DNA of 64,000 bases. Source: Trichocoleus desertorum ATA4-8-CV12. Its GTDB lineage: Bacteria > Cyanobacteriota > Cyanobacteriia > FACHB-46. This document shows positions 1 to 64,000 of the stretch, piece after piece. The stretch is taken from positions 1 through 64,000 of the forward strand of contig JAHHIL010000018.1 in NCBI GenBank assembly GCA_019358975.1, read 5' to 3'. Numbering within the stretch: the first letter of the stretch is position 1; each line of letters starts with the position of its first letter. Both the position numbers and the translations under genes were made by a program. A model generated the notes under the pieces. That model was not told the origin of the DNA. It was given only the letters and a program-made list of their open reading frames with translations, and searched no databases.

Positions 1-96
1 ATCAAATTGCTGGCTGAGGAATTAGAATCCTATCTCCCCTTCTGGCAACGGTCTGAAACTTTACCCAAATGGGATATCACCATTCTTCCTGCTTGA
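1..96 (+). CDS. 3' end of an unidentified protein
   Basis: The first base begins an open frame that runs for 31 codons to a TGA at 94-96. The visible C-terminus ends in KWDITILPA and reads like a soluble protein tail. The start lies outside the window. I do not recognise the family. It converges tail to tail, 12 bases away, with the truncated ABC ATPase fragment that follows, so a rearrangement boundary may lie in or next to it. Confidence 0.4.
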   Translation: MKLLAEELESYLPFWQRSETLPKWDITILPA

Positions 97-108
97 CAGG
101 GGTGTTAT

Positions 109-366
109 TTATTTGCAACCCCCTAACTGGTTCATTTTCAGGTGGGGCGGTGATAGATCCATGCCGTTGACGAGTAAGCGCCCACTGTTGATGCTTTCGA
201 GGCGATTGAAGCAGCGGAGTAAGGTGCTTTTGCCACATCCGGAAGGGCCAATTACGGCAACGACTTCTCCTGGCTGGACGACACCGCTAACTCCCTGTAG
301 AATTCTCAAGTCACCAAAGCTTTTTTCTACCTGCTCGAACAAGATAGCGGGGGTTGTACTGTCCAT
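109..366 (-). pseudogene. truncated amino-acid ABC transporter ATPase (GlnQ/BgtA type)
   Basis: This 85-residue frame matches the N-terminus of polar amino-acid ABC ATPases. It has a family-typical start, the A-loop region KSFGDLRILQGV and a Walker A motif GPSGCGKST at about residues 40-48, followed by the usual LRCFNRLESINSG. After the segment 'MDLSPPHLKMNQL' the frame leaves the family and stops at once. The Q-loop, signature motif, Walker B and H-loop are missing, about 65% of a normal 240-residue protein. It is divergent from the fused binding-protein/permease gene at 524, which is where a partner ATPase could sit. It cannot be an active ATPase. A working copy would have to be encoded elsewhere. 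Confidence 0.8.
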
Positions 367-523
367 AGCGCCAGAAGAAGGAACGAATCATTTAATGCTG
401 ATTCTAGCGACACTCTGCGGTTCAGCTTGTAAGATTGACGCAATCTCTGGATCGGCGCAGCCTTAGCGATCGCCATCATCCTGTGTTTCAACTGCGGCGG
501 AGGGTAGTGGAAGCTCTAAACAT

Positions 524-2050
524 ATGCCGAATTTTTTAAGATCACGTTGGCTGCAACGCTTAGTTGTGGCTTGCAGTTGTTTGCTGCTGATTTTGCTAGG
601 TCACTCGGCTTCTGTTGCGCAGACTCAGAGAGTTCTGAGAGTTGGCACTGAGCCAGCTTTTCCCCCGTTTGAGTTTCAAGCGCCTGGGGGTGGGCTGCAA
701 GGATTTGATATTGATTTGATGCAGGCGATCGCCCAAGCGGAAGGGTTGCAGGTGGAGTTCCAAAGTTTACCGTTTGATGGTCTGATTCCTGCCTTGCAAG
801 CCAGAACCGTAGATGCGGCGATTAGCTCAATGACGATTACCGCTGAGCGGCAACAGACGGTAGATTTCTCGCGGCCTTATTTTAAGGCGGGGTTGGCGAT
901 CGCGGTTCGGGCCAACAATACCAGCACAACCGACCTAAGCAGTTTGCAGAACCAGACCATCGGTGTCCAGATTGGCACTACAGGCGCAGAAACCGCCCGC
1001 AAAATTCCCGGTGCAATAATTCGCACGTTTGATTCGGCTCCTTTAGCGTTGCAAGCGTTACTCAATGGCAATGTCAGTGCAGTAATTAATGATGCGCCTG
1101 TGACGTTGTATGCGATCAAAACCAACAACCTCACCGGGATTAAGGTCACTAGCCAATTGCTGACGGAGGAGTTTTACGGTATTGCCACACCCAAAAATTC
1201 TGCTGATTTAGCCAGAATCAACGCTGGCTTGACCCGCATCCTCAGCAACGGCACCTATGACCAAATCTACCGTAAATGGTTTAACGCCCAAGCTCCTTCG
1301 CTCGCCACAGCTACGGTTCCTGGTTCAACTTCCCAAGCTGAAACCGCTCCCCCAGCTACTTCCGGTGCGGTCATTACGCGAGCCCTACCCATCCTGATAC
1401 AAGGCGCTTTGATTACGCTGCAATTAACTGCGCTCTCAGTTTTTTTGGGATTAATCGGTGGCACGTTGATGGGGTTAGCTCGGCTCTCTGCTTCTCGCCC
1501 TTGGCGTTGGTTCGCCAGAATCTACATTGACTTTTTTCGAGGCACACCGCTACTGGTGCAGATCTTGATGATCTACTTTGGCATCCCAGCTTTAGTGCAA
1601 GGGTTAGGTTTCACCTTTACGTTCAATCGTTTGGGTGCAGCGGTGTTGGCTCTCAGTCTCAACAGCACAGCTTATCTGGCTGAAATTGTACGAGCGGGGA
1701 TTCAGTCGATCGAGGTGGGCCAAGTAGAAGCAGCGCAATCTCTTGGTTTAGGGCCAGGACAAGCGCTGCGCTATGTGGTTTTCCCACAAGCCTTTCGGCG
1801 CATGCTGCCACCTCTAGGCAATGAGTTCATCACCCTGCTAAAAGATACGAGTTTGGTTTCTGTGATTGGGTTTGAGGAACTCCTCCGCCGAGGGCAACTA
1901 ATCGTAGCTGACAATTACCGCGCCTTTGAAATTTACGCTGCTGTAGCCCTGGTCTACTTAGTTCTAAATCTACTTTCTTCTCAAGCCTTTAGCTTTCTAG
2001 AGTCCCGCATGAACCCTGCCCGACGATCGCGCCAACCTAACTCCGACTAA
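524..2050 (+). CDS. bgtB: fused substrate-binding protein/permease of a polar amino-acid ABC transporter (BgtB-like)
   Basis: A single 508-residue chain carries a signal peptide (about residues 1-32, ending ASVAQ), a periplasmic solute-binding domain of family 3 (about 36-255, beginning LRVGTEPAFPPFEF) and a HisM/GlnP-type permease domain (about 285-500). The permease contains the EAA loop around residue 403 (EAAQSLGLGPG, then FPQAFRRMLPP), which contacts the ATPase. Such fusions are known in cyanobacteria as BgtB, which imports basic amino acids and glutamine. Assignment to that substrate range is inferred from architecture only. The chain supplies everything except the ATPase, and the adjacent ATPase is a fragment, so it presumably uses one encoded elsewhere. 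Confidence 0.88.
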   Translation: MPNFLRSRWLQRLVVACSCLLLILLGHSASVAQTQRVLRVGTEPAFPPFEFQAPGGGLQGFDIDLMQAIAQAEGLQVEFQSLPFDGLIPALQARTVDAAISSMTITAERQQTVDFSRPYFKAGLAIAVRANNTSTTDLSSLQNQTIGVQIGTTGAETARKIPGAIIRTFDSAPLALQALLNGNVSAVINDAPVTLYAIKTNNLTGIKVTSQLLTEEFYGIATPKNSADLARINAGLTRILSNGTYDQIYRKWFNAQAPSLATATVPGSTSQAETAPPATSGAVITRALPILIQGALITLQLTALSVFLGLIGGTLMGLARLSASRPWRWFARIYIDFFRGTPLLVQILMIYFGIPALVQGLGFTFTFNRLGAAVLALSLNSTAYLAEIVRAGIQSIEVGQVEAAQSLGLGPGQALRYVVFPQAFRRMLPPLGNEFITLLKDTSLVSVIGFEELLRRGQLIVADNYRAFEIYAAVALVYLVLNLLSSQAFSFLESRMNPARRSRQPNSD

Positions 2051-2061
2051 CTCCCATCGGT

Positions 2062-2598
2062 TTATCTACGTCTAGCATCAGTCCGTCTCCCATCGAGCGC
2101 TGCACCAGATGACCCATCGACTACCGCTTCCTTAAACCGCTGTTGGTCATAGAAGTAGACGGTACGAATGGGATAAGGAATGGAAACGCCAGCGCGATCG
2201 CAAGCTTCCTTTAAGGCAATCATCACAATGGTACGGGTGCGCCGAACTACAGCCTTTGTCGGAGCAGTCCAATAGCGCACCATGAGATCAATAGAGCTTT
2301 CACCAAACCCCACAATATCTACTTCTGCCGTTGGCTTGGTCAAGACTTCATCAACCTGGTTCACCGTCTCCAGAAAAGCTTGGATGACTTGGGGTAAAGG
2401 CGTGTTGTAATCAACGCCAATGGCTAAATCAGTTCGGCGATGGGGCATTGCAGTTAGAACTTGCACGGGACTCGTGAACACAATGGAGTTGGGAATTACC
2501 ACCCGTTCGCCTTGGTAGGTACGAAGCAAAGACAGAAAATTTTGGCTGCAACAATCAACTCTGAATGAGTGGCAACTCTGAACGCGTGGGCCAGCCAA
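2062..2598 (-). pseudogene. C-terminal fragment of an MscS-type mechanosensitive channel
   Basis: From about residue 24 onward the frame matches the cytoplasmic beta and alpha/beta domains of MscS channels: LRTYQGERVVIPNS, then HRRTDLAIGVDYNT, and IPYPIRTVYF near the end. The first 22 residues are unrelated to the family. No transmembrane helices or pore helix (TM1-TM3) are encoded upstream. The next 150 bases on this strand are open in another frame but do not resemble MscS. An intact MscS homologue needs the membrane part, so this is most likely a 5'-truncated remnant. A cytosolic domain expressed alone cannot be excluded. Confidence 0.7.
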
Positions 2599-2763
2599 TC
2601 AGCGCGATCGCACTCACAAGCATTACGTCTCAGCTTAGGTACGGCAACGGACAGACAACTCTTTAGCAAAGCCATCAATATAAATTGGAGGGAGCAGCAT
2701 GAGCCTCAATGCTGTTACGACTGAGTTGAAGTCATAACGTTCAATCAGAGTGCTGCAAACTTG

Positions 2764-3177
2764 ATGGTGCCTTTGATTTTATCTGTAGACGACTATGAAG
2801 ACGATCGCCTGCTAAGCGCCTTTTTTCTGGAAAGCCTTGGTTACCAAAGTATTACAGCTCCTGATGGCGAAACGGCTTTAGCCCTAACCCAACGCTGCCA
2901 ACCGGACTTAATTTTACTAGACCTTTGTTTGCCAAGAATGAACGGTCTAGAGGTTGTTCGCCGTCTTAAACAAAATCCACAAACGGCAACGATTCCTGTC
3001 ATTGCCATCACAGCGATGATAGTGCAGGGTAGTAAAATTTCTAACGCTTCAGCCCTGTGCAATCGTGACCAAGCCTTATTAGCAGGCTGCGATGATTACG
3101 TGACCAAGCCCTATACCCTTGAGGAAATAGAGAGCGTCCTTTGTCGTCATCTTAACCAATCCCTCAGTTTCTCTTGA
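2764..3177 (+). CDS. single-domain response regulator (CheY-like receiver)
   Basis: This receiver domain stands alone. The acidic pair is in SVDDYEDD near the N-terminus, the phospho-acceptor Asp is in LILLDLCLPRMNG (about residue 56), the switch Thr is in IAITAM, and the conserved Lys is in DDYVTKPY. I chose the ATG at 2764 over the TTG just before it. There is no output domain, so it must act by protein contact with a partner, and no histidine kinase lies nearby. It is odd in having about 10-14 extra residues (VQGSKISNASALCN region) between the switch Thr and helix 4, exactly where receivers change shape on phosphorylation. Confidence 0.88.
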   Translation: MVPLILSVDDYEDDRLLSAFFLESLGYQSITAPDGETALALTQRCQPDLILLDLCLPRMNGLEVVRRLKQNPQTATIPVIAITAMIVQGSKISNASALCNRDQALLAGCDDYVTKPYTLEEIESVLCRHLNQSLSFS

Positions 3178-3261
3178 GCACGCCCAAGAGTTGAGAGTGG
3201 AAATCTGGCAGATTTCCCCTTAATCTGTTGACATCGTGCCAACTTTTTCTCTCATACTCCT

Positions 3262-5454
3262 ATGATTGGACTGGAAAAAATCGCCCTCCAAGCCGCCAGC
3301 ATGGGTTTGGCTAGCATTTTCAGCCGTGTGGTTTGGGAGGGAGGCGGCAAACTGCTCGGTTGGATGGGCAAAAAAAGCTTAGACGAAAAAACCAAGCAGG
3401 CGATCGCGGCAGCTTCAACCCAGTACGTCCAAAACTATGGGGAGCGCCACGGCATTCTGAAAGTGTTGGGTATGCGTGAGCCTGCACCTTTGGAGTCGAT
3501 TTACACGACCGTTCAATTGCTCGACAAGTGGGATCTGCGGCGGTTTGAGTCGATTGAAACCTTAGAAAAAGCCTATCGCCAAACTCGAACTCGTAGCTTT
3601 CAACCCAAAGAGTCGAGCCGTCAGGATGGTCGAAGAGTTGCCAACGAAAAACAATATTTAATGGTGCTAGGTGGGCCTGGAGCAGGGAAATCGACCTTTC
3701 TCCGCAAGTTGGGTTTGGAAGCACTCAAGGGAACCCAAGGTGGCTATGAGCATGAATGTATCCCGGTGCTGATTGAGCTAAAGAGCTTTACTAGCAGCAA
3801 GATCAACATCGAGAAAGCGATCGCCCAGGAGTTCAAAATTTGTGGTTTTCCCCACCCGGAAGAAGCCACGACTCAACTGTTAGAACAAGGCAAATTATTA
3901 ATTTTATTAGATGGCTTAGATGAAGTCCCTGGCAAAAATCTAAATGAAGCAATTTGTCAAATTCAAAACTTTGTCGATCAGTACGATCAAAACCGTTTTA
4001 TTGCCTCTTGCCGCCTCGCCGCCTATCGCCACAACTTTAGACGATTTACCGATGTGGCAATGGCTGACTTCGACCCTGCCCAAATCAAGCAGTTCATCCA
4101 TAATTGGTTCCGCTCCAACGAGGATCAGCAAGCTGGCACCGGGCAGAAGTGTTGGGAGTTACTTATAAAGCCAGAAAACGCTGCGGCCAAAGAATTAGCC
4201 CACTCGCCTTTACTACTGACACTCCTTTGTTTAGTCTACGATCGCTCTCAAAATTTCCCCAACAATCGCAGTGTTCTTTATCGTAAGGCTCTCCGAGTTT
4301 TGCTGGAGGAATGGGCTTCTGAGAAACGCATTTTACGCGATGAAATCTACCAAGGCTTAAGCACCGAATTAGAAGAAATTTTATTATCTGAAATTGCCTA
4401 TAATGCATTCAAATCAGATCGGCTCTTCTTCTCTCAAGCGGAGATTGTCAGTCAAATCAAAACTTTTTTAACTGATAACTTAAATGCACCCAAACACTTG
4501 AATGGAGAGGCGGTATTAAATGCGATCGCGATTCAGCAAGGCATTTTAGTCGAACGGGCAGAAGATGTGTTTTCGTTCTCCCATTTGACGCTGCAAGAAT
4601 ATCTCACTGCCCAGTACATCGCCGACAATCATCAAGTGGTTCGCTTAGTCGCCGATCACCTCACAGACCCGCGTTGGCAAGAAGTATTTTTACTCGTGGC
4701 AGGGCTAATGCGGCATGGTGCTGATGAACTACTGATCCGCATGGCTCGCAAAACTCGTCGCTACATCACCACTCCTAAGTTGCAAGCTTTGTTGCAGTGG
4801 GCGCACCAAATTACTGAAGGCCCAGGAACCACTGTGAAGCCTGTGGTAAAAAGAGCCTCGGCATTGTTTGTAGCTTTAGCTCGCGATCGCGCCTTAGAAC
4901 TAGTCCGGGTGCTCCATCCCAATACCGCGCGCGTTTTAGATCTCGTACGGACGCTAGACCTAGTTTGTGCCCCTGCTTCAGTGCAAGCGATCGATTTAGC
5001 TCGCGCGATGGAACTGGCCCGCAGCCTCAATTTTGACTGTGCTCCCGCTCGCGCCCGTGCCCGAACTCGCAGCCTGAACCGGATTCCCGCTCGGACTCTA
5101 GCTCGCGCCGTCACCAACTCTCTAGCGCAAGAGTTTAGCAAGAGCCAACTGTTTAACAGCGTCAACTTCCACCCCTTGATTGCTCGTCTAGATGCTCTAA
5201 AAACCAAAGCCCCAGATACTAGCCAACCCTATGAAGTGCAGCAAGCCTTTCGCGATCGCGTTTCTCAAGTCTGGCTCCACGCCCTCAAGCTCGATGCTGC
5301 CCTAGTGGATTTATCCGCCGCAGAGTTACAAGCGCTGGAAAACTACCTTTACGCCAATTGTCTGCTAGTCCGTTGTAAGCAATCAGCCGTTCGAGTTTCA
5401 GCCAAAACCTGGGAAGAAATTGAAACGCAAATGCTTTTTGTTGCAGGCTGCTAA
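3262..5454 (+). CDS. NACHT-domain STAND NTPase
   Basis: The protein has 730 residues. An N-terminal helical region (about 1-125) precedes a NACHT domain with Walker A GGPGAGKST at about 137-145 and Walker B LLDGLDE at 215-221. Winged-helix-like helices follow, with the phrase SHLTLQEYLTAQYIAD near residue 440 that is typical of bacterial NACHT proteins. Residues of about 530-640 form a Leu/Ala/Arg-rich segment with loosely repeated pieces such as LDLVRTLDLVCAP and MELARSLNFDCAP, likely a helical solenoid in the sensor position. No effector domain (nuclease, TIR, protease) is recognisable. Bacterial NACHT proteins include antiphage sensors (bNACHT), so a defence role is plausible but inferred. 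It stands alone, about 85 bases after the response regulator. Confidence 0.85.
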   Translation: MIGLEKIALQAASMGLASIFSRVVWEGGGKLLGWMGKKSLDEKTKQAIAAASTQYVQNYGERHGILKVLGMREPAPLESIYTTVQLLDKWDLRRFESIETLEKAYRQTRTRSFQPKESSRQDGRRVANEKQYLMVLGGPGAGKSTFLRKLGLEALKGTQGGYEHECIPVLIELKSFTSSKINIEKAIAQEFKICGFPHPEEATTQLLEQGKLLILLDGLDEVPGKNLNEAICQIQNFVDQYDQNRFIASCRLAAYRHNFRRFTDVAMADFDPAQIKQFIHNWFRSNEDQQAGTGQKCWELLIKPENAAAKELAHSPLLLTLLCLVYDRSQNFPNNRSVLYRKALRVLLEEWASEKRILRDEIYQGLSTELEEILLSEIAYNAFKSDRLFFSQAEIVSQIKTFLTDNLNAPKHLNGEAVLNAIAIQQGILVERAEDVFSFSHLTLQEYLTAQYIADNHQVVRLVADHLTDPRWQEVFLLVAGLMRHGADELLIRMARKTRRYITTPKLQALLQWAHQITEGPGTTVKPVVKRASALFVALARDRALELVRVLHPNTARVLDLVRTLDLVCAPASVQAIDLARAMELARSLNFDCAPARARARTRSLNRIPARTLARAVTNSLAQEFSKSQLFNSVNFHPLIARLDALKTKAPDTSQPYEVQQAFRDRVSQVWLHALKLDAALVDLSAAELQALENYLYANCLLVRCKQSAVRVSAKTWEEIETQMLFVAGC

Positions 5455-5970
5455 GGCTGCTTCAGGAGCTTTACCACAACTAGATGGGTTAACAGGTCTG
5501 TGCAGGGGCAGAGGGCGCGATCGCATACTTAGGGTTTAACTTGGGGGATTTAGATTGGGAGCTTTAACAAAAAAGCATGTGGGCTCCATAGTGCTACGCA
5601 TCAAGTTTAGGGCAAAGGGGGTGCAGGGGCGAAGCCCCCACACCCCGTCTTAACCTTTAACAGTACTGCTATATCAACGTCAAAGATGGGTACAAACTTC
5701 AGCAAAAACATGCAAGGTTTTCCTATTAAAAAGATGAGTTTGAATCGAACTGGTTTCTAAGTGCAAAAATCTGGTAGTTTTTGCTACAAATTTGCAGATT
5801 TCATCAGAGATTTATCAAAATTACCTGCTTTTATTTGCCACTTCACGGAACAATTCGCTAGCATTTGTATCGTTATGTATGGGAATGTTAAGAGCGTCTG
5901 CTACCCGCGATCGCCCAGAGCATTGCTAGGAGCATCGCCGCCATTCCTACCTCTCTCTTACTTGGAACGC
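5455..5970. other. intergenic region with a degenerate inverted-repeat element
   Basis: There is no convincing gene in this 516-base gap. It includes a GC-rich hairpin of the form GGGGC-GAA-GCCCC near 5626-5638, inside a short element with imperfect ends (listed separately). The open frame that runs upstream of the Mo-nitro_C protein through 5761-5970 has no family support, and I treat it as non-coding leader. Confidence 0.5.
5588..5672. repeat. degenerate MITE-like element
   Basis: The 85-base element has imperfect terminal inverted repeats: ATAGTGCTAC at 5588-5597 and GTACTGCTAT at 5663-5672, 7 of 10 paired. The core is GC-rich and contains gtgcaggggcgaagccccc. The core and the terminal 'tagc...gcta' pattern recall the better-preserved 103-base element at 42388-42490, so I group them as one family. 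Confidence 0.4.
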
Positions 5971-6318
5971 ATGTTTATGGCGTCAACAAATCAAGGTAGT
6001 TTTGCCCTGTTCGATGAAACAGTGGCTCCCGCTAAGAGCAAAGCTCCGTTTAAGCTACAATTTGGTTTTCTCAAGCCTTTACGGCAGTGGCTGGATGGAA
6101 TTGAAGTCCAAACCCCTCGGTTGGCTCATTTTCTCGCCAAAACAATTCCAGCTCAGTGCCCTTTTGAGAGAGACATTACTCTCTTTGGCCGCAAAATTGC
6201 TCATATTCCACCACTGTGCAAATTCAATCCTTTGTACGAGGAATTGGTAGGCCTCCGGTTTCGCGCCCTTTGCTACTTAGTAGATCAGTGTGGCGAGGAC
6301 ATTCAAGCCTATTCCTAG
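5971..6318 (+). CDS. Mo-dependent nitrogenase C-terminal-domain (Mo-nitro_C) family protein
   Basis: The protein is about 115 residues and ends in the conserved core of the Mo-nitro_C family: the phrases AQCPFERDI, IPPLCKFNPLYEEL and LRFRALCYL, with two conserved Cys residues. I chose the ATG at 5971 (or 5977, two codons on) because a GGAA lies just upstream and the longer 5' frame has no family similarity. The family is widespread in cyanobacteria, including strains that do not fix nitrogen, and despite its name its function is unknown. No nif gene is present in the window. Confidence 0.75.
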   Translation: MFMASTNQGSFALFDETVAPAKSKAPFKLQFGFLKPLRQWLDGIEVQTPRLAHFLAKTIPAQCPFERDITLFGRKIAHIPPLCKFNPLYEELVGLRFRALCYLVDQCGEDIQAYS

Positions 6319-6364
6319 AAACTGTGCCTACATAGGGCTTTGATCAGCTTCCTTCTAGGGAGTT

Positions 6365-7537
6365 TTAACTGGTTTTCAATGCATCTGCTTGTTTCTGTGC
6401 TGTGATCACAGCTTGCGGCGGCACCTTAGATCCATCCCTTAGCGTCACTCCCACTACAATGGCCCCCGTACCAATCGTGACGTTGTCACCTACCTGAGAG
6501 CGAAACAAGACTGCATCATCCGCGATCGCCAGGTTGTTGCCGACTTCTAAGGGGCCGTGGAAGACAACGTTGTCGTCTGTATTTAAGTTTCTGCCTATTC
6601 GGATGCTGGTGCCTTTGAGGGCATGAAAGGTGACTCGATCTTCGATCGCAGCATTTTCGCCAATGATGATGGGTGAACCTTCATCAGCCCGAATCGAGGT
6701 ACGCTGACCCACCACACTATTACGGCCCAGGCGCACGTCACCCACAATTCGCACAAATGGGTCGATTCGAACGTTCTGACCTAAGGTGGGTCGCACGGGT
6801 TTTGGGTTCCAGGAGGTTCGTGGGGCGGGGCTAATGCCAGTGACGGCATCGAATCCCTGCGATCGATAGAGTTCACCATAATGCTCGGCAAACTCTTCAT
6901 TCACTTCTAAGACTTCTCTTTGAAACTCGGCATTGTCCGTGGTTTTTAGAGGCAAGGCATCTGCTTGAGCTTGCGTGGTAATGACTGCACCAATCGGGAC
7001 GAGACGATTTCTGCCAATTCGTACGTTAGCCAGTTTGGCTCCATGCAGCACAAAAGCCCCATCCTCTAGAACGGTGTTCTGCAATTGCGCGTGGAAGCCG
7101 ATGAAAGTGAAGTTGCCGATTTTGGAATTTTCAATACTGGCTTGGTGAGCAATGCTGACTTGGTTTCCAGTGCTGCTCGATCTGCGACCACAGGCGCTAG
7201 TGGGAGAAGGGGTGCGGCGGCGGGCAATAAAAAGAATATTGTCTTGGAGATTTGTTTCATTGCCAATGCAGATGTGAGTGTCGGGATCGGCCCGTAAAAC
7301 CGTGTTGCTAGCCACAAACACCCGCTTACCCACAGCTACATTACCAAATAGCTCCACTAAAGGGCTAATAAAGCTGGAGTTAACTACGACCGGAGTGGGC
7401 CGAAATAAGCTGGTTAAGGAGCTTGGAGTCGCAGCCAAGGTCACAGTTACGGTCAGTACAAGGCCCAAAATAATGCCAATGCTCAGAAAACTCCGCGATC
7501 GCTTTTTGAGACGTTGGTGTGTAGAAACAACTTTCAC
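6365..7537 (-). CDS. membrane-anchored double gamma-carbonic-anhydrase-like (left-handed beta-helix) protein
   Basis: The 390-residue protein has a cationic N-terminus and one hydrophobic helix (about residues 18-36), an uncleaved anchor or signal peptide. Two hexapeptide-repeat (left-handed beta-helix) domains follow, at about 50-200 and 250-388. The first contains SIAHQASI followed by FIGFHAQL, like the zinc-site strand region of gamma carbonic anhydrases and CcmM. The second has VTFHALKG and VVFHGPL. The family is annotated as carbonic anhydrase or CcmM-like in cyanobacteria. Activity cannot be judged without mapping all three zinc His residues. The N-terminal helix would put it in or across the membrane, unlike carboxysomal CcmM. 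It is monocistronic. Confidence 0.7.
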   Translation of the reverse strand: MKVVSTHQRLKKRSRSFLSIGIILGLVLTVTVTLAATPSSLTSLFRPTPVVVNSSFISPLVELFGNVAVGKRVFVASNTVLRADPDTHICIGNETNLQDNILFIARRRTPSPTSACGRRSSSTGNQVSIAHQASIENSKIGNFTFIGFHAQLQNTVLEDGAFVLHGAKLANVRIGRNRLVPIGAVITTQAQADALPLKTTDNAEFQREVLEVNEEFAEHYGELYRSQGFDAVTGISPAPRTSWNPKPVRPTLGQNVRIDPFVRIVGDVRLGRNSVVGQRTSIRADEGSPIIIGENAAIEDRVTFHALKGTSIRIGRNLNTDDNVVFHGPLEVGNNLAIADDAVLFRSQVGDNVTIGTGAIVVGVTLRDGSKVPPQAVITAQKQADALKTS

Positions 7538-7609
7538 AGCGCAACCAATAAACTAGATACTAACTATTTCTAGGTAGCCGCTTAGCTCTCAGGCCAGTTT
7601 TCGACTGAT

Positions 7610-8680
7610 TCAGCTTACCGTAGCTACCAACTGCGACTCAATCTTGGCAGCATCGATCGCCCGACCAATGAAGACTAGGCGGGTTTCTGGTGTTTCATCC
7701 GGTTGCCACGGGCGATCGTAGAAGCGCTCGAAGCGTTTACCCACCCCTTGTAGCACCAACCGCATCGACTTATTGGGCACTGCCACAAACCCCTTAATCC
7801 GGTAGATTTCTTGCTCTTGCACCAGAGCTTCCAACTGGCGTTGTAGCTGGTCTGGGTCGAAGCTTTGGTTTAGGACAACATGAGTCGAGGTGATATCGTC
7901 ATCGTGATTATGCTCTTCCTCAGTGTCATGATGGCTGGGGCGCTGCTCCAGGTTGTCTTCCACGGCTGCCTGGAACCCTAAGAGTAGATCTGGGCTGAGT
8001 TGACCGCGATCGCTCGCTACAATCTTGACGGCTCTGGGCAATTCTCGCTGAATCAGCTCTAGGGCTTGAGTTTGAGCATCGGCATCTACTAGATCTGTCT
8101 TATTCAGCACCACCAAATCGGCACAGGCGAGTTGATCTTCAAACAACTCTTGCAGAGGCGTTTCGTGGTCTAGATTTGGGTCGGCTTGCCGTTGGGCTTC
8201 TACAGCTTGCAGATCGCTCGCCAGGGTTCCCTGAGTCACCGCCTCACAATCCACCACTGTTACCACCCCATCTACGGTGGCGGCATTGCGAATTTCGGGC
8301 CAGCGAAACGCTTTAATCAACGGCTTGGGCAAAGCCAAACCAGACGTTTCAATCAAAATACAGTCGATCTGATCTCGACGCTTGATTAGCTCTAGCATCG
8401 TCGGCAAAAACTCTTCCTGTACGGTGCAGCAAAGACAGCCGTTGGTCAGCTCCACAATGTTGGAAACGTTGGCTGCACTCGCTACTTGCTCCTCACCGGA
8501 CTCATCTGGACACACTTGGCAAGACCGTAGCAAATCACCATCAATCCCCAACTCGCCAAACTCATTCACCAAGACCGCAATCCGCCGACCTTGATTGTTT
8601 TGCAACACATGTCGAATCAGGGTCGTTTTACCACTGCCTAGGAAGCCAGTAATGACGGTAACAGGAATTTTTGCAGCCAT
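7610..8680 (-). CDS. cobW: CobW/COG0523-family GTPase metal chaperone
   Basis: The 356-residue G3E GTPase has Walker A GFLGSGKT at residues 12-19, the metal-binding GCLCC motif at 81-85, the NKTD guanine-specificity motif at about 193, and a CobW C-terminal domain from about 265. A Cys pair in SCQVCPDE (about 54-57) is typical of CobW proper rather than the zinc YeiR/ZNG1 type. A His/Asp/Glu-rich linker around residues 248-262 (HHDTEEEHNHDDD) probably binds metal. The family delivers cobalt or zinc to client enzymes. CobW is genetically linked to cobalamin synthesis, but the metal here is inferred. No cobalamin riboswitch or Zur box was recognised upstream. Confidence 0.82.
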   Translation of the reverse strand: MAAKIPVTVITGFLGSGKTTLIRHVLQNNQGRRIAVLVNEFGELGIDGDLLRSCQVCPDESGEEQVASAANVSNIVELTNGCLCCTVQEEFLPTMLELIKRRDQIDCILIETSGLALPKPLIKAFRWPEIRNAATVDGVVTVVDCEAVTQGTLASDLQAVEAQRQADPNLDHETPLQELFEDQLACADLVVLNKTDLVDADAQTQALELIQRELPRAVKIVASDRGQLSPDLLLGFQAAVEDNLEQRPSHHDTEEEHNHDDDITSTHVVLNQSFDPDQLQRQLEALVQEQEIYRIKGFVAVPNKSMRLVLQGVGKRFERFYDRPWQPDETPETRLVFIGRAIDAAKIESQLVATVS

Positions 8681-8934
8681 GCCTAAACTCAGAAAGGATT
8701 TGAAAGGGTTTGAAAAGGATTTGAAAAGGTTTTAGAAGGGGCGATCGCTTGCCCAAATATTGCTTGCTCAGGTTATCACTCTCAGCAGGACGCCTTCAAG
8801 CTAATAATCCTGAAAGCTCAGTGACTGCTTTACAACCACCAAGCCTCCAGGATTACAAGTTTGCTCACAATGGAGACTAAATTTTAGATAGAGGATAGTT
8901 CCTCGAAGTTAGCGACAGAAGTAGCTCAGCCAGC
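8681..8934. other. intergenic region between ho1 and cobW with short tandem repeats
   Basis: Just upstream of cobW, 8692-8735 contains four imperfect copies of an AAAGGATTTGA/AAAGGGTTTGA unit, an AT-rich short tandem repeat of the kind scattered in cyanobacterial genomes. I see nothing else in this gap. Confidence 0.5.
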
Positions 8935-9678
8935 TTATTCAGCAGTAGCCATTTCGGTGCTGCCACGACCGCGACGACGAGTGAGCGTGTTGAACAGCAT
9001 CACCCCGATCGCCTTGATCAGGTTACCTTCTAGTTCATTGAACAGCTTCATGTTCATGCCAAAAGCTGAATTAGCTTCCTCAACAATCCGATCAGCTGTC
9101 GCCTCGTCCACAGGCAACTCATTCATTGCTTGACGGTAAGTATTTTTGAATGCCTTGTCGTCAGCAATATCTGCAAATTCGTAGAACGCGGTGCCCTCAC
9201 TTTCTAGATTCATTGCCCGCTGAGCAATCCCCTTGAGGATTTGACCACCCGAGAGATCACCCAAATAACGAGTGTAAGAGTGCGCCGCTAACAACTCAGG
9301 CTCTGAAGCCGCGATCTCATGAATCCGTTGCACATAAGCTTGAGCGGCAGGCGAAGGAGCCACTTCTTCACGCCAATTGGGGCCGTAGTAGTAGTAAAGA
9401 TCCTTCTCTAAGCTTTCCTGCCGATTTAGCTGGGGAAAGTAGAACTTCGAAACAATCGGATGGTTCTGGAGCCGATCCATTTCCTCTTCGATCGCAGAGT
9501 AAACGAAGTAGAGATTGGCGACCAGCTTCCGGTAAGAAGTTTTCTCAACAACTCCCTTCAAAAAGCACTTTACGAAGCCGACGTTCTCAGCCATAGTGTG
9601 GGCTTTTTTAGTGCCCTCACGAAGTTTGGTTGCTAAATTACCGTTGCCCTCTAAATTGGTAGCGACAGTACTGGTCAT
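8935..9678 (-). CDS. ho1: heme oxygenase (biliverdin-producing, ferredoxin-dependent)
   Basis: The protein is 247 residues, close to the family's usual length of about 240. The proximal heme ligand is His27 in KKAHTMAENV. The distal helix motif YLGDLSGGQILKG lies at about residues 147-159. The enzyme opens heme to biliverdin IX-alpha using ferredoxin, releasing CO and iron. PcyA at 41625 would take biliverdin on to phycocyanobilin for phycobilisomes and phytochromes. It is monocistronic, with about 330 bases upstream before purE. The C-terminal tail (TRRRGRGSTEMATAE) is variable in this family. Confidence 0.96.
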   Translation of the reverse strand: MTSTVATNLEGNGNLATKLREGTKKAHTMAENVGFVKCFLKGVVEKTSYRKLVANLYFVYSAIEEEMDRLQNHPIVSKFYFPQLNRQESLEKDLYYYYGPNWREEVAPSPAAQAYVQRIHEIAASEPELLAAHSYTRYLGDLSGGQILKGIAQRAMNLESEGTAFYEFADIADDKAFKNTYRQAMNELPVDEATADRIVEEANSAFGMNMKLFNELEGNLIKAIGVMLFNTLTRRRGRGSTEMATAE

Positions 9679-10008
9679 ACTAAATATCCTGCTAAATTTC
9701 CCAACACTAAAGTTGTTTGCTGGAATGGCGATCCTTACGGAAACCTAAAAACCACCTAAATCGTTACAGTAGACCGATTTGATGAGAGTTTGTGTTAAAT
9801 ATTCTGAAGCTCTGTTACGTCAGAGCCACCAAAAGCCTCAGTGAGCCGAAATTCATCCGCATTCAATCCATTACATCACAAGCCGCGCTGCTAGTTATTA
9901 AAAAATGTAAGCAGACTGAGCTATTTCGATACATTTTTTCAGGAGGAAGGATAAGGGAGAGAGCGAGGGAGGAGAGAAGCAGGATGAAAAAAGAAAGAGG
10001 AAAGAAGA
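9679..10008. other. intergenic region upstream of heme oxygenase
   Basis: The 330-base gap should hold the ho1 promoter, although I found no strong -10/-35 pair. Positions 9943-10005 form a purine-rich stretch of AGGAGGAAGGATAAGGG type, similar in composition to the purine-rich insert inside mfd (53150-53220). The open frame across this stretch is low complexity, and I do not call it a gene. Confidence 0.5.
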
Positions 10009-10527
10009 TTACATTTCTTTGAGATATTGTTGATAGCCGACTTGGTCTAACTTGGCTTGTTTCTCCATCACCATATCCTTGAGAGATTGGCGATATTGCT
10101 GAACTTGCTCTAGCAATGTGGGATTGGAGGTAGCGAGGATTTGCACGGCTAATAGTCCAGCGTTTTTGGCATTGCCGATCGCAACGGTAGCCACAGGAAT
10201 TCCGGCGGGCATTTGCACAATAGAGTAGAGCGAATCTACACCTTGGAGATTGCGGGTAGCCACCGGAACCCCAATTACGGGTAAAGGAGTGAGAGAGGCG
10301 ACCATTCCTGGTAAGTGAGCGGCTCCCCCTGCTCCAGCGATGATGACTTTAATTCCGCGTGAGTGGGCTTGCTGGGCATATTCCACCATGCGTTCTGGGG
10401 TGCGGTGGGCTGAGACGATGCCAACTTCGTAAGGCACACCGAATTCTTCGCAAACAGCGATCGCAGCTTGCATGGTGGGCAAATCGGAATCACTGCCCAT
10501 GATGATGCCAACTAAAGGTTGAGTCAT
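10009..10527 (-). CDS. purE: N5-carboxyaminoimidazole ribonucleotide mutase
   Basis: PurE class I converts N5-CAIR to CAIR in purine synthesis. I chose the ATG at 10527, which gives 172 residues beginning [17 protein letters not shown], because the frame upstream is low-complexity and outside the family. Visible motifs are GSDSDLPTM (phosphate and substrate binding), SAHRTPERM with the catalytic His, and [11 protein letters not shown]. Length and motifs are normal. It is divergent from nagA, with an 80-base AT-rich spacer carrying 'gatttggatttgagattttgg' short repeats. Confidence 0.95.
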
Positions 10528-10606
10528 TGAGATTTGGATTTGAGATTTTGGATTTTGGATTAAGTTAGAACTTGCAGTTTCAGTGTTGCAACTCTCAATC
10601 CAGCAC

Positions 10607-11821
10607 ATGGATATTATCAAGGCGCGGGTGCCTGGTTACTCAGGAATTCAACATATTCACATTCAAGACGGCGTGATTCAACGGGTGGAGCTAATGGGCC
10701 AATCCGTCGCTGGCGTCATACCCATTCACGAACCCCTGCTAGATGTAAACGAAGACTGGATTTCTCTTGGTGGGATCGATCTACAAATTAATGGGGCTTT
10801 GGGGTTAGCCTTTCCAGACCTCGCTCCAGAGCATTTAGGAAAACTGACTGAAATCTGTCAATTTCTGTGGCAGCAAGGCGTAGATGGTTTTTTCCCCACC
10901 CTTGTCACCACCTCCATCGAGAACATTCAGCGATCGCTCGCCACCATCGCCCAATTCATCGAGCAAATCCAGCCCACGCAAACTAGAGCCGCCCAAATTC
11001 TCGGTGTGCATCTAGAAGGCCCATTCCTCAACCCCGAAAAACGCGGTGCCCACCCTGCCGAATACCTACTGCCCCTCACCGTCGAGCAAGTCAAGCAAGT
11101 CCTCGGCGATTACGCCCACCTCGTCAAAATCATCACCCTGGCCCCCGAACTCGACCCCACCGGAGCCGCGATCGCCTACTTGCAATCCCTCGGCATCACC
11201 GTCAGCCTTGGACACTCCCAAGCTACCGCCACCCAAGCTCAGCAAGCCTTCGCCCAGGGGTCTACAATGGTCACCCACGCCTTCAACGCCATGCCCAGCC
11301 TGCACCACCGCGAACCTGGCCTACTCGGAGCCGCGATCGCTGACCCCCATGTGCAATGTGGCTTCATCGCCGACGGTCAACACGTCTCCCCCATCATGCT
11401 CGACCTCCTGTTACGAGCCAGCCATTACGACCAAGGCTTATTCCTAGTCAGCGACGCCCTCGCCCCCCTTGGCCTCCCCGATGGTACTTACCCCTGGGAT
11501 ACTCGCCAAATCGAAGTCAAACAAGGCACTGCTAGCCTCCCCGACGGCACATTATCTGGGACAACGTTGCCATTGTTGGTTGGGGTGCAGAACTTAGTGA
11601 AATGGGGAATTTGCGATATTGAACAGGCGATCGCCCTAGCCACCACTGCACCCAGACGCGCGATCGGTTGGTGGCAAGAACCCGCAGGAGAACATTGCCC
11701 CTACCGAGGTCAGCCAGCTAGCAACTTGCTGCGATGGGCGATCGATCCTGAAACTCAGAACCTAAGCTGGAAGCGAGTAGAGCAGACCTCTCCCCAACCT
11801 CTCTCCTACAAGAGGAGCTAA
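10607..11821 (+). CDS. nagA: N-acetylglucosamine-6-phosphate deacetylase
   Basis: The protein is about 404 residues from the ATG at 10607; an in-frame GTG at 10583 is less likely. Amidohydrolase-fold landmarks are [26 protein letters not shown], the metal-binding His in LGHSQAT and VTHAFNAM, and the catalytic Asp in [10 protein letters not shown]. It deacetylates GlcNAc-6-P from cell-wall or chitin recycling. The last dozen residues ([11 protein letters not shown]) are encoded by a dispersed repeat (11787-11866), so the natural C-terminus was probably replaced or extended by repeat insertion. nagB is not in the window. Confidence 0.93.
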
Positions 11822-11866
11822 AGAATCTTATCTCCCCTTCCCTTGCAGGGAAGGGGCCGGGGGTTA
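11787..11866 (+). repeat. dispersed GC-rich repeat, family A, copy 1
   Basis: The sequence runs acctctccccaacctctctc, then a spacer, then gggaaggggccgggggttag. It overlaps the 3' end of nagA and supplies its last codons. An inverted copy lies at 13836-13904, so the pair flanks the chlM-to-DUF423 segment. The internal C-tract/G-tract complementarity lets each copy fold into a hairpin, so it may also terminate transcription. Confidence 0.7.
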
Positions 11867-11898
11867 GGTCGCAAAGTTTCTCCCACAGTTAAACTCGT

Positions 11899-11965
11899 CT
11901 GGAGGGGGTCTGGGGGACGCAGCCGTCCCTCAGCGGGAGTTTGAGGGCAGGTGCCCTCAAGGCTC
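11899..11965 (+). repeat. dispersed GC-rich repeat, family B, copy 1
   Basis: The core reads tctggagggggtctggggga and then cgcagccgtccctcagcggg, followed by a gggca...tgccc hairpin. The same order of segments occurs on the opposite strand at 55800-55868 after mfd. No coding capacity is evident. It is probably a small mobile repeat that settles downstream of genes. Confidence 0.7.
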
Positions 11966-12097
11966 GGATTCCCCAATGGTCACCAAAAGCATCAGAGAGC
12001 CGCGATCGCCCGAACCCAAAATTATCACCCCAACAACAAATCATCATAGGATTGAGAACTGTAGTCTGTATGAAACCCAGCAAATAGAACCAAATTT

Positions 12098-12784
12098 ATG
12101 AACGTGGTGGATGATAAAACCGTAGTCCGGGAGTACTTCAACGCAACCGGATTTGACCGCTGGCGACGCATTTACGGCGATGGAGAAGTTAACAAAGTCC
12201 AACTCGACATTCGCATTGGGCATCAACAGACCATTGATCACGTCTTAGGCTGGCTCAAAGCCGACGACAACCTCTCACAAATCACCGTATGCGACGCAGG
12301 CTGCGGGGTTGGTAGCCTCAGCATCCCCTTGGCTGAAGCAGGCGCTAAAGTCTTCAGCAGCGACATTTCCGAAAAAATGGTTGAAGAAGCCAAAGACAGA
12401 GCTGCCTCCGAGCTAGGCCAAACCACCAACCCCACCTTCAGCGTTCAAGACCTAGAAAGTCTGAGCGGTAAGTATCACACCGTCATCTGCCTGGACGTGC
12501 TGATTCATTACCCCCAAGAGAAAGCCGCTGACATGATCGCCTATCTCAGCTCTCTGGCAGACTCTCGCTTGATTCTCAGCTTTGCCCCCAAAACCCTCGC
12601 CTACAGCTTGCTGAAAAAAATTGGCGACTTCTTCCCTGGCCCCAGCAAAGCCACCCGTGCCTACCTGCATCGGGAAGCAGACGTAGTAAAAATCCTAGAA
12701 GCCAACGGCTGGAAAATTGAGCGCAACGCCATGACCAAAACCCGCTTCTACTTCTCCCGCCTCCTGGAAGCCGTGAAAAAATAA
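12098..12784 (+). CDS. chlM: magnesium-protoporphyrin IX methyltransferase
   Basis: ChlM methylates the C13 propionate of Mg-protoporphyrin IX using SAM, the step after Mg-chelatase in chlorophyll synthesis. The 228-residue protein begins with the family N-terminus VVREYFNATGFDRWRRIYG, has the SAM-binding glycine motif CDAGCGVGSLSIPLA at about residues 65-80 and a second motif VICLDVLIHYP at about 127-137. Length is normal. It stands alone between repeat-rich spacers. The GUN4-domain protein about 3.7 kb downstream belongs to a family that binds the same porphyrins. Confidence 0.95.
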   Translation: MNVVDDKTVVREYFNATGFDRWRRIYGDGEVNKVQLDIRIGHQQTIDHVLGWLKADDNLSQITVCDAGCGVGSLSIPLAEAGAKVFSSDISEKMVEEAKDRAASELGQTTNPTFSVQDLESLSGKYHTVICLDVLIHYPQEKAADMIAYLSSLADSRLILSFAPKTLAYSLLKKIGDFFPGPSKATRAYLHREADVVKILEANGWKIERNAMTKTRFYFSRLLEAVKK

Positions 12785-12941
12785 GCTGCAAAATTCGACA
12801 GCCTCAAGATTCGATAAATTCAGAGGCAAGGGCGATCGCGACAGGCTAGAATCTCGGCTAGCGCGATCGCCTCATGTTGTAAGCCGAAATGATCAGTGCC
12901 TGCGGTACAATCTCGGCAAACTTGCAGACTCACTCATCGTC

Positions 12942-13409
12942 ATGAAACTGCTTCAAAAATTAGCAGCTGGATTCTTGCTCACTTGGGGATTGTTGTTTCT
13001 CATCGTTCCTGTGGCAGTGCTGCCCGACAAAAACGCTTCTCAGGAAGATCGAGATTCTGCAATCGGTTGTCTAGTAGGCGGCATCCCCATTACGGCCTGG
13101 GGGGCTTGGTTAACTTGGGGACTGTATCGACAACGCCAGAAGGAAGAACGCGATCGCCTGCAAGCAATCTTTTATCATCTACTCAAGCAAGGCCACGGCT
13201 CTGTCACTGTTTTGGAGTTAGCGATGGAGGCTAAACTTTCTGGAGCAGACGCGAAACAGTATTTAGATGCCAAGGCGAGGGAGTTTGGAGCCACGTTTGA
13301 TGTCACCGATCGCGGCAGTATTGCCTATGAGTTTGACCTGAAAGCCGTGAGTTTGTTGGAGGCTGGTTCAATCCCACTCAACTCAGACCACTGGCGATCG
13401 CTCCAGTAA
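12942..13409 (+). CDS. hypothetical two-helix membrane protein
   Basis: The 155-residue protein has two predicted transmembrane helices (about 7-29 and 44-64) separated by a short loop, followed by a charged segment RQRQKEERDRL and a compact soluble domain of about 80 residues (LLKQGHGSVTVLELAMEAKL...). The start of that domain has the look of a winged-helix or DprA-like fold (SVTVLELA followed by a helix), but I do not recognise a family. It lies 46 bases upstream of the DUF423 gene on the same strand, so the two may be cotranscribed. Confidence 0.6.
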   Translation: MKLLQKLAAGFLLTWGLLFLIVPVAVLPDKNASQEDRDSAIGCLVGGIPITAWGAWLTWGLYRQRQKEERDRLQAIFYHLLKQGHGSVTVLELAMEAKLSGADAKQYLDAKAREFGATFDVTDRGSIAYEFDLKAVSLLEAGSIPLNSDHWRSLQ

Positions 13410-13455
13410 GCCAAGCTCGCTAGCATGAAGCGTAGATGTGTTTGAGAGGATTGGC

Positions 13456-13833
13456 ATGGTTCGTATCTTTTTGGCGATCGCGGCAATTTTGGCAGGTTTA
13501 GCAGTGGCGGCGGGAGCATTTGCGTCTCACGCTTTGCGAGATAAGTTGAGCGATCGGGCTTTGGAGATTTTTGAGACGGCTTCGCGCTACCAGATGTATC
13601 ATGCGTTGGCTTTGTTGTTGGTGGCGGTGCTGCTGGCTCAGGTGGCGATACCCTCTACTTTATTGCACATAGCAGGTTATGCGTTTCTGACAGGGATTGT
13701 GCTGTTTTCTGGCAGTTTATATGCGTTGAGTCTTTCTGGGGTGAAGTGGCTGGGCGCGATTACTCCTCTCGGTGGGGTGGCGTTTTTGATTGGCTGGGGA
13801 TGTGTGGCGGCGGCAGCTTGGAGTTTTAAGTAA
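13456..13833 (+). CDS. DUF423 (YgdD/TMEM256-like) small membrane protein
   Basis: The 125-residue protein has four hydrophobic helices and family hallmarks GAFASHALRD near residue 20 and ASRYQMYHALALL near residue 45. I chose the ATG at 13456 because GAGAGGA lies five bases upstream; the upstream GTG at 13438 has no such site. DUF423 proteins are widespread inner-membrane proteins of unknown function. It follows the two-helix membrane protein in the same direction. Confidence 0.88.
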   Translation: MVRIFLAIAAILAGLAVAAGAFASHALRDKLSDRALEIFETASRYQMYHALALLLVAVLLAQVAIPSTLLHIAGYAFLTGIVLFSGSLYALSLSGVKWLGAITPLGGVAFLIGWGCVAAAAWSFK

Positions 13834-13835
13834 CC

Positions 13836-13904
13836 TAACCCCTCAGTCCCCTTCCCTAAAAAACTCCCCTCGCCTCGTAGGAGAGGGGCTGGGGGAGAGG
13901 TTCT
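13836..13904 (-). repeat. dispersed GC-rich repeat, family A, copy 2
   Basis: This is the inverted copy of the repeat at 11787-11866, sharing the acctctcccc, ctctcctac and gggaagggg...ggggttagg blocks when read on the minus strand. It lies between the convergent DUF423 gene and yebC and may serve as their shared terminator. Confidence 0.65.
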
Positions 13905-14720
13905 TCAAGCCATCGTCAACGACATTAGCTCCTCGGCCATCTCGAAGTTGGCGGTGACGTTCTGGACATCATCGGAGTCTTCTAGGGCATCCATCAGTTT
14001 CAGGAGCGATCGCGCTTGATCGGGGTCGGTGACTTCCATCGTGTTGTTGGGCATCCAGCGCAGTTCGGCTTGTTGGATGTGGTAGCCCTTGTCTTTCAGC
14101 ACTTGGGTAAGGTTCTCCAAGTTGGCGACTTCGGTGAACACTTCTGCGCCCTCAACTTCATCAACTTGCGTTAGCTCGTAAAATTCGGCTCCACCTTCAA
14201 GGGAGGCTTCTAGCAAGGCATCTTCATCAATTTGGCTGCTGGTGGCGTTGCGATTGCGTTTCCGTCCTTCTTCGGCTGGGGCAGCAGTGAGGGTAACGAC
14301 GCCTTTTTGGTCAAACATCCAGCTCACACAGCCAGTTTCGCCTAAGTTGCCGCCATTTTTACTAAAGGCTTCGCGCATGTCGGCAGCGGTGCGGTTGCGG
14401 TTATCGGTCAAGGCTTCGATCAGTACTGCCACACCCCCAGGGCCATAGCCTTCGTAGCGAATGGCTTCTAAGGCGGCGTTGTCGGGGCCGAGTTTACCTG
14501 CTCCTTTGGCGATCGCCCGATCAATGTTGTCGTTGGGGATTCCAGCGGCTTTAGCTTTCTCGATCGCGGTACGAAGTTGGAAATTGCCGTTGGGGTCGGG
14601 CACGCCACTTCTGGCTGCTACAATAATCTCTCGCGAGATTTTAGTGAAGACTTTGCCCTTCACTGCATCGACTCTGGCTTTTTGGCGCTTGATATTGGCC
14701 CACTTACTATGTCCTGCCAT
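13905..14720 (-). CDS. YebC/PmpR-family protein
   Basis: The protein is 271 residues; the family is usually about 240-250. It starts [27 protein letters not shown], the diagnostic N-terminus, followed by [16 protein letters not shown] and [11 protein letters not shown] charged insert ([17 protein letters not shown], about residues 152-168) explains the extra length. Family members were described as DNA-binding regulators (PmpR), and more recent work assigns some of them a role in relieving ribosome stalling on proline stretches. I cannot tell which applies here. Confidence 0.93.
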
Positions 14721-14840
14721 AAAGAGGTGAGGTCAGACTGAAACCGTTAAAACTGCAATTGGATTGACTAGCATCGATGTTAGCAGAGGCTTTGCATCCA
14801 CTACATTAGTTAGGTTGAGCGATCGCAACATCAAAAAGCT

Positions 14841-16232
14841 ATGAATAGAGCGTGGAGGCAGTGCTTACAGGGAAGCTGGCAATCAACAGGGGTGAGAAAT
14901 CTCATCGTGATTGCGCTCCTACTGCTGAGCATATTGGGGTGGTTTGACTGGACTACATCTGCGATCGCCGCTCCTCAGGTGACACATCTGGCACTGTGGC
15001 AAGGGGTAAACCCACCTCCCAATCGTGATGTGTTACAGAAACTGGTCGATCGATTTAATCAAACTCACACTGATATCCAGGTTGACTCAATTTATGTCGG
15101 GCAACCGGATGAGCAGATGCCCAAGATTCTCGCGGCTGTGGTGGGGAATTCAGCCCCGGACATGCTCTGGTTTGCCCCGATGATTACGGGGCAGTTGGTG
15201 GAGTTGGATGCGATTCGGCCTCTAGAGCCGTTGTTGGATCAGTCTCCTTTACGTGAGCAAATTGCGCCGACTCTGTTCGAGACAATGGAGTTGGAAAACC
15301 ATCTCTGGTCGATTCCCTTTGGCACCAACAATGTCGGTATTTTCTATCGACCGAGTTTGTTTGAAGCCGCTGGTATTACCCAACTGCCCAAAACCTGGGA
15401 GGAGTTGCGGCAAGTCGCGCAGACTTTAACTCGCGACACCGATGGCGATCGCCGCATTGACCAACATGGCATTCTCCTACCATTGGGGAAAGGTGAGTGG
15501 ACAGTATTTAACTGGTTACCGTTTATGTGGAGTGGAGGCGGAGAACTCACAACTACAGGTCAAGCTGATCCATCTGCGGTTAACTTAGCAAACTCAGGGG
15601 CGATCGCGGCTTTGCAATTGTGGAGAGACTTGCTAGACGATGGTTCTGCTGTTTTATCTCTCCCAGAACGCGGCTATGAACTAGATGGTTTTCTCGCAGG
15701 CAAAGTCGCCATGCAACTCTCTGGCCCCTGGACGCTGGGCCAACTGCAAGCTACCGGAGTCGATTTCGGCGTCATTCCCATCCCTATTGGAGATAAACAG
15801 GCAACGGCGAGCGGGGGAGAAAACCTATTTATTTTCAAAACCACACCAGAGCGAGAACGTGCGGCTTTTACGTTTGCAGAATATGTGTTGAGTGAGGAAT
15901 TCCAAACGCAATGGGCTTTAGGAACAGGCTATCTACCCACTAATCTTGAGGCTCGGCAAAATCCCACCTATCAACAATTTGTCGCCCAACAACCTGGGGT
16001 CAGCGTATTCTTAGAACAAGCTCCCTACGGGCGATCGCGACCGATTTTCTTTGGATACAATCGTGTCTCTGAGCATTTGGGACGGGCGATCGAAGCTGTA
16101 TTATTAGGCAAAAGCACTCCCGAAATAGCTCTGACAGAAGCACAACGCAGACTCAATTTAGTGTTTGGCAAGTTTGAGATAGAAGGAATGCGATCGCCAG
16201 CAGAGCAACAGCCAAACCTGCATATCAAGTAA
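14841..16232 (+). CDS. ABC transporter extracellular solute-binding protein, sugar type (family 1)
   Basis: The 463-residue protein has an N-terminal hydrophobic signal (about 20-45, ending near AIAAPQ) and a MalE/UgpB-like fold: ALWQGVNPPP, then LVDRFNQTHTDIQVD, APDMLWFAPM, WSIPFGTNNVGIFYRPSLFEAAGI and LSGPWTLGQ. No lipobox Cys is evident. It would bind a sugar or oligosaccharide in the periplasm. No permease or ATPase gene is adjacent, so it is an orphan binding protein whose membrane partners are elsewhere. A HIP1 site lies 20 bases before the start codon. Confidence 0.85.
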   Translation: MNRAWRQCLQGSWQSTGVRNLIVIALLLLSILGWFDWTTSAIAAPQVTHLALWQGVNPPPNRDVLQKLVDRFNQTHTDIQVDSIYVGQPDEQMPKILAAVVGNSAPDMLWFAPMITGQLVELDAIRPLEPLLDQSPLREQIAPTLFETMELENHLWSIPFGTNNVGIFYRPSLFEAAGITQLPKTWEELRQVAQTLTRDTDGDRRIDQHGILLPLGKGEWTVFNWLPFMWSGGGELTTTGQADPSAVNLANSGAIAALQLWRDLLDDGSAVLSLPERGYELDGFLAGKVAMQLSGPWTLGQLQATGVDFGVIPIPIGDKQATASGGENLFIFKTTPERERAAFTFAEYVLSEEFQTQWALGTGYLPTNLEARQNPTYQQFVAQQPGVSVFLEQAPYGRSRPIFFGYNRVSEHLGRAIEAVLLGKSTPEIALTEAQRRLNLVFGKFEIEGMRSPAEQQPNLHIK

Positions 16233-16360
16233 TTGTGAATTTCCTTGCAAGACACTGTTTTGAAGCGGTCAACGAAAAAATCGCAGGTTAGGTTAGTGCT
16301 GAGGCTACGCTTGGGTATCTTAAGCAGGAGCAAAGCCTCAAATCTCTACTCAACTAAGAC

Positions 16361-16492
16361 ATGTTGCCAAATCAAAACAGTTTTGTGGCTATTGACAGCA
16401 GTGGTCAAATCCGTGTTTCGGCCCAATCAGTAGCAGAAGCCAAAATTGCGATCAAAGAACGAGTTGAAATGTACATCGTCAAAAACTCATAA
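16361..16492 (+). CDS. small 43-residue protein upstream of the J/GUN4 gene
   Basis: An ATG at 16361 opens a short frame of 43 codons ending TAA at 16492, 17 bases before the J-domain gene. It reads as a compact beta-strand plus helix (FVAIDSSGQIRVSA, then AEAKIAIKERVEMYIV) with balanced composition, unlike random sequence. The short gap suggests cotranscription. There is no strong ribosome-binding site and I do not know a family. Confidence 0.45.
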   Translation: MLPNQNSFVAIDSSGQIRVSAQSVAEAKIAIKERVEMYIVKNS

Positions 16493-16509
16493 CTTAGTAG
16501 AAACTAGCT

Positions 16510-17295
16510 ATGAACCCAAGCGTTGTACATTATCAAACTCTTGAAGTTGAGCCAGGGGCATCTCAAGCTGAAATTAAACAAGCTTATAGAGATTTAGCCG
16601 TAGTTTGGCATCCCGATCGTTTTACTGATAACCCTAGACTCCGTGAAAAGGCAGAAGAAAAGCTCAAACAAATTAATGCTGCCTACGAAATTCTTAAATC
16701 CGCACCACCCCAAGCTTCCCAGGAGAAAGTACAAACCAAACCGGAACAAACAGTAAAAGTTAAACAGGAAAAGAAAGCAGAAGTTAAGCAAGAGCCATCG
16801 ATTGAGATTCCTCAAAGCTGCAAGAAGTTGCAAGAGTTTCTTCAAGCAAGGAAATTGAAAGAAGCTGATCTAGAAACTAAAAGACTTTTGTTAGAGTTGA
16901 CAGGCAGAACCAAAGAAGGTTGGATGCGCCCCGAAGACATTAGGGGTATATCTGGACAATCTCTCGCTGCCATTGATAAACTTTGGGCTCAAGCTAGTAA
17001 TGGTCGCTTCGGGCTGAGTATTCAAAGTAGAGTTTGGGAGAAGCTGGGATGTGTTTCTTCCCCAGATACTTCTATGCAGACCTTGAGTGAAAACAAGTTT
17101 GGTCAATATGTGCACTGGCGGGTCAATGGCACTTGGCTATCTCCGTGGGATTCCTTCAATTACAGTTTTCAGGCTCCTCTGGGTAGCTTGCCTAGAGAAT
17201 ATATGTTCGCGCTGAGTGGTTGGTGGAGCTACTCCAAAGGCTGGACAGGTTATTTGTTACTGAGATTTGACGCTCTCTTTCCGAAGCCTAAATAG
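16510..17295 (+). CDS. J-domain/GUN4-domain fusion protein
   Basis: The 261-residue protein starts with a DnaJ J-domain (about 5-65) containing the HPD tripeptide in VVWHPDRF. A Lys/Glu/Gln-rich linker (about 72-98) follows, then a GUN4 domain (about 100-258). GUN4 hallmarks are [37 protein letters not shown] and the C-terminal LPREYMF. GUN4 binds protoporphyrin IX and Mg-protoporphyrin and activates Mg-chelatase; J-domains recruit and stimulate Hsp70. The fusion suggests a porphyrin- or stress-responsive co-chaperone, but that is inference. It is not the stand-alone Gun4 of chlorophyll synthesis, so it should not be named gun4. Confidence 0.85.
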
Positions 17296-17356
17296 TGTAG
17301 AGAGATAGATGCTGCTCTCGGTTGTCGTGTCAGGAGCGATCGCACTACCGCATTGT

Positions 17357-17890
17357 CTATTCTTGAAGTCTCTGTCTTTTGTAAACCACTGGAATTGCGA
17401 TCGCCATCAACATCACCAGGTTGGCAGTCCAAAATAGGACAACACCGCTAAAGCCAACCCATGCAAAACGGGGCAATGATAGTTGGGTGAATCCATCCAG
17501 TAATTGCCATAACCGAAAAGCAGTGTAGCAAAAGCCAATAGGCACCACAACACTAGGAACTAACCATTGGCTGAACACGCGCTCCGAGATTAGCTGCACC
17601 GCAACGACTAGTAAGTAACTCCCCCAGAACATCAATGCAGCAGGTTGCCCCCAAGACTGGACACATAAGGCGATCGGCAATAAAACCCCAACCACTAAGG
17701 CTAGCTTGACCCACCCCCACAGAAATGACCATTGCTGTTCACTAAATCCAATTTCTGCTGAAAAGGGGAGACGTTGGGCTTTAACACCAAAGCCGTAGGC
17801 GATCGCTAGGCTGGTTATAACCAGAATAAAAAGCGTAATAACTAGTCCGTTATTAGCTGCCACAACTCCTTCTGCATTAGCCTTCAGCAT
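17357..17890 (-). CDS. hypothetical polytopic membrane protein
   Basis: The 177-residue protein has about five hydrophobic helices (near 14-35, 58-79, 84-101, 108-129 and 145-167), short polar loops and a basic C-terminus (VYKRQRLQE) expected in the cytoplasm. It is not recognised. It converges with the J/GUN4 gene, and nothing in the context points to a job. Confidence 0.6.
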   Translation of the reverse strand: MLKANAEGVVAANNGLVITLFILVITSLAIAYGFGVKAQRLPFSAEIGFSEQQWSFLWGWVKLALVVGVLLPIALCVQSWGQPAALMFWGSYLLVVAVQLISERVFSQWLVPSVVVPIGFCYTAFRLWQLLDGFTQLSLPRFAWVGFSGVVLFWTANLVMLMAIAIPVVYKRQRLQE

Positions 17891-18032
17891 AATTTCTTTA
17901 GATGTTGAGCCTTAATCCTAACTAAGCCAAGGTAGCTTTCTGAAGGGATATGTTTCAATCAACCAAAGAGAGATGTATAACAATTAAAAGCTGTGAGGCT
18001 TCAGGCAAAAGGTGAGTCGAATTGTAGCTACC

Positions 18033-18683
18033 TTACCTACCGCCTGTTAACACCTGCTCAGCCGTTAGTTGCAAATCTGGAAAGGTTGGAGAAACAATGG
18101 CCTGGTCACCCCGAAATTGCTGAATTTCATACTCTCCATCCACTAGCATACAGACGGAGAGGGTAGGTTGTTTAGGTTTCCCAATGTGTCGAGTGCCACC
18201 TAAAGCTGCATAATCGGCAATCCAATATTCAGGGATGCCTAAAACTGCGTAGTCTTCCACTTTACGAGCATAATCATTTTGCCAGTTGCTACTAACTACT
18301 TCGGCAACAAATTTAATCGAACTCCCTAGCGTCAAGATAGATTGATCGGCCCAAAGTGGTTCTTGGAAAAGTTCATCTCGGTCAACAACTGCAACGTCAG
18401 GTCGAAATGCTGTGATACCTCTGTTTGCAGGACGTAATAATCCCCGTTGCAGCACAAACCAGGTTAATCCTGTTCCATCGATCTGCACACAGAGCTTGGT
18501 GGTAATGAAAGTGGCAACTTCCTCATGTTGGCCCGTTGGTTCCAAGTCGAACACCTCTCCGTCGATCAACTCATAGCGATTATCGCCACCATAAGAAGCA
18601 AGAAACTCGTCGAAGCTGAGTGGCTTCTGTTGGATTAGTTGGTCGCTCGCTTGCGTACCTGTATAGCGTATCGCAATGGTCAT
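18033..18683 (-). CDS. Uma2 family (DUF820) putative endonuclease
   Basis: The 216-residue protein has the PD-(D/E)XK-like core of Uma2 proteins: the Asp in RPDVAVVDRD, the Glu in FVAEVVSSN, and the helix KVEDYAVLGIPEYWIADY. These proteins are amplified in cyanobacteria, often dozens per genome. They have a restriction-endonuclease fold, but their biological role is not established. No partner gene is visible. The fold is well supported; nuclease activity is inferred. Confidence 0.85.
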   Translation of the reverse strand: MTIAIRYTGTQASDQLIQQKPLSFDEFLASYGGDNRYELIDGEVFDLEPTGQHEEVATFITTKLCVQIDGTGLTWFVLQRGLLRPANRGITAFRPDVAVVDRDELFQEPLWADQSILTLGSSIKFVAEVVSSNWQNDYARKVEDYAVLGIPEYWIADYAALGGTRHIGKPKQPTLSVCMLVDGEYEIQQFRGDQAIVSPTFPDLQLTAEQVLTGGR

Positions 18684-18880
18684 AGGTCAACTTATCCCAA
18701 TCAATACCCTCAGTTTACCAAAGCGAACATGTAATGAAGATGTGCCGGATAAGCCTGCTGCTGGGGATAGATACTCAACATAATGATGAAGGTGCAAGTT
18801 ACTGGACACAAAGAAAATTTTCTCTCAGAGGAATTTCTAATTCAAGAATTTGATTTTCCAGGCCTATAGTAAAGACGAGC

Positions 18881-20791
18881 TTACGCTTTTTCCACCATTT
18901 TTATTAGAACTTGAGATGTCTTACCTTGCTCTTGCGCATCGATATTATCTGGATATTGATCACATAGGATCTTGACCTCACGAGCATAATTTAGAATCTC
19001 ATTTGATGAACCTTTGGTTTCAACAAGGGAAATGCAGTAATACATTAAAGCTGAAACTAGCTGCATCTCTATATGCTCACCTCTAGTTGAGGCTAATTGA
19101 CGATACAAGTTAATCGCTTCATCACAAAAAAATTTGGCTTCTTCAAATTTTTGTAACTTAATACACACCGCAGTGAAGTTCAGCAATATATCTGCCAGGT
19201 CTTCTAGATAAGCTTTATACTTTTTCTCAGCTAGCTTCCTAGCGTGCGGAAGTAAGTCCAGATAGGTTTTCTCAGCGGCATTTAAGTCATTATTTGCAAG
19301 ATAAAAATAGCCTAAAGCAGCAAGATTTTTGACTAATCCTTCCAAATAAAAACTTTCATTCCCCAAAACTAGTTCTTCGTATATATTTTTAGCATTTAAA
19401 AATGAAATTTGAGCTTTTCTATTCATTTCAAGGGCACTATAAGTAGTCCCAAGATTATTAAGAACTAAGGCGTGCCTATATTTGAGAAAAGGTATACCAA
19501 GTATCTTAGAATTACTATGCTCAGGATTCTCTTCTTGAAGTTTTGCATCTAATTCATCAATAACACCAAACAAGGAGTTCGCCAGTTCTAAATACTCTTG
19601 GGATTGTTGATGATCTCCTCTATAGTAATAACAAGCTCCTATGTTTTGAAAAATAATGGGGATAAATGGAAGATGTTTATAGATTTGCAACTCCTCAAGT
19701 TTTTCACAAACAGAAAGAGCATTAAAAAAATATATTTCAGCTATTTCAGCTTGCCCAAGATTACAATAAATACTTCCAACCTCCTCAATTTTTAAGACCA
19801 AATTGAGAAGATAACTTTCTGGTTCACGTTCTGCCAATCTCCCATAAATTTCTAAGCCTTTTACCAGTACTTCCTCTGCTTCGGAAAACTGCAAATTCAA
19901 TGTAAGAAGCTTTGCTTTAAGAAAACGACTATCAGCATTTTTGCGCATCGAGTCATTAAGTATATTTTCTCTCTCTTGAATTCTCGCGAGTTCAGCGTCT
20001 AACTCTACTTCATTAAGGATGTCAATGGCTTTATCAATTTCTGCGTTTAAGAAGCAAAATACAGCTTTTGGGTATAGTTCAGATGCTGTACTAAGATCAA
20101 TATCATTGAGTTTTTGAAGTATACTTTCAACCTGTTGCTCCAGAAAAGTCTTTTGATTCTCCAATTCTAAAATTCGATTTTGTAACTTTGATATTTCTAT
20201 ATCAAAAAAAGCCTCACTTCTAGTGAGGAGTTTTTCTTTGTCAGTTATACGATCTTTAAGAACTTTAATTTGCTCTTGCAACTCTTGATATCGTGGAATT
20301 TTCAGTATAAAATCTTCTCGCTCTGTAGACTCAGACATAGCAAGATTATGTAAGCGGACTTGTTGCTCCCAGCTTTCCTTGCTGCTTTTGATTTGCTCAA
20401 TTGTTAGCTTACTTGTGAGGCCTGGAGAGCGATGTGCGAGGTCATGATCGTTTGGACATAAAACTACTAAGTTAGAGTAACTGTTATCCTGCGAAATTTC
20501 ATACTCGACAATATGATGAATAATATAAGCGTCACTTTTTATTCCTTTGCAACAACAGCAGACAAAGTTACTACTTTCCAATAGTTTTTGCACAGTTTCT
20601 TGATTAATGGGTTGGCGTGACACACATTGTTTGAGCCAAGTCACTTCTTCTGTTGATAGTGCATGATGCTTCACTAACATTTTGCTTGGAGTTGAACGAA
20701 GAGTGGTAGCTGATAGCCCACAAGCCTCTAGCTTGGTAGACATGTTACTAGGAACTCCATATCTAAGATAGGTCTCAAGCAATCTACCCAT
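18881..20791 (-). CDS. HNH-nuclease-like/coiled-coil/TPR protein
   Basis: The 636-residue protein has three parts. Residues of about 60-125 form an HNH-like module: Cys at 78-81, His92-His93 in YIIHHIVEY, Asn107 in SYSNLVVLCP, then Cys112, His116 and His120. Residues of about 155-240 are a charged coiled coil. Residues of about 240-630 form TPR-like helical repeats with family-like phrases such as IFQNIGACYYYRGD and LNNLGTTYSALEMNRKAQ. The gene is clearly more AT-rich than its neighbours and almost free of HIP1 sites, which suggests acquisition by transfer. A nuclease head on a protein-binding solenoid fits a defence or toxin effector, but no experimental family is known to me. It stands alone. 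Confidence 0.75.
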   Translation of the reverse strand: MGRLLETYLRYGVPSNMSTKLEACGLSATTLRSTPSKMLVKHHALSTEEVTWLKQCVSRQPINQETVQKLLESSNFVCCCCKGIKSDAYIIHHIVEYEISQDNSYSNLVVLCPNDHDLAHRSPGLTSKLTIEQIKSSKESWEQQVRLHNLAMSESTEREDFILKIPRYQELQEQIKVLKDRITDKEKLLTRSEAFFDIEISKLQNRILELENQKTFLEQQVESILQKLNDIDLSTASELYPKAVFCFLNAEIDKAIDILNEVELDAELARIQERENILNDSMRKNADSRFLKAKLLTLNLQFSEAEEVLVKGLEIYGRLAEREPESYLLNLVLKIEEVGSIYCNLGQAEIAEIYFFNALSVCEKLEELQIYKHLPFIPIIFQNIGACYYYRGDHQQSQEYLELANSLFGVIDELDAKLQEENPEHSNSKILGIPFLKYRHALVLNNLGTTYSALEMNRKAQISFLNAKNIYEELVLGNESFYLEGLVKNLAALGYFYLANNDLNAAEKTYLDLLPHARKLAEKKYKAYLEDLADILLNFTAVCIKLQKFEEAKFFCDEAINLYRQLASTRGEHIEMQLVSALMYYCISLVETKGSSNEILNYAREVKILCDQYPDNIDAQEQGKTSQVLIKMVEKA

Positions 20792-21165
20792 CAGTAATAA
20801 CCGTGCTGTCTGCTAGTTTTATGGTAGCCAGAATTTTTGCTCAACCTAAGCTGGCAGTACAAAAGTATCAATATTGAGATCATAGGGCAATGATCCTAAA
20901 GACTTAGGGTGGATTAGACTGAACTGCTTTGGGTTGGTTCCTTCATAAAACTTATAGGCCAAAAACAGAAGTCAACAGCATCTTATCGAAGGTGCGATCG
21001 CCAGCATCATGCTGTGATTCGGATTAACTTGTTGCCGCAAGCTTGGAACGGTAATACCCCTATATGAAGGCGTAAACACCGATCCTGCTGGGTACGCTGA
21101 GTTTTTTACAATAGCTGTAACTAGCTGAATGTATATATTTATTGTTTAGAGGGGGAGCGTGCAGT
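20792..21165. other. intergenic region between the HNH-TPR gene and clpB
   Basis: The 374-base divergent spacer must hold both promoters. Upstream of clpB there is a TTTACA at 21105-21110 and AT-rich TATATATTTATT near 21132-21143, but the spacing (over 20 bases) is too long for a confident sigma70 call. I see no CIRCE heat-shock operator. A GAGGGGGAG ribosome-binding site precedes the clpB start. Confidence 0.45.
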
Positions 21166-23793
21166 ATGCAACCAACCAATCCCAATCAATTTACCGAAAA
21201 AGCGTGGGAAGCGATCGCTCAGACCCCTGAGGTGGTTAAGCAAGCCCAGCAGCAGCAGATTGAGACAGAACACTTGTTCAAGTCCTTGGTAGAGCAAGAA
21301 GGACTTGCCAGCAGCGTCTTCAGTAAGCTGGGAATCAGTGTGCAGAAGTTACGCGATCGCACCGAAGAATTTATTAAGCGCCAACCCAAAGTTTCCAATA
21401 GTGGCTCTGTGTACTGGGGCCGTAGTGCGGATACCTTGCTCGATCGCGCTGAAGGCTATCGCAAAGAATTTGAAGACGACTTCATTTCGATCGAACACTT
21501 GCTCCTGGCCTACACCCAAGACGATCGCTTCGGGAAATCGCTGTTTCAAGAATTTAGACTAGACACAGCCAAGCTACGCAGCACGATTGAGCAAATTCGA
21601 GGAAGTCAGAAAGTGACCGACCAAAACCCTGAAGGGAAATACGACTCGTTAACTAAATATGGCCGTGACCTGACAGAATTTGCGCGTCAAGGCAAACTCG
21701 ACCCTGTGATCGGTCGGGATGACGAAATCCGCCGGACGATCCAAATTTTGTCTCGCCGCACCAAAAACAACCCCGTCCTGATTGGGGAACCGGGTGTCGG
21801 TAAAACCGCGATCGCCGAAGGTCTAGCCCAGCGGATTGTGAAAGGGGATGTGCCTGAATCTTTGCGCGATCGCAAGCTGATTGCTCTGGATATGGGTGCC
21901 CTGATTGCGGGTGCCAAGTACCGGGGTGAATTTGAAGAGCGTCTCAAAGCGGTTCTGAAGGAAGTCACCGACTCCAACGGCACAATTATCCTATTTATTG
22001 ACGAAATCCACACCGTTGTAGGCGCAGGGGCGACCCAAGGCGCGATGGATGCGGGTAACTTGCTGAAGCCGATGTTGGCTCGCGGGGAACTGCGTTGTAT
22101 CGGTGCTACCACCCTGGATGAGTACCGCAAGTACATCGAAAAAGATGCGGCTCTGGAGCGACGGTTCCAGCAGGTTTACATTGATCAGCCCACCGTCGAA
22201 GATACGATTTCGATTCTGCGGGGCTTGAAAGACCGCTACGAAACGCACCACAACGTCAAAATCTCCGACAGTTCTCTCGTGGCTGCGGCGACACTTTCAA
22301 CTCGTTACATCAGCGATCGCTTCTTGCCCGACAAGGCGATTGACCTGGTAGACGAAGCGGCTGCCAAGCTGAAGATGGAAAGCACCTCCAAACCAGAAGA
22401 ACTCGACGAAATCGATCGCAAGATTCTGCAATTGGAGATGGAGCGGTTGTCTTTGCAAAAAGAGAGTGATGTCGCTTCTCGCGATCGCCTAGACCGACTA
22501 GAGAGAGAGCTAGGTGATCTCAAAGAAAATCAAAGTCGCCTCAATGCCCAATGGCAAGGAGAAAAGGAGATCCTCGATCGGCGTAAAGCGCTAAAAGAGG
22601 AGATCGAACAAGTGAATGTGGAAGTCCAGCAAGCCGAGCGTGAGTACGACCTCAACCGAGCGGCGGAGCTGAAATATGGCAAACTGACCGAACTGCAACG
22701 GCAACTGGATGAGATCGAAGCGAAACTAGCGGATACTCAAACCAGTGGGCGATCGCTATTGCGCGAAGAAGTGACGGAAGCCGACATTGCGGAGATCATT
22801 TCTAAGTGGACAGGTATCCCCCTGAATAAGCTGGTTGAGTCCGAGATGCAGAAGCTGCTCCAATTGGAAGAAGAATTGCACAAGCGAGTGGTGGGTCAAC
22901 AGGAAGCTGTAACAGCCGTAGCCGATGCGATTCAACGGTCTCGCGCGGGCTTAGCAGACCCCAACCGCCCCACCGCCAGCTTTATCTTCCTTGGTCCTAC
23001 CGGGGTTGGTAAGACGGAACTCGGCAAAGCGCTAGCTTCTTACCTATTTGATACCGAAGATGCAATGGTGCGGATCGATATGTCGGAGTACATGGAGAAG
23101 CACTCTGTGTCTCGCCTGATCGGTGCGCCTCCGGGATATGTGGGATATGAGGAAGGCGGTCAACTCACGGAAGCGATTCGCCGTCGGCCTTACTCGGTAA
23201 TTCTGTTTGATGAGATCGAAAAAGCACATCCGGATGTCTTCAACGTGATGTTGCAAATCCTAGATGATGGCCGTGTCACCGACTCTCAAGGTCGCAAGGT
23301 AGACTTCAAGAACACCATCATTATCATGACCAGCAACATTGGCTCGCAGTATATCCTCGATATCGCTGGAGACAACTCCCAGTACGAGGAGATGCGGAGC
23401 CGAGTCTTGGATGCGATGCGAAACAACTTCCGTCCAGAGTTCCTCAACCGAATCGATGAGATCATCATCTTCCATGCCCTAGACTGCAGCGAACTCCGCG
23501 AGATCGTCAAGCTCCAAGTTCAGCGCTTAGAGCAACGGTTGAGCGATCGCAAGATGGCTCTCAAGCTATCCGATGCTGCCCTCGACTTCTTGGCAGAAGT
23601 GGGTTACGACCCTGTCTACGGGGCACGTCCCCTCAAGCGGGCCATCCAACGCGAACTGGAAACCCAAATTGCCAAGGCGATCCTCCGCAGCGAGTTCACA
23701 ACTGGCGACACCATCTTTGTCGATGTCGAAAACGAGCGGTTAGCCTTCAAGCGCCTACCCGCCGAGTTACTAGCTGCTCAGACTTCTAGCTAA
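21166..23793 (+). CDS. clpB: ATP-dependent disaggregase ClpB
   Basis: The 875-residue Hsp100 starts at the ATG at 21166, after a strong purine-rich Shine-Dalgarno site. It has the Clp N-domain (about 1-145), AAA1 with Walker A GEPGVGKT (about 207-214), the coiled-coil middle domain (about 400-525) that identifies ClpB, AAA2 with GPTGVGKTE (about 610-618), and the C-terminal small domain. The IGF/IGL loop needed for ClpP binding is absent, as expected. It works with DnaK to dissolve protein aggregates. It ends in a clear terminator. Confidence 0.97.
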
Positions 23794-23837
23794 TGGTCTA
23801 GATAAGGCGATCGTTGTTTAACTGTTTAACTTTAATT

Positions 23838-23886
23838 AGTCCCCTCCCTTAGTCTTACATCAAGCTAGGGAGGGGGCTTTTTTATA
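23838..23886 (+). terminator. rho-independent terminator of clpB
   Basis: A stem of CCCCTCCCTTA (23841-23851) and TAGGGAGGGGG (about 23866-23875), with a 14-base loop, is followed by CTTTTTT. It is the first half of a segment (23838-23944) that recurs at 25410-25500. Confidence 0.85.
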
Positions 23887-23944
23887 AGTTACGATTCCAA
23901 ATTGCTGAATCTAGTAGGTGATCGCTAATTTACTTTCTACCTAA
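23838..23944 (+). repeat. duplicated terminator segment, copy 1
   Basis: This segment contains the clpB terminator, a 21-base spacer, and the block gaatctagtaggtgatcgct followed by tactttctacctaa. It recurs in the same orientation about 1.57 kb downstream (25410-25500) with about a dozen differences and without the spacer. Confidence 0.75.
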
Positions 23945-24019
23945 CGATCGCAATCAGTGGCGATCCACACCTTATATATCCCAGCCAGCAATCATCATTT
24001 GTCCGTTGCATGGCGATCG

Positions 24020-24442
24020 TTATGCTGTGTCTGGACACTGTACTGGATCTCTAACTGAAATTACTAGAGGGTTTGAATTAGCATTAACCCACCACTCATT
24101 TCCATAGTAATCAAAGTGATGATGGTAACCTTCCACATTACCGTCATCAAACTCAAACCAAGCTGCAAAGATTTCTAACTTCTCGGAGTCCCCTTCGATC
24201 TGCAAGGAATTTTCAGACACCCAAACCCTGACGAAACTATCATTTTTGTAGATATGTAAGGAGCTTAAGCAGACCTTGTAAGGGAATGGATCAACTATTG
24301 CAGCTTTAATAACATAAAATTGCTGACTCTTATTCCGTACAAGATTCAGGATTGACTGCTGAACATTTCGAAGATCTTTAGGCAAACCTGAAAGCTCAAT
24401 TTCTATCCCATGAGGGCTATCGCCAAAACGAATCTCAATCAT
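24020..24442 (-). CDS. immunity-like protein (possibly Imm32-like)
   Basis: The 140-residue acidic, soluble protein has alternating strand and helix pattern. It begins MIEIRFGDSPHGIEIELSGL and has an aromatic, His-rich segment YHHHFDYYGNEWW near residues 111-123. From memory the N-terminal pattern recalls polymorphic-toxin immunity families such as Imm32, but I cannot confirm this. No toxin gene is adjacent. With the next gene it forms a same-strand pair enclosed by the two copies of the terminator segment. Base composition is more AT-rich than clpB. Confidence 0.45.
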   Translation of the reverse strand: MIEIRFGDSPHGIEIELSGLPKDLRNVQQSILNLVRNKSQQFYVIKAAIVDPFPYKVCLSSLHIYKNDSFVRVWVSENSLQIEGDSEKLEIFAAWFEFDDGNVEGYHHHFDYYGNEWWVNANSNPLVISVRDPVQCPDTA

Positions 24443-24634
24443 GCTTCAGATTCAATTGGCTCTTGTTTGCTGCATGTCCTTATAGACAGCCTCATACTAC
24501 CCTAACCTTGAAAACTAATAGATGAGCTTTCAACTACTGTCCCCACCAGAGATTAAGCTGCATAACGGTTTGGATCAGCGGTTGTCATGGTCTTCGCATC
24601 CAAATTTTTTGCAGGGATTATCACAGATTCCTTA

Positions 24635-25042
24635 TTATTTCAGGTAATACAGAATATAGTCTGATTTATGAAATAGCCCTTTGGATTCTGCTTCAGCAAA
24701 CACAGACTTTAATACCTCCTCATCCCGAAACTCTGGAAAATTCTGTGTTCCTCTCTCTACAAAATCATATAAGCGCCAGGCATCAAAACCGTCAATTTGA
24801 CCTTCTCTACCAAAATCCCAATCTACATGTCCTGATGGTAAACGTACGCAACATCCATACCCATGAAAAAAATAAGAAATTTTTTCACTGGGATCTAAAT
24901 ACCCTCTCTGTGGAATTCCCGATAATTGCCATTCTAGAAGACGTTGAGGTCGTTTCAGCCCCTTGTATCGCTCAAATAGCTCAACTGCTTCTCGCACCCT
25001 GTTTTGGTATTCATGGATGAGTTGGATGAGTTTTTCTACCAT
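24635..25042 (-). CDS. DUF6896-like putative immunity protein
   Basis: The 135-residue soluble protein contains the phrases YFFHGYGCCVRLPSGHVDWDFG and IDGFDAWRLYDF, the pattern I associate with the DUF6896 family found among small immunity-like genes of polymorphic toxin loci. It has an N-terminal helix of about 30 residues. It lies 192 bases upstream of the previous gene on the same strand. Function is unproven. Its association with a second immunity-like gene, without a toxin, suggests an orphan immunity island. Confidence 0.5.
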   Translation of the reverse strand: MVEKLIQLIHEYQNRVREAVELFERYKGLKRPQRLLEWQLSGIPQRGYLDPSEKISYFFHGYGCCVRLPSGHVDWDFGREGQIDGFDAWRLYDFVERGTQNFPEFRDEEVLKSVFAEAESKGLFHKSDYILYYLK

Positions 25043-25240
25043 TCACAAGTTAACTCAACTATTTAATAAAATTAGGGTTTGCCCATTTCCTCACGCTGTT
25101 TAGTTCTCGTACAAGAGGCAGAGTACTTCAAGCAAATTCTCACCGACCGACTAATGGCAGGCGTACTATTAAATACGTCACACGCTATTCCTCTAAACTC
25201 ATTTCACGATCGCAACTTCTAAGCCATCAGTTCTCACAAT

Positions 25241-25400
25241 GCGATCGCCATCCAACCTCGCCCATCACCTACTTTTGGCGATCGCTATCCATCTCCATCC
25301 GTCACCTATTTTTGGCGATCGCCATCCATCTCAGTCAACATGTAGTCTGGGCGATCGCTATCCAACCTCACCAATCAAATACTTTAGGCAATCGCAATTT
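25241..25400 (+). repeat. tandem array of 36-37-bp HIP1-headed repeats (LTRR-like), array 1
   Basis: HIP1 octamers GCGATCGC start at 25241, 25278, 25315 and 25351, with a degenerate GCAATCGC at 25388. The period is 37, 37, 36 and 37 bases. Each unit continues with a variant of (C/T)ATCCA(T/A)C and ends CTATTTTTG or similar. The 37-base period matches the long tandemly repeated (LTRR) class described in filamentous cyanobacteria. The second unit differs by one base from a unit at 26907. Confidence 0.8.
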
Positions 25401-25409
25401 AATTCTCAT

Positions 25410-25500
25410 AGTCCTCTCCTTCAGTCTTAATTCAAGCTAGGGAGGGAGCTTTTTTATCGGGAATTTAGTAGGCGATCGCTAAATTTACTTTCTACCTAAT
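25410..25500 (+). repeat. duplicated terminator segment, copy 2 (orphan terminator)
   Basis: This direct copy of the clpB terminator segment has stem CCTCTCCTTCA/CTAGGGAGGGAG, then CTTTTTT, then gaatttagtaggcgatcgct and tactttctacctaat. No plus-strand gene precedes it, so as a terminator it has nothing to stop. Its presence is best explained by duplication or by insertion of the intervening genes. Confidence 0.75.
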
Positions 25501-25594
25501 GACCCCGTCAACCCGCCGCTAGCACCCTTTCGGAATCGATCAACCATCTTTACACAGTCGGTGTGCAACGGGATTGTTAGACAGACAGAACCCA

Positions 25595-26458
25595 TTACGC
25601 TTTAGCGACCACCAGATACCACATATTGTTTAACAATGTACGCTTGTGCAGAATTTTCTCCTCTAAGTCATCTTGTTGCAAAACCTCAATATCTTGAAAT
25701 CCCTTCTCCTCTAACCATACTTTCATCTCATCACCATACATACCAAACAAATACGGCTCACCAATTTCGACAAGTTTATCAATACTGGCTGATATACCTG
25801 GAACTTGGTCATTTTTGAAAGTCATTAAGGGGGAACAGCAATCAAAGAGCAGCACTGAATCAGGTGCCATTTGCGATTTGATGAAGTCTAAGACGCCAGA
25901 AACACTCTCTTTAGGTAGATAGTAGCTAACCCCTTGCCAAACATAAACCGTTGGCAGTGCTTTATCAAAACCATAGCGAACAAGACTGCCGAGGTCGTCA
26001 TGATTAAAGTCGAGGGAGATAAGTTTTAATCCTTCAGGGATGTATCCTAGCTTGCTAACCAGATACTTTTGCTTATCATCAATCGTTTTGGGCAAGTCAA
26101 CTTCAAACGTGGCAACGGCTTTCTCTCGCACACTAGAAATACGAAAGAACCTTGTATCGTAACCTGCTCCAAGCAGAAGAAGTTGCCTACATCCTGAAGC
26201 GATCGCATCTGTAATAACTTCATCACCGTACTTTTCCCTCAAAATGGTGTACCAATAAGTAATTTGCTGAAATCTTTGAGCATCATCGACAGGCTCTACA
26301 CCAAGGTTTAGGGAATCCTCTTGTAAAGACTTTGCTAGGGAATCATCAAAGAACCAGCCAACATACTCATCTTCTAGAATTACACCAGGTTGGAATTGAT
26401 GAGCAAATTTCATCATAGCTGTACCTTTGTTGGTGGACTTGCCTAAATCAATACTCAT
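25595..26458 (-). CDS. SAM-dependent O-methyltransferase of the LCMT/TIGR00027 (COG3315) family
   Basis: The 287-residue class I methyltransferase of the leucine-carboxymethyltransferase-like group has the motifs LLLGAGYDTRFFRI (about residues 93-106), ATFEVDLPKTIDDK with the acidic ribose ligand, and VYVWQGVSYYLPKESV. Related enzymes methylate carboxylates or polyketide intermediates. The substrate is unknown. It is flanked on both sides by LTRR-like arrays, which could mediate its gain or loss. Confidence 0.78.
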   Translation of the reverse strand: MSIDLGKSTNKGTAMMKFAHQFQPGVILEDEYVGWFFDDSLAKSLQEDSLNLGVEPVDDAQRFQQITYWYTILREKYGDEVITDAIASGCRQLLLLGAGYDTRFFRISSVREKAVATFEVDLPKTIDDKQKYLVSKLGYIPEGLKLISLDFNHDDLGSLVRYGFDKALPTVYVWQGVSYYLPKESVSGVLDFIKSQMAPDSVLLFDCCSPLMTFKNDQVPGISASIDKLVEIGEPYLFGMYGDEMKVWLEEKGFQDIEVLQQDDLEEKILHKRTLLNNMWYLVVAKA

Positions 26459-26541
26459 TGGTTCATCTCCACAAGCTTGATACTGGAAGCCTAGCTATAA
26501 GATCCGTTTCTCAATCAATGTAGCCTTAAATAAAACTCGCA

Positions 26542-26769
26542 TTACAAATATTTCTCTGCTAATCGCTCGTCCAACATTGCCTTCACCTCTTCATCTGTAG
26601 GTGGCGGTGAATCAGCCTTAGCAATGCCAATCAAGCTGTCGGCTAAACCTTTCGGTTCGATAGTTAGTTGAGGCTCAGGTTGGAGCGATCGCATCAATGC
26701 ATTTACCAATTGCCAACGCTCTTCGATCGGAAGTTTCAAGGCTTGATCTTGCAGTTCACGTAGCGTCAT
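26542..26769 (-). CDS. antitoxin-like small protein, no toxin adjacent
   Basis: The 75-residue protein starts at the ATG at 26769, because GGAG lies about nine bases upstream; an in-frame ATG nine bases earlier overlaps that site. MTLRELQDQALKLPIEERWQLVNALMRSLQ is the N-terminal helical pattern of a family common in cyanobacteria as the antitoxin half of VapC or RelE-type modules. The C-terminus (PPTDEEVKAMLDERLAEKYL) resembles toxin-wrapping tails. No toxin gene follows, so it is either a solitary antitoxin or a relic. Confidence 0.6.
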   Translation of the reverse strand: MTLRELQDQALKLPIEERWQLVNALMRSLQPEPQLTIEPKGLADSLIGIAKADSPPPTDEEVKAMLDERLAEKYL

Positions 26770-27101
26770 ACCAATCATCTCCGTGTAGAGAGCAGCGGGC
26801 AAGCCGATCCATCAATGTCTGTATCTCAAATTTTAGCGAACTGGCCCAGAACTAGAAACTTTCGGGTCTAGTGTTGCAATCCAATCTCGCTCAACACATA
26901 CTCTGAGCGATCGCTATCCATCCCCATCCGTCACCTATTTTTGGCGATCGCCATCCAACTTTATCCATCACCTATCCTTGGCATGGAGAGATTGATCTAA
27001 GACTATGACTACTGCGATCGCCTAACCAGATGTTGCTAGGTTTAATCTCTCAATGCTTAACTGGGGATTTGTTCATTCAGCAGAGAACAAGATTAAAAAC
27101 A
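26770..27101. other. intergenic region with LTRR array 2
   Basis: The 332-base gap consists of the second 37-bp array (about 26871-26980) and about 120 bases in which I see nothing. Confidence 0.6.
26871..26980 (+). repeat. tandem array of 37-bp HIP1-headed repeats (LTRR-like), array 2
   Basis: HIP1 octamers at 26907 and 26944 are 37 bases apart. They are preceded by a unit whose octamer has decayed to GTGTTGCA at 26871 and followed by a decayed GCATGGAG at 26981. The unit at 26907-26943 matches the unit at 25278-25314 at 36 of 37 positions. Confidence 0.75.
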
Positions 27102-27656
27102 TCACTCTACATATCTCTGCCACCAAGGTTTTTTCAGATTTGGAAATCGTTGTGTCCCCTGACTTAGCAAAGAGTTAACCACCTCAAAGGGAGGCAAAAG
27201 TCCGTCTACAGTCATGACATTTTCTTCGGGGATGATGGGTTCGAATGCAGCGACTTGGCTGTGCAGCATCGCTGACGGCATGTAGTGATTTTGTCGTTGG
27301 GTAAGACGGCGTTCCAGTTCTGATGGCGGCACCTTCAGGTAAACCAATTGGACTCGTCCTAAAGCGGCTAGTTGTTTGCGATAGGAGAGTTTGAGAGCAG
27401 AGCAAGTGATGACTGTTTCTCGGTGACGATCGCTAGCTCTGCGGATATCATCCTCAACTTCTAACAACCACTGTTGGCGGTCTGCATCTTGTAAAGGTTG
27501 ATGAGACAGCATTTTGAGGATGTTGGCTTGGGGGTGTCGGCGATCGCCTTCCAGAAAATCACTTTCTAAGCGCTCGGATAACAGCCGACCCACCAGTGTT
27601 TTGCCTGATCCTGCCACTCCCATCATGATCCAGACTAATGGGCAGTCGTTCATCAC
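27102..27656 (-). CDS. gntK: gluconokinase
   Basis: The 184-residue GntK-type P-loop kinase has Walker A GVAGSGKT (about 13-20), FLEGDRRHPQANILKM (substrate binding, with one change from the common GDxxHP), ITCSALKLSYRKQL (the CSALK motif) and LKVPPSELERRL. It phosphorylates gluconate to 6-phosphogluconate, feeding the oxidative pentose-phosphate pathway. It follows the GT-FkbM gene by 17 bases on the same strand and may be cotranscribed, although no functional link is evident. Confidence 0.9.
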   Translation of the reverse strand: MMNDCPLVWIMMGVAGSGKTLVGRLLSERLESDFLEGDRRHPQANILKMLSHQPLQDADRQQWLLEVEDDIRRASDRHRETVITCSALKLSYRKQLAALGRVQLVYLKVPPSELERRLTQRQNHYMPSAMLHSQVAAFEPIIPEENVMTVDGLLPPFEVVNSLLSQGTQRFPNLKKPWWQRYVE

Positions 27657-27673
27657 TTTCTCACAACTTCAAG

Positions 27674-29329
27674 TCAAGTACAACGAAATAATAGGTTAAA
27701 TACCTTAGTCGTTTCACAATACTGATGAGGTTCTAGCTTAACCAAATTGGGTGCACTGGCTTGCATTAAATAAGCGTCATAGCCTAGCGATCGCATCCAT
27801 TCTCGCAATTCAGTTTCGTTAGTTCCCATCTGCTGTAAACCAAAACGATTGACTTCGCAAATAATATAAGGAACTCGATGAGTTTTCAGGGTGTTCACAC
27901 TGCCTTGCAAAACTTTTAGTTCTGCCCCTTCCGTATCGATTTTGATCATCTTGGGAGGATGGAGATTTTGATCAGTTAAAATCTGATCTAAGGTAGTCAC
28001 TCTAACTTTTTCGGTTACTTGACTCATGCGGCTTTTTTGATTAAATTGATGCGCTCCTACATTCCACAGAGCATGACCGCCATCATTATCTAGGTTGACA
28101 AAAAATTGGGCTTCTTTAGTTTCAGCCCCTAACGCCACATTAAGAACCTTGAGATTTGAAAGATGGTTTAGTTCGATGTTTTCCAAAACTTTTCTGTAAT
28201 TAGCTGACTCCATTTCAAAAGCCAACACATTGCCAGAAGCACCGACTAAGGTGGCAGCGAGGAGCGAAAAATAACCGACATGTGCACCAATATCAACAAA
28301 GCGATCGCCGGGACGCAGTGTTTGAATTAAAAAGTCAGAAACTTCTGGTTCATACAATTTGCCTGTACTAAAACGCGACAGCATCAATTGTTGGGTATAT
28401 TTCTCTGCATCCAAGTGCAGTTTCAACTGTTTAGTTTCTTGGTTAGTCGTAATCGTTAGGTTCACCACTTGGGTTCTAGCGGGTGAAGCGGTGGGCTGTT
28501 GAGCGGGAGCGATCGCGCCATTGGCATCATTAAAAATTGTGGGCCGACCGATTGGCGGCAAGCCAGGTTGAAGAGGGACTGGAACGTTCATGACTGCGGC
28601 AATTCTGCGAGCATCGGCTTCGCGGTAGGGGGCTGTTCTGCCAAACAAATCCATGTCTCGGCGCACCGCAGGCTTGAGATTTCCCTGAGAATCCACCTGC
28701 TTGAATTCGTAAGTAGAGTCAATTTCAGCTTTGCCGTAGCCCCAATGTAAATGCTCGGTCAGAACATCGGGAATGTAGTGCAAGCGCCCGACTCGCTTGG
28801 CAATATCCATAATCCAGAGATCATCATACAAGCACTCGAAAATGCCTGTAATGAAATAGCCCAAGGTCAAACACCATTTGCGGCTCACGATGGGGAAGGT
28901 GCAAAGCTTCTCGCCCCAGTGGCCTTCGTTGAACCACATGCAAAAAATCTCATCGGGGAATTTTGCAGTTTCTTGGTCGAGGCGTGTATCCCACCCTGCA
29001 TCATTGTAGGTTTGGTCATCCGCTGCCATCACCAACAGATCTCCTTGGGAAGCAGTCGCCAAAGCATTCCACGCTTTAGAAACGCCAATCGGTTCACTGA
29101 CCATCAAAGAGCACTGCTTGAGGTGGTTCAGTTCGGCTTTGTGGGCTTCCAGTTGGCTCACATAGTCTTGCTTGGCGGGGTCGTCGGCGTCCACATAAAA
29201 TAAAACTTCGACTCTTTTCGGATGGTGCGCAGTTTTTAGCACACTTAAAACTAGGCGCAGTGCTTTATCGGGTCTTCCTCGCGTGGGGCAAAGCAAGGAG
29301 ATTGTTTTAAGTGGCTTTGACATGCTCAA
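27674..29329 (-). CDS. glycosyltransferase-like/FkbM methyltransferase fusion
   Basis: The 551-residue protein has two parts. Residues of about 8-245 form a GT-A (family 2-like) domain: ISLLCPTRGRPDKALRL, then EVLFYVDADDP and LVMAADDQTYNDAGWD. A Pro/Thr/Ala-rich linker of about 45 residues follows. Residues of about 320-530 form a FkbM methyltransferase with DRFVDIGAHVGYFSLLA (SAM motif I, about 340) and IKIDTEGAELKVLQG. Such fusions decorate exopolysaccharides or glycoproteins with methylated sugars. The GT donor and acceptor are unknown. It is divergent from a TPR-OGT gene, which supports a shared glycan or protein-glycosylation role. Confidence 0.82.
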   Translation of the reverse strand: MSMSKPLKTISLLCPTRGRPDKALRLVLSVLKTAHHPKRVEVLFYVDADDPAKQDYVSQLEAHKAELNHLKQCSLMVSEPIGVSKAWNALATASQGDLLVMAADDQTYNDAGWDTRLDQETAKFPDEIFCMWFNEGHWGEKLCTFPIVSRKWCLTLGYFITGIFECLYDDLWIMDIAKRVGRLHYIPDVLTEHLHWGYGKAEIDSTYEFKQVDSQGNLKPAVRRDMDLFGRTAPYREADARRIAAVMNVPVPLQPGLPPIGRPTIFNDANGAIAPAQQPTASPARTQVVNLTITTNQETKQLKLHLDAEKYTQQLMLSRFSTGKLYEPEVSDFLIQTLRPGDRFVDIGAHVGYFSLLAATLVGASGNVLAFEMESANYRKVLENIELNHLSNLKVLNVALGAETKEAQFFVNLDNDGGHALWNVGAHQFNQKSRMSQVTEKVRVTTLDQILTDQNLHPPKMIKIDTEGAELKVLQGSVNTLKTHRVPYIICEVNRFGLQQMGTNETELREWMRSLGYDAYLMQASAPNLVKLEPHQYCETTKVFNLLFRCT

Positions 29330-29636
29330 TATCCTCGGTCGGACAAAATTCTATGGGTTTAGGAAGTGGGGGCAATTCACTTCAGCGGGCGAAAATACTC
29401 AATCAATTCGCTGGGTTCAATATCAGCCCAGATAAGCTCCCAGTTGATCATTCCCACCTTAATCCCTATCTGAAAACCCAACCAAAGTTTTGTCGTTCAG
29501 TTTCTTGACCAAATCTTGGTATGGATCTTTGGGATCTGAAGTTGAGCGGGAATGCTGGAGTCGGTGTAGCGTTATTGCAGACTTGAGCAAAGACAGTTTT
29601 GCAGGCAAGATGCAGTAGAGCAAGGCATAGGGCGGT
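29330..29636. other. divergent intergenic region, GT-FkbM/TPR-OGT
   Basis: This 307-base spacer must hold promoters for both divergent glycan genes. I did not find a convincing -10/-35 pair, repeat or small gene. Confidence 0.4.
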
Positions 29637-31490
29637 ATGGTGAATATTTCTAAAGCTCTGGCGATCGCACTTCAGCACACTCAAGCTCAGCGGTGGTCGG
29701 AGGCGGAGCAAGTCTATCAACAAATTTTGCAGCAGCAACCCGATCAAGTTGAGGCGCTATACCAGTTAGGCATGATTGCTAAACAACAGGGGCAGATGCA
29801 GGTTGCTACTGGATACTTTCAACAAGCCGCAACCCAGTACTGCCAATTGGCACTGGCCTGCTTTAACCGTCGCCAACTGAGCGAAGCGGTCGCCTATTAT
29901 CAAAAAGCGCTAGCACTGCGACCGACTGCCCCAGACATCTATACCAACTTGGGTAATGTCTATCAGGACTTAGGCCAAGCGGAAGCTGCGATCGCTTCTT
30001 ATCAGCAAGCTTTAGCCCTCAAGCCCGATTCTGCGGAGGCGCACAACAACCTCGGCAATATGTACAAGCGCCAAGGCCAATTGACAGAGGCCAGCAACCA
30101 TTATCAACAAGCGGTGACCCTGCGACCTGATCTGGCAGAAACCTACAACAACTTGGGCAATGTGCTCAAAGACCAAGGGCGAATGACCGAGGCGATCGCG
30201 GCTTATCGGCAGGCGATCGCGATGAAACCCAGCCTGATGGAAGCCAAAAGTAATCTGCTGTTTTCGCTGCAGTACGACCGCACCCACGACCCGGATACGA
30301 TTTTTGCTGAGCACAAACACTGGGCCGAGCAATATGCCGATCCCCTCACTCAAGCGGCAGCCCCACACTTAAATGACCGGAATCGCGATCGCCGCCTGCG
30401 GATTGGTTATGTCTCCCCAGACTTTAATGCCCATCCCGTGGGATTTTTCATTGGTTCTGTCCTCGCGGCTCACGACCATGCCAACTATGAGGTGTTTTGC
30501 TATGCCAATTTGACTGCGGCTGATGGCTTGACTGAGCAACTCCGCCGCTTTGCCGATCGGTGGCGCGACATTATTAGCCTCAGTGATGAGCAAGTCGCCG
30601 AGTTGGTACGCCAGGACCAAATTGATATTTTGGTAGATTTAGCTGGGCACACAGCAGGCAACCGAATTTTGGTGTTGGCCCGCAAGCCTGCGCCGATCCA
30701 TGTGACTTACTTGGGCTATCCCAACACGACAGGCATGTCAGCGATCGATTACCGATTCACCGATACCTGGGCCGATCCGGTCGGGGTCGCCGATACCCGC
30801 CATACCGAAACATTAGTCCGTCTACCCCGTGGCTTTCTCTGTTACCAGGCTGCCCAAAACGCCCCAGCGGTCAGCCCCCTACCTGTCCTAAAAAAGGGAT
30901 ACATTACTTTCGGCTCCTTCAACAACCTGGCTAAGGTCACGCCTGAAGTCATTGCTGTTTGGGCCGCGATCCTTAAGGCTGTCCCTCAATCGCAGCTACT
31001 CCTGAAGTACAAAGCTCTGACCGATGCTAGTACCCGTCAACACTTCCACGCTTTATTTGCCCAGCAAGGTGTCAGCAGCGATCGCGTCCAGCTACTAGGG
31101 CACGTCTCCTCTTTTGCAGAACACTTGGCTCTTTACCACCAAATCGACATTGGCCTCGACAGCTTCCCTTACAACGGCACCACTACCACCTGCGAAGCTT
31201 TGTGGATGGGAATTCCAGTGATTACGGTGGCGGGCCAGAGTCATGCGGCTAGGGTGGGGGTGAGCTTACTCGCCAATCTCGGTCTTACAGATTTGATTGC
31301 TGCTTCTTTGGCAGAGTATGTGAGTCTAGCCCAACACTTAGCTCAAGATCGCGATCGCCTGCGCTATCTCCGGAGCAATTTGCGCTATTTAATGTCGCGA
31401 TCGCCCCTGACCAACGGACGCGGATTTACCCAAACCTTAGAGAGCGTGTATCGCCAAATGTGGTACCGTTGGTGTGACGCTCAGAGCTAA
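29637..31490 (+). CDS. TPR protein with O-GlcNAc-transferase-like (GT41/SPINDLY) domain
   Basis: The 617-residue protein has about five or six tandem TPRs in residues 1-205, several ending in forms of YNNLGNVLKDQGRMTEAI. A GT41 catalytic region (about 245-610) follows, with RIGYVSPDFNAHPVGFF, IDILVDLAGHTAGNR, HVTYLGYPNTTGM, FGSFNNLAKVTPEV and FPYNGTTTTCEALWMG. The family transfers a sugar to protein Ser/Thr or Asn; bacterial substrates are mostly unknown. The TPRs choose the protein substrate. The neighbour GT-FkbM may add to the same glycan. Confidence 0.9.
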   Translation: MVNISKALAIALQHTQAQRWSEAEQVYQQILQQQPDQVEALYQLGMIAKQQGQMQVATGYFQQAATQYCQLALACFNRRQLSEAVAYYQKALALRPTAPDIYTNLGNVYQDLGQAEAAIASYQQALALKPDSAEAHNNLGNMYKRQGQLTEASNHYQQAVTLRPDLAETYNNLGNVLKDQGRMTEAIAAYRQAIAMKPSLMEAKSNLLFSLQYDRTHDPDTIFAEHKHWAEQYADPLTQAAAPHLNDRNRDRRLRIGYVSPDFNAHPVGFFIGSVLAAHDHANYEVFCYANLTAADGLTEQLRRFADRWRDIISLSDEQVAELVRQDQIDILVDLAGHTAGNRILVLARKPAPIHVTYLGYPNTTGMSAIDYRFTDTWADPVGVADTRHTETLVRLPRGFLCYQAAQNAPAVSPLPVLKKGYITFGSFNNLAKVTPEVIAVWAAILKAVPQSQLLLKYKALTDASTRQHFHALFAQQGVSSDRVQLLGHVSSFAEHLALYHQIDIGLDSFPYNGTTTTCEALWMGIPVITVAGQSHAARVGVSLLANLGLTDLIAASLAEYVSLAQHLAQDRDRLRYLRSNLRYLMSRSPLTNGRGFTQTLESVYRQMWYRWCDAQS

Positions 31491-31647
31491 TAGCAGTTCC
31501 TTGCTAGAGTCACATTTATCTACAACTCATGGGCGGTTGAAGCTTCATGGAAGATTTTATTTGCTCGGTAGAAATACGGTTGTAGCTCAGGCCGATTCTT
31601 CCGATAAATGGGTGAAGTTGATTGTACAGCCATACCCCTGCCTTCCT

Positions 31648-31992
31648 ATGACTGCAAATTCTGGATCGCCCTCAGAACCCCCCAAAAGCCAAGGATTCAA
31701 AGTAACCCTGACTCAGGGCATTATTGGCGCTGTTTCACTCGCTAGTACGACTGCCATTCCCCTGCTAGTGAATCGGTATTTAGCTCCCCCCACGCCCGCA
31801 GAGAGCCCAGCTCCAGCCGCTCAGGTGTCTCCTGCACCCGCAACCACTCAGGCATCTCCCTTAGTTACGCCTGCTGCGGCTCCGGGCCAAGTGGTTCCTG
31901 GGCAGACAGTACAAATGCAGACTGGCAGCATGACTCCATTGCAAGTAGAGCCCATAGAAGGTAAAAGGGGCAAAAAGAAAAAGCAAGATTAG
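31648..31992 (+). CDS. hypothetical single-pass membrane protein with Pro/Ala-rich tail
   Basis: The protein is 114 residues from the ATG at 31648. An earlier in-frame start would overlap the OGT gene and add non-conserved sequence. It has a short polar N-terminus, one hydrophobic helix (about 20-44, TLTQGIIGAVSLASTTAIPLLV), a Pro/Ala/Gln-rich region and a basic end (EGKRGKKKKQD). The Lys-rich end may contact DNA, RNA or acidic lipid. I do not recognise a family. A terminator follows at 32076-32110. Confidence 0.5.
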   Translation: MTANSGSPSEPPKSQGFKVTLTQGIIGAVSLASTTAIPLLVNRYLAPPTPAESPAPAAQVSPAPATTQASPLVTPAAAPGQVVPGQTVQMQTGSMTPLQVEPIEGKRGKKKKQD

Positions 31993-32075
31993 GCTGAGGT
32001 AAATAGAGTCAGAAATTGCTGTAAGGCTCTTATAAAGGGTGTATCACGATGAGTTTGTAGGCAATTTGAGCGTTG

Positions 32076-32110
32076 GAGGTGGGTGTCAAAACTCACCTCT
32101 TCGTGTTTTT
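32076..32110 (+). terminator. rho-independent terminator
   Basis: The stem is GAGGTGGGT (32076-32084) and ACTCACCTC (32091-32099) with a six-base loop, followed by TTCGTGTTTTT. It ends the transcript of the small membrane protein and lies between convergent genes. Confidence 0.75.
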
Positions 32111-32141
32111 GAGCCAACTCCAGGACGATTACCAGTTAACC

Positions 32142-33002
32142 TTACTGCCCCAAATAAGCTTCTAAAACTTCGGAGTTCGTTTGGATTTCACTAGGATTGC
32201 CCACTGCCAAATTGCGGCCCTCGGCCAAGACCCAAACGCGATCGCACAGCGACATAATCACGTCCATGTTGTGCTCAATAATCAGGAACGTCATTCCTTC
32301 GCGATTCCAGGTGGTGATGTGCTCGCAGATTTGGTTAATCAAGGTGGGGTTGACGCCAGCCGCAGGTTCATCTAGCAAGATTAGCTTGGGTTGCACCATC
32401 AGGGCGCGCGCCATCTCTAGCAACTTACGTTGACCGCCAGAAAGGGCTCCCGCATATTCATGGGTCATATGCGTCAAGCCCACCGACTCTAGGATGGCGT
32501 AGGCTCGCTCTTTCAACTGCTTCTCTTCTTTCGCCACTTGACGAAACTGTAGGCAGGCGCTCCAGAAATTTTCTCCAGTCTGATGTTGAGCTGCCAGCAG
32601 CATATTCTCCAGCACCGACAACCGCGACAGCACTCGCGCTACCTGGAAGGTACGAACCATGCCCTGCTGAGCAATCTGGTGGGGTTGCAGTTGTTGAATC
32701 GGTTCGCCGTCAAAAATCACCCGCCCTTGATCGGGTCGAATGAAGTTAGACAGCAAATTAAACAACGTCGTTTTACCAGCACCGTTAGGGCCAATCAAGC
32801 CAGTAATACTACCCTGAGCCACCTCGATCGCGGCATTATCGACGGCTTTAATGCCACCAAAGCTTTTGGAGAGGCCACTTGCCGCCAAAAGGGGAATCTG
32901 GAGAGGTTGGGGTCTACGTTCCACCTCGGTCAAAATTTCTTCTAAGCCTTGCTGCGGCACTGCTTCCGGCAAAACATCGGGGAACTTGGGATCATCGACC
33001 AA
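32142..33002 (-). CDS. branched-chain/neutral amino-acid ABC transporter ATPase (LivG/NatA-like)
   Basis: The 286-residue ATPase has Walker A GPNGAGKTT, signature LSGGQRKLLEMARAL, Walker B LILLDEPAAGVNP and the H-loop IIEHNMDVIM. An N-terminal extension of about 35 residues (VDDPKFPDVLPEAVPQ...) precedes the domain. It overlaps the permease gene by 11 bases, which shows cotranslation. In cyanobacteria the matching system is the Nat neutral amino-acid importer. The binding protein and the second permease and ATPase are not in the window, so NatA is a likely but unproven name. Confidence 0.88.
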   Translation of the reverse strand: MVDDPKFPDVLPEAVPQQGLEEILTEVERRPQPLQIPLLAASGLSKSFGGIKAVDNAAIEVAQGSITGLIGPNGAGKTTLFNLLSNFIRPDQGRVIFDGEPIQQLQPHQIAQQGMVRTFQVARVLSRLSVLENMLLAAQHQTGENFWSACLQFRQVAKEEKQLKERAYAILESVGLTHMTHEYAGALSGGQRKLLEMARALMVQPKLILLDEPAAGVNPTLINQICEHITTWNREGMTFLIIEHNMDVIMSLCDRVWVLAEGRNLAVGNPSEIQTNSEVLEAYLGQ

Positions 33003-34296
33003 GGGTTAATTCCTCCTTCTTACCTAGAATGCCTTGAGGCCGCCACATCATGACTACAATCAAGATTAAACCAATAATCATGATGCGGAATGCACCTAAT
33101 CGTGCGTCATCGAGCGGCACAATGTCTTTCAGGACAAATCGCGTCAAAGTGTTGTAAGCCCAGAAAATTGTCCCACCCAGCAAAGTGCCGACGTTGTTTC
33201 CAGCACCGCCCAAAACCACAATCGTCCAAGCTTGGAAGGTGATTAGGGGAATAAAACCGTCCGGGTTGATAAAGGTAAGCTGCCAAGCGTAAAACGCTCC
33301 AGCAATTCCAGCGATCGCGCCCCCCAGCATCAGCGATTGCAGTTTGTACCAAAACACATTTTTGCCCAGAGCCTTAGCGACTTCCTCATCTTCTCGAATC
33401 GCCTTCAACACGCGGCCCCAGGGCGATCGCACCAGCCACTCCAACAAGCTAAATAGAATTGCCAGCACCGTCACTAACAACAACATCAGCCCTGCCTTGT
33501 AGGAGTAGTTGTAGAGGGCATTCGCACCAATGCTATACATCCATAAGCCCAAAATCGAGCACAAGGACACGCTAAATAAAGCCAAACCTGCTGCCCATTC
33601 TGACAGCCGAGCCATTAGCTTTTTAGCGATCGTGGTGTAAAGCCAGCCTACCCCAACCAAAGCGACTAAGAGGCCCAGCCCTAGGAACTCTGGCGAAAGC
33701 GCCCGGCTCAGTTTGAGTTGTTGCATCACCACTCCAACTCCTCCCAGGAGCAGGACGAGTGAGCCTGTATAGCCACCCCAAACCACAGCATTTTTGATCG
33801 CAGCAGGACGAGACACTTGCTTGAGTCGTTGTTGCACCCACTGCCAGAGCTTCCAGTAAGCCAGACCCACCACCACCGTTAGCAGGGCAATCATGCCACC
33901 TCTGGTGAAGGCGTTGGGGTTGAATTTGTCCAGCGGTAAGGGATAACCATAGACACCCCGCGCTCCTCGCGTCAGCCACTCTTCATTCAAGGCCACGAGA
34001 CGCACAACTTCAGAGACGCCAATTGTGACGATCGCTAGGTAGTCTTCCCGCAGACGCAAGGTAGAAAAGCCAATTAACAAGCCGAGCAAAGCAGCTAGAG
34101 CCGCGCCCGCCAAGACGGCAATCACCAGAGGCACTCCCGCTAGGGTTAGCAACACCGTGGTGTAAGCCCCCACTGTCATGAAGGCAACATGCCCAAAGTT
34201 GATCAGACCTGTAAAGCCCCACTGCAAATTCAAGCCCAAGCTAAAGAGGGCATAGGTTGCAGTGAAAATAATTAACTGAACAATGTAGCCTTCCAT
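32992..34296 (-). CDS. branched-chain/neutral amino-acid ABC transporter permease (LivM/NatC-like)
   Basis: The 434-residue integral membrane protein begins with the family N-terminus ATYALFSLGLNLQWGFTGLINFGHVAF and has the conserved LREDYLAIVTIGVSEVVRL, RSPWGRVLKAIREDEEVAKALG (EAA-like coupling segment, about 305-326) and VVLGGAGNNVGTLLG. It has about ten membrane helices. Residues of about 130-240 are an enlarged middle region with extra hydrophobic stretches compared with short LivM proteins. It is first in a two-gene unit with the ATPase. Confidence 0.88.
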   Translation of the reverse strand: MEGYIVQLIIFTATYALFSLGLNLQWGFTGLINFGHVAFMTVGAYTTVLLTLAGVPLVIAVLAGAALAALLGLLIGFSTLRLREDYLAIVTIGVSEVVRLVALNEEWLTRGARGVYGYPLPLDKFNPNAFTRGGMIALLTVVVGLAYWKLWQWVQQRLKQVSRPAAIKNAVVWGGYTGSLVLLLGGVGVVMQQLKLSRALSPEFLGLGLLVALVGVGWLYTTIAKKLMARLSEWAAGLALFSVSLCSILGLWMYSIGANALYNYSYKAGLMLLLVTVLAILFSLLEWLVRSPWGRVLKAIREDEEVAKALGKNVFWYKLQSLMLGGAIAGIAGAFYAWQLTFINPDGFIPLITFQAWTIVVLGGAGNNVGTLLGGTIFWAYNTLTRFVLKDIVPLDDARLGAFRIMIIGLILIVVMMWRPQGILGKKEELTLGR

Positions 34297-34477
34297 GCCA
34301 AGGGTGACAGCAATAGTAGTGAACAGGAATAGTGGAATAGGTGAGATGGGAGCTGCGCGATCCAGAGATGCTCTAAGTCGTTACCAACACAAGGGTGGGC
34401 AGAGCAATCGGATTGTACCGCAGTCCGAGAGCAGACAAGTACGATTTTACCTAGAGCACCGACATGGGAACAGACGC

Positions 34478-35224
34478 CTAGGAATTGAAATCATCAGGCT
34501 GAGCAGTATCAGACGGAGGCATTTCAGCGTTCCCTGCTTGAGCTTTCAACCATTTTTCATAGAGATCGGGACGGCGATCGCGAGTGCGTTGAATTTGCTG
34601 CTCCCACCGCCAGCGATCGATTTCAGCATGATTTCCAGAGCGCAAAACGGTTGGCACCTCCCACTCACGAAAAACGGCGGGTCTTGTATAGTGTGGGTAA
34701 TCTAACAGGCCCGCTTCAAAGCTTTCTGCCTTCAGAGATTCCTCTTTGCCCACCGTCCCAGGCAGCAAGCGCACCGTCCCATTCAGCAGTGTGAGCGCCG
34801 GGATTTCGCCACAGGTCAGCACAAAATCCCCTAACGACACTTCACGAGTCACAAGGTTCAAGACTCGCTCATCGACTCCTTCGTAATGACCGCAGATCAC
34901 CACCAGTTGGTCATAATTAGTGCCTAGTTCCTGAAACATGGCTTGGTTCATCGTTTGGCCCTGAGGTGTCATTAAGATCACCTCTCGCCTCGGCAAAACG
35001 GGCAGAGACTCCACCGCCGCAAAAATCGGCTCTGGCTTCATCAACATGCCAACCCCACCTCCATAGGGCTCGTCATCTACACGCCGATGTTTGTCAGTCG
35101 CAAAATCACGCGGATTGGTGAGATAAACCGTAGCAATCTCTTTCGCTAAAGCCTTGCCCAACAAGCCTGAACTCAGCGGTGACGTAAAGAAGTCAGGAAA
35201 TAAAGTAACAATGTCAAATCTCAC
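34478..35224 (-). CDS. trmD: tRNA (guanine-N1-)-methyltransferase
   Basis: TrmD makes m1G37 in tRNAs reading CNN/GGG-type codons, preventing +1 frameshifts. The 248-residue SPOUT enzyme has MRFDIVTLFPDFF at its start, DDEPYGGGVGML (about 50-61), CGHYEGVDERV (about 110-120) and the trefoil-knot SAM motif GDFVLTCGEIPAL (about 131-144). Length and motifs are normal. rpsP, rimM and rplS, its usual partners in other bacteria, are not adjacent. Confidence 0.96.
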   Translation of the reverse strand: MRFDIVTLFPDFFTSPLSSGLLGKALAKEIATVYLTNPRDFATDKHRRVDDEPYGGGVGMLMKPEPIFAAVESLPVLPRREVILMTPQGQTMNQAMFQELGTNYDQLVVICGHYEGVDERVLNLVTREVSLGDFVLTCGEIPALTLLNGTVRLLPGTVGKEESLKAESFEAGLLDYPHYTRPAVFREWEVPTVLRSGNHAEIDRWRWEQQIQRTRDRRPDLYEKWLKAQAGNAEMPPSDTAQPDDFNS

Positions 35225-35557
35225 AAAACCCTAACTTTCGAGAGTGCAAATCTTACTGAGACTGCCGACTATACCTTGAAACTGGCACATAATTTCTGAA
35301 CTAGAAAGCCTTGGTATCGCTAGGCATCGCTATTGGTATCGCTCGTTGCTAGGGCTGACGCTCTAACAGCAGCCGAAAAAAATCAAAAAGACATTTCTGA
35401 TTTTCTTAAATTATGTTTAAATAAACTGACATTATGCCTATATTAGTTAAGCTCCAGGGTTAAAACTGCATGGCACTGGATGAACAGAAGCGGCATTCCT
35501 ATTTCAATCAATCGGTTACTGGAACGTCTGGTTCATTTTATGTCCAGGAGTAGCGTT
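35225..35557. other. divergent intergenic region, trmD/cphB
   Basis: The 333-base gap contains a weak promoter candidate for cphB: TTTAAA at 35416-35421 and TATATT at 35439-35444, spaced 17 bases apart. Three GGTATCGCT-type words near 35312-35345 form a minor direct repeat. I see nothing else. Confidence 0.4.
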
Positions 35558-36409
35558 GTGCCGCAGCTAGAATCTCAACCCCTCAAAGAACAGATGCCTC
35601 AGTCCACCAAAACTGCCGTGATGATTATTGGGGGAGCGGAAGACAAAGTCCACGGCAAGGAAATTTTGACTTCCTTTTTTCATCGGGCGGGCGGCACAGA
35701 TGCTCGCATTGCCATCATTCCCTGCGCCTCACGAGAGCCAGCCACAATCGGCGAACGGTACCGCACTATTTTCGAAGAGATGGGTGCCAAGGCGATTGAG
35801 GTCTTAGATATCCGAGAGCGGGAGCAGTGTGAGGATTCCCTTTGGCGCGCCTTTCTAGAAAGCTGTACGGGCGTGTTCATGACTGGAGGCGATCAACTGC
35901 GGCTCTGCGCTCTACTGGCAGACACGGAGTTGATGGCCGAGGTGCGACGACGAGCGGTGAGAGGTGACATCACGCTGGCAGGTACGAGTGCTGGGGCAGC
36001 GGTCATGGGTCATCACATGATTGCAGGCGGGGGCAGCGGCGAACATCCCAATCGATCGCTGGTCGATATGGCCACTGGGCTAGGCATCATCCCAGAAATC
36101 ATTGTGGATCAGCATTTCCACAATCGCAATCGCATGGCCCGACTGATGAGTGCGATCGCGGCTTACCCGGCTAAGCTGGGCATCGGTATTGACGAGGATA
36201 CTTGTGCTCTGTTTGAGGGAGATGGCTTACTGCACGTCCTGGGCAAAGGCTCGGTTACTGTCGTTGATCCCGCTGATCTAAGCTACACCAACCAACCCAA
36301 TGCCGAGGCTACCGATCCGCTGAGCATTCACAACTTGCGAGTCCATATTCTCAGCTATGGCGATCGTTACCATCTTCACCAGCGTCGGATCATGGCCCGC
36401 GAGCCATAG
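35558..36409 (+). CDS. cphB: cyanophycinase
   Basis: The protein is about 283 residues from a GTG at 35558. That start has AGGAG (35546-35550) seven bases upstream and gives the family-like N-terminus (M)PQLESQPL; the longer in-frame ATG starts lack a ribosome-binding site. Motifs are MIIGGAEDKVHGKEIL, FMTGGDQLRLC and the nucleophile elbow GTSAGAAVMG. This serine exopeptidase cleaves cyanophycin to beta-Asp-Arg dipeptides in the cytoplasm. It lies upstream of cphA in the usual cyanobacterial order, but with about 600 bases between them. Confidence 0.94.
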   Translation: MPQLESQPLKEQMPQSTKTAVMIIGGAEDKVHGKEILTSFFHRAGGTDARIAIIPCASREPATIGERYRTIFEEMGAKAIEVLDIREREQCEDSLWRAFLESCTGVFMTGGDQLRLCALLADTELMAEVRRRAVRGDITLAGTSAGAAVMGHHMIAGGGSGEHPNRSLVDMATGLGIIPEIIVDQHFHNRNRMARLMSAIAAYPAKLGIGIDEDTCALFEGDGLLHVLGKGSVTVVDPADLSYTNQPNAEATDPLSIHNLRVHILSYGDRYHLHQRRIMAREP

Positions 36410-37005
36410 AATGCGCTCTAGAGAGCTCTGACTTAATGCTGATTTTAGAGCAACTTCAGCCTCGATTTGTCATACCCGAAGGTAGTCTCAGCTCCTCTAC
36501 ACTTCCCCTAGTATTGACTTAATGCCAACCAGCAGCTCTAAGACTTTTTTAACTAAAACTGTTCAGCATGAGCAGTCTCGTAGGATCTCAAAGTTCGAAA
36601 CTGCAAAACAACCACCACAAAGTCAGAGACTAATCTTTGGCTCATTTCGCCGTGTTGATTGTTTTTTTGTAAGTGTTGATATGCTGATTTTATTGAGTAA
36701 ACCCCAGAAGTTTTGCCCACACAGCAGTTGCTCTGTTTCTACCTCCAAAGATCAAGCCCAAAACGATCAAGGTGGTTCAGGCGATCGCTGCTACGCTGTT
36801 TTTGAAGCTTGCCTCTAACCTGCTGATCTCTAATTTTTTGTAATTGATGCTAGCAGTGATTGTAGTTTGTCGAGCATCAAACTGTTCCTGGTAAACAATT
36901 TGAGGTTTATTGAAGCGAGAAACTGGATAGTTGCTTCTCAAGAATCACCTCAGCTCGTGATTGCATCTGCGTCCTCCCCACCCCCGAACACCCTCGGATA
37001 GCTTT
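36410..37005. other. intergenic region between cphB and cphA
   Basis: The gap is about 600 bases, large for a cph operon. The open frame at 36522-36818 has no recognisable protein character. Around 36839-36905 there is AT-rich sequence that could contain a cphA promoter. I saw no clear NtcA site (GTA-N8-TAC). Confidence 0.4.
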
Positions 37006-39765
37006 ATGAAAATACTCAAGATCCAGACATTACGCGGCCCTAATTACTGGAGCATTCGTCGTCATAAGCTGGTCGTGATGCGTTTAGATTTGGAGGATCT
37101 GGCAGACAAGCCTTCCCACCAAATCTCCGGGTTTTATGAGGGGTTAGTGGCGGCGTTACCTAGCTTAGACGAGCACTTCTGCTCACCGGGGTGTCGAGGC
37201 GGATTCCTGAGCCGAGTCCGGGAAGGCACCATGATGGGACATATCGTGGAACATGTAGCTCTGGAGCTGCAAGTGCTAGCGGGTATGACAGTAGGCTTTG
37301 GCCGTACTCGTGAGACTGCCACTCCTGGAACTTACCAAGTTGTAATCGAGTATTTAGATGAGCAAGCAGGTCGGTATGCCGCCAGAGCAGCGGTGCGCCT
37401 GTGCCAAAGCCTGGTTGAAACGGGTAGCTATCCTCAGGCCGAGCTAGAGCAAGACCTGCAAGATTTGCGAACTTATTGGGCCGATGCTTCGTTAGGCCCC
37501 AGCACCGAGTCTTTGGTGCATGAAGCAGAAGCTAGAGGCATTCCTTGGCTCCAGATCGCCGCTCGTTCCATGATTCAACTAGGATATGGAGCGCATCAGA
37601 AACGGATTCAAGCGACCTTAAGCGATCGCACTGGCATTCTAGGGGTAGAACTGGCTAGCGATAAAGAAAGTACCAAGCAAATTCTCCACGAATCCGGCGT
37701 ACCTGTGCCACGAGGCATTGTAATTAGCTATCTAGATGAGCTGGAGGAGGCCATAAAGCAAGTGGGTGGCTTTCCCATTGTGATCAAGCCTCTAGATGGC
37801 AATCATGGGCGTGGCATTACGCTCAATATCGACTCTTGGAAAATGGCCGAAGACGCCTATGATGCCGCGAAGGAAGTGTCGCGATCGCTGATTATAGAGC
37901 GCTATTACACAGGGCAAGATCACCGCGTGTTGGTGGTGAATGGCAAGCTAGTCGCAGTAGCTGAACGAGTCCCCGCTCATGTGATTGGGGATGGCCGCTC
38001 CACCATCGAAGAGTTAATTGAGTGGACGAACCAAGACCCCCAACGGGGTGAAGGTCATGACAACGTTCTGACTAAAATTACGGTCGATCGGACCACTTGG
38101 AAGCTCCTAGATCACCAAGGCTACACCCTGCAAACCATCCTACCCCTTGGAGAAATTTGCTATCTCAGGGCCACCGCCAACCTCAGCACAGGCGGGATCG
38201 CGATCGATCGCACCGATGATATTCACCCAGAAAACATTTGGCTGGCACAACGAGTTGCCAAAATCATCAACCTCGATATCGCTGGTATCGATATTGTCAC
38301 CTCCGATATTTCTCGCCCCCTCCGCGAAACGGGGGGTGTAGTAGTTGAAGTCAATGCCGCTCCTGGCTTCCGGATGCACGTTTCTCCTAGTCAAGGCATT
38401 CCCCGGAACGTGTCGGAGTCGGTGATCAATATGCTGTTCCCCTCTGGAACCCCCAGCCGCATTCCCATCATTGCGATCACGGGCACCAATGGCAAAACTA
38501 CCACTACACGCCTGATTGCCCACATCTTCAAGCAAACTCAGCGCGTCGTCGGTTACACCACTACCGATGGCATCTATATCGGTGACTACATGGTAGAAAA
38601 AGGAGACACCACTGGACCGCAAAGCGCCCAGCTAATTCTCCGAGATCCCACTGTAGAAGTAGCAGTCCTAGAATCGGCACGTGGTGGTATCTTGCGCTCT
38701 GGTCTAGGGTTTGATGCCTGCGATATTGGGGTGGTTCTCAATGTTGCGGCTGACCACATGGGTCTAGGAGACATCAACACCCTCGACGATATGGCGCGAG
38801 TGAAAAGCGTGGTAGCAGAATCCGCCATGCCCAACGGCTACGCGGTGCTAAATGCAGATGACCCGTTAGTGGCAGCGATGGCCCGCAATGTCAGAGCCCA
38901 AGTGGCTTACTTTGCCATGAATCCTGACAACGAAATTGTCCGGGCTCACGCGCAACAAGGAGGATTAGCAGCCGTTTATGAAAATGGCTATCTATCGATT
39001 CTCAAGGGTGACTGGACGCTGCGGATCGAGCAAGCCATCCATGTACCGCTGACAATGGGGGGACGTGCTCCGTTCATGATTGCCAATGCCCTTGCGGCTA
39101 GCGTGGCAGCCTTTGCACATGGCGTCAGAATTGAAGACATTCGAGCTGCCCTAATGAGCTTCCAAGCTTCAGCCGACCAGACCCCTGGACGCATGAATTT
39201 GTTCGACTTGGGCCACTACCACGCCTTAGTAGACTATGCTCACAATCCCGCTAGCTACGAAGCATTGGGCGGCTTTGTCAAGAATTGGACAGGAGAGCGG
39301 ATTGGCGTCGTGGGGGGGCCCGGCGATCGCCGCAATGAGGATTTTGTCACCCTGGGCAGACTCGCAGCGGATATGTTCGATCGCGTCATTGTCAAGGAAG
39401 ACGACGATACCAGAGGGCGGAGTAGAGGCGAAGCTGCTGAATGGATTTGCCGAGGTTTGGAAGCTGCAAGCCAAAGATGCCCCCACGAAATCATTCTGGA
39501 CGAAACGAAAGCCATTAACTCGGCTCTCGATCGCGCTACGCCTGGTAGCTTAGTGGTGATTTTGCCGGAAAGTGTAACTCGTGCTATTCAGTTGATTGAA
39601 GCGCGTAATCCTGTCGGCCACACGACAGCGCCCCAAACGCCAACTCAGAACGGCTCAAGTACATTGATCTCCAATGGGCAAACTGTCAATTCAGCTCCAG
39701 TTGAGGTCAATCACTCTAACTCAGGCCCAACTCAAACAGAATCTCAGTCTGCTTACACGTTCTAG
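37006..39765 (+). CDS. cphA: cyanophycin synthetase
   Basis: CphA alternately adds Asp and Arg to build multi-L-arginyl-poly-L-aspartate, using ATP. I chose the ATG at 37006 (MKILKIQTLRGPNYWSI), giving 919 residues. An N-terminal domain (about 1-160) precedes an ATP-grasp domain (about 210-475, with FPIVIKPLDGNHGRG) that adds Asp. A Mur-ligase-like domain (about 480-880) has P-loop GTNGKTTTTR near residue 493 and adds Arg. The last 40 residues are a polar Thr/Ser/Asn-rich tail that varies between species. A strong terminator follows. Confidence 0.97.
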   Translation: MKILKIQTLRGPNYWSIRRHKLVVMRLDLEDLADKPSHQISGFYEGLVAALPSLDEHFCSPGCRGGFLSRVREGTMMGHIVEHVALELQVLAGMTVGFGRTRETATPGTYQVVIEYLDEQAGRYAARAAVRLCQSLVETGSYPQAELEQDLQDLRTYWADASLGPSTESLVHEAEARGIPWLQIAARSMIQLGYGAHQKRIQATLSDRTGILGVELASDKESTKQILHESGVPVPRGIVISYLDELEEAIKQVGGFPIVIKPLDGNHGRGITLNIDSWKMAEDAYDAAKEVSRSLIIERYYTGQDHRVLVVNGKLVAVAERVPAHVIGDGRSTIEELIEWTNQDPQRGEGHDNVLTKITVDRTTWKLLDHQGYTLQTILPLGEICYLRATANLSTGGIAIDRTDDIHPENIWLAQRVAKIINLDIAGIDIVTSDISRPLRETGGVVVEVNAAPGFRMHVSPSQGIPRNVSESVINMLFPSGTPSRIPIIAITGTNGKTTTTRLIAHIFKQTQRVVGYTTTDGIYIGDYMVEKGDTTGPQSAQLILRDPTVEVAVLESARGGILRSGLGFDACDIGVVLNVAADHMGLGDINTLDDMARVKSVVAESAMPNGYAVLNADDPLVAAMARNVRAQVAYFAMNPDNEIVRAHAQQGGLAAVYENGYLSILKGDWTLRIEQAIHVPLTMGGRAPFMIANALAASVAAFAHGVRIEDIRAALMSFQASADQTPGRMNLFDLGHYHALVDYAHNPASYEALGGFVKNWTGERIGVVGGPGDRRNEDFVTLGRLAADMFDRVIVKEDDDTRGRSRGEAAEWICRGLEAASQRCPHEIILDETKAINSALDRATPGSLVVILPESVTRAIQLIEARNPVGHTTAPQTPTQNGSSTLISNGQTVNSAPVEVNHSNSGPTQTESQSAYTF

Positions 39766-39792
39766 AGTTTCCAGTTTCCCCGGAGAGAGGTT

Positions 39793-39843
39793 AAACGCAT
39801 TTAGACAGTTTTAGATGAGCTGCCTAAATGCGTTTTGTTTTTG
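39793..39843 (+). terminator. rho-independent terminator of cphA
   Basis: A long stem of AAACGCATTTAGACAG and CTGCCTAAATGCGTTT (39820-39835) is followed by TGTTTTTG. It lies between convergent cphA and tatA. Confidence 0.85.
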
Positions 39844-39882
39844 CTTTGAGATATTAAGGTTGGTTTGGACAATTTGGGCTGC

Positions 39883-40059
39883 TTAGTCCGGGTCTAGCTC
39901 AGTGGCATCCTTATCCGCGTCTGGTTTCTGGACTTCTTCCTTAAACCCTCGCAGCGTTTTACCTAAAGCACTACCCAACTCAGGAATTTTCTTGGGACCA
40001 AAAATTACAATCGCCGCGATCGCAATAATCGCTACTTCGGGCCATCCTAAACCAAACAT
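39883..40059 (-). CDS. tatA: Sec-independent translocase subunit TatA
   Basis: The 58-residue protein begins MFGLGWPEVAIIAIAAIVIF, one membrane helix, followed by the hinge GPKKIPELG, an amphipathic helix (SALGKTLRGFKEEV) and an acidic tail. This is the TatA/TatE architecture. TatA subunits assemble with TatC to carry folded proteins across the thylakoid and plasma membranes. A perfect AGGAG lies seven bases before the ATG at 40059. It is short compared with typical cyanobacterial TatA (about 55-90 residues) but complete. No tatC is adjacent. Confidence 0.93.
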   Translation of the reverse strand: MFGLGWPEVAIIAIAAIVIFGPKKIPELGSALGKTLRGFKEEVQKPDADKDATELDPD

Positions 40060-40099
40060 AGCTCTCTCCTATCAACCAGGCTTCACTCAATCTTTTGCA

Positions 40100-40235
40100 C
40101 GAATCTGTTGAAGTGCCGCAGGCTAAAGCCTGGGACTATTAGAACTAAGCCTACCTTCGCAGGCTATAAAAACTTTTTTAGGAATGAGACCGCGCAGGCA
40201 GTCTTTGTTTTTGTAGCCGCGACTTCAGTCGTTAG
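40100..40235. repeat. hairpin-forming intergenic repeat
   Basis: The stretch upstream of tatA carries gccgcaggctaaagcctg, then cttcgcaggctataaaaac, and later gtagccgcgacttcagtcg. Such self-complementary 'caggctaaagcctg' and 'gacttcagtcg' blocks recur in many cyanobacterial genomes as dispersed non-coding repeats. Only one copy is in this window. Confidence 0.5.
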
Positions 40236-40335
40236 GCATTCTCATTAACTATAGACGGGAGGTATCCCTACTTCGCAAGTCTCGTGATTCTCTATCGGTT
40301 ACTGAATAAACGAGTCTGTGATGGCAACTTTTAAT

Positions 40336-41511
40336 TTAGGCTTTGGTGAGTGGCATTTTAAGCCAGGTACTCAATTCATAGGCCAACCAATCTAATTCGG
40401 CTGCGTTAAGGGATTGCGGCTCGCCCAATTCATACTGCTGAGAACCCACTGCGATCGCTAGCTTCGGTGTATCACCTGATTTTGTGTAGGTCACGTTACG
40501 GATGTCTTGTCTGCGTCCCACTTGAGGCCGTCCCTTTGCTAGCCCCAACCGCTTTTGAGCCAGCGTAATTTCTTGGGCATCGATCCGCAAGCGAATTTGA
40601 CCGAATAAAGCTGGAATGGTAGCTTCCCACGAATTAGCATTTTTGTTGAGCATCACTTTACTACCAGCAGGTTGAGTGACCACTGCCGCTGCTGCAGTGC
40701 GAGTTTGGCCTTGTTCCAGAGCTTGTAAAGCCGCCTGAGCCGAAGCAAGCCGCCGCTCTAAGCTAGATTCGGTCATCCAACTGAGCCAATCCGCAAAGGC
40801 TGGACTCAGATCAGCCACTTGGCCAAAATCAATCCGAGAACCCCGGCGGGGCAGGCTAGAAGGATGAGTGCCCGTCACCAAGGTGATCAGAGTTGCCCCC
40901 AAGCTGTAAAGGTCGGAAGCCGCGATCGCTCTGCCACTAAATTGCTCTGGCGGCATATAGCCGTAAGTGCCCACCACCGTAAACGTAGTATTCTCCTCTG
41001 CTGTGGCAGTCCTAACTGAACCAAAATCCACTAAATAAACCTGAATCGGGCGATCGCCAGAGGTATCAGTGAGCAGAATATTTTTCGGCTTGATATCCCG
41101 GTGAATCACGGGTGGCTGCTGACCATGCAGGTAAATCAAAATTTCTAGCAGCGCCCTGGCAATTTGTTTCGCTTGCCCTTCAGTAAAAGTTTTGCCGTTT
41201 TGGAGCAACGCTTCTAAAGATTTGCCATCCACATAGGTTTGGATCAAAGCAAAGCCTTTGCCATTGCGGAGGTTTAGCTCAAAAGAATTGAGGTATTGCG
41301 GAATTGCCGGGTGCGAGAGGTTCTTCAGCGTATCAGCTTCGCGCTCAAATAACTTCAGGTCATCCCATTCGGTTTCATTGTCAAAGGACAGCAGCTTGAT
41401 CACCACAAAGCGCCGAGTTTGCAAGTCCTTCGCCAGGAGGGTTCGTCGCCCTGAGTTCTTGCCCAGTTGCTTTTGGATCTCGTAGCGATCGCCTAAAACT
41501 GGATTTGGCAT
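40336..41511 (-). CDS. serine/threonine protein kinase (Hanks type)
   Basis: The 391-residue kinase has a kinase domain (about 8-265) with the catalytic Lys in FVVIKLLSF, the loop VIHRDIKPKNILL, VDFGSVR in the DFG position and GTYGYMPPEQF. The glycine-rich loop (LGKNSGRRTLLA) is atypical. The C-terminal about 110 residues (from TQPAGSKVMLNKN) form a small soluble domain seen in other cyanobacterial kinases, with no membrane helix. The substrate is unknown. It is divergent from pcyA with a 113-base spacer. Confidence 0.9.
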   Translation of the reverse strand: MPNPVLGDRYEIQKQLGKNSGRRTLLAKDLQTRRFVVIKLLSFDNETEWDDLKLFEREADTLKNLSHPAIPQYLNSFELNLRNGKGFALIQTYVDGKSLEALLQNGKTFTEGQAKQIARALLEILIYLHGQQPPVIHRDIKPKNILLTDTSGDRPIQVYLVDFGSVRTATAEENTTFTVVGTYGYMPPEQFSGRAIAASDLYSLGATLITLVTGTHPSSLPRRGSRIDFGQVADLSPAFADWLSWMTESSLERRLASAQAALQALEQGQTRTAAAAVVTQPAGSKVMLNKNANSWEATIPALFGQIRLRIDAQEITLAQKRLGLAKGRPQVGRRQDIRNVTYTKSGDTPKLAIAVGSQQYELGEPQSLNAAELDWLAYELSTWLKMPLTKA

Positions 41512-41624
41512 TTTCTTCCGCCGTTACTGCCCCTTAGAGATTCTTATAGCTCTGAATTCATGCCCAAAGCAAGCTGATATTCTGAACCTACATAAGCATT
41601 CTTTAACAACTTCCAGTTTTCACC

Positions 41625-42359
41625 ATGTCAGCGACCTCAACCCCCTCCCTCCGCGAGCAGCAACACCCCCTGATTCGTCAGCTAGCCGATGCGATCGAAT
41701 CTGTTTGGCAACGACATTTAGACTTGTCTCCCTACCCTTTCCCGGCTGAGTTGGGGTATGTCGAAGGGCGGCTAGAAGGAGAAAAGCTGGTGATCGAAAA
41801 CCGCTGCTACCAAACCCCCCAGTTTCGCAAGTTGCACCTAGAATTGGCGCGGGTCGGCAGCAATCTCGATATTTTGCATTGCGTTATGTTCCCTCGCACT
41901 AACTACGCCTTACCGATGTTCGGCACCGATTTAGTAGGAGGCCGAGGGCAAATTAGTGCCGCGATCGCAGATTTATCGCCGTTAAATGCCGATCGGACTC
42001 TGTCAGGGGCATATCGCAGCGCCTTGTCAGCCCTACCCAATCCTGAGTTTTCCCAAGCCCGCGCGTTGCCAGACTGGGGAGATATTTTTTCAGATTTTTG
42101 TCTATTTATTCGTCCGGGCAGCGTCGAAGAAGAACAGCAATTTCTGCAACGAGTTGAAGGCTTTTTAACCGTTCACTGCCAACAGGCGATCGCGGCCACC
42201 CCGGTTACTTCAGAGCAAGAAACCGAAATTCTCCAAGCTCAGCGCTACTATTGCACCAAGCAACAGCAGAACGACAAAACTCGCCGCGTCCTCGAAAAAG
42301 CTTTTGGCGTAGATTGGGCAGACTATTACATGACCACTGTCTTGTTTGACTGCGCCTAA
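41625..42359 (+). CDS. pcyA: phycocyanobilin:ferredoxin oxidoreductase
   Basis: PcyA reduces biliverdin IX-alpha by four electrons from ferredoxin to phycocyanobilin, the chromophore of phycobiliproteins. The 244-residue protein has the active-site residues in register with the Synechocystis enzyme: Glu73 (HLELARVG), His85 ([11 protein letters not shown]) and Asp102 ([11 protein letters not shown]), equivalent to its Glu76, His88 and Asp105. Length is normal. With heme oxygenase at 8935 it completes the heme-to-phycocyanobilin route. Confidence 0.97.
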
Positions 42360-42387
42360 GCCCTAGTTTTTGCAATTTTCAAACTTA

Positions 42388-42490
42388 TATAGCAATCCTA
42401 AATAGATTGGAAACAGGGGGATGGGGGCGAAGCCTCCACGCAAGGGTTTTACCCCTGCACCCCATTGAAGAATCAAAAAGGATTGCTATA
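42388..42490. mobile_element. MITE-like element with perfect 12-bp terminal inverted repeats
   Basis: The 103-base element begins TATAGCAATCCT and ends AGGATTGCTATA, a perfect 12-bp inverted repeat. The core is GC-rich (gggggcgaagcctcc, then acccctgcacccc) and non-coding. Flanking AT-rich bases (TA/TA) may be target duplications. It lies between pcyA and the next gene, ending only 19 bases before that gene's GTG, so it supplies part of its 5' leader. Confidence 0.75.
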
Positions 42491-42509
42491 GATAGGCACA
42501 GAAGGGGCA

Positions 42510-43034
42510 GTGGAGCTGCGATCGCTAAAAGGAGATACCGCTGTGCTACCAGGCAACCAGTCGCATGCTTGGCAATTTGATGCCAATGATACCTATGTGC
42601 CTATCGCCCATGACGGAGCCGTAGTTGGATTTTGTAAACCCAGCTATGCAGCTCAAATTGTAATAGCTATGAACCGGGAGGATCGCGTACGCCAAGCTTT
42701 GTATTTGGCTTGCTACGACCTAGTGAGTCGTGCGGGGGGTCATAACAGCCAGATTGATGACTTGGTGCAGAAATATCTGAATAGAACCGAACCACCCAAA
42801 TGCGGAACCGCCTTAATTGCAGTTCTCCTAAGGCATCGCCAAGCCGAACTGGATCTAAATGACGATGAATTCACTCGTTTTTGTGACTCCTATCGGCTTT
42901 CACCCAAAGAGTTAAAGCAGATTTGGCTCGGTCACGACATTGAGCAAAAGCATCTGGGGCCTTTAGCTCGAATTTTGGGTCAGTCAATTGACCAAGTGAT
43001 TGAAGCTTGGAAAGGGTCAGACGAGGAGTTGTAA
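42510..43034 (+). CDS. hypothetical protein
   Basis: The 174-residue soluble protein begins at a GTG at 42510 with GAAGGGG just upstream; an alternative start is the ATG at 42670. Residues of about 1-50 look beta-rich (AWQFDANDTYVPIAHDGAVVGF) and the rest helical (REDRVRQALYLACYDLVSRAG...). I do not recognise a family. It occupies the position downstream of devC where devA would be expected, but on the opposite strand, ending 16 bases from the devC stop. Confidence 0.55.
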   Translation: MELRSLKGDTAVLPGNQSHAWQFDANDTYVPIAHDGAVVGFCKPSYAAQIVIAMNREDRVRQALYLACYDLVSRAGGHNSQIDDLVQKYLNRTEPPKCGTALIAVLLRHRQAELDLNDDEFTRFCDSYRLSPKELKQIWLGHDIEQKHLGPLARILGQSIDQVIEAWKGSDEEL

Positions 43035-43050
43035 GTGATTTAGGCAGGCA

Positions 43051-44205
43051 TCAAAAGATATCTGCTGGATCAGCCGCTTGCACTTTGCGAACAGCGATCG
43101 CGCCAGACAAAGTACACATAATAATAGCTAAACACAAGACCGTCAAAGCGCGATCGAATGTCATTATTAGGGGTAATGAAGTGGCATTTCGAGTTAAATC
43201 ATACAGCCCTAAACACAAGGCAAAACCTGGAATGTAGCCTAGTATTGACAAAATCAAAGCTTGTTGAAAGACCACCGATAAAAGGTAAGAATTTTTATAG
43301 CCCATTGCTTTCAGCGTGGCGTACTCAGGCAAGTGATCAGAAACATCCGTGTAGAGAATCTGATACACAATCACGATGCCAACAATAAATCCCATCGCTG
43401 TGCCCAGAGTAAAAATAAACCCAATGGCTGTACTGCTCTGCCAGTAACTTTTCTCAAACTCAATAAACTCTTGCTTCGAGAAAATTTTGATATCTTCAGG
43501 CAGGCTTTGTCTTAAATTTGTGACGGTTTGATCTACATTGGCTCCTGGTTTCAATTTAATAATGCCAATATCAATTAAACCTTTGCGTCGTCGCTCAAAA
43601 ATCCGCAGAAAGTTGAGGTCGCTGGTAATTAGGTTGCCATCTGCCCCAAAGGAAGCACCCAATTTAAACAAACCGCCCACTTTAATTCGTCTTCCTGCGA
43701 CTTCTGTGGTTACAGTTTTACCTTGACGGAGATCAGCTGCTACTGGTCCAAATTCCGGGCGAGAATCTTCATCAAACAAAACCACTTCTGGCAATTGGAT
43801 TTGAGGTAAAGCAGCTTGCAATCCAGGCACATCAAACACGGTATCTGCTGGATCAATCCCAATCACCAGGATGCCGCGAGTCCGACGGTTTTCTGGATTT
43901 TTCCACAGCGCAAAGTCTAAATAAACTGGGCTAACCGAGGCTACATCCTCAAACCCCAAAGTTTGATAGAGACGACGCTGGGAAAAGCTCCGCATGGCAA
44001 TTAAGGCCGTGGACTGCGGGCTAATCAAAAAAATATCCCCTTGGAAGCTTTGATGCAACCGAATCGCACTATCGAACAAGGCATCCCGAAACCCAAGTTG
44101 CATAAACATGAGAATGACGGCAAAACCAATGCCAGCTAAAGCGATGAGTAGCCGCACTTTTTCTCGAACCAGTTGTAGCCAAGCGAGGGGAATTGCCAAG
44201 ATCAT
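43051..44205 (-). CDS. devC: DevC-type ABC exporter permease
   Basis: The 384-residue FtsX/MacB-like permease has an N-terminal helix (about 16-38), a large periplasmic domain (about 40-265) and three C-terminal helices (about 270-375). It begins IPLAWLQLVREKVRLLIALAGIGFAVILMFMQLGF and has YATLKAMGYKNSYLLSVV, both DevC hallmarks. In heterocyst formers DevBCA with TolC exports glycolipids; homologues in other cyanobacteria export other lipids or compounds. It follows devB by 72 bases. devA, the ATPase normally third, is absent. Confidence 0.9.
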   Translation of the reverse strand: MILAIPLAWLQLVREKVRLLIALAGIGFAVILMFMQLGFRDALFDSAIRLHQSFQGDIFLISPQSTALIAMRSFSQRRLYQTLGFEDVASVSPVYLDFALWKNPENRRTRGILVIGIDPADTVFDVPGLQAALPQIQLPEVVLFDEDSRPEFGPVAADLRQGKTVTTEVAGRRIKVGGLFKLGASFGADGNLITSDLNFLRIFERRRKGLIDIGIIKLKPGANVDQTVTNLRQSLPEDIKIFSKQEFIEFEKSYWQSSTAIGFIFTLGTAMGFIVGIVIVYQILYTDVSDHLPEYATLKAMGYKNSYLLSVVFQQALILSILGYIPGFALCLGLYDLTRNATSLPLIMTFDRALTVLCLAIIMCTLSGAIAVRKVQAADPADIF

Positions 44206-44277
44206 CAGTGGTTCAACAGTTCAAAGATAGAAGTTTGCTGCGATCGCCGTTAGAATTTCTCTCGACCAATCGGGAGT

Positions 44278-45351
44278 TTACGGGGTAATCGCAACGTTGA
44301 CTTGCAGATTGGTGAGTCCCGCCACCTTGGGGCTGTCTGCGAGCTTAATTTTTACCTCTATGACCCTGGCATCTGTGTCTGCGGCAGGATCTGTGTTGAG
44401 GACGTCATTTTTGCGAATTTGCAGACCAACCTGGTCTACAGTTCCAGAAATCGCGCCCGGAAAGGCATTGCTGGTAATAGTGGCAGTTTGGCCGACTCGC
44501 ACCTTGGCAATATCGGTTTCATAAATTTCGGCAACTGCATACATCTGACTGGTGTTGCCAAGCTCTAAGAGGCCATCGTCACCTACCTTTTCGCCAGGGT
44601 CAGCATAGATCGCAACGACCCGACCGCTCATGGGTGAGCGTATGACAGCAGTTTCTAATTCAGCTTTAGCCCGTTGCAAATTCGCCATCGCCACAGTGAC
44701 TTGAGACTCAGCCTGACGAATATCGGTAGGACGCACCTCTGCAACGCTGCGTAAAACTTGATTGGATTGCTCTAACTCTTTGCTAAGCGTTTCTAGAGTT
44801 AAGCGCCGAGCATCTAGGTCTGCGGCTGATATGGCCCCATTTTGATAGAGCAGCCGATAGCGCTCATAGTCGCGCTGAGCATTTTGCAGTTGTGCAGTGA
44901 CGCGCGCTACATTGGCTTCCGCCGCCGCAATATCACCCGTCTTCGCTCCAGCTTGCACCTGGGCTAAGCGACTTTGGGCCTCTCGAACCTCAGCTTCTGC
45001 TTGAATTGCCGTTGCTAGTAAGCGATCGCTCGTATCTAGAACCGCGAGTGGTTGGCCCAATTGCACCACCGACCCTTCTTGCACCAACAATTTGTTAACT
45101 CGCACCGTTCCCATCGAGGAAGGCGCAGCAATGCGAACAAGTCCGCCCTCTGGCTCTAATCGACCCAAACCTGTAATCGCTCGTACGGAAGCCTCGGCAG
45201 GTGCGTCGGCTATAGCCCGATCGGTTGCGACTGAGCCGCGCATGGATGAAACGTAGGCAAAAAGACCCAGGCCAGCAGTCCCTAACGCCACAGCGATCGC
45301 AAGGGCAATCATCCACTTCCCTGACGGCTGTAATAAAGGCTTATCGCTCAA
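44278..45351 (-). CDS. devB: DevB-type membrane-fusion (HlyD) protein
   Basis: The 357-residue periplasmic adaptor has one N-terminal membrane helix (about 13-33), a lipoyl/barrel half (ITGLGRLEPEGGLVRI, about 58-110), a coiled-coil hairpin (about 115-230) and the returning barrel VIRSPMSGRVVAIYADPGEKV. It bridges DevC and a TolC-like channel. The sequence RAITGLGRLEPEG is typical of DevB. It leads the devB-devC operon. Confidence 0.9.
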   Translation of the reverse strand: MSDKPLLQPSGKWMIALAIAVALGTAGLGLFAYVSSMRGSVATDRAIADAPAEASVRAITGLGRLEPEGGLVRIAAPSSMGTVRVNKLLVQEGSVVQLGQPLAVLDTSDRLLATAIQAEAEVREAQSRLAQVQAGAKTGDIAAAEANVARVTAQLQNAQRDYERYRLLYQNGAISAADLDARRLTLETLSKELEQSNQVLRSVAEVRPTDIRQAESQVTVAMANLQRAKAELETAVIRSPMSGRVVAIYADPGEKVGDDGLLELGNTSQMYAVAEIYETDIAKVRVGQTATITSNAFPGAISGTVDQVGLQIRKNDVLNTDPAADTDARVIEVKIKLADSPKVAGLTNLQVNVAITP

Positions 45352-45465
45352 AGGTTGTGTTTGAATTGTGTCCGCATCTCATGGTAGCTAAATTTCTGGA
45401 AATTTTTACGGGTTCAGGTTTGGTAATTTCCAGAGCGCGATCGCTGACTGACTATCTATAGCTAT

Positions 45466-46284
45466 CTAGCGGTGGGCTAAAGTGCGGTTAGTCCGGAATG
45501 TAACATTTGTACCATCAGTGGTCTGCTCTAGCACCAGCATCGGCGTTGGCTTCGCTTTCTGATCCCAGTGAATTTGAGCAATGCGACCCTGAATAGTAGG
45601 TTGCCAGGTGTCATTCTCCTCATGGGCAGGGCTGAGGTAGGTTTCTAAGCAATCAATAATTTGGCTAATTGTGACAGAAGTAGGCTGAGTCGGCAGCTTA
45701 GTGAGCTTGATTTGAATACGGAACAATACTCGCTTGGTGCCCTTCGGTAGATCACCGGGTTCATATTCCACATCAAACACTTCATCAACCGCACGACCCG
45801 CGCTAGCAATGCCTACAGAACCCTGATTGGCTTGGCTGGGCCGGAGGGCCAGAGAAATTTTTTCTTTAACTTTAATTTTAATTTGATTGACGATGGCAAA
45901 GTGGAAGACTTCTTCCGCCATCCGCATTCTGAGATAGTCTAAGTTAAATTCTCTAGAGTGAATCAGGTCTGGGTTCTTCTCCATCTTACCGATGGTTTCC
46001 AGAGCCATTTTCAGCTTCTTTTGCATCTCCTTGTTCTTCAAGTCTGCAAACCGTACCTGCTTTTGCAGCTTACTCGCCTGGAGGTGTGAATACACTCCTA
46101 AGCCTACTAAAAGGAGAAACAGACCGCCTGTCGTCATCATCCACGGCTGAGCGGCCCCATCATCGGGTTGCACAGGCTGAGGGGGCGGAGCTGCGGCTTT
46201 AGTTCTGACAGTTTTGGCAGGTTTGATAGGTTTGACAGGAGCTTGAGCCAACCAAGGTTCTAGGAGAAAAAGCGGGGTTGACAT
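45466..46284 (-). CDS. hypothetical membrane-anchored coiled-coil protein downstream of the M15 peptidase gene
   Basis: The protein is about 272 residues from the ATG at 46284; an in-frame GTG at 46383 would overlap the preceding stop codon. It has a Pro/Lys-rich segment, a membrane helix (about 50-68, GGLFLLLVGLGVYSHL), a coiled coil (about 70-105) and a C-terminal alpha/beta domain of about 160 residues. The last domain may be periplasmic or cytoplasmic. I recognise no family, but the position 98 bases after the peptidase gene suggests one operon and a cell-wall role. Confidence 0.55.
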   Translation of the reverse strand: MSTPLFLLEPWLAQAPVKPIKPAKTVRTKAAAPPPQPVQPDDGAAQPWMMTTGGLFLLLVGLGVYSHLQASKLQKQVRFADLKNKEMQKKLKMALETIGKMEKNPDLIHSREFNLDYLRMRMAEEVFHFAIVNQIKIKVKEKISLALRPSQANQGSVGIASAGRAVDEVFDVEYEPGDLPKGTKRVLFRIQIKLTKLPTQPTSVTISQIIDCLETYLSPAHEENDTWQPTIQGRIAQIHWDQKAKPTPMLVLEQTTDGTNVTFRTNRTLAHR

Positions 46285-46382
46285 AATAAATCCAGGCCCA
46301 ACGGTGACTTCTATTTTCAGAATGCCCCGAAGTGGGGCTGTTGCATCACTAGCCGCATCGAAAATACAGGTATCCAAAAACA

Positions 46383-48056
46383 CTAGCGAAGCCAGCGAGC
46401 TCGGTAACTCCGGGCATCAATGTGGCTGAGATAAGGAAAGCTGGCGTATCGGCCTAAGCCACCTGGCCACCAAGAGTCCAAGAACCAGTAGAGCTGATCG
46501 CCTGTAAGACCATCGCAATAAAAGTCGATGGCATCTCCAACAATATGACGGCTATTAGAAACACCACCGACTCTGGCATTGATTTCGGAAGGACGATACC
46601 AACTGGTGATATAAAAAGGCCGACCAATCCGTTCGCGGGCTTGTTGGGCAAGACGTGCAATGCGAACAATGGCATCAACGGTGCTTTGGTCGGGAGGCAT
46701 GCGAGTGCCGCCGTGGGTAGCCTCAGCCCAACTAAAAGTACCGTTGGGGATGATCGAGGCGTAAATCTGGATGTTGCTAGGAGTCCAGCGGGCTGGACGT
46801 TTAGGCAAAATTAGTGGTTCTGGCTTGGGAGCTGCTTCCAAAGCGTCCCGACGGGCTTGCTGCATCCGTTTAACATCTTCAAACAGCGATCGGATGGTTT
46901 GATCACGGGTGCTTAGGCCGCGCCAAAGCTGCACCAGCCGAATCAGAGCTTCTCGCTGATCTTCGGTTTCTCGATACTCGGAAGGAATACGACGGATGAA
47001 TTCAAGCAATTCGCGATCGATTTGTGTGGCGGCATCGGTGAGGGCTGTTTTGTTGGCGGTACTGGTGGCAAGGGTGTTTGGGTTAAGTCCCAAAGCGGCG
47101 ATCGCAGTAGAACGAGAATCCAGCCCCCGCCATAACCGAAAAGTTTCTGTCAGGGCATTTCGTTGCTCTCCTTTGCCCTGGTAGTACTGCGGGATGCGTT
47201 GAGCAAAGGCAATGAGAGCAGGATCAACAATTTTTAACCCAGGCTCTGGAGATGTATCTTTTTCCAAAGAGGCGATCGCGGCTTCACGGGAATCCAGTTG
47301 CCGCCAAAGTTGGGTCAGGCGAACTAGGGCTTCTCGTTGATGGGGGTAGCCTGAATAGTTGCGAGAAAGATTTTGGATGAACTGACCCAGCGCTTGATCG
47401 AGATAGGATTCATCTACTGTTTCGGGGTCAGTATCGGCAGGAGTTTTGAGGTTAAGGGAGGCGATCGCGGCTTCGCGTGAATCTAATTTGCGCCAGATCC
47501 GCAAAGCTTCCAAAAAAGCATCTCGCTGGTAAGGTAACCCTCGGTAATAACTGGGCAGGCGATCGGCTAAGGTGAGGAGCGCTCTATCAAGATAAGCCAG
47601 GTTTTGCGGTAACTTTTCAGCCTTGAAGTCGATGGTTAGGTCGTCTAAATAAGCTTGCAGCAGGGCTTGAGGATTCGACGCTTCTGCTTCTAGACGGGCT
47701 GCGGCTAAGTTACTGGCAGGAGGCGTGTAACCTGCGGCTACAGCTTGAATGAACTTGTTACTATAGCGACCTGTTTCATTGCTCCAGAGATCGGCTGCTT
47801 GCCAGCCTTGAGCAATTAAGCTATCCGTAATGCTGCGAATTGTATTAGCGGCGTATTGGATTTGCCCTGTAAAGGTATTGACTTGGCCCAGGGGAATTTG
47901 GTTGGTAGGCGCAATCCCTAACCCGGTTTCTCCATCTTCCAAGGTTGGCTTACCTTGAACCTGATACAGTGCTGCCAGGATGGGTTTATGAATTCCGGCT
48001 CGTTCTGCTTCTAGCAGGTAAAGGTAGTTGCGCTGGTCTGGTGTCAGTTTTCCCAT
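46383..48056 (-). CDS. M15-family peptidase with four internal repeats
   Basis: The 557-residue protein has a C-terminal domain (about 430-557) that is a D-Ala-D-Ala carboxypeptidase-like M15 fold. Its zinc and catalytic residues are visible: His504 and Asp511 in SRHIVGDAIDF, and His545 in YLSHIDAR. Residues of about 1-110 resemble a lysozyme-like or peptidoglycan-associated domain (LTPDQRNYLYLLEAERAGI, LGIAP). Between them are four related 43-residue segments at 159-201, 222-264, 280-322 and 349-391, with consensus YYxG, QRxAL, LWRxLDSR and AIxSL. No signal peptide is visible, which is odd for a wall enzyme. Confidence 0.75.
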   Translation of the reverse strand: MGKLTPDQRNYLYLLEAERAGIHKPILAALYQVQGKPTLEDGETGLGIAPTNQIPLGQVNTFTGQIQYAANTIRSITDSLIAQGWQAADLWSNETGRYSNKFIQAVAAGYTPPASNLAAARLEAEASNPQALLQAYLDDLTIDFKAEKLPQNLAYLDRALLTLADRLPSYYRGLPYQRDAFLEALRIWRKLDSREAAIASLNLKTPADTDPETVDESYLDQALGQFIQNLSRNYSGYPHQREALVRLTQLWRQLDSREAAIASLEKDTSPEPGLKIVDPALIAFAQRIPQYYQGKGEQRNALTETFRLWRGLDSRSTAIAALGLNPNTLATSTANKTALTDAATQIDRELLEFIRRIPSEYRETEDQREALIRLVQLWRGLSTRDQTIRSLFEDVKRMQQARRDALEAAPKPEPLILPKRPARWTPSNIQIYASIIPNGTFSWAEATHGGTRMPPDQSTVDAIVRIARLAQQARERIGRPFYITSWYRPSEINARVGGVSNSRHIVGDAIDFYCDGLTGDQLYWFLDSWWPGGLGRYASFPYLSHIDARSYRARWLR

Positions 48057-48102
48057 AAGCTACAGCACTCAATTGCCCTAATCGTTACAGTTACTAACCA
48101 AG

Positions 48103-48891
48103 ATGCCTTTAACGCTACTGTCTCAGGATTTAGTCGCTAATTCCCTTAAGAATGTTCGCCTAGTAGCCACCGACATGGATGGCACACTAACCCAAAGCGG
48201 CAAGTTTACGCCCACTTTACTACAGGCTTTGGTGCAGTTAGCGGGGGCTGGCATCAAAGTTTTGATTGTCACTGGGCGATCGGCAGGTTGGGTTGGAGGC
48301 TTGGTCAACTATTTGCCTGTTTGGGGGGCGATCGCGGAAAATGGTGGTTTGCTTTACTCTAGCCAAACTGAGACTAGCGAAACTAAAACGCTTAGCGCAT
48401 TGGTTGCCATTCCCGATTTAGCAGTGCATCGCCAAAAGCTGGCCCAAACCTTCCAACGATTGCAAGCCGATTTTCCGCAGTTACAGGAGTCTGCCGACAA
48501 TCGTTTTCGGCTCACAGACTGGACATTTGATATTGAGGGGCTCAGCCTAACAGAAATTCAAGCGATTAATGCCTATTGCCAAGATCAAGGCTGGGGCTTC
48601 ACTTACAGCAATATCCAATGCCACATCAAGCCGATAGAGCAGGACAAAGCGACTGGGTTACGGCGAGTTTTAGGTCAATATTTCCCTACCTACACAACGC
48701 AGCAGGTCGTAACGGTCGGGGATAGCCCCAATGATGAAAGCTTGTTTGATGCCAACCAATTTCCCCTGTCAGTTGGGGTCGCCAATGTGAGAGATTATGC
48801 TGATCAGTTAATCCATCACCCTGCTTACATCACCCCGCAACCTGAAGGCGCAGGATTTTGTCAGTTAGCGGAATGGTTGTGTGCTCTTTAA
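48103..48891 (+). CDS. HAD-superfamily phosphatase (Cof/MPGP-like)
   Basis: The 262-residue HAD hydrolase has motif I ATDMDGTLT (about 21-29), motif II IVTGRSAGW (about 57-65), a type IIB cap (about 85-185) and motif IV VVTVGDSPNDESLFD (about 206-220). It dephosphorylates a sugar phosphate or similar small molecule. The family includes mannosyl-3-phosphoglycerate and sucrose-phosphate phosphatases, but I cannot choose among them. It overlaps the CorC-type gene by four bases, tail to tail. Confidence 0.85.
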   Translation: MPLTLLSQDLVANSLKNVRLVATDMDGTLTQSGKFTPTLLQALVQLAGAGIKVLIVTGRSAGWVGGLVNYLPVWGAIAENGGLLYSSQTETSETKTLSALVAIPDLAVHRQKLAQTFQRLQADFPQLQESADNRFRLTDWTFDIEGLSLTEIQAINAYCQDQGWGFTYSNIQCHIKPIEQDKATGLRRVLGQYFPTYTTQQVVTVGDSPNDESLFDANQFPLSVGVANVRDYADQLIHHPAYITPQPEGAGFCQLAEWLCAL

Positions 48892-50240
48892 GGAGAGCTT
48901 CTAGGGTGAAAAGGCTCATCACTGGAGTCAGTGCGATCGCTAGAGGCAATAGGCATCACCAAAACCTTATCAACTCGGTTGCCATCCATATCCATCACTT
49001 CAAAGCGTAGTCCCTGCCACTCAAAGTGATCTGCGGCAGTAGGGATGTGGCCCAAATGCATCACTACAAAGCCGCCTAGCGTGTGATAATTGCCCTTCTC
49101 TTCCCCAGGGATTTTATTAATCTCTAGAATCTCTTTGAACTCATCCACGGTTAGCATGCCGTCTAGCAGCCAAGAGCCATCCTCACGCTGTACGGCATAG
49201 GGTTCCTCCAAGTCCTCAACTGAAGGAATATCACCAACGATCGCTTCCAAAATGTCATTCAAAGTGACGATCCCCTGAATCACACCATACTCATCTACTA
49301 CGACTGCGATGTGAGTACTGGATTTTTTAAACAACTCTAGGACTGACAAAGCCCGAGTACTCTCTGGAATAAACAGTGGTTGCCGCAAGTTGGTAGTTAA
49401 GTCGATCGACTCTCCTACTAGACTCCGCACCAACAAATCATTGACATGTAGGACTCCCAAGACGTTATCGATGCCACCTTGGCACACAGGAAACCGGGAA
49501 TGTACCCCCTCTGTAATTTTCTGACGGTTTTCTTCTAAAGAGTCCTCCAGGTCCAGCCAGACAATATCGGGGCGCGGTGTCATCAAAGCGTTGGCGCGGC
49601 GATCGCCTAAGCGAAATACCCGCTCCACCATGTCCTGCTCGACCTCCTCAAAGGTTCCTGCCTCCGTTCCCTGTTGCAGTAAGACCCTTATTTCTTCTTC
49701 AGTCACCATCGGCTCGTCCGAGGGCCTGATGCCCAAGAGCCGCATCACCATGTCTGTAGAGGCGCTCAAGAGATGTACTACAGGGGCAGCGAACATCGCT
49801 AACATCCGCATTGGGCCAGCGACCGAGGAAGCGACCCGTTCTGGGTTGTTTAGCGCCAATTGCTTAGGCACTAGTTCACCAATAATCAGGGTTAGGTAGG
49901 TGACGACCATAATGGCAAGGCCCGAAGCGATCGCCTCTCGGTAAGCAGCTAATCCAGGAACCATGCCTAAGAGAGGGCCAATTCTTCTAGCCAGAGTGGA
50001 CTCACCCACAGCACCAGACAAAATGACAATGAGTGTGATGCCAATTTGAACAGTAGCCAAAAACTGATTTGGAGCGTTTGCTAGGTCGAGGGCTGTGCGA
50101 GCTTTGGCATTTCCCTCATTCGCCATCTGCTGGAGTCGCACCTTGCGTACCGAGACGATCGCCATCTCCGACAGCACAAAGACACCATTGGCAAAGGTCA
50201 GCAAGATAAGGATGAGGAAATCAAAAAGAAAAGAGGACAT
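48888..50240 (-). CDS. CNNM/CorC-family CBS-domain membrane protein (HlyC/CorC)
   Basis: The 450-residue protein has a DUF21/CNNM membrane domain (about 1-200, four helices, beginning LLTFANGVFVLSEMAIVSVRK), two CBS domains (about 215-335, with LMTPRPDIVWLD and VVDEYGVIQGIVTLNDIL) and a CorC-HlyC domain (about 350-430). The family transports or senses Mg2+/Co2+; the older name hemolysin is misleading. Which ion it handles here is inferred. Confidence 0.9.
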   Translation of the reverse strand: MSSFLFDFLILILLTFANGVFVLSEMAIVSVRKVRLQQMANEGNAKARTALDLANAPNQFLATVQIGITLIVILSGAVGESTLARRIGPLLGMVPGLAAYREAIASGLAIMVVTYLTLIIGELVPKQLALNNPERVASSVAGPMRMLAMFAAPVVHLLSASTDMVMRLLGIRPSDEPMVTEEEIRVLLQQGTEAGTFEEVEQDMVERVFRLGDRRANALMTPRPDIVWLDLEDSLEENRQKITEGVHSRFPVCQGGIDNVLGVLHVNDLLVRSLVGESIDLTTNLRQPLFIPESTRALSVLELFKKSSTHIAVVVDEYGVIQGIVTLNDILEAIVGDIPSVEDLEEPYAVQREDGSWLLDGMLTVDEFKEILEINKIPGEEKGNYHTLGGFVVMHLGHIPTAADHFEWQGLRFEVMDMDGNRVDKVLVMPIASSDRTDSSDEPFHPRSSP

Positions 50241-50717
50241 TCCTGAGTTGCCTGTGATTGTGGCGAATCGCGCCTAACGTCTTAAGTATCTTAATATTCA
50301 GAATCAAAGGTTCTAAATATTCCAAGAGTCTAAAGGCGCAATTTTTGTCCAGACCTAACAAGTATTAGCCAACACAAGCGAAGCAAATATTGTAGCGATC
50401 GCTTCACCTCCCAACCATACAGGCAGATAGGGTCTAGCTAAAAACATGACGGCCCAGTGGGACTCAATTTTGCCGACGCGCCAGACACATAGCAATAAGG
50501 CTGACAAGTCAAAGTTGAAGCGAACCCAGGGTGCTCAATCATAAAAGCCAGTTCGGATCGAAGTAGTCACAATCTATTCAGCAGCAATTTAGCCTAGCCT
50601 TTCAAAACTACCGCTAACAGTGAAAGCCCCCGATCGCTTTACTAGAGACCGGAGGCAGTTTTTTTTCTAGCGTTCTAGCAGGTTAGAGCGAGAACTTGAG
50701 GGAACTAGATTAGGGGG
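50241..50717. other. intergenic region
   Basis: The 477-base gap contains one stem-loop near its right end (next entry) and otherwise nothing I can recognise. A 32-codon frame at 50447 lacks protein character. Confidence 0.5.
50626..50666. terminator. stem-loop terminator
   Basis: An imperfect stem of GCCCCCGATC (50626-50635) and GACCGGAGGC (50647-50656) has eight T on the plus side and A8 on the other. It probably ends the minus-strand repeat-protein transcript 62 bases away. On that strand its T-run is short (TTTCACTG), so it is annotated without strand. Confidence 0.55.
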
Positions 50718-51857
50718 TTAGGATTGGTAGCGCTTCTTGGTTTCTTCGTCATCGGTGATAGCATCAATGGGGCGATCGCTGGTCAGCTTGGGCTCGGTTG
50801 CAGACACAGGCTTAGTTACAGGAGTGGGGTTTGTACCAAGCAGTGGATCTACACCCAGCAGTGGATCTACACCCAGCAGTGGATCTACATCCAGCATGGG
50901 ATCTCTATATAGATCACGGTTAGCTGACGTAGAGGAAGTTGAAGTTGGGCTAGTCGAGGTTGGGCTGGTTAAAGGCTGACTACCTAAGCTTGGCTTAGTT
51001 TTGTCGGCGATCGTACCTTTAGCCTCGTCAGCGGTGCCCTTCACAGAATTCTTCACAGAGTCGGTTACACCCCGAACATCGGCTTCATTGACTTTACCCT
51101 TCACAGAGTTGCTCACGCCACGAACGTCAGCCTCATCAATCTTGTGCTGTACAGAATTGGTCACACCCCGAACGTTGGCTTCATCGATTTTGCCCTTCAC
51201 AGAGTTGCTGACGCCACGAACGTCAGCCTCATCAATCTTGTGCTGTACAGAATTGGTCACACCCCGAACGTTGGCTTCATCAATTTTCTGTTTTACAGAA
51301 GCACTTACGCCCTGAACATCAGCTTCATCAATCTTGTGCTGCACAGAGTCAGTTACGCCACGCACATTCGCTTCATCGATTTTGCCCTTCACAGAGTTGC
51401 TGACGCCACGAACGTCAGCTTCCTCAATTTTCTGTTTCGCAGAATTAACGGCACCTTTCAAGTCAGCTTCATTCACTTTCTCTTTGACGGTTTCAACCAC
51501 ACCTTCTACTTGGTGGGTGACTCCTTCAACGGCATCCTTCATCGTATGGACTGCACTATCGACTTTCTGGTCAATTCCTTCTGCGGCTTGGTTACCAATC
51601 GCTGCACCTGCGATCGCGCCACCTACAGCACCAACGGCTGCGCCTAAGCGTCCACCGACCATTCTACCAATGGTAGCTCCAGCAATCCCACCGCCAGCCG
51701 CACCAATAGCTTCCGCAACGATGTGGTTAGCAGATTGATCTTGGTCAGAAGCATTCTCTTGGGGCTGGATTTCTGCACTAGTCTCTATGATTTCGACATC
51801 GATAGGAGCTAGGTTGTCTTCGTTGCCCATGTATGAGGAGTTATTGATGTTAGTCAT
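50718..51857 (-). CDS. glycine-zipper protein with nine tandem 16-residue repeats (LEA-like)
   Basis: The 379-residue protein has an acidic disordered N-terminus (1-45), then a glycine-zipper segment (about 48-92, GAAGGGIAGATIGRMVGG, likely membrane-inserting), then nine exact-length 16-residue repeats at 127-270 with consensus K(I/V)DEA(D/N)VRGV(S/T)NSV. These predict long amphipathic helix like group 3 LEA proteins. The repeats alternate in two types, giving a 32-residue superunit. A Thr/Ser/Pro-rich stretch follows, then DPLLGV six-mers and a charged end. The type suggests membrane or protein protection in desiccation, which is inference. DNA repeats are near identical, so copy number probably varies. 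Confidence 0.75.
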   Translation of the reverse strand: MTNINNSSYMGNEDNLAPIDVEIIETSAEIQPQENASDQDQSANHIVAEAIGAAGGGIAGATIGRMVGGRLGAAVGAVGGAIAGAAIGNQAAEGIDQKVDSAVHTMKDAVEGVTHQVEGVVETVKEKVNEADLKGAVNSAKQKIEEADVRGVSNSVKGKIDEANVRGVTDSVQHKIDEADVQGVSASVKQKIDEANVRGVTNSVQHKIDEADVRGVSNSVKGKIDEANVRGVTNSVQHKIDEADVRGVSNSVKGKVNEADVRGVTDSVKNSVKGTADEAKGTIADKTKPSLGSQPLTSPTSTSPTSTSSTSANRDLYRDPMLDVDPLLGVDPLLGVDPLLGTNPTPVTKPVSATEPKLTSDRPIDAITDDEETKKRYQS

Positions 51858-52158
51858 ATGCCAAATTTCCTGCGAGTTTATAACTTTTGCTTATTTGTCC
51901 CCAGTTTATCGATTAATAAAGGAGCTGACCTCCCCTGTCGGGAGAGATCCAGAAGATCTAGATTCATCTAATAGAGGTATCCCTTAGGTGAAAGAGCTAC
52001 TACTGATCAGGCTGGTTTGCCCGCAGGTTAGATCCAAAACTGGACCAACTAATTGCATCAACAAGAAGACAATTTCAACCAACGGCTTTGGCTGGGGCTT
52101 CTACAATACAAAGATAGGTAAACATTCTTGACTGTCCGCTGCCCCGGTTCCAGAATCT
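51858..52158. other. intergenic region upstream of mfd
   Basis: The 301-base spacer between the divergent repeat-protein gene and mfd must hold both promoters. I could not identify a clear promoter pair, and I see no repeat or small gene. Confidence 0.4.
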
Positions 52159-55100
52159 ATGGCTTTTTCGTCAATTATTCGTGCCCTTGGGCGATCGCCC
52201 CTCACCACCGAGCTGTTAACCAAACTAAAACAGCAACAAGTCCTGAGGCTCAACGGTGTGTCTCGCATTCCCAAGGGCTTGGTAGCCTCTGCTTTGGCCC
52301 AAACTGGCCCCCGCAACTTGTTAGTGATCACTGCAACCCTAGAAGAAGCGGGACGCTGGACTGCCCAATTGGAAGCGATGGGCTGGCAAACGGTTCATTT
52401 CTACCCCACCTCCGAAGGGTCTCCCTACGAACCCTTTGATTTAGAGTCGGAGATGGCTTGGGGCCAGCTACAAGTCCTAGCGGATCTAGTGGGCAGTCAA
52501 ACGGCTAGTAGTAATGGCAATGGCAACGGTAATGGAGATAGTCCAGGCACCGAGACGGGTCGAACGGCGATCGTTGCTACAGAACGAGCCTTACAGCCCC
52601 ACTTACCTCCGGTTGAAGCTTTCCGCCCCTACTGCCTCACGCTACAAAGAGGCACAGAAGTTGACCTCAACGCCTTTAGCAACGAACTGACTCGCTTAGG
52701 ATACGAGCGCGTTTCCCTGGTAGAAACTGAAGGTCAGTGGAGCCGTCGGGGAGACATTGTGGATGTGTTTCCTGTCGCCGCCGAACTTCCGGTGCGTTTG
52801 GAATGGTTTGGCGACGAACTCGACAAGATGCGCGAATTCGACCCTGCAACTCAGCGATCGCTCGACTCAATCAACCGTCTCGTTCTCACGCCTACCAGTT
52901 TTAGCCCGATTGTGAGATCTGCGTTCACAGGCGAGAAAGCAACGGCACTGAAAACCTATCTCAACTCCGCTGATCAAGAGAAATTTGAGCAAGACCAACC
53001 CTTAGCAGGTCTGCGTCGTTTTCTAGGTTTAGCCTTCGACCAACCCGCCTCCCTTCTTGATTACTTACCCGAAAACACCCTAATCGCTCTAGATGAACCG
53101 GAGCAGTGCCGCGCTCATGGCGATCGCTGGTTTGAGCATGTGGAGGAGCAGTGGAGGGAGGAAGGAGGAAAGGGGAAGGATGAAGGAGGAGGGATGAAGG
53201 ATGAAGGAGGAGGGATGTTCGCCCCTAGCGTTCCCGAAGGGTGGGATGAAGGGGCAGCCTCTCTTTTGCCGAAGATCCATCGTTCCTTTGAAACCTCACT
53301 CGCGGAAGTGGAATGTTTCGATCGCCTCTATCTCTCAGAACTGGTAGAAGAAGTTGCAGGGGCTGCTCCATCTCTCAATCTTGCCAGCCGCCCGGTTAAT
53401 GCCACTCCGCACCAGTTTGGTAAGTTGGCGGAGACGATTCGAGGGGAGCGCGATCGCGGTTTCTCGGTGTGGCTAGTGTCAGCGCAGCCGTCGCGATCGG
53501 TGTCGTTATTACAGGAGCACGATTGTCCGGCGCAGTTTGTCCCGAATCCTAGAGATTTTCCCGCGATCGAGAAACTTCAGATTCAGCGGGTGCCTGTAGC
53601 AGTAAAGTATTCGGGCCTCGCGGAGATTGAAGGGTTTGTTTTACCGACCTTCCGCTTGGTAGTCGTTACCGACCGAGAGTTTTTTGGTCAGCACACCCTG
53701 ACAACCCCCAGCTATGTGCGGAAGCGACGACGGGCGGCCTCTAAGCAAGTTGACCCAAATAAGCTGCAACCGGGGGATTTTGTCGTCCATAAAAGCCACG
53801 GTGTTGGCAAGTTCCTGAAATTAGAGAGCTTGACGATCAACCATGAAACCCGTGAGTACTTGGTGTTGCAGTATGCCGATGGTTTGTTGCGGGTGGCAGC
53901 AGATCAAGTCGGGTCGCTGTCTCGGTTCCGAGGGGCTGGGGATGCGGTGCCAGAGCTGAACAAAATGTCCAGCAAGGCTTGGGAGAAGACCAAGAGCAAG
54001 GTTCGCAAGTCAATCAAGAAGTTGGCGGTGGATTTGCTGCAACTATACGCCCAGCGATCGCAACAGCAAGGCTTCACCTACCCCACAGACATGCCTTGGC
54101 AGCAAGAAATGGAGGATTCTTTCCCCTACCAACCCACTCCTGATCAGCTCAAAGCGACGCAAGATGTCAAGCGGGACATGGAGAATTCTCGCCCGATGGA
54201 CCGCCTGGTTTGTGGAGATGTGGGCTTTGGTAAAACCGAAGTGGCAATTCGAGCCATCTTCAAGGCAGTCACAGCAGGTAAACAAGTTGCGCTATTGGCT
54301 CCCACGACAATCTTGACGCAGCAGCACTACCACACACTCAAGGAACGATTTGCCCCTTACCCCATCCAAGTAGGTCTGCTAAATCGCTTCCGCACCGCCG
54401 ACGAAAGACGGCAGATTCAGCAACGTTTAGCCACCGGAGAGCTAGATATTGTCGTGGGCACCCATCAACTCTTGGGTAAAGGCGTTGCCTTCCGAGATCT
54501 AGGCTTGCTGGTAGTGGATGAGGAACAACGGTTTGGGGTGAATCAGAAGGAGAAGATTAAAAGCCTGAGAACCCAAGTGGATGTGCTGACGCTCAGCGCT
54601 ACACCGATTCCCCGGACGCTTTATATGGCGCTGTCTGGAGTGCGAGAAATGAGCTTAATCACGACTCCACCGCCTTCTCGCCGTCCGATCAAAACTCACT
54701 TGTCTCCTTTCGACTCTGAAACGGTGCGATCGGCAATTCGCCAAGAACTCGATCGCGGCGGTCAGATATTTTATGTGGTGCCCAGGGTGGAGGGGATTGA
54801 GGAAACTTCCACTAAAATCCGCGACATGGTGCCAGGGGCAAGGCTAGCGATCGCTCACGGTCAAATGCCAGAGGCAGAACTAGAATCCACCATGCTCACC
54901 TTCAGCAATGGGGACGCGGATATTCTCCTCTGTACCACAATTATCGAATCGGGCTTGGATATTCCACGGGTGAACACCATCTTGATTGAGGATGCTCAGC
55001 GCTTTGGCTTGTCGCAGCTATATCAGTTGCGGGGTCGTGTCGGTCGAGCGGGGATTCAAGCCCATGCCTGGTTGCTCTATCCCAAGCAAAGCCAGCTTTC

Positions 55101-55779
55101 TGATACGGCTCGTCAGCGTTTACGAGCGATTCAGGAGTTTACGCAGCTCGGTTCTGGCTATCAGCTCGCCATGCGGGATATGGAGATTCGCGGCGTGGGT
55201 AATTTGTTAGGGGCAGAGCAGTCGGGTCAGATGGACGCGATCGGGTTCGATCTCTATATGGAGATGTTGGAGGAATCGATTCGGGAGATTCGCGGCCAAG
55301 AGATTCCCAAGGTGGACGATACGCAAATCGATCTCAGTGTGACTGCCTTTATTCCGGCTGATTACATCCCCGATCTGGATCAGAAGATGAGTGCGTATCG
55401 GGCGGTGGCTTCAGCCAGTACGAAGGCTGAGTTGATGCAAACGGCGGCAGAATGGAGCGATCGCTATGGTGCAATTCCGCCCGCAGCTCTGCAATTAATT
55501 CGGATTGTGGAGCTGAAACAAATTGCTAAGAAGTTAGGTTTCTCGCGGATCAAGCCAGAGGGTAATCAGCATGTGGTGCTAGAAACGCCAATGGAGGAGC
55601 CTGCTTGGAATCTGCTCAAGGCGAATCTGCCCGATCATCTGCAATCTCGCTTTGTCTATACGTCGGGTAAGGTAACGATACGAGGTTTAGGGGTGTTGGG
55701 TGTGGAGCAGCAGTTGGCGAATTTGATTGATTGGTTGAGGCGGATGCAGGGGGCTTTACCGGAGCCTGCTTTGGTTTAG
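52159..55779 (+). CDS. mfd: transcription-repair coupling factor
   Basis: Mfd removes RNA polymerase stalled at lesions and recruits UvrAB. The 1206-residue protein has the UvrB-like region (about 1-320), RNA-polymerase interaction domain (about 530-600, [17 protein letters not shown]), RecG-like motor with Walker [11 protein letters not shown] near residue 686 and VVDEEQRFG (DEEQ box), and the C-terminal TRCF domain. Two inserts are unusual: an Asn-Gly run ([14 protein letters not shown], about residues 116-130) and a Gly/Glu/Lys-rich block (about residues 330-370), encoded by purine-rich repeats at 53150-53220. The protein is longer than most (about 1150). Confidence 0.96.
53150..53225 (+). 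repeat. purine-rich short repeats inside mfd
   Basis: The segment repeats GGATGAAGGAGGAGG-type words about three times (gaaggaggagggatgaagga...). It is in frame and encodes [18 protein letters not shown] in the linker after the UvrB-like region. Similar purine-rich sequence occurs upstream of ho1 (9943-10005). Confidence 0.7.
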
Positions 55780-55799
55780 TTATTGGCTTGGTTAAGCCC

Positions 55800-55868
55800 A
55801 AAGCTTGGGGGCACTTGCCCCCAAACCCCCGCTGAGGAACGGTTGCGTCCCCCAGACCCCCTCCAAAT
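55800..55868 (-). repeat. dispersed GC-rich repeat, family B, copy 2
   Basis: Read on the minus strand this copy gives tttggagggggtctggggga, then cgcaaccgttcctcagcggg, then a gggggca...tgccccc hairpin, matching copy 1 at 11899-11965. It begins 20 bases after mfd and could terminate its transcript. Confidence 0.7.
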
Positions 55869-55947
55869 GAGTCTAGCTATGGGTGTTTCGATGTTTGGGC
55901 TGTAGTAGCTGTTGGCTCTTGCTTCCTGACTCCTGATTTCTGACTCC

Positions 55948-56484
55948 TCACTTCTTTTCACACCGGGGATCGTAATAAAGCTGAATGAAGTCGGCGAATT
56001 GTTTGTAGCCCATGCGGGTGAAGCTGGTGGCAATGCCGTCTCCTAGGCAGTATTGGTAGTCGTAGATGGTGGTGTTGCCTGTGAACTGGGTTGATAGTTC
56101 CTGCCAAGTGGGGGGTTGGTAGCCAAAAACGAATTGGAAGAATTTGGCGGCTTCTGCTTGGTCGTAGGTGAAGTCGTCAACGTTGGGATTGGCAGCTACG
56201 TTCAGGTTGATGTATTTGGCGCGGTTATTGACGAAGGTAATTGACCACGCAGTTTGAGGAAATTGAGGAAACAGTTGGCGCAACTGAGTGGCGGAGTAAG
56301 TATAAGTAACGCCATCTGGAGTGGTAAGGCGAGTCTGATGGCGGCCAAAGGTGCGCTCAATAGTTTGAGGGGTTTGATTCAGCACGGGTTGGCCTGCTCT
56401 AGCCGAGCCTACAAAGAGACTTGCTAGGGCTAGCCCGCTTAGAGCTAAGCCACAAAAAAAGGTACGAGTCACAGCGATCGCCAT
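55948..56484 (-). CDS. hypothetical exported protein
   Basis: The 178-residue protein has a clear signal peptide (about 1-30, LALASLFVGSARA cleaving before GQPVLN). The mature part of about 148 residues is polar and beta-rich, with TPDGVTYTYSATQLRQLFP and a single Cys pair near the end (YQYCLGDG, YDPRCEKK) that could form a disulfide. It is not recognised. It should be periplasmic or secreted. Confidence 0.65.
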   Translation of the reverse strand: MAIAVTRTFFCGLALSGLALASLFVGSARAGQPVLNQTPQTIERTFGRHQTRLTTPDGVTYTYSATQLRQLFPQFPQTAWSITFVNNRAKYINLNVAANPNVDDFTYDQAEAAKFFQFVFGYQPPTWQELSTQFTGNTTIYDYQYCLGDGIATSFTRMGYKQFADFIQLYYDPRCEKK

Positions 56485-56720
56485 AGCAGATTAAAACCTG
56501 ATAACTATAGAAATTTGATTAAGGTCTCATCACAGAAATTAAGACCCAATACAAGTTTAAAAGGTTTCTATTGCGTCATTTTTCACACCCTCAACTGGAT
56601 AAAAACTTTCTAAGTTCATTGAACTTAAAGTCATATTATTGATTTCTATTCCCAGGCAGAGCGACGACAAAAATTTATAATGAAGGTTTGACACTTGTTA
56701 TCCTTGGCCTGTAGCTTCCT

Positions 56721-58079
56721 ATGACCACCTCTTCTCGCCGCTATCACATCACTACTTTTGGTTGTCAGATGAATAAGGCTGACTCCGAGCGCATGGCTGG
56801 CATCTTAGAAGACATGGGCTTTCAGTGGTCAGAGGACCCGAATGAGGCCAGTCTCATTCTCTATAACACCTGCACGATTCGAGATAACGCAGAACAAAAA
56901 GTTTATTCCTACTTAGGTCGGCAAGCTCGCAGGAAACATGAGCAGCCTGACTTGACCTTAGTGGTAGCGGGTTGTGTGGCTCAGCAAGAAGGCGAATCCC
57001 TGTTACGGCGGGTGCCAGAACTGGATCTAGTAATGGGACCCCAGCATGCCAACCGCTTACAAGATCTCCTAGAGCAAGTCTTCAGTGGCAATCAGGTGGT
57101 AGCGACAGAAGCTGTCCATATTTTTGAGGACATTACTAAGCCCCGACGCGACAGTAAAGTGACTGCTTGGGTGAATGTAATCTATGGCTGCAACGAACGC
57201 TGCACTTACTGTGTAGTTCCTGGAGTCCGAGGCATTGAACAGTCTCGTACCCCCGAAGCAATCCGAGCTGAAATTGAGGAACTAGGGCGGCAAGGATACA
57301 AAGAAATTACGCTGTTGGGTCAAAACATTGATGCTTACGGGCGCGATCTGCCTGGGGCCACTCCCGAAGGTCGGCATCAACATACCCTCACCGATCTCCT
57401 CTACTATGTGCATGATGTTCCTAGCATTGAGCGGATTCGCTTTGCCACGAGCCATCCCCGCTACTTTACGGAGCGCTTAATCAAGGCTTGTGCCGAGCTG
57501 CCAAAAGTTTGTGAGCACTTCCACATCCCCTTCCAGTCTGGAGATAATGAAGTTCTCAAGGCCATGTCTCGCGGCTACACCCAAGAAAAATACCGTCGCA
57601 TCATCGACACGATTCGCAGCTATATGCCCGACGCCTCGATTAGTGCCGATGCGATCGTGGCCTTTCCCGGTGAGACCGAAGCGCAATTTGAGAATACCCT
57701 GAAGCTGGTCGATGAGATTGGCTTTGACTTACTCAACACAGCCGCTTACTCGCCACGCCCTGGCACTCCTGCGGCCATTTGGGACAACCAACTCAGCGAG
57801 GAAGTCAAGAGCGATCGCCTGCAACGCCTTAATCATCTAGTCAACACCAAAGCCGCCGAGCGATCGCAGCGCTACCTAGGCCGCATCGAAGAAGTCTTGG
57901 TAGAAGATCAAAATGGCAAAGATCCCACGCAAGTCATGGGTCGCACCCGTGGCAACCGTCTCACCTTCTTCCCTGGTGACATCAACACGCTCAAAGGCCA
58001 GGTTGTTCAAGTCAAAATCACTGAAGTGCGAGCTTTCAGCCTGACGGGTCAACCTGTCGTGCCCGCTGTTTGCGCTTAG
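56721..58079 (+). CDS. miaB: tRNA-2-methylthio-N6-dimethylallyladenosine synthase
   Basis: MiaB adds a methylthio group to i6A37 of tRNAs. The 452-residue radical-SAM enzyme has the auxiliary-cluster cysteines Cys15, Cys51 and Cys85 and the SAM-cluster motif CNERCTYC (Cys157, 161, 164). The UPF0004 domain (about 6-120), the radical-SAM TIM barrel (about 145-370) and a C-terminal TRAM domain (about 380-445) are all present. The start ATG at 56721 gives [18 protein letters not shown]. Its stop lies 15 bases from the first hairpin of the RNA-like element. Confidence 0.97.
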
Positions 58080-58080
58080 C

Positions 58081-58126
58081 TAGCGACGGAAGCCCCGCGC
58101 TGTACTTGAAAAGTTAGCGTCGGGAT
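58081..58126 (+). other. IS200/IS605-like end hairpin, copy 1
   Basis: Directly after miaB, GACGGAAGCCCCGCGCTGTA is followed by a loop and then TTAGCGTCGGG. The pairing is CCCGCGCT with AGCGTCGGG (58094-58124). The same GGAAGCCC / CGCTGTA / AGCGTCGGG pattern is repeated at 58571-58608. Confidence 0.6.
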
Positions 58127-58231
58127 AGGGAGTCCGGCGATGAGGAGTCTCACCCCGAACGATGCCACAGGCGGGTGGAGTAGGTGAGCGACGAATCGCC
58201 AATCTATCGAGCAAATAAAAGGCTTGAAGTC

Positions 58232-58260
58232 TTTTCATGGCAAGGATTTCAGGGTATAAT
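58232..58260 (+). promoter_or_regulatory. sigma70-type promoter upstream of the structured RNA
   Basis: A TATAAT box at 58255-58260 and a TTTTCA -35 at 58232-58237 are separated by 17 bases. Predicted transcription starts at about 58267 and reads to the right, not into a protein gene but into the hairpin-rich segment. Confidence 0.6.
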
Positions 58261-58266
58261 ACAGAT

Positions 58267-58616
58267 GGTTTAACAACCCACCTGACCGCATCGAACAGAC
58301 AGGCAAACTTCAAAGTAGAGGTTCGACTCTTGCCGCAGGCAGATCGGTAGCTCAGGGAAGCTGTTTTCTCCAACTGGTCGCCATTGCGTAAATCCAAGAG
58401 AAACAAAAGCAAAAGTTATCAACCTGCGGAAGGCGGGTTGCTGCCTGGGTGGTAGGCAACTATCACGGGAGTCAGTGGGATGTGCTGTTAATACAGGCAT
58501 GACCAAAACCTCCAGAAGCTGCGTCAGACCAGTACTTTGCTTGCAAGGTGGAGGCAGCGGCTGTTGAAACAGGAAGCCCGTGCTGTATTGCTTGCAATCA
58601 GCGTCGGGTACTTCAC
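58267..58616 (+). ncRNA. candidate stand-alone HEARO/OMEGA-like guide RNA
   Basis: About 350 nt of non-coding sequence is rich in hairpins. These include AGAG-GTTCGA-CTCT (58317-58330), CCTGC-GGAAG-GCGGG (near 58422-58436), GTTGCTGCCT with AGGCAAC just after it, CCTCCA paired with TGGAGG, and the final CCCG-GCTG...CAGC-CGGG hairpin (58577-58608). The order GTTCGACT, CCGCAGGCA, TCGG, AAGCTGT agrees, from memory, with the scaffold of IscB omega RNAs (HEARO). The final hairpin followed by TACTTCAC resembles IS200/IS605 ends. In IscB RNAs the guide is the 5' end, here about 58267-58282. No iscB, isrB or tnpB frame is present. It could instead be a relic MITE. Confidence 0.55.
58571..58616 (+). 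other. IS200/IS605-like end hairpin, copy 2
   Basis: AGGAAGCCCGTGCTGTATTG, then a loop, then CAGCGTCGGGTACTTCAC. The inner stem ATTGC/GCAAT extends the outer CCCG...CGGG stem. This is the 3' end of the RNA-like element and the better-preserved copy of the hairpin after miaB. Confidence 0.6.
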
Positions 58617-58743
58617 TGTCGTTGATTATCAAGCTAGCGATCGCTCATCCAGCAATCCCAAAAAATTGTTCGCAATTGCTTCTGGCAAGCCGAGGCGGGT
58701 GTGATACGCTAGCTGCGATAGATTGTGCCGGAAGGATTCAGTC

Positions 58744-59811
58744 ATGACGAAGCTGCGGGTGGGGTTGCTGTTTGGAGGTTGCTCAGGGGAGCATGAAGTT
58801 TCGATTCGTTCGGCCCGCGCGATCGCTAACGCTTTAAAGACAGAGCCAAATCCTAGCAAGTACAAAGTGTCGCCTTTTTACATCCAAAAAGATGGCTGTT
58901 GGCAAGCTCCAGAAGTCGCTCAGTCAGTTCTAGACTCTGGTGTGCCCTTATCTTCTGAGGAAGCATCCTCAACTGCTACTCGCGCTCACCTTTGGCAATT
59001 TCCACCCCTAGCTGCCGAAATTGATGTTTGGTTTCCCATCCTCCACGGGCCTAATGGGGAAGATGGTACGATTCAGGGTTTGTTGCAGTTGATGCAAGTA
59101 CCCTATGTTGGGTCAGGGGTGCTGGCTTCCTCGGTAGGAATGGACAAGATTGCCATGAAGAGCGCTTTTGCTCAGGCAGGATTGGCGCAAGTTAAATATA
59201 TGACAGTCAATCGTTCGCAGGTTTGGTCGAATCCTTGTGTTTACCCGAAACTATGCGACGAAATTGAAGCAACATTAGGTTATCCCTGTTTTGTTAAGCC
59301 TGCTAACCTAGGTTCCTCAGTCGGTATTGCTAAGGTGCGATCGCGGGCTCAACTCGAAGCAGCGTTAGACAGTGCCGCTAGTTACGATCGCCGCTTGATT
59401 GTAGAAGCTGGAGTCGTGGCTAGAGAAGTGGAATGTGCGGTTTTAGGTAACGATCAAGCGCAAGCTTCTATCGTAGGGGAGATCACTTACACTAGTGACT
59501 TCTACGACTATGAAACGAAATACACCGAAGGGCGAGCCGATTTGCTCATTCCTGCTCCCCTACCGGAGACGATCGCTGATCAAGTGCAAGCAATGGCCTT
59601 ACAAGCATTTGCAGCAGTTGATGCAGCGGGATTAGCGCGAGTTGACTTCTTCTATGTGGAGTCTACGGGGGAAGTGTTGATTAACGAAATCAATACATTA
59701 CCTGGCTTTACTGCTACTAGCATGTATCCTCAATTGTGGGCAGCTAGTGGGGTTAACTTCCCGACCCTAGTCGATCAACTGATTCAGTTCGCCTTGGAGC
59801 GACATTCTTAA
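58744..59811 (+). CDS. ddl: D-alanine--D-alanine ligase
   Basis: Ddl joins two D-Ala for peptidoglycan precursor synthesis. The protein has 355 residues from the ATG at 58744, which has GGAAGGA about eight bases upstream. It has the ATP-grasp organisation with [17 protein letters not shown] at the start, [17 protein letters not shown]-type motif ([12 protein letters not shown], about 100), [17 protein letters not shown] (about 185-200) and [17 protein letters not shown] (about 315-331). It carries the Tyr-type active-site context SMYPQLW seen in D-Ala-D-Ala enzymes. Confidence 0.96.
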
Positions 59812-59961
59812 AGCCAACTTCCAAATTTTTGGTTCTAATCTTTAGTTCCAAATTTTTGGCCAGAAAGCGATCGCTTCAGTACAATCAGAGGCAAATGGGC
59901 ATTCTAGCTAAAGCCTCAATCCTGACCACTTTGGACTCCCTAGCCAAGAAGTAAAGTAGCT

Positions 59962-60639
59962 ATGGTTAACCAGACTCATCCTCATCGGACTCAGCGACCG
60001 CTTTTGGACAGTACGGCACAAATCGTCCAAAAGTATCCTTTTATCCTTTGGGGAATCTCCCTAGTTCTGGTACTGCTGCTAGGAGGAGTTGCGCTTAAAA
60101 AGCTGATTTACCCTGGTCCCATTGAACCCACAGAGCCAGGAATAGCCACGGCTCCAGCAAAGCCGCAACCCCCTGAATTGGATGAGAAAGATCTCAATCT
60201 ATTGCTGTTTGGAGCTGTGGCTCTTGGTTGTGCAGCAGGTTCTATCCTCATTTCTCGACGGATTGAGCAGGGAGAATCTCGGCCCAACTCGCAACCCAAT
60301 TTATCCCAGCTCAAGTCGCAACAGCGAGCGATGCTATCGCGCTCACCTGCCCCTGAGAAACGCCAGTCTGCTAAAGCGACTCGTCGTTCTAGCTCACCAA
60401 CGCGGCGCAAAAAAGTGGGGACAGTGGCAGGGCAGCGATCGCAGGGTGCAACTGCTACGGTTGTTTCCACAGAACCGATGCGGATGCGTCAGGCAGAATA
60501 CGCCACAGCATCAGTGGTCATAGAACCAGTCGTCACCGTGGTTCCGGAGAACGAAAGCCATCCGCTCGATTGGGGCGAAGCTAACTTGGCTGACATGATG
60601 GATATCCGTAAGCAGAAACCGCTTTCTTCTTTGCTCTAG
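59962..60639 (+). CDS. hypothetical protein with two membrane helices
   Basis: The 225-residue protein has helices at about 27-48 (YPFILWGISLVLVLLLGGVAL) and 78-95 (LLLFGAVALGCAAGSIL), joined by a Pro-rich loop. A long basic, Ser/Arg-rich disordered tail follows (KATRRSSSPTRRKKVG). The C-terminal 20 residues are more ordered (DWGEANLADMMDIRKQKPLSSLL). I do not recognise it. The basic tail would face the cytoplasm or stroma and could bind nucleic acid or lipid. Confidence 0.55.
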   Translation: MVNQTHPHRTQRPLLDSTAQIVQKYPFILWGISLVLVLLLGGVALKKLIYPGPIEPTEPGIATAPAKPQPPELDEKDLNLLLFGAVALGCAAGSILISRRIEQGESRPNSQPNLSQLKSQQRAMLSRSPAPEKRQSAKATRRSSSPTRRKKVGTVAGQRSQGATATVVSTEPMRMRQAEYATASVVIEPVVTVVPENESHPLDWGEANLADMMDIRKQKPLSSLL

Positions 60640-60812
60640 CATCATCTATAGCCCTGGTAGAGCCCTGGAGTGTTAGCTTTTGGCAAACTCGTGCCTGTCA
60701 GAGCGATCGCTTTGCCTGCAAGTTGTCGTACCTCTCAGAACCAGTGTCACCGATACTGGTAATGGAGCAGATCGTTGTTTCTGCTCTGGCTCCTTGATTT
60801 GCGGATTGCTGT

Positions 60813-61679
60813 ATGGGTACCGTTTGGGAATTAGATTTTTATTCACGTCCGATTTTGGACGAAAGCGGCAAGAAGCTGTGGGAAATATTGGTATGTGAAA
60901 GCCCCTCAGAGGCCAACCACCAAGCCGAAACCTTTTTTCGCTACGCCCAGTACTGCCCTAGCACCCAGGTAAACTCTTTGTGGTTGCAGGAAGCTTTGCA
61001 AAATGCGATCGCCCAAGCTCCTCAGCCCCCCGATGAGATTCACTTCTTTCGTCGTCAGATGACGAACATGATCAACAAAGCCTGCGAAGACTTAGGCATT
61101 GCTTGTGAAGTGAGCCGTCGGACATTTGCGCTCAACCATTGGTTGCAAGAGCGCGAACAAGTGGTTTATCCCGGTCATCCAGATTTTCAACCGGGGGTGA
61201 ATCCGTCCGTTAGTTACGAAACTAGAACACCGCAACCCTTACCGGATGCACTAGTGGGCCAGCAGTGGGCTTTCGTCAGCTTGGAGGCTAGCGCCTTGGC
61301 TGAGATGTCAGAGTGGGAAATTGCCTTTACCAGAGCTTTTCCGCTAGAAATACTCAAATTAGCGCCCGATACCAAGATTCCAGGGCTGATCATTTTTTCC
61401 TATAGAGCTTTGGCCCTAGCTGGCTGGATGTCTGGGTTAGAGTTGGCGTTTCTCAAAATGGATACTAGCGCAGCCAAACCAAGATTGTTGCTAGAAACGG
61501 GGATGAGCGATCGCTGGATTTTGGCCAATCTCGCCACACCTCAGCTACAAATGGAAGCTCAAGGATTTGAGCAGGCCAAAGCAGCCGCACAGCAGGTGCA
61601 TTTCCTGGCAGTACAGTCTGATCCGGAAGCAGAATCTTTTGCAGGCTTTTGGTTACTACAGGAACTGAATCTCGCTTAA
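60813..61679 (+). CDS. tab2: Tab2/Atab2-family (DUF1092) RNA-binding protein
   Basis: The 288-residue protein begins with the family signature TVWELDFYSRPI and has EILVCES, FFRRQMTNMI, CEVSRRTFALNHWLQERE and VYPGHPDFQPGV. Tab2 in Chlamydomonas and Atab2 in Arabidopsis activate translation of photosystem I mRNAs. The cyanobacterial homologue is assumed to act on photosystem transcripts, though this is less studied. Length matches the family. It stands alone. Confidence 0.9.
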   Translation: MGTVWELDFYSRPILDESGKKLWEILVCESPSEANHQAETFFRYAQYCPSTQVNSLWLQEALQNAIAQAPQPPDEIHFFRRQMTNMINKACEDLGIACEVSRRTFALNHWLQEREQVVYPGHPDFQPGVNPSVSYETRTPQPLPDALVGQQWAFVSLEASALAEMSEWEIAFTRAFPLEILKLAPDTKIPGLIIFSYRALALAGWMSGLELAFLKMDTSAAKPRLLLETGMSDRWILANLATPQLQMEAQGFEQAKAAAQQVHFLAVQSDPEAESFAGFWLLQELNLA

Positions 61680-61789
61680 ATTGGGTTCCAATCTAGCGTA
61701 AAGTGATCCCAGGTGGAAGAAGTGACGCGATTAATCAGTCACGTAAACTCTGCCTGCTTCCCAGTTAGCTTCACTCGTCCACAGATTTT

Positions 61790-63124
61790 ATGGGTCTTGA
61801 CGAACTACAGCCAGAGATGCCAGCAGAACAACTGTTGGAGCTAGCCGCCCGCGCAGGTGCAGAAGCAGCGGAAGTGTTTCAATCGCGATCGCTTTCCCGT
61901 CCTGTTTTCTTTGAAGCCAATCGCCTCAAGCAGCTAGAGAGTACCCAGGCCGAGGGCACAGCCTTGCGCCTTTGGAAGGATGGTCGTCCCGGTTTAGCCG
62001 TGGCCTATGGTCCTGTAGAGCCACAGGCATTGGTAGAGCGGGCCTTAGCGCTTAGCGAACTCAATGAGCCAGAGACAATCGAGCTGACGGCAGGCTCCAA
62101 AGTCTTTTACCCCGATGTGGGAGAAGCGATCGCAATTGAGCAACTCGTCGGTTGGGGCAAAGAAGCGATCGCCCTAGTCCGGGAAGCTTATCCAGAAAGC
62201 TTGTGTACGGCTGAATGGGAGTGCGAAGCGGAGAGTACCCGCTTGATCAACTCAGAAGGGTTAGATTTTAGCTACACCGATACTACGCTCAGCTGTTTTC
62301 TGTCAGCGGAGTGGATTCGGGGGGATGATTTTCTCAGCGTCTCGGATGGACAAATTCAGCGCGGCAACTTAGACCCCGTGGCTCTGGCTCAAGAAGTGCT
62401 GCAACGCTTGGATTGGGCAAAAGAAAATGTGCCATCTCCGAATGGTCGAGTCCCCATTTTATTTACCTCCAAAGCAGCTGATATGCTCTGGGGCACAGTA
62501 CAGGCAGCACTCAGCGGCAAGCAGGTGATTGAACGCGCCTCGCCTTGGAGCGATCGCCTAGGAGAACAAGTCGTCTCCGATGCGCTAACAATCTCTCAGC
62601 ATCCCAATCGTGGCCCCTTTAGCTGCCCCTTTGATGATGAAGGCACGCCCACTCGCCCCCTCGTTTTCATCCAAGATGGGATTCTGCAACTGTTCTACAC
62701 CGATCGCACCAGCGGGCGTCTTCTGGGGAGCGGCACCACAGGCAACGGCTTCCGTCCAGGTCTAGGCAGCTATCCCACTCCAGGTTTATTTAATTTGTTG
62801 ATTGAGCCGAGTGCAATGATGACTAACACAACTGCCGACAAGTCCCTCCTAGGCTTGATCGCCAGCTTGGATGAAGGCTTAGTGCTTGATCAGATGCTGG
62901 GGGGTGGCGCAGGCATTTCGGGGGATTTCTCGGTGAATGTGGATTTAGGCTACCGAGTCAAGCAAGGTCAGATTGTAGGCCGCGTCAAAGACACCATGAT
63001 TTCAGGCAATGTCTACACAGCGCTCAAGCAACTCGTAGAGATTGGCGGAGATGCTGATTGGAACGGCTCTTGCTACACTCCTTCGCTGATTGTGGAAGGG
63101 CTGTCTGTCACAGGTCGGCAGTAA
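61790..63124 (+). CDS. TldD/PmbA-family protease subunit (PmbA/TldE-like)
   Basis: The 444-residue protein has the PmbA-type N-terminal half (LLELAARAGAEAAEVFQSRS, EGTALRLWKDGRPGLAVAYG) and the C-terminal half with DEGTPTRPLVFIQDGILQLFYTDR and GLGSYPTPGLFNLLIEPS. It lacks the HExxxH zinc motif of TldD, which fits the non-catalytic TldE/PmbA partner. In E. coli TldD/TldE processes microcin B17 and CcdA. Here the role is unknown. The TldD partner is not in the window. Confidence 0.9.
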   Translation: MGLDELQPEMPAEQLLELAARAGAEAAEVFQSRSLSRPVFFEANRLKQLESTQAEGTALRLWKDGRPGLAVAYGPVEPQALVERALALSELNEPETIELTAGSKVFYPDVGEAIAIEQLVGWGKEAIALVREAYPESLCTAEWECEAESTRLINSEGLDFSYTDTTLSCFLSAEWIRGDDFLSVSDGQIQRGNLDPVALAQEVLQRLDWAKENVPSPNGRVPILFTSKAADMLWGTVQAALSGKQVIERASPWSDRLGEQVVSDALTISQHPNRGPFSCPFDDEGTPTRPLVFIQDGILQLFYTDRTSGRLLGSGTTGNGFRPGLGSYPTPGLFNLLIEPSAMMTNTTADKSLLGLIASLDEGLVLDQMLGGGAGISGDFSVNVDLGYRVKQGQIVGRVKDTMISGNVYTALKQLVEIGGDADWNGSCYTPSLIVEGLSVTGRQ

Positions 63125-63493
63125 GGGCGACAGTAAGGGCCACAAAGTACTATATGGGAGGGAGCGATCGCTCAGCTTGATCGTTAGTTCACTCCCAAAG
63201 CTTGGGCACCTTTGATGCAGGTTGAGTCAATTTCCAATGCAGATTGCTCAAAGGTGAACCTCTACACAGCAATTTTTCGTCCGATACTAAAACTAGTACT
63301 TCACCACATGGTTTTGATCGGTGATTGGGGGTAAGTTTTACCTGCCTCCACCGCCTGCCAAACCCTCCATCGACTGTGGCAGAGTCCTAGAAGTTTATGC
63401 AGCCAATCTAAGCGAGGGGCTGCTCGCTGCTGAGTTGGCTCTTGGCAAAGTCATCCAGGCTTAATCCGCTATCTACTACTGAGCTGCGGCCTG
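63125..63493. other. intergenic region with an inverted repeat
   Basis: The 369-base gap contains a nine-base inverted repeat, CACCTTTGA at 63207-63215 and TCAAAGGTG at 63248-63256, flanking 32 bases that could form a terminator-like stem without a T-run. I see nothing else. Confidence 0.45.
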
Positions 63494-64000
63494 ATGTGGT
63501 ATCTCTCTCTTCCCCAGCATCTCCGTCAATTTCTGCGGCCCAAACGCCTCGCGATTTTTGAGGCTTGCGCCATTGGTTTAGTCTCTGCCCTAGCAGCCGT
63601 CTTACTCAAGCAAGGAGCAGGCTGGGTGGGAGGCTGGCGCATCGCCGCCACTCATGAGTTTCCAGCTTGGATAGTTTTGCCCTGCATTGGTTTAGTGGGC
63701 GGTGGCTTGACGGGATGGTTGATTCAGCGCTTAGCACCGGAAGCGTCAGGCAGTGGCATTCCTCAGGTAAAAGCAGCCCTGGCCTATGTACCGATCGCCC
63801 TCAATCTGCGAGTGGCATTGGTCAAGCTAGCGAGCACTATGTTATCGCTGGGGTCTGGATTAACCTTGGGACGCCAGGGGCCAACGGTGCAAGTAGGAGC
63901 AGCGTTAGCCGCACAGTTTAGCCGCTGGGTGCCCACGTCTCCCGACTATCAGCGCCAGTTACTAGCGGCTGGGGCGGCGGCGGGCTTAGCGGCTGGGTTT
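63494..64000 (+). CDS. ClC-family chloride channel/antiporter, 5' part
   Basis: The frame runs off the end of the window after 169 codons. It begins MWYLSLPQHLRQFL, has hydrophobic helices, and the ClC selectivity motifs GSGIPQVKA (about 94-102) and GRQGPTVQVGA (about 130-140). Classic exchangers have GREGP at the second motif, where the Glu is the proton-gating residue (E148 in E. coli ClC-ec1). Here it is Gln, which would predict loss of proton coupling and channel-like or fluoride/chloride leak behaviour. The rest of the protein is outside the window. Confidence 0.9.
   Translation, partial: MWYLSLPQHLRQFLRPKRLAIFEACAIGLVSALAAVLLKQGAGWVGGWRIAATHEFPAWIVLPCIGLVGGGLTGWLIQRLAPEASGSGIPQVKAALAYVPIALNLRVALVKLASTMLSLGSGLTLGRQGPTVQVGAALAAQFSRWVPTSPDYQRQLLAAGAAAGLAAGF

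Follow-up and report, generated by a model that had tools for sequence, protein, structure and literature searches.

Cas12 is regarded as a descendant of TnpB, whose guide RNA normally comes from the nuclease's own locus; TldR proteins are TnpB-like RNA-guided repressors. Stand-alone HEARO RNAs have reportedly been described as well, by Weinberg in 2009 and Altae-Tran in 2021. For ISDra2, the reRNA is derived from the right end (RE) of the element, takes its last ~16 nt from the flanking DNA and has the TnpA target as its TAM (PMC8612924). In TnpB systems, the RE marks the end of the scaffold (PMC10278001), and for TnpB in cis a mode of retention has been proposed in which the empty site is cut and then repaired (PMC8612924).

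The window considered here, a stretch of 64,000 nt (on contig C18 of the 6.06-Mb source genome G000, Trichocoleus desertorum ATA4-8-CV12), harbors an element that, judging from its sequence, is likely to be a satellite transposon of the IS200/IS605 type, one that supplies a TnpB in trans with an omega RNA of its own. The first-pass annotation of this locus was partly supported, as it had picked up a real feature and assigned it to the wrong type of guide RNA. The features are as follows:

58076–58079, plus strand: TTAG, presumed TnpA target tetranucleotide and presumed TAM of the RNA, identical in 11/11 copies and preceded by random bases
58080–58616, plus strand: complete non-autonomous IS200/IS605-type element
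58080–58142, plus strand: left end (LE), with an imperfect hairpin
58080–58238, minus strand: probably the broken remains of a ribbon-helix-helix (RHH) repressor gene in divergent orientation
58232–58260, plus strand: putative RNA promoter, TTTTCA-17-TATAAT
58264–58448, plus strand: conserved 5' RNA domain, model R1
58449–58508, plus strand: variable linker between the RNA domains, defined by the homolog alignment and diverging more than its neighbours among the 11 copies
58509–58578, plus strand: TnpB-type omega-RNA scaffold by homology, model R2 (GUMAGACC, a variable hairpin and GGAGGC...GAAACAGGAAGCC)
58572–58616, plus strand: RE, terminal hairpin plus TACTTCAC
58617–58632, plus strand: predicted 16-nt guide TGTCGTTGATTATCAA, host DNA outside the element

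Ends, copies and insertion sites

The element is a repeat of 537 bp. The source genome contains 11 near-full-length copies, which are 92–97% identical and beyond whose two ends conservation drops sharply. Its borders read TTAG/CTAGC...TTCAC/, with TTAG in front and the TTCAC end present in 11/11 copies, while the sequences outside are unrelated among copies; there is no target duplication, and TTAG is not repeated on the right side. Of the extent originally given (58080–58622), the start holds and the true end is 58616. The first-pass annotation had also suggested looking for borders and empty sites in relatives, and both were obtained, as exact ends in the 11 copies and as a near-exact empty site in the congener G001, where miaB and ddl are joined without the element and a small indel lies beside the junction. 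In the window, the insertion is located immediately 3' of the miaB stop codon with ddl downstream, and all 11 copies are intergenic or nearly so. In a second congener (L243, G002:C1:1114400-1116700), which lacks the element at this site, the miaB–ddl interval is occupied by a gene for a protein of ~270 aa. One copy in another genome (L061, G086:C75) resides within an apparent phytanoyl-CoA dioxygenase-like gene; the flanks of this copy fail to rejoin in frame.

Both ends carry subterminal hairpins (DNA fold z = -1.89 for the LE and -3.25 for the RE). The left 47–63 bp and the right ~67 bp are found again as the termini of elements that code for a TnpB of 403 aa (C29, as well as C62 and C2 with close copies), which share the layout of the RE; the LE is 89% identical to that of C29 over 47 bp and 81% identical over 57–63 bp to those at the contig ends C20 and C35, where a similar LE follows TTAG and adjoins a Y1 transposase gene fragment. 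The IS200/IS605-type ends recognized from the outset are thus common to tnpB and tnpA elements of this genome, and TTAG stands 5' of the LE in both. Neither tnpA nor tnpB is present within or near the window element, whereas the genome contains 12 Y1 TnpA matches and three intact tnpB genes with the same end type (C29, C62, C2). Since the element lacks both genes and has ends in common with elements that carry them, we classify it as non-autonomous and of the IS200/IS605 type, depending on TnpA from elsewhere. Subterminal hairpins, a fixed short target without duplication, no transposase gene inside and TnpA in the genome are also the hallmarks of a MITE or PATE, a point to which we return below.

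Several other origins were considered and rejected. In most homologs each of the six reading frames contains interruptions, and none is kept, which speaks against a protein-coding element; a plasmid or phage origin was discarded as the only match was one of 48 bp to the RE in an Oscillatoria plasmid, with none in phages or viral contigs; and an IStron (intron-like) reading was dropped because the promoter is internal to the element and the 11 copies are intergenic or nearly so. DNA matches in G184 and G218 (L099, L100) proved to be chance similarity within a coding gene.

The 3' scaffold and the predicted guide

By homology to tnpB genes, the 3' part of the RNA, which includes the right end (58509–58616), represents an omega-RNA scaffold of the TnpB type. 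Model R2, trained on nuclease-less elements only, matches genuine tnpB genes at their 3' ends, both in the source genome (L049 with E 1.4e-10; L048, L050 and L051 with E 5–7e-6) and in G086, G190, G251, G260, G262, G282 and G293; the matches overlap the C-terminal tnpB codons and adjoin the right end. Relatives beside TnpB genes, which the first-pass annotation had proposed to look for, were thereby found in this genome and in others. A contig end truncates C53, the best-scoring tnpB partner in the genome; the intact genes C29, C62 and C2 fit R2 only moderately. The conserved GUAAGACC corresponds to the stretch coding for V-R-P of the TnpB tail (e.g., L255), and elements ending in TGTCAA have the scaffold form seen in tnpB genes of the same end (L267 versus L158–L162). 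For a Cas12/TnpB-type pseudoknot between the RE tail and an upstream GAA, a conserved GGGAA could pair with UUC of TACTTCAC, but lineages ending in GTCAC lack a matching change; by eye, covariation support for this pairing was not seen.

Further elements of this kind were encountered. A second, divergent stand-alone R1+R2 element is present in the same genome (L198, 2589–2852; G000:C5:9588-9851), which has the other end type, GGATGTCAA, and a scaffold of the form GCAGTTGCTATGAAGCAGAAA. Multicopy stand-alone TnpB-type scaffolds of the form CCCTTGGAGGGAATGTAAGACC...GGTAGTTCAC, without a tnpB ORF and with little or no R1 signal, occur in G293 and G251 (L200, L204, L206, L251, L252) and probably represent additional satellite families.

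Precisely at the border 58616/58617, conservation among the 11 copies drops from complete to random, the adjoining host DNA being different each time. A search of 58050–58800 yielded no terminator-like site. Taken together with the rules known for TnpB, these observations lead us to predict, by analogy with the ISDra2 reRNA, that the guide is encoded by the right flank from 58617 onward (58617–58632), with TTAG as the TAM. At the sequence level, the locus thus has a scaffold homologous to a tnpB 3' end plus RE and a flank that varies per copy, as a reRNA does; the absence of tnpB in cis, both from the element and from its vicinity, sets it apart from a standard reRNA locus.

The RNA had originally been interpreted as an IscB/IsrB (HEARO) omega RNA or a relic thereof, with a 5' guide at 58267–58282. 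In favor of such a reading, the RNA is structured, stands alone and is associated with IS200/IS605-type ends, and HEARO RNAs are frequent within the class (RF02033 in 25 of 194 genomes, the source genome not among them). The Rfam HEARO model, however, gave no match to the window copy and nine homologs even at E ≤ 10, and true HEARO loci of the class share no real sequence similarity with the element; the sequence blocks originally taken for HEARO are not HEARO. A search for IscB (RRXRR domain) returned nothing in the source genome and was positive in six control genomes; of the nucleases that the first-pass annotation had wanted sought in the genome, tnpB is represented by three intact genes and IscB by none. 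Finally, the stretch 58267–58282 is conserved between copies and genera and hence cannot be a per-copy guide, and the 3' end is of the TnpB type. We therefore rejected the HEARO/IscB assignment, to which we attach next to no probability. As an aside, HEARO copy numbers are very high in G177, G135 and G128 (at least 11 each), and some of these copies possibly have no adjoining IscB gene.

The promoter region and the 5' RNA domain

The TATAAT box at 58255–58260, spaced by 17 nt from TTTTCA (58232–58237), had been noted at first inspection and is confirmed as part of the sole sigma-70-like site in 58050–58800 (shuffled sequences yield 0.4 on average). The surrounding 44 bp show the highest pairwise divergence within the element (0.12), yet TATAAT is unchanged in 11/11 copies. 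Among 49 distinct upstream sequences of diverse relatives, 28 contain a match of at least 5/6 to TATAAT, as compared with ~15% expected from shuffles, and in 27 of the 49 the box is found at the same preferred distance. The invariant box and the lack of tnpB are in line with the original view of a stand-alone, promoter-driven, guide-RNA-like element devoid of a nuclease gene.

Just upstream of this promoter, at least 12 related elements encode a divergently oriented RHH-type protein of 48–66 aa with weak Pfam matches to DUF6364, RHH_1 and DUF6290. The window copy probably holds a broken remnant of such a gene, as suggested by its position; the remnant frame, starting with MKRLQAFYLLDRLAI, had no match in a Pfam search. 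A palindromic, operator-like sequence is located between the RHH ORF and the guide-RNA promoter in L093, L095, L103, L145, L195, L197, L202 and L233–L236. We infer from this arrangement that the RHH protein may repress the guide RNA. Dosage control of this kind, along with a TnpB-type scaffold bearing an extra domain, would also be conceivable for an RNA that acts as an antagonist or decoy, blocking TnpB or TnpA in trans and thus limiting cutting or mobility instead of guiding. Such a role appears quite unlikely to us, as the end structure is complete, the flank supplies a guide automatically and the scaffold end shows no sign of damage in the 11 copies.

The RNA of ~350 nt had been described as a structured non-coding stretch that ends in a CCCG...CGGG hairpin followed by TACTTCAC. 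This description is borne out, and the fold is backed by covariation across genera. Homologs of the 5' domain were first picked up via DNA similarity and then combined in alignment A1, in which 26 consensus pairs are supported, 18 of them changed on both sides, a result equaled by none of 500 shuffles; the signal was lost when the pairing partners were slid. A search of class genomes with the R1 model revealed a related structure in 34 of 390 cyanobacterial genomes, with E < 1e-10 in roughly half of the genomes, and strong covariation was again evident in 24 further matches, the sequences of which had been aligned to the model. Hosts identified by a short exact pattern comprise Anabaena, Baaleninema, Symploca, Coleofasciculus, Desmonostoc, Calothrix, Nostoc, Tolypothrix, Fischerella, Chlorogloeopsis and others. 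Rfam contains no family matching the 5' domain, and for the window copy and nine homologs nothing relevant appeared at E ≤ 10, group I introns and ribozymes included (low-E miRNA matches were due to GC-rich repeats). On comparative grounds, the 5' domain constitutes a new RNA family, unmatched in Rfam. In one copy (L102, G190:C1:86469-86818), it is split by a palindromic insertion of ~120 bp.

The lack of an Rfam family might be taken to mean that the RNA serves an unrelated process, for instance as a riboregulator or ribozyme merely carried by the element. We regard this as improbable in view of the fact that R1 is followed, at nearly every locus examined, either by an R2 scaffold or by a right end of the IS605 type; left ends differ among the loci, and the IS605-type right end is recurrent. 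None of 51 R1 loci examined had tnpA or tnpB homology within ~1.2 kb, and no counterpart of the 5' domain is known in any tnpB-bearing element.

Divergence among the 11 copies amounts to 0.027 in the 5' domain, 0.020 in the scaffold and 0.018 in the right end, as opposed to 0.06 in the left spacer. This pattern suggests that the RNA parts are under selection, with the proviso that related copies are not independent. The idea of a relic is thus unlikely for an element present in 11 copies, whose RNA diverges less than the rest and is conserved across many cyanobacterial genera. The same observations bear on the possibility that the element is a plain MITE or PATE, the leftover of a dead tnpB element in which the ends and a tnpB 3' stretch were kept for TnpA and the RNA is functionless. 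This would explain why the scaffold overlaps tnpB coding sequence of other loci, and transposase-free IS605 derivatives are indeed known (PATEs, PMC3119063). Still, the 5' domain does not consist of tnpB sequence, and compensatory changes have preserved its fold in different genera. The promoter box is unaltered in all copies, divergence is lower in the RNA than in the spacer, and TnpA would have no need of a 185-nt internal RNA fold. All of this makes the plain MITE or PATE unlikely, albeit worth keeping in mind.

A satellite model and its relation to known systems

For the preferred reading, a satellite supplying an omega RNA to TnpB in trans, we propose the following sequence of events, whose transcription, TnpB binding, cutting and benefit steps are conjectural. 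TnpA from another element would mobilize the satellite and insert it 3' of TTAG. Its own promoter would then give rise to an RNA composed of the new structured 5' domain and the TnpB-type scaffold, and the transcript would pass through the right end into host DNA, the last ~16 nt constituting a guide that matches the right flank. TnpB encoded elsewhere in the genome may bind this RNA and cleave the donor site left empty by excision (TTAG plus right flank); with the sister copy as template, repair would then bring the element back. Points that weigh against this reading are the truncation of C53, the only moderate fit of the intact tnpB genes to R2 and the lack of a known counterpart of the 5' domain in tnpB-bearing elements. 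There is in our estimate an even chance that we are dealing with a long-lived cyanobacterial satellite lineage whose regulated guide-RNA gene, often accompanied by an RHH gene and an operator-like palindrome, exploits the TnpB of other transposons in trans for its own retention or spread.

If true, guide and nuclease would have been separated before CRISPR, and transposon satellites would parasitize an RNA-guided nuclease. The 11 natural guides in the genome with their predicted targets would make the retention hypothesis testable with tnpB left unedited, and the new 5' domain may serve as a promoter-driven omega-RNA format.

As in TnpB omega RNA/reRNA (ISDra2; PMC8612924, PMC10097598), the scaffold overlaps tnpB 3'-end sequence, the hairpin RE forms the 3' end, the guide is expected in the right flank, and the TTAG target/TAM is comparable to TTGAT of ISDra2. 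Unlike a TnpB reRNA locus, the element is devoid of tnpB, has its own promoter and an extra conserved 5' domain of ~185 nt, and would act in trans. It resembles PATEs in being multicopy, without transposase, equipped with near-terminal palindromes, free of target duplications and moved in trans, yet PATEs consist of terminal sequences or are core-deleted derivatives (PMC3119063), whereas this element has a conserved promoter and a structured RNA. In common with HEARO (RF02033)/IscB omega RNA, its RNA is tied to IS200/IS605-type ends; its sequence is unrelated, though, IscB is absent from the genome and the guide is expected at the opposite end. What it shares with TldR is presumably the co-option of a TnpB-type guide RNA for another use; there, the TldR protein gene adjoins the guide RNA, whereas the element has no protein gene nearby. 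In the open-access literature we found no stand-alone TnpB omega RNA, although priority elsewhere is possible. Both IS605 derivatives lacking a transposase (PATEs, PMC3119063) and HEARO RNAs that stand alone are already known; what may cautiously be called new, as far as sequence comparison with Rfam and open-access papers goes, is a conserved, promoter-driven TnpB-type guide RNA that occurs without tnpB and is joined to the R1 domain.
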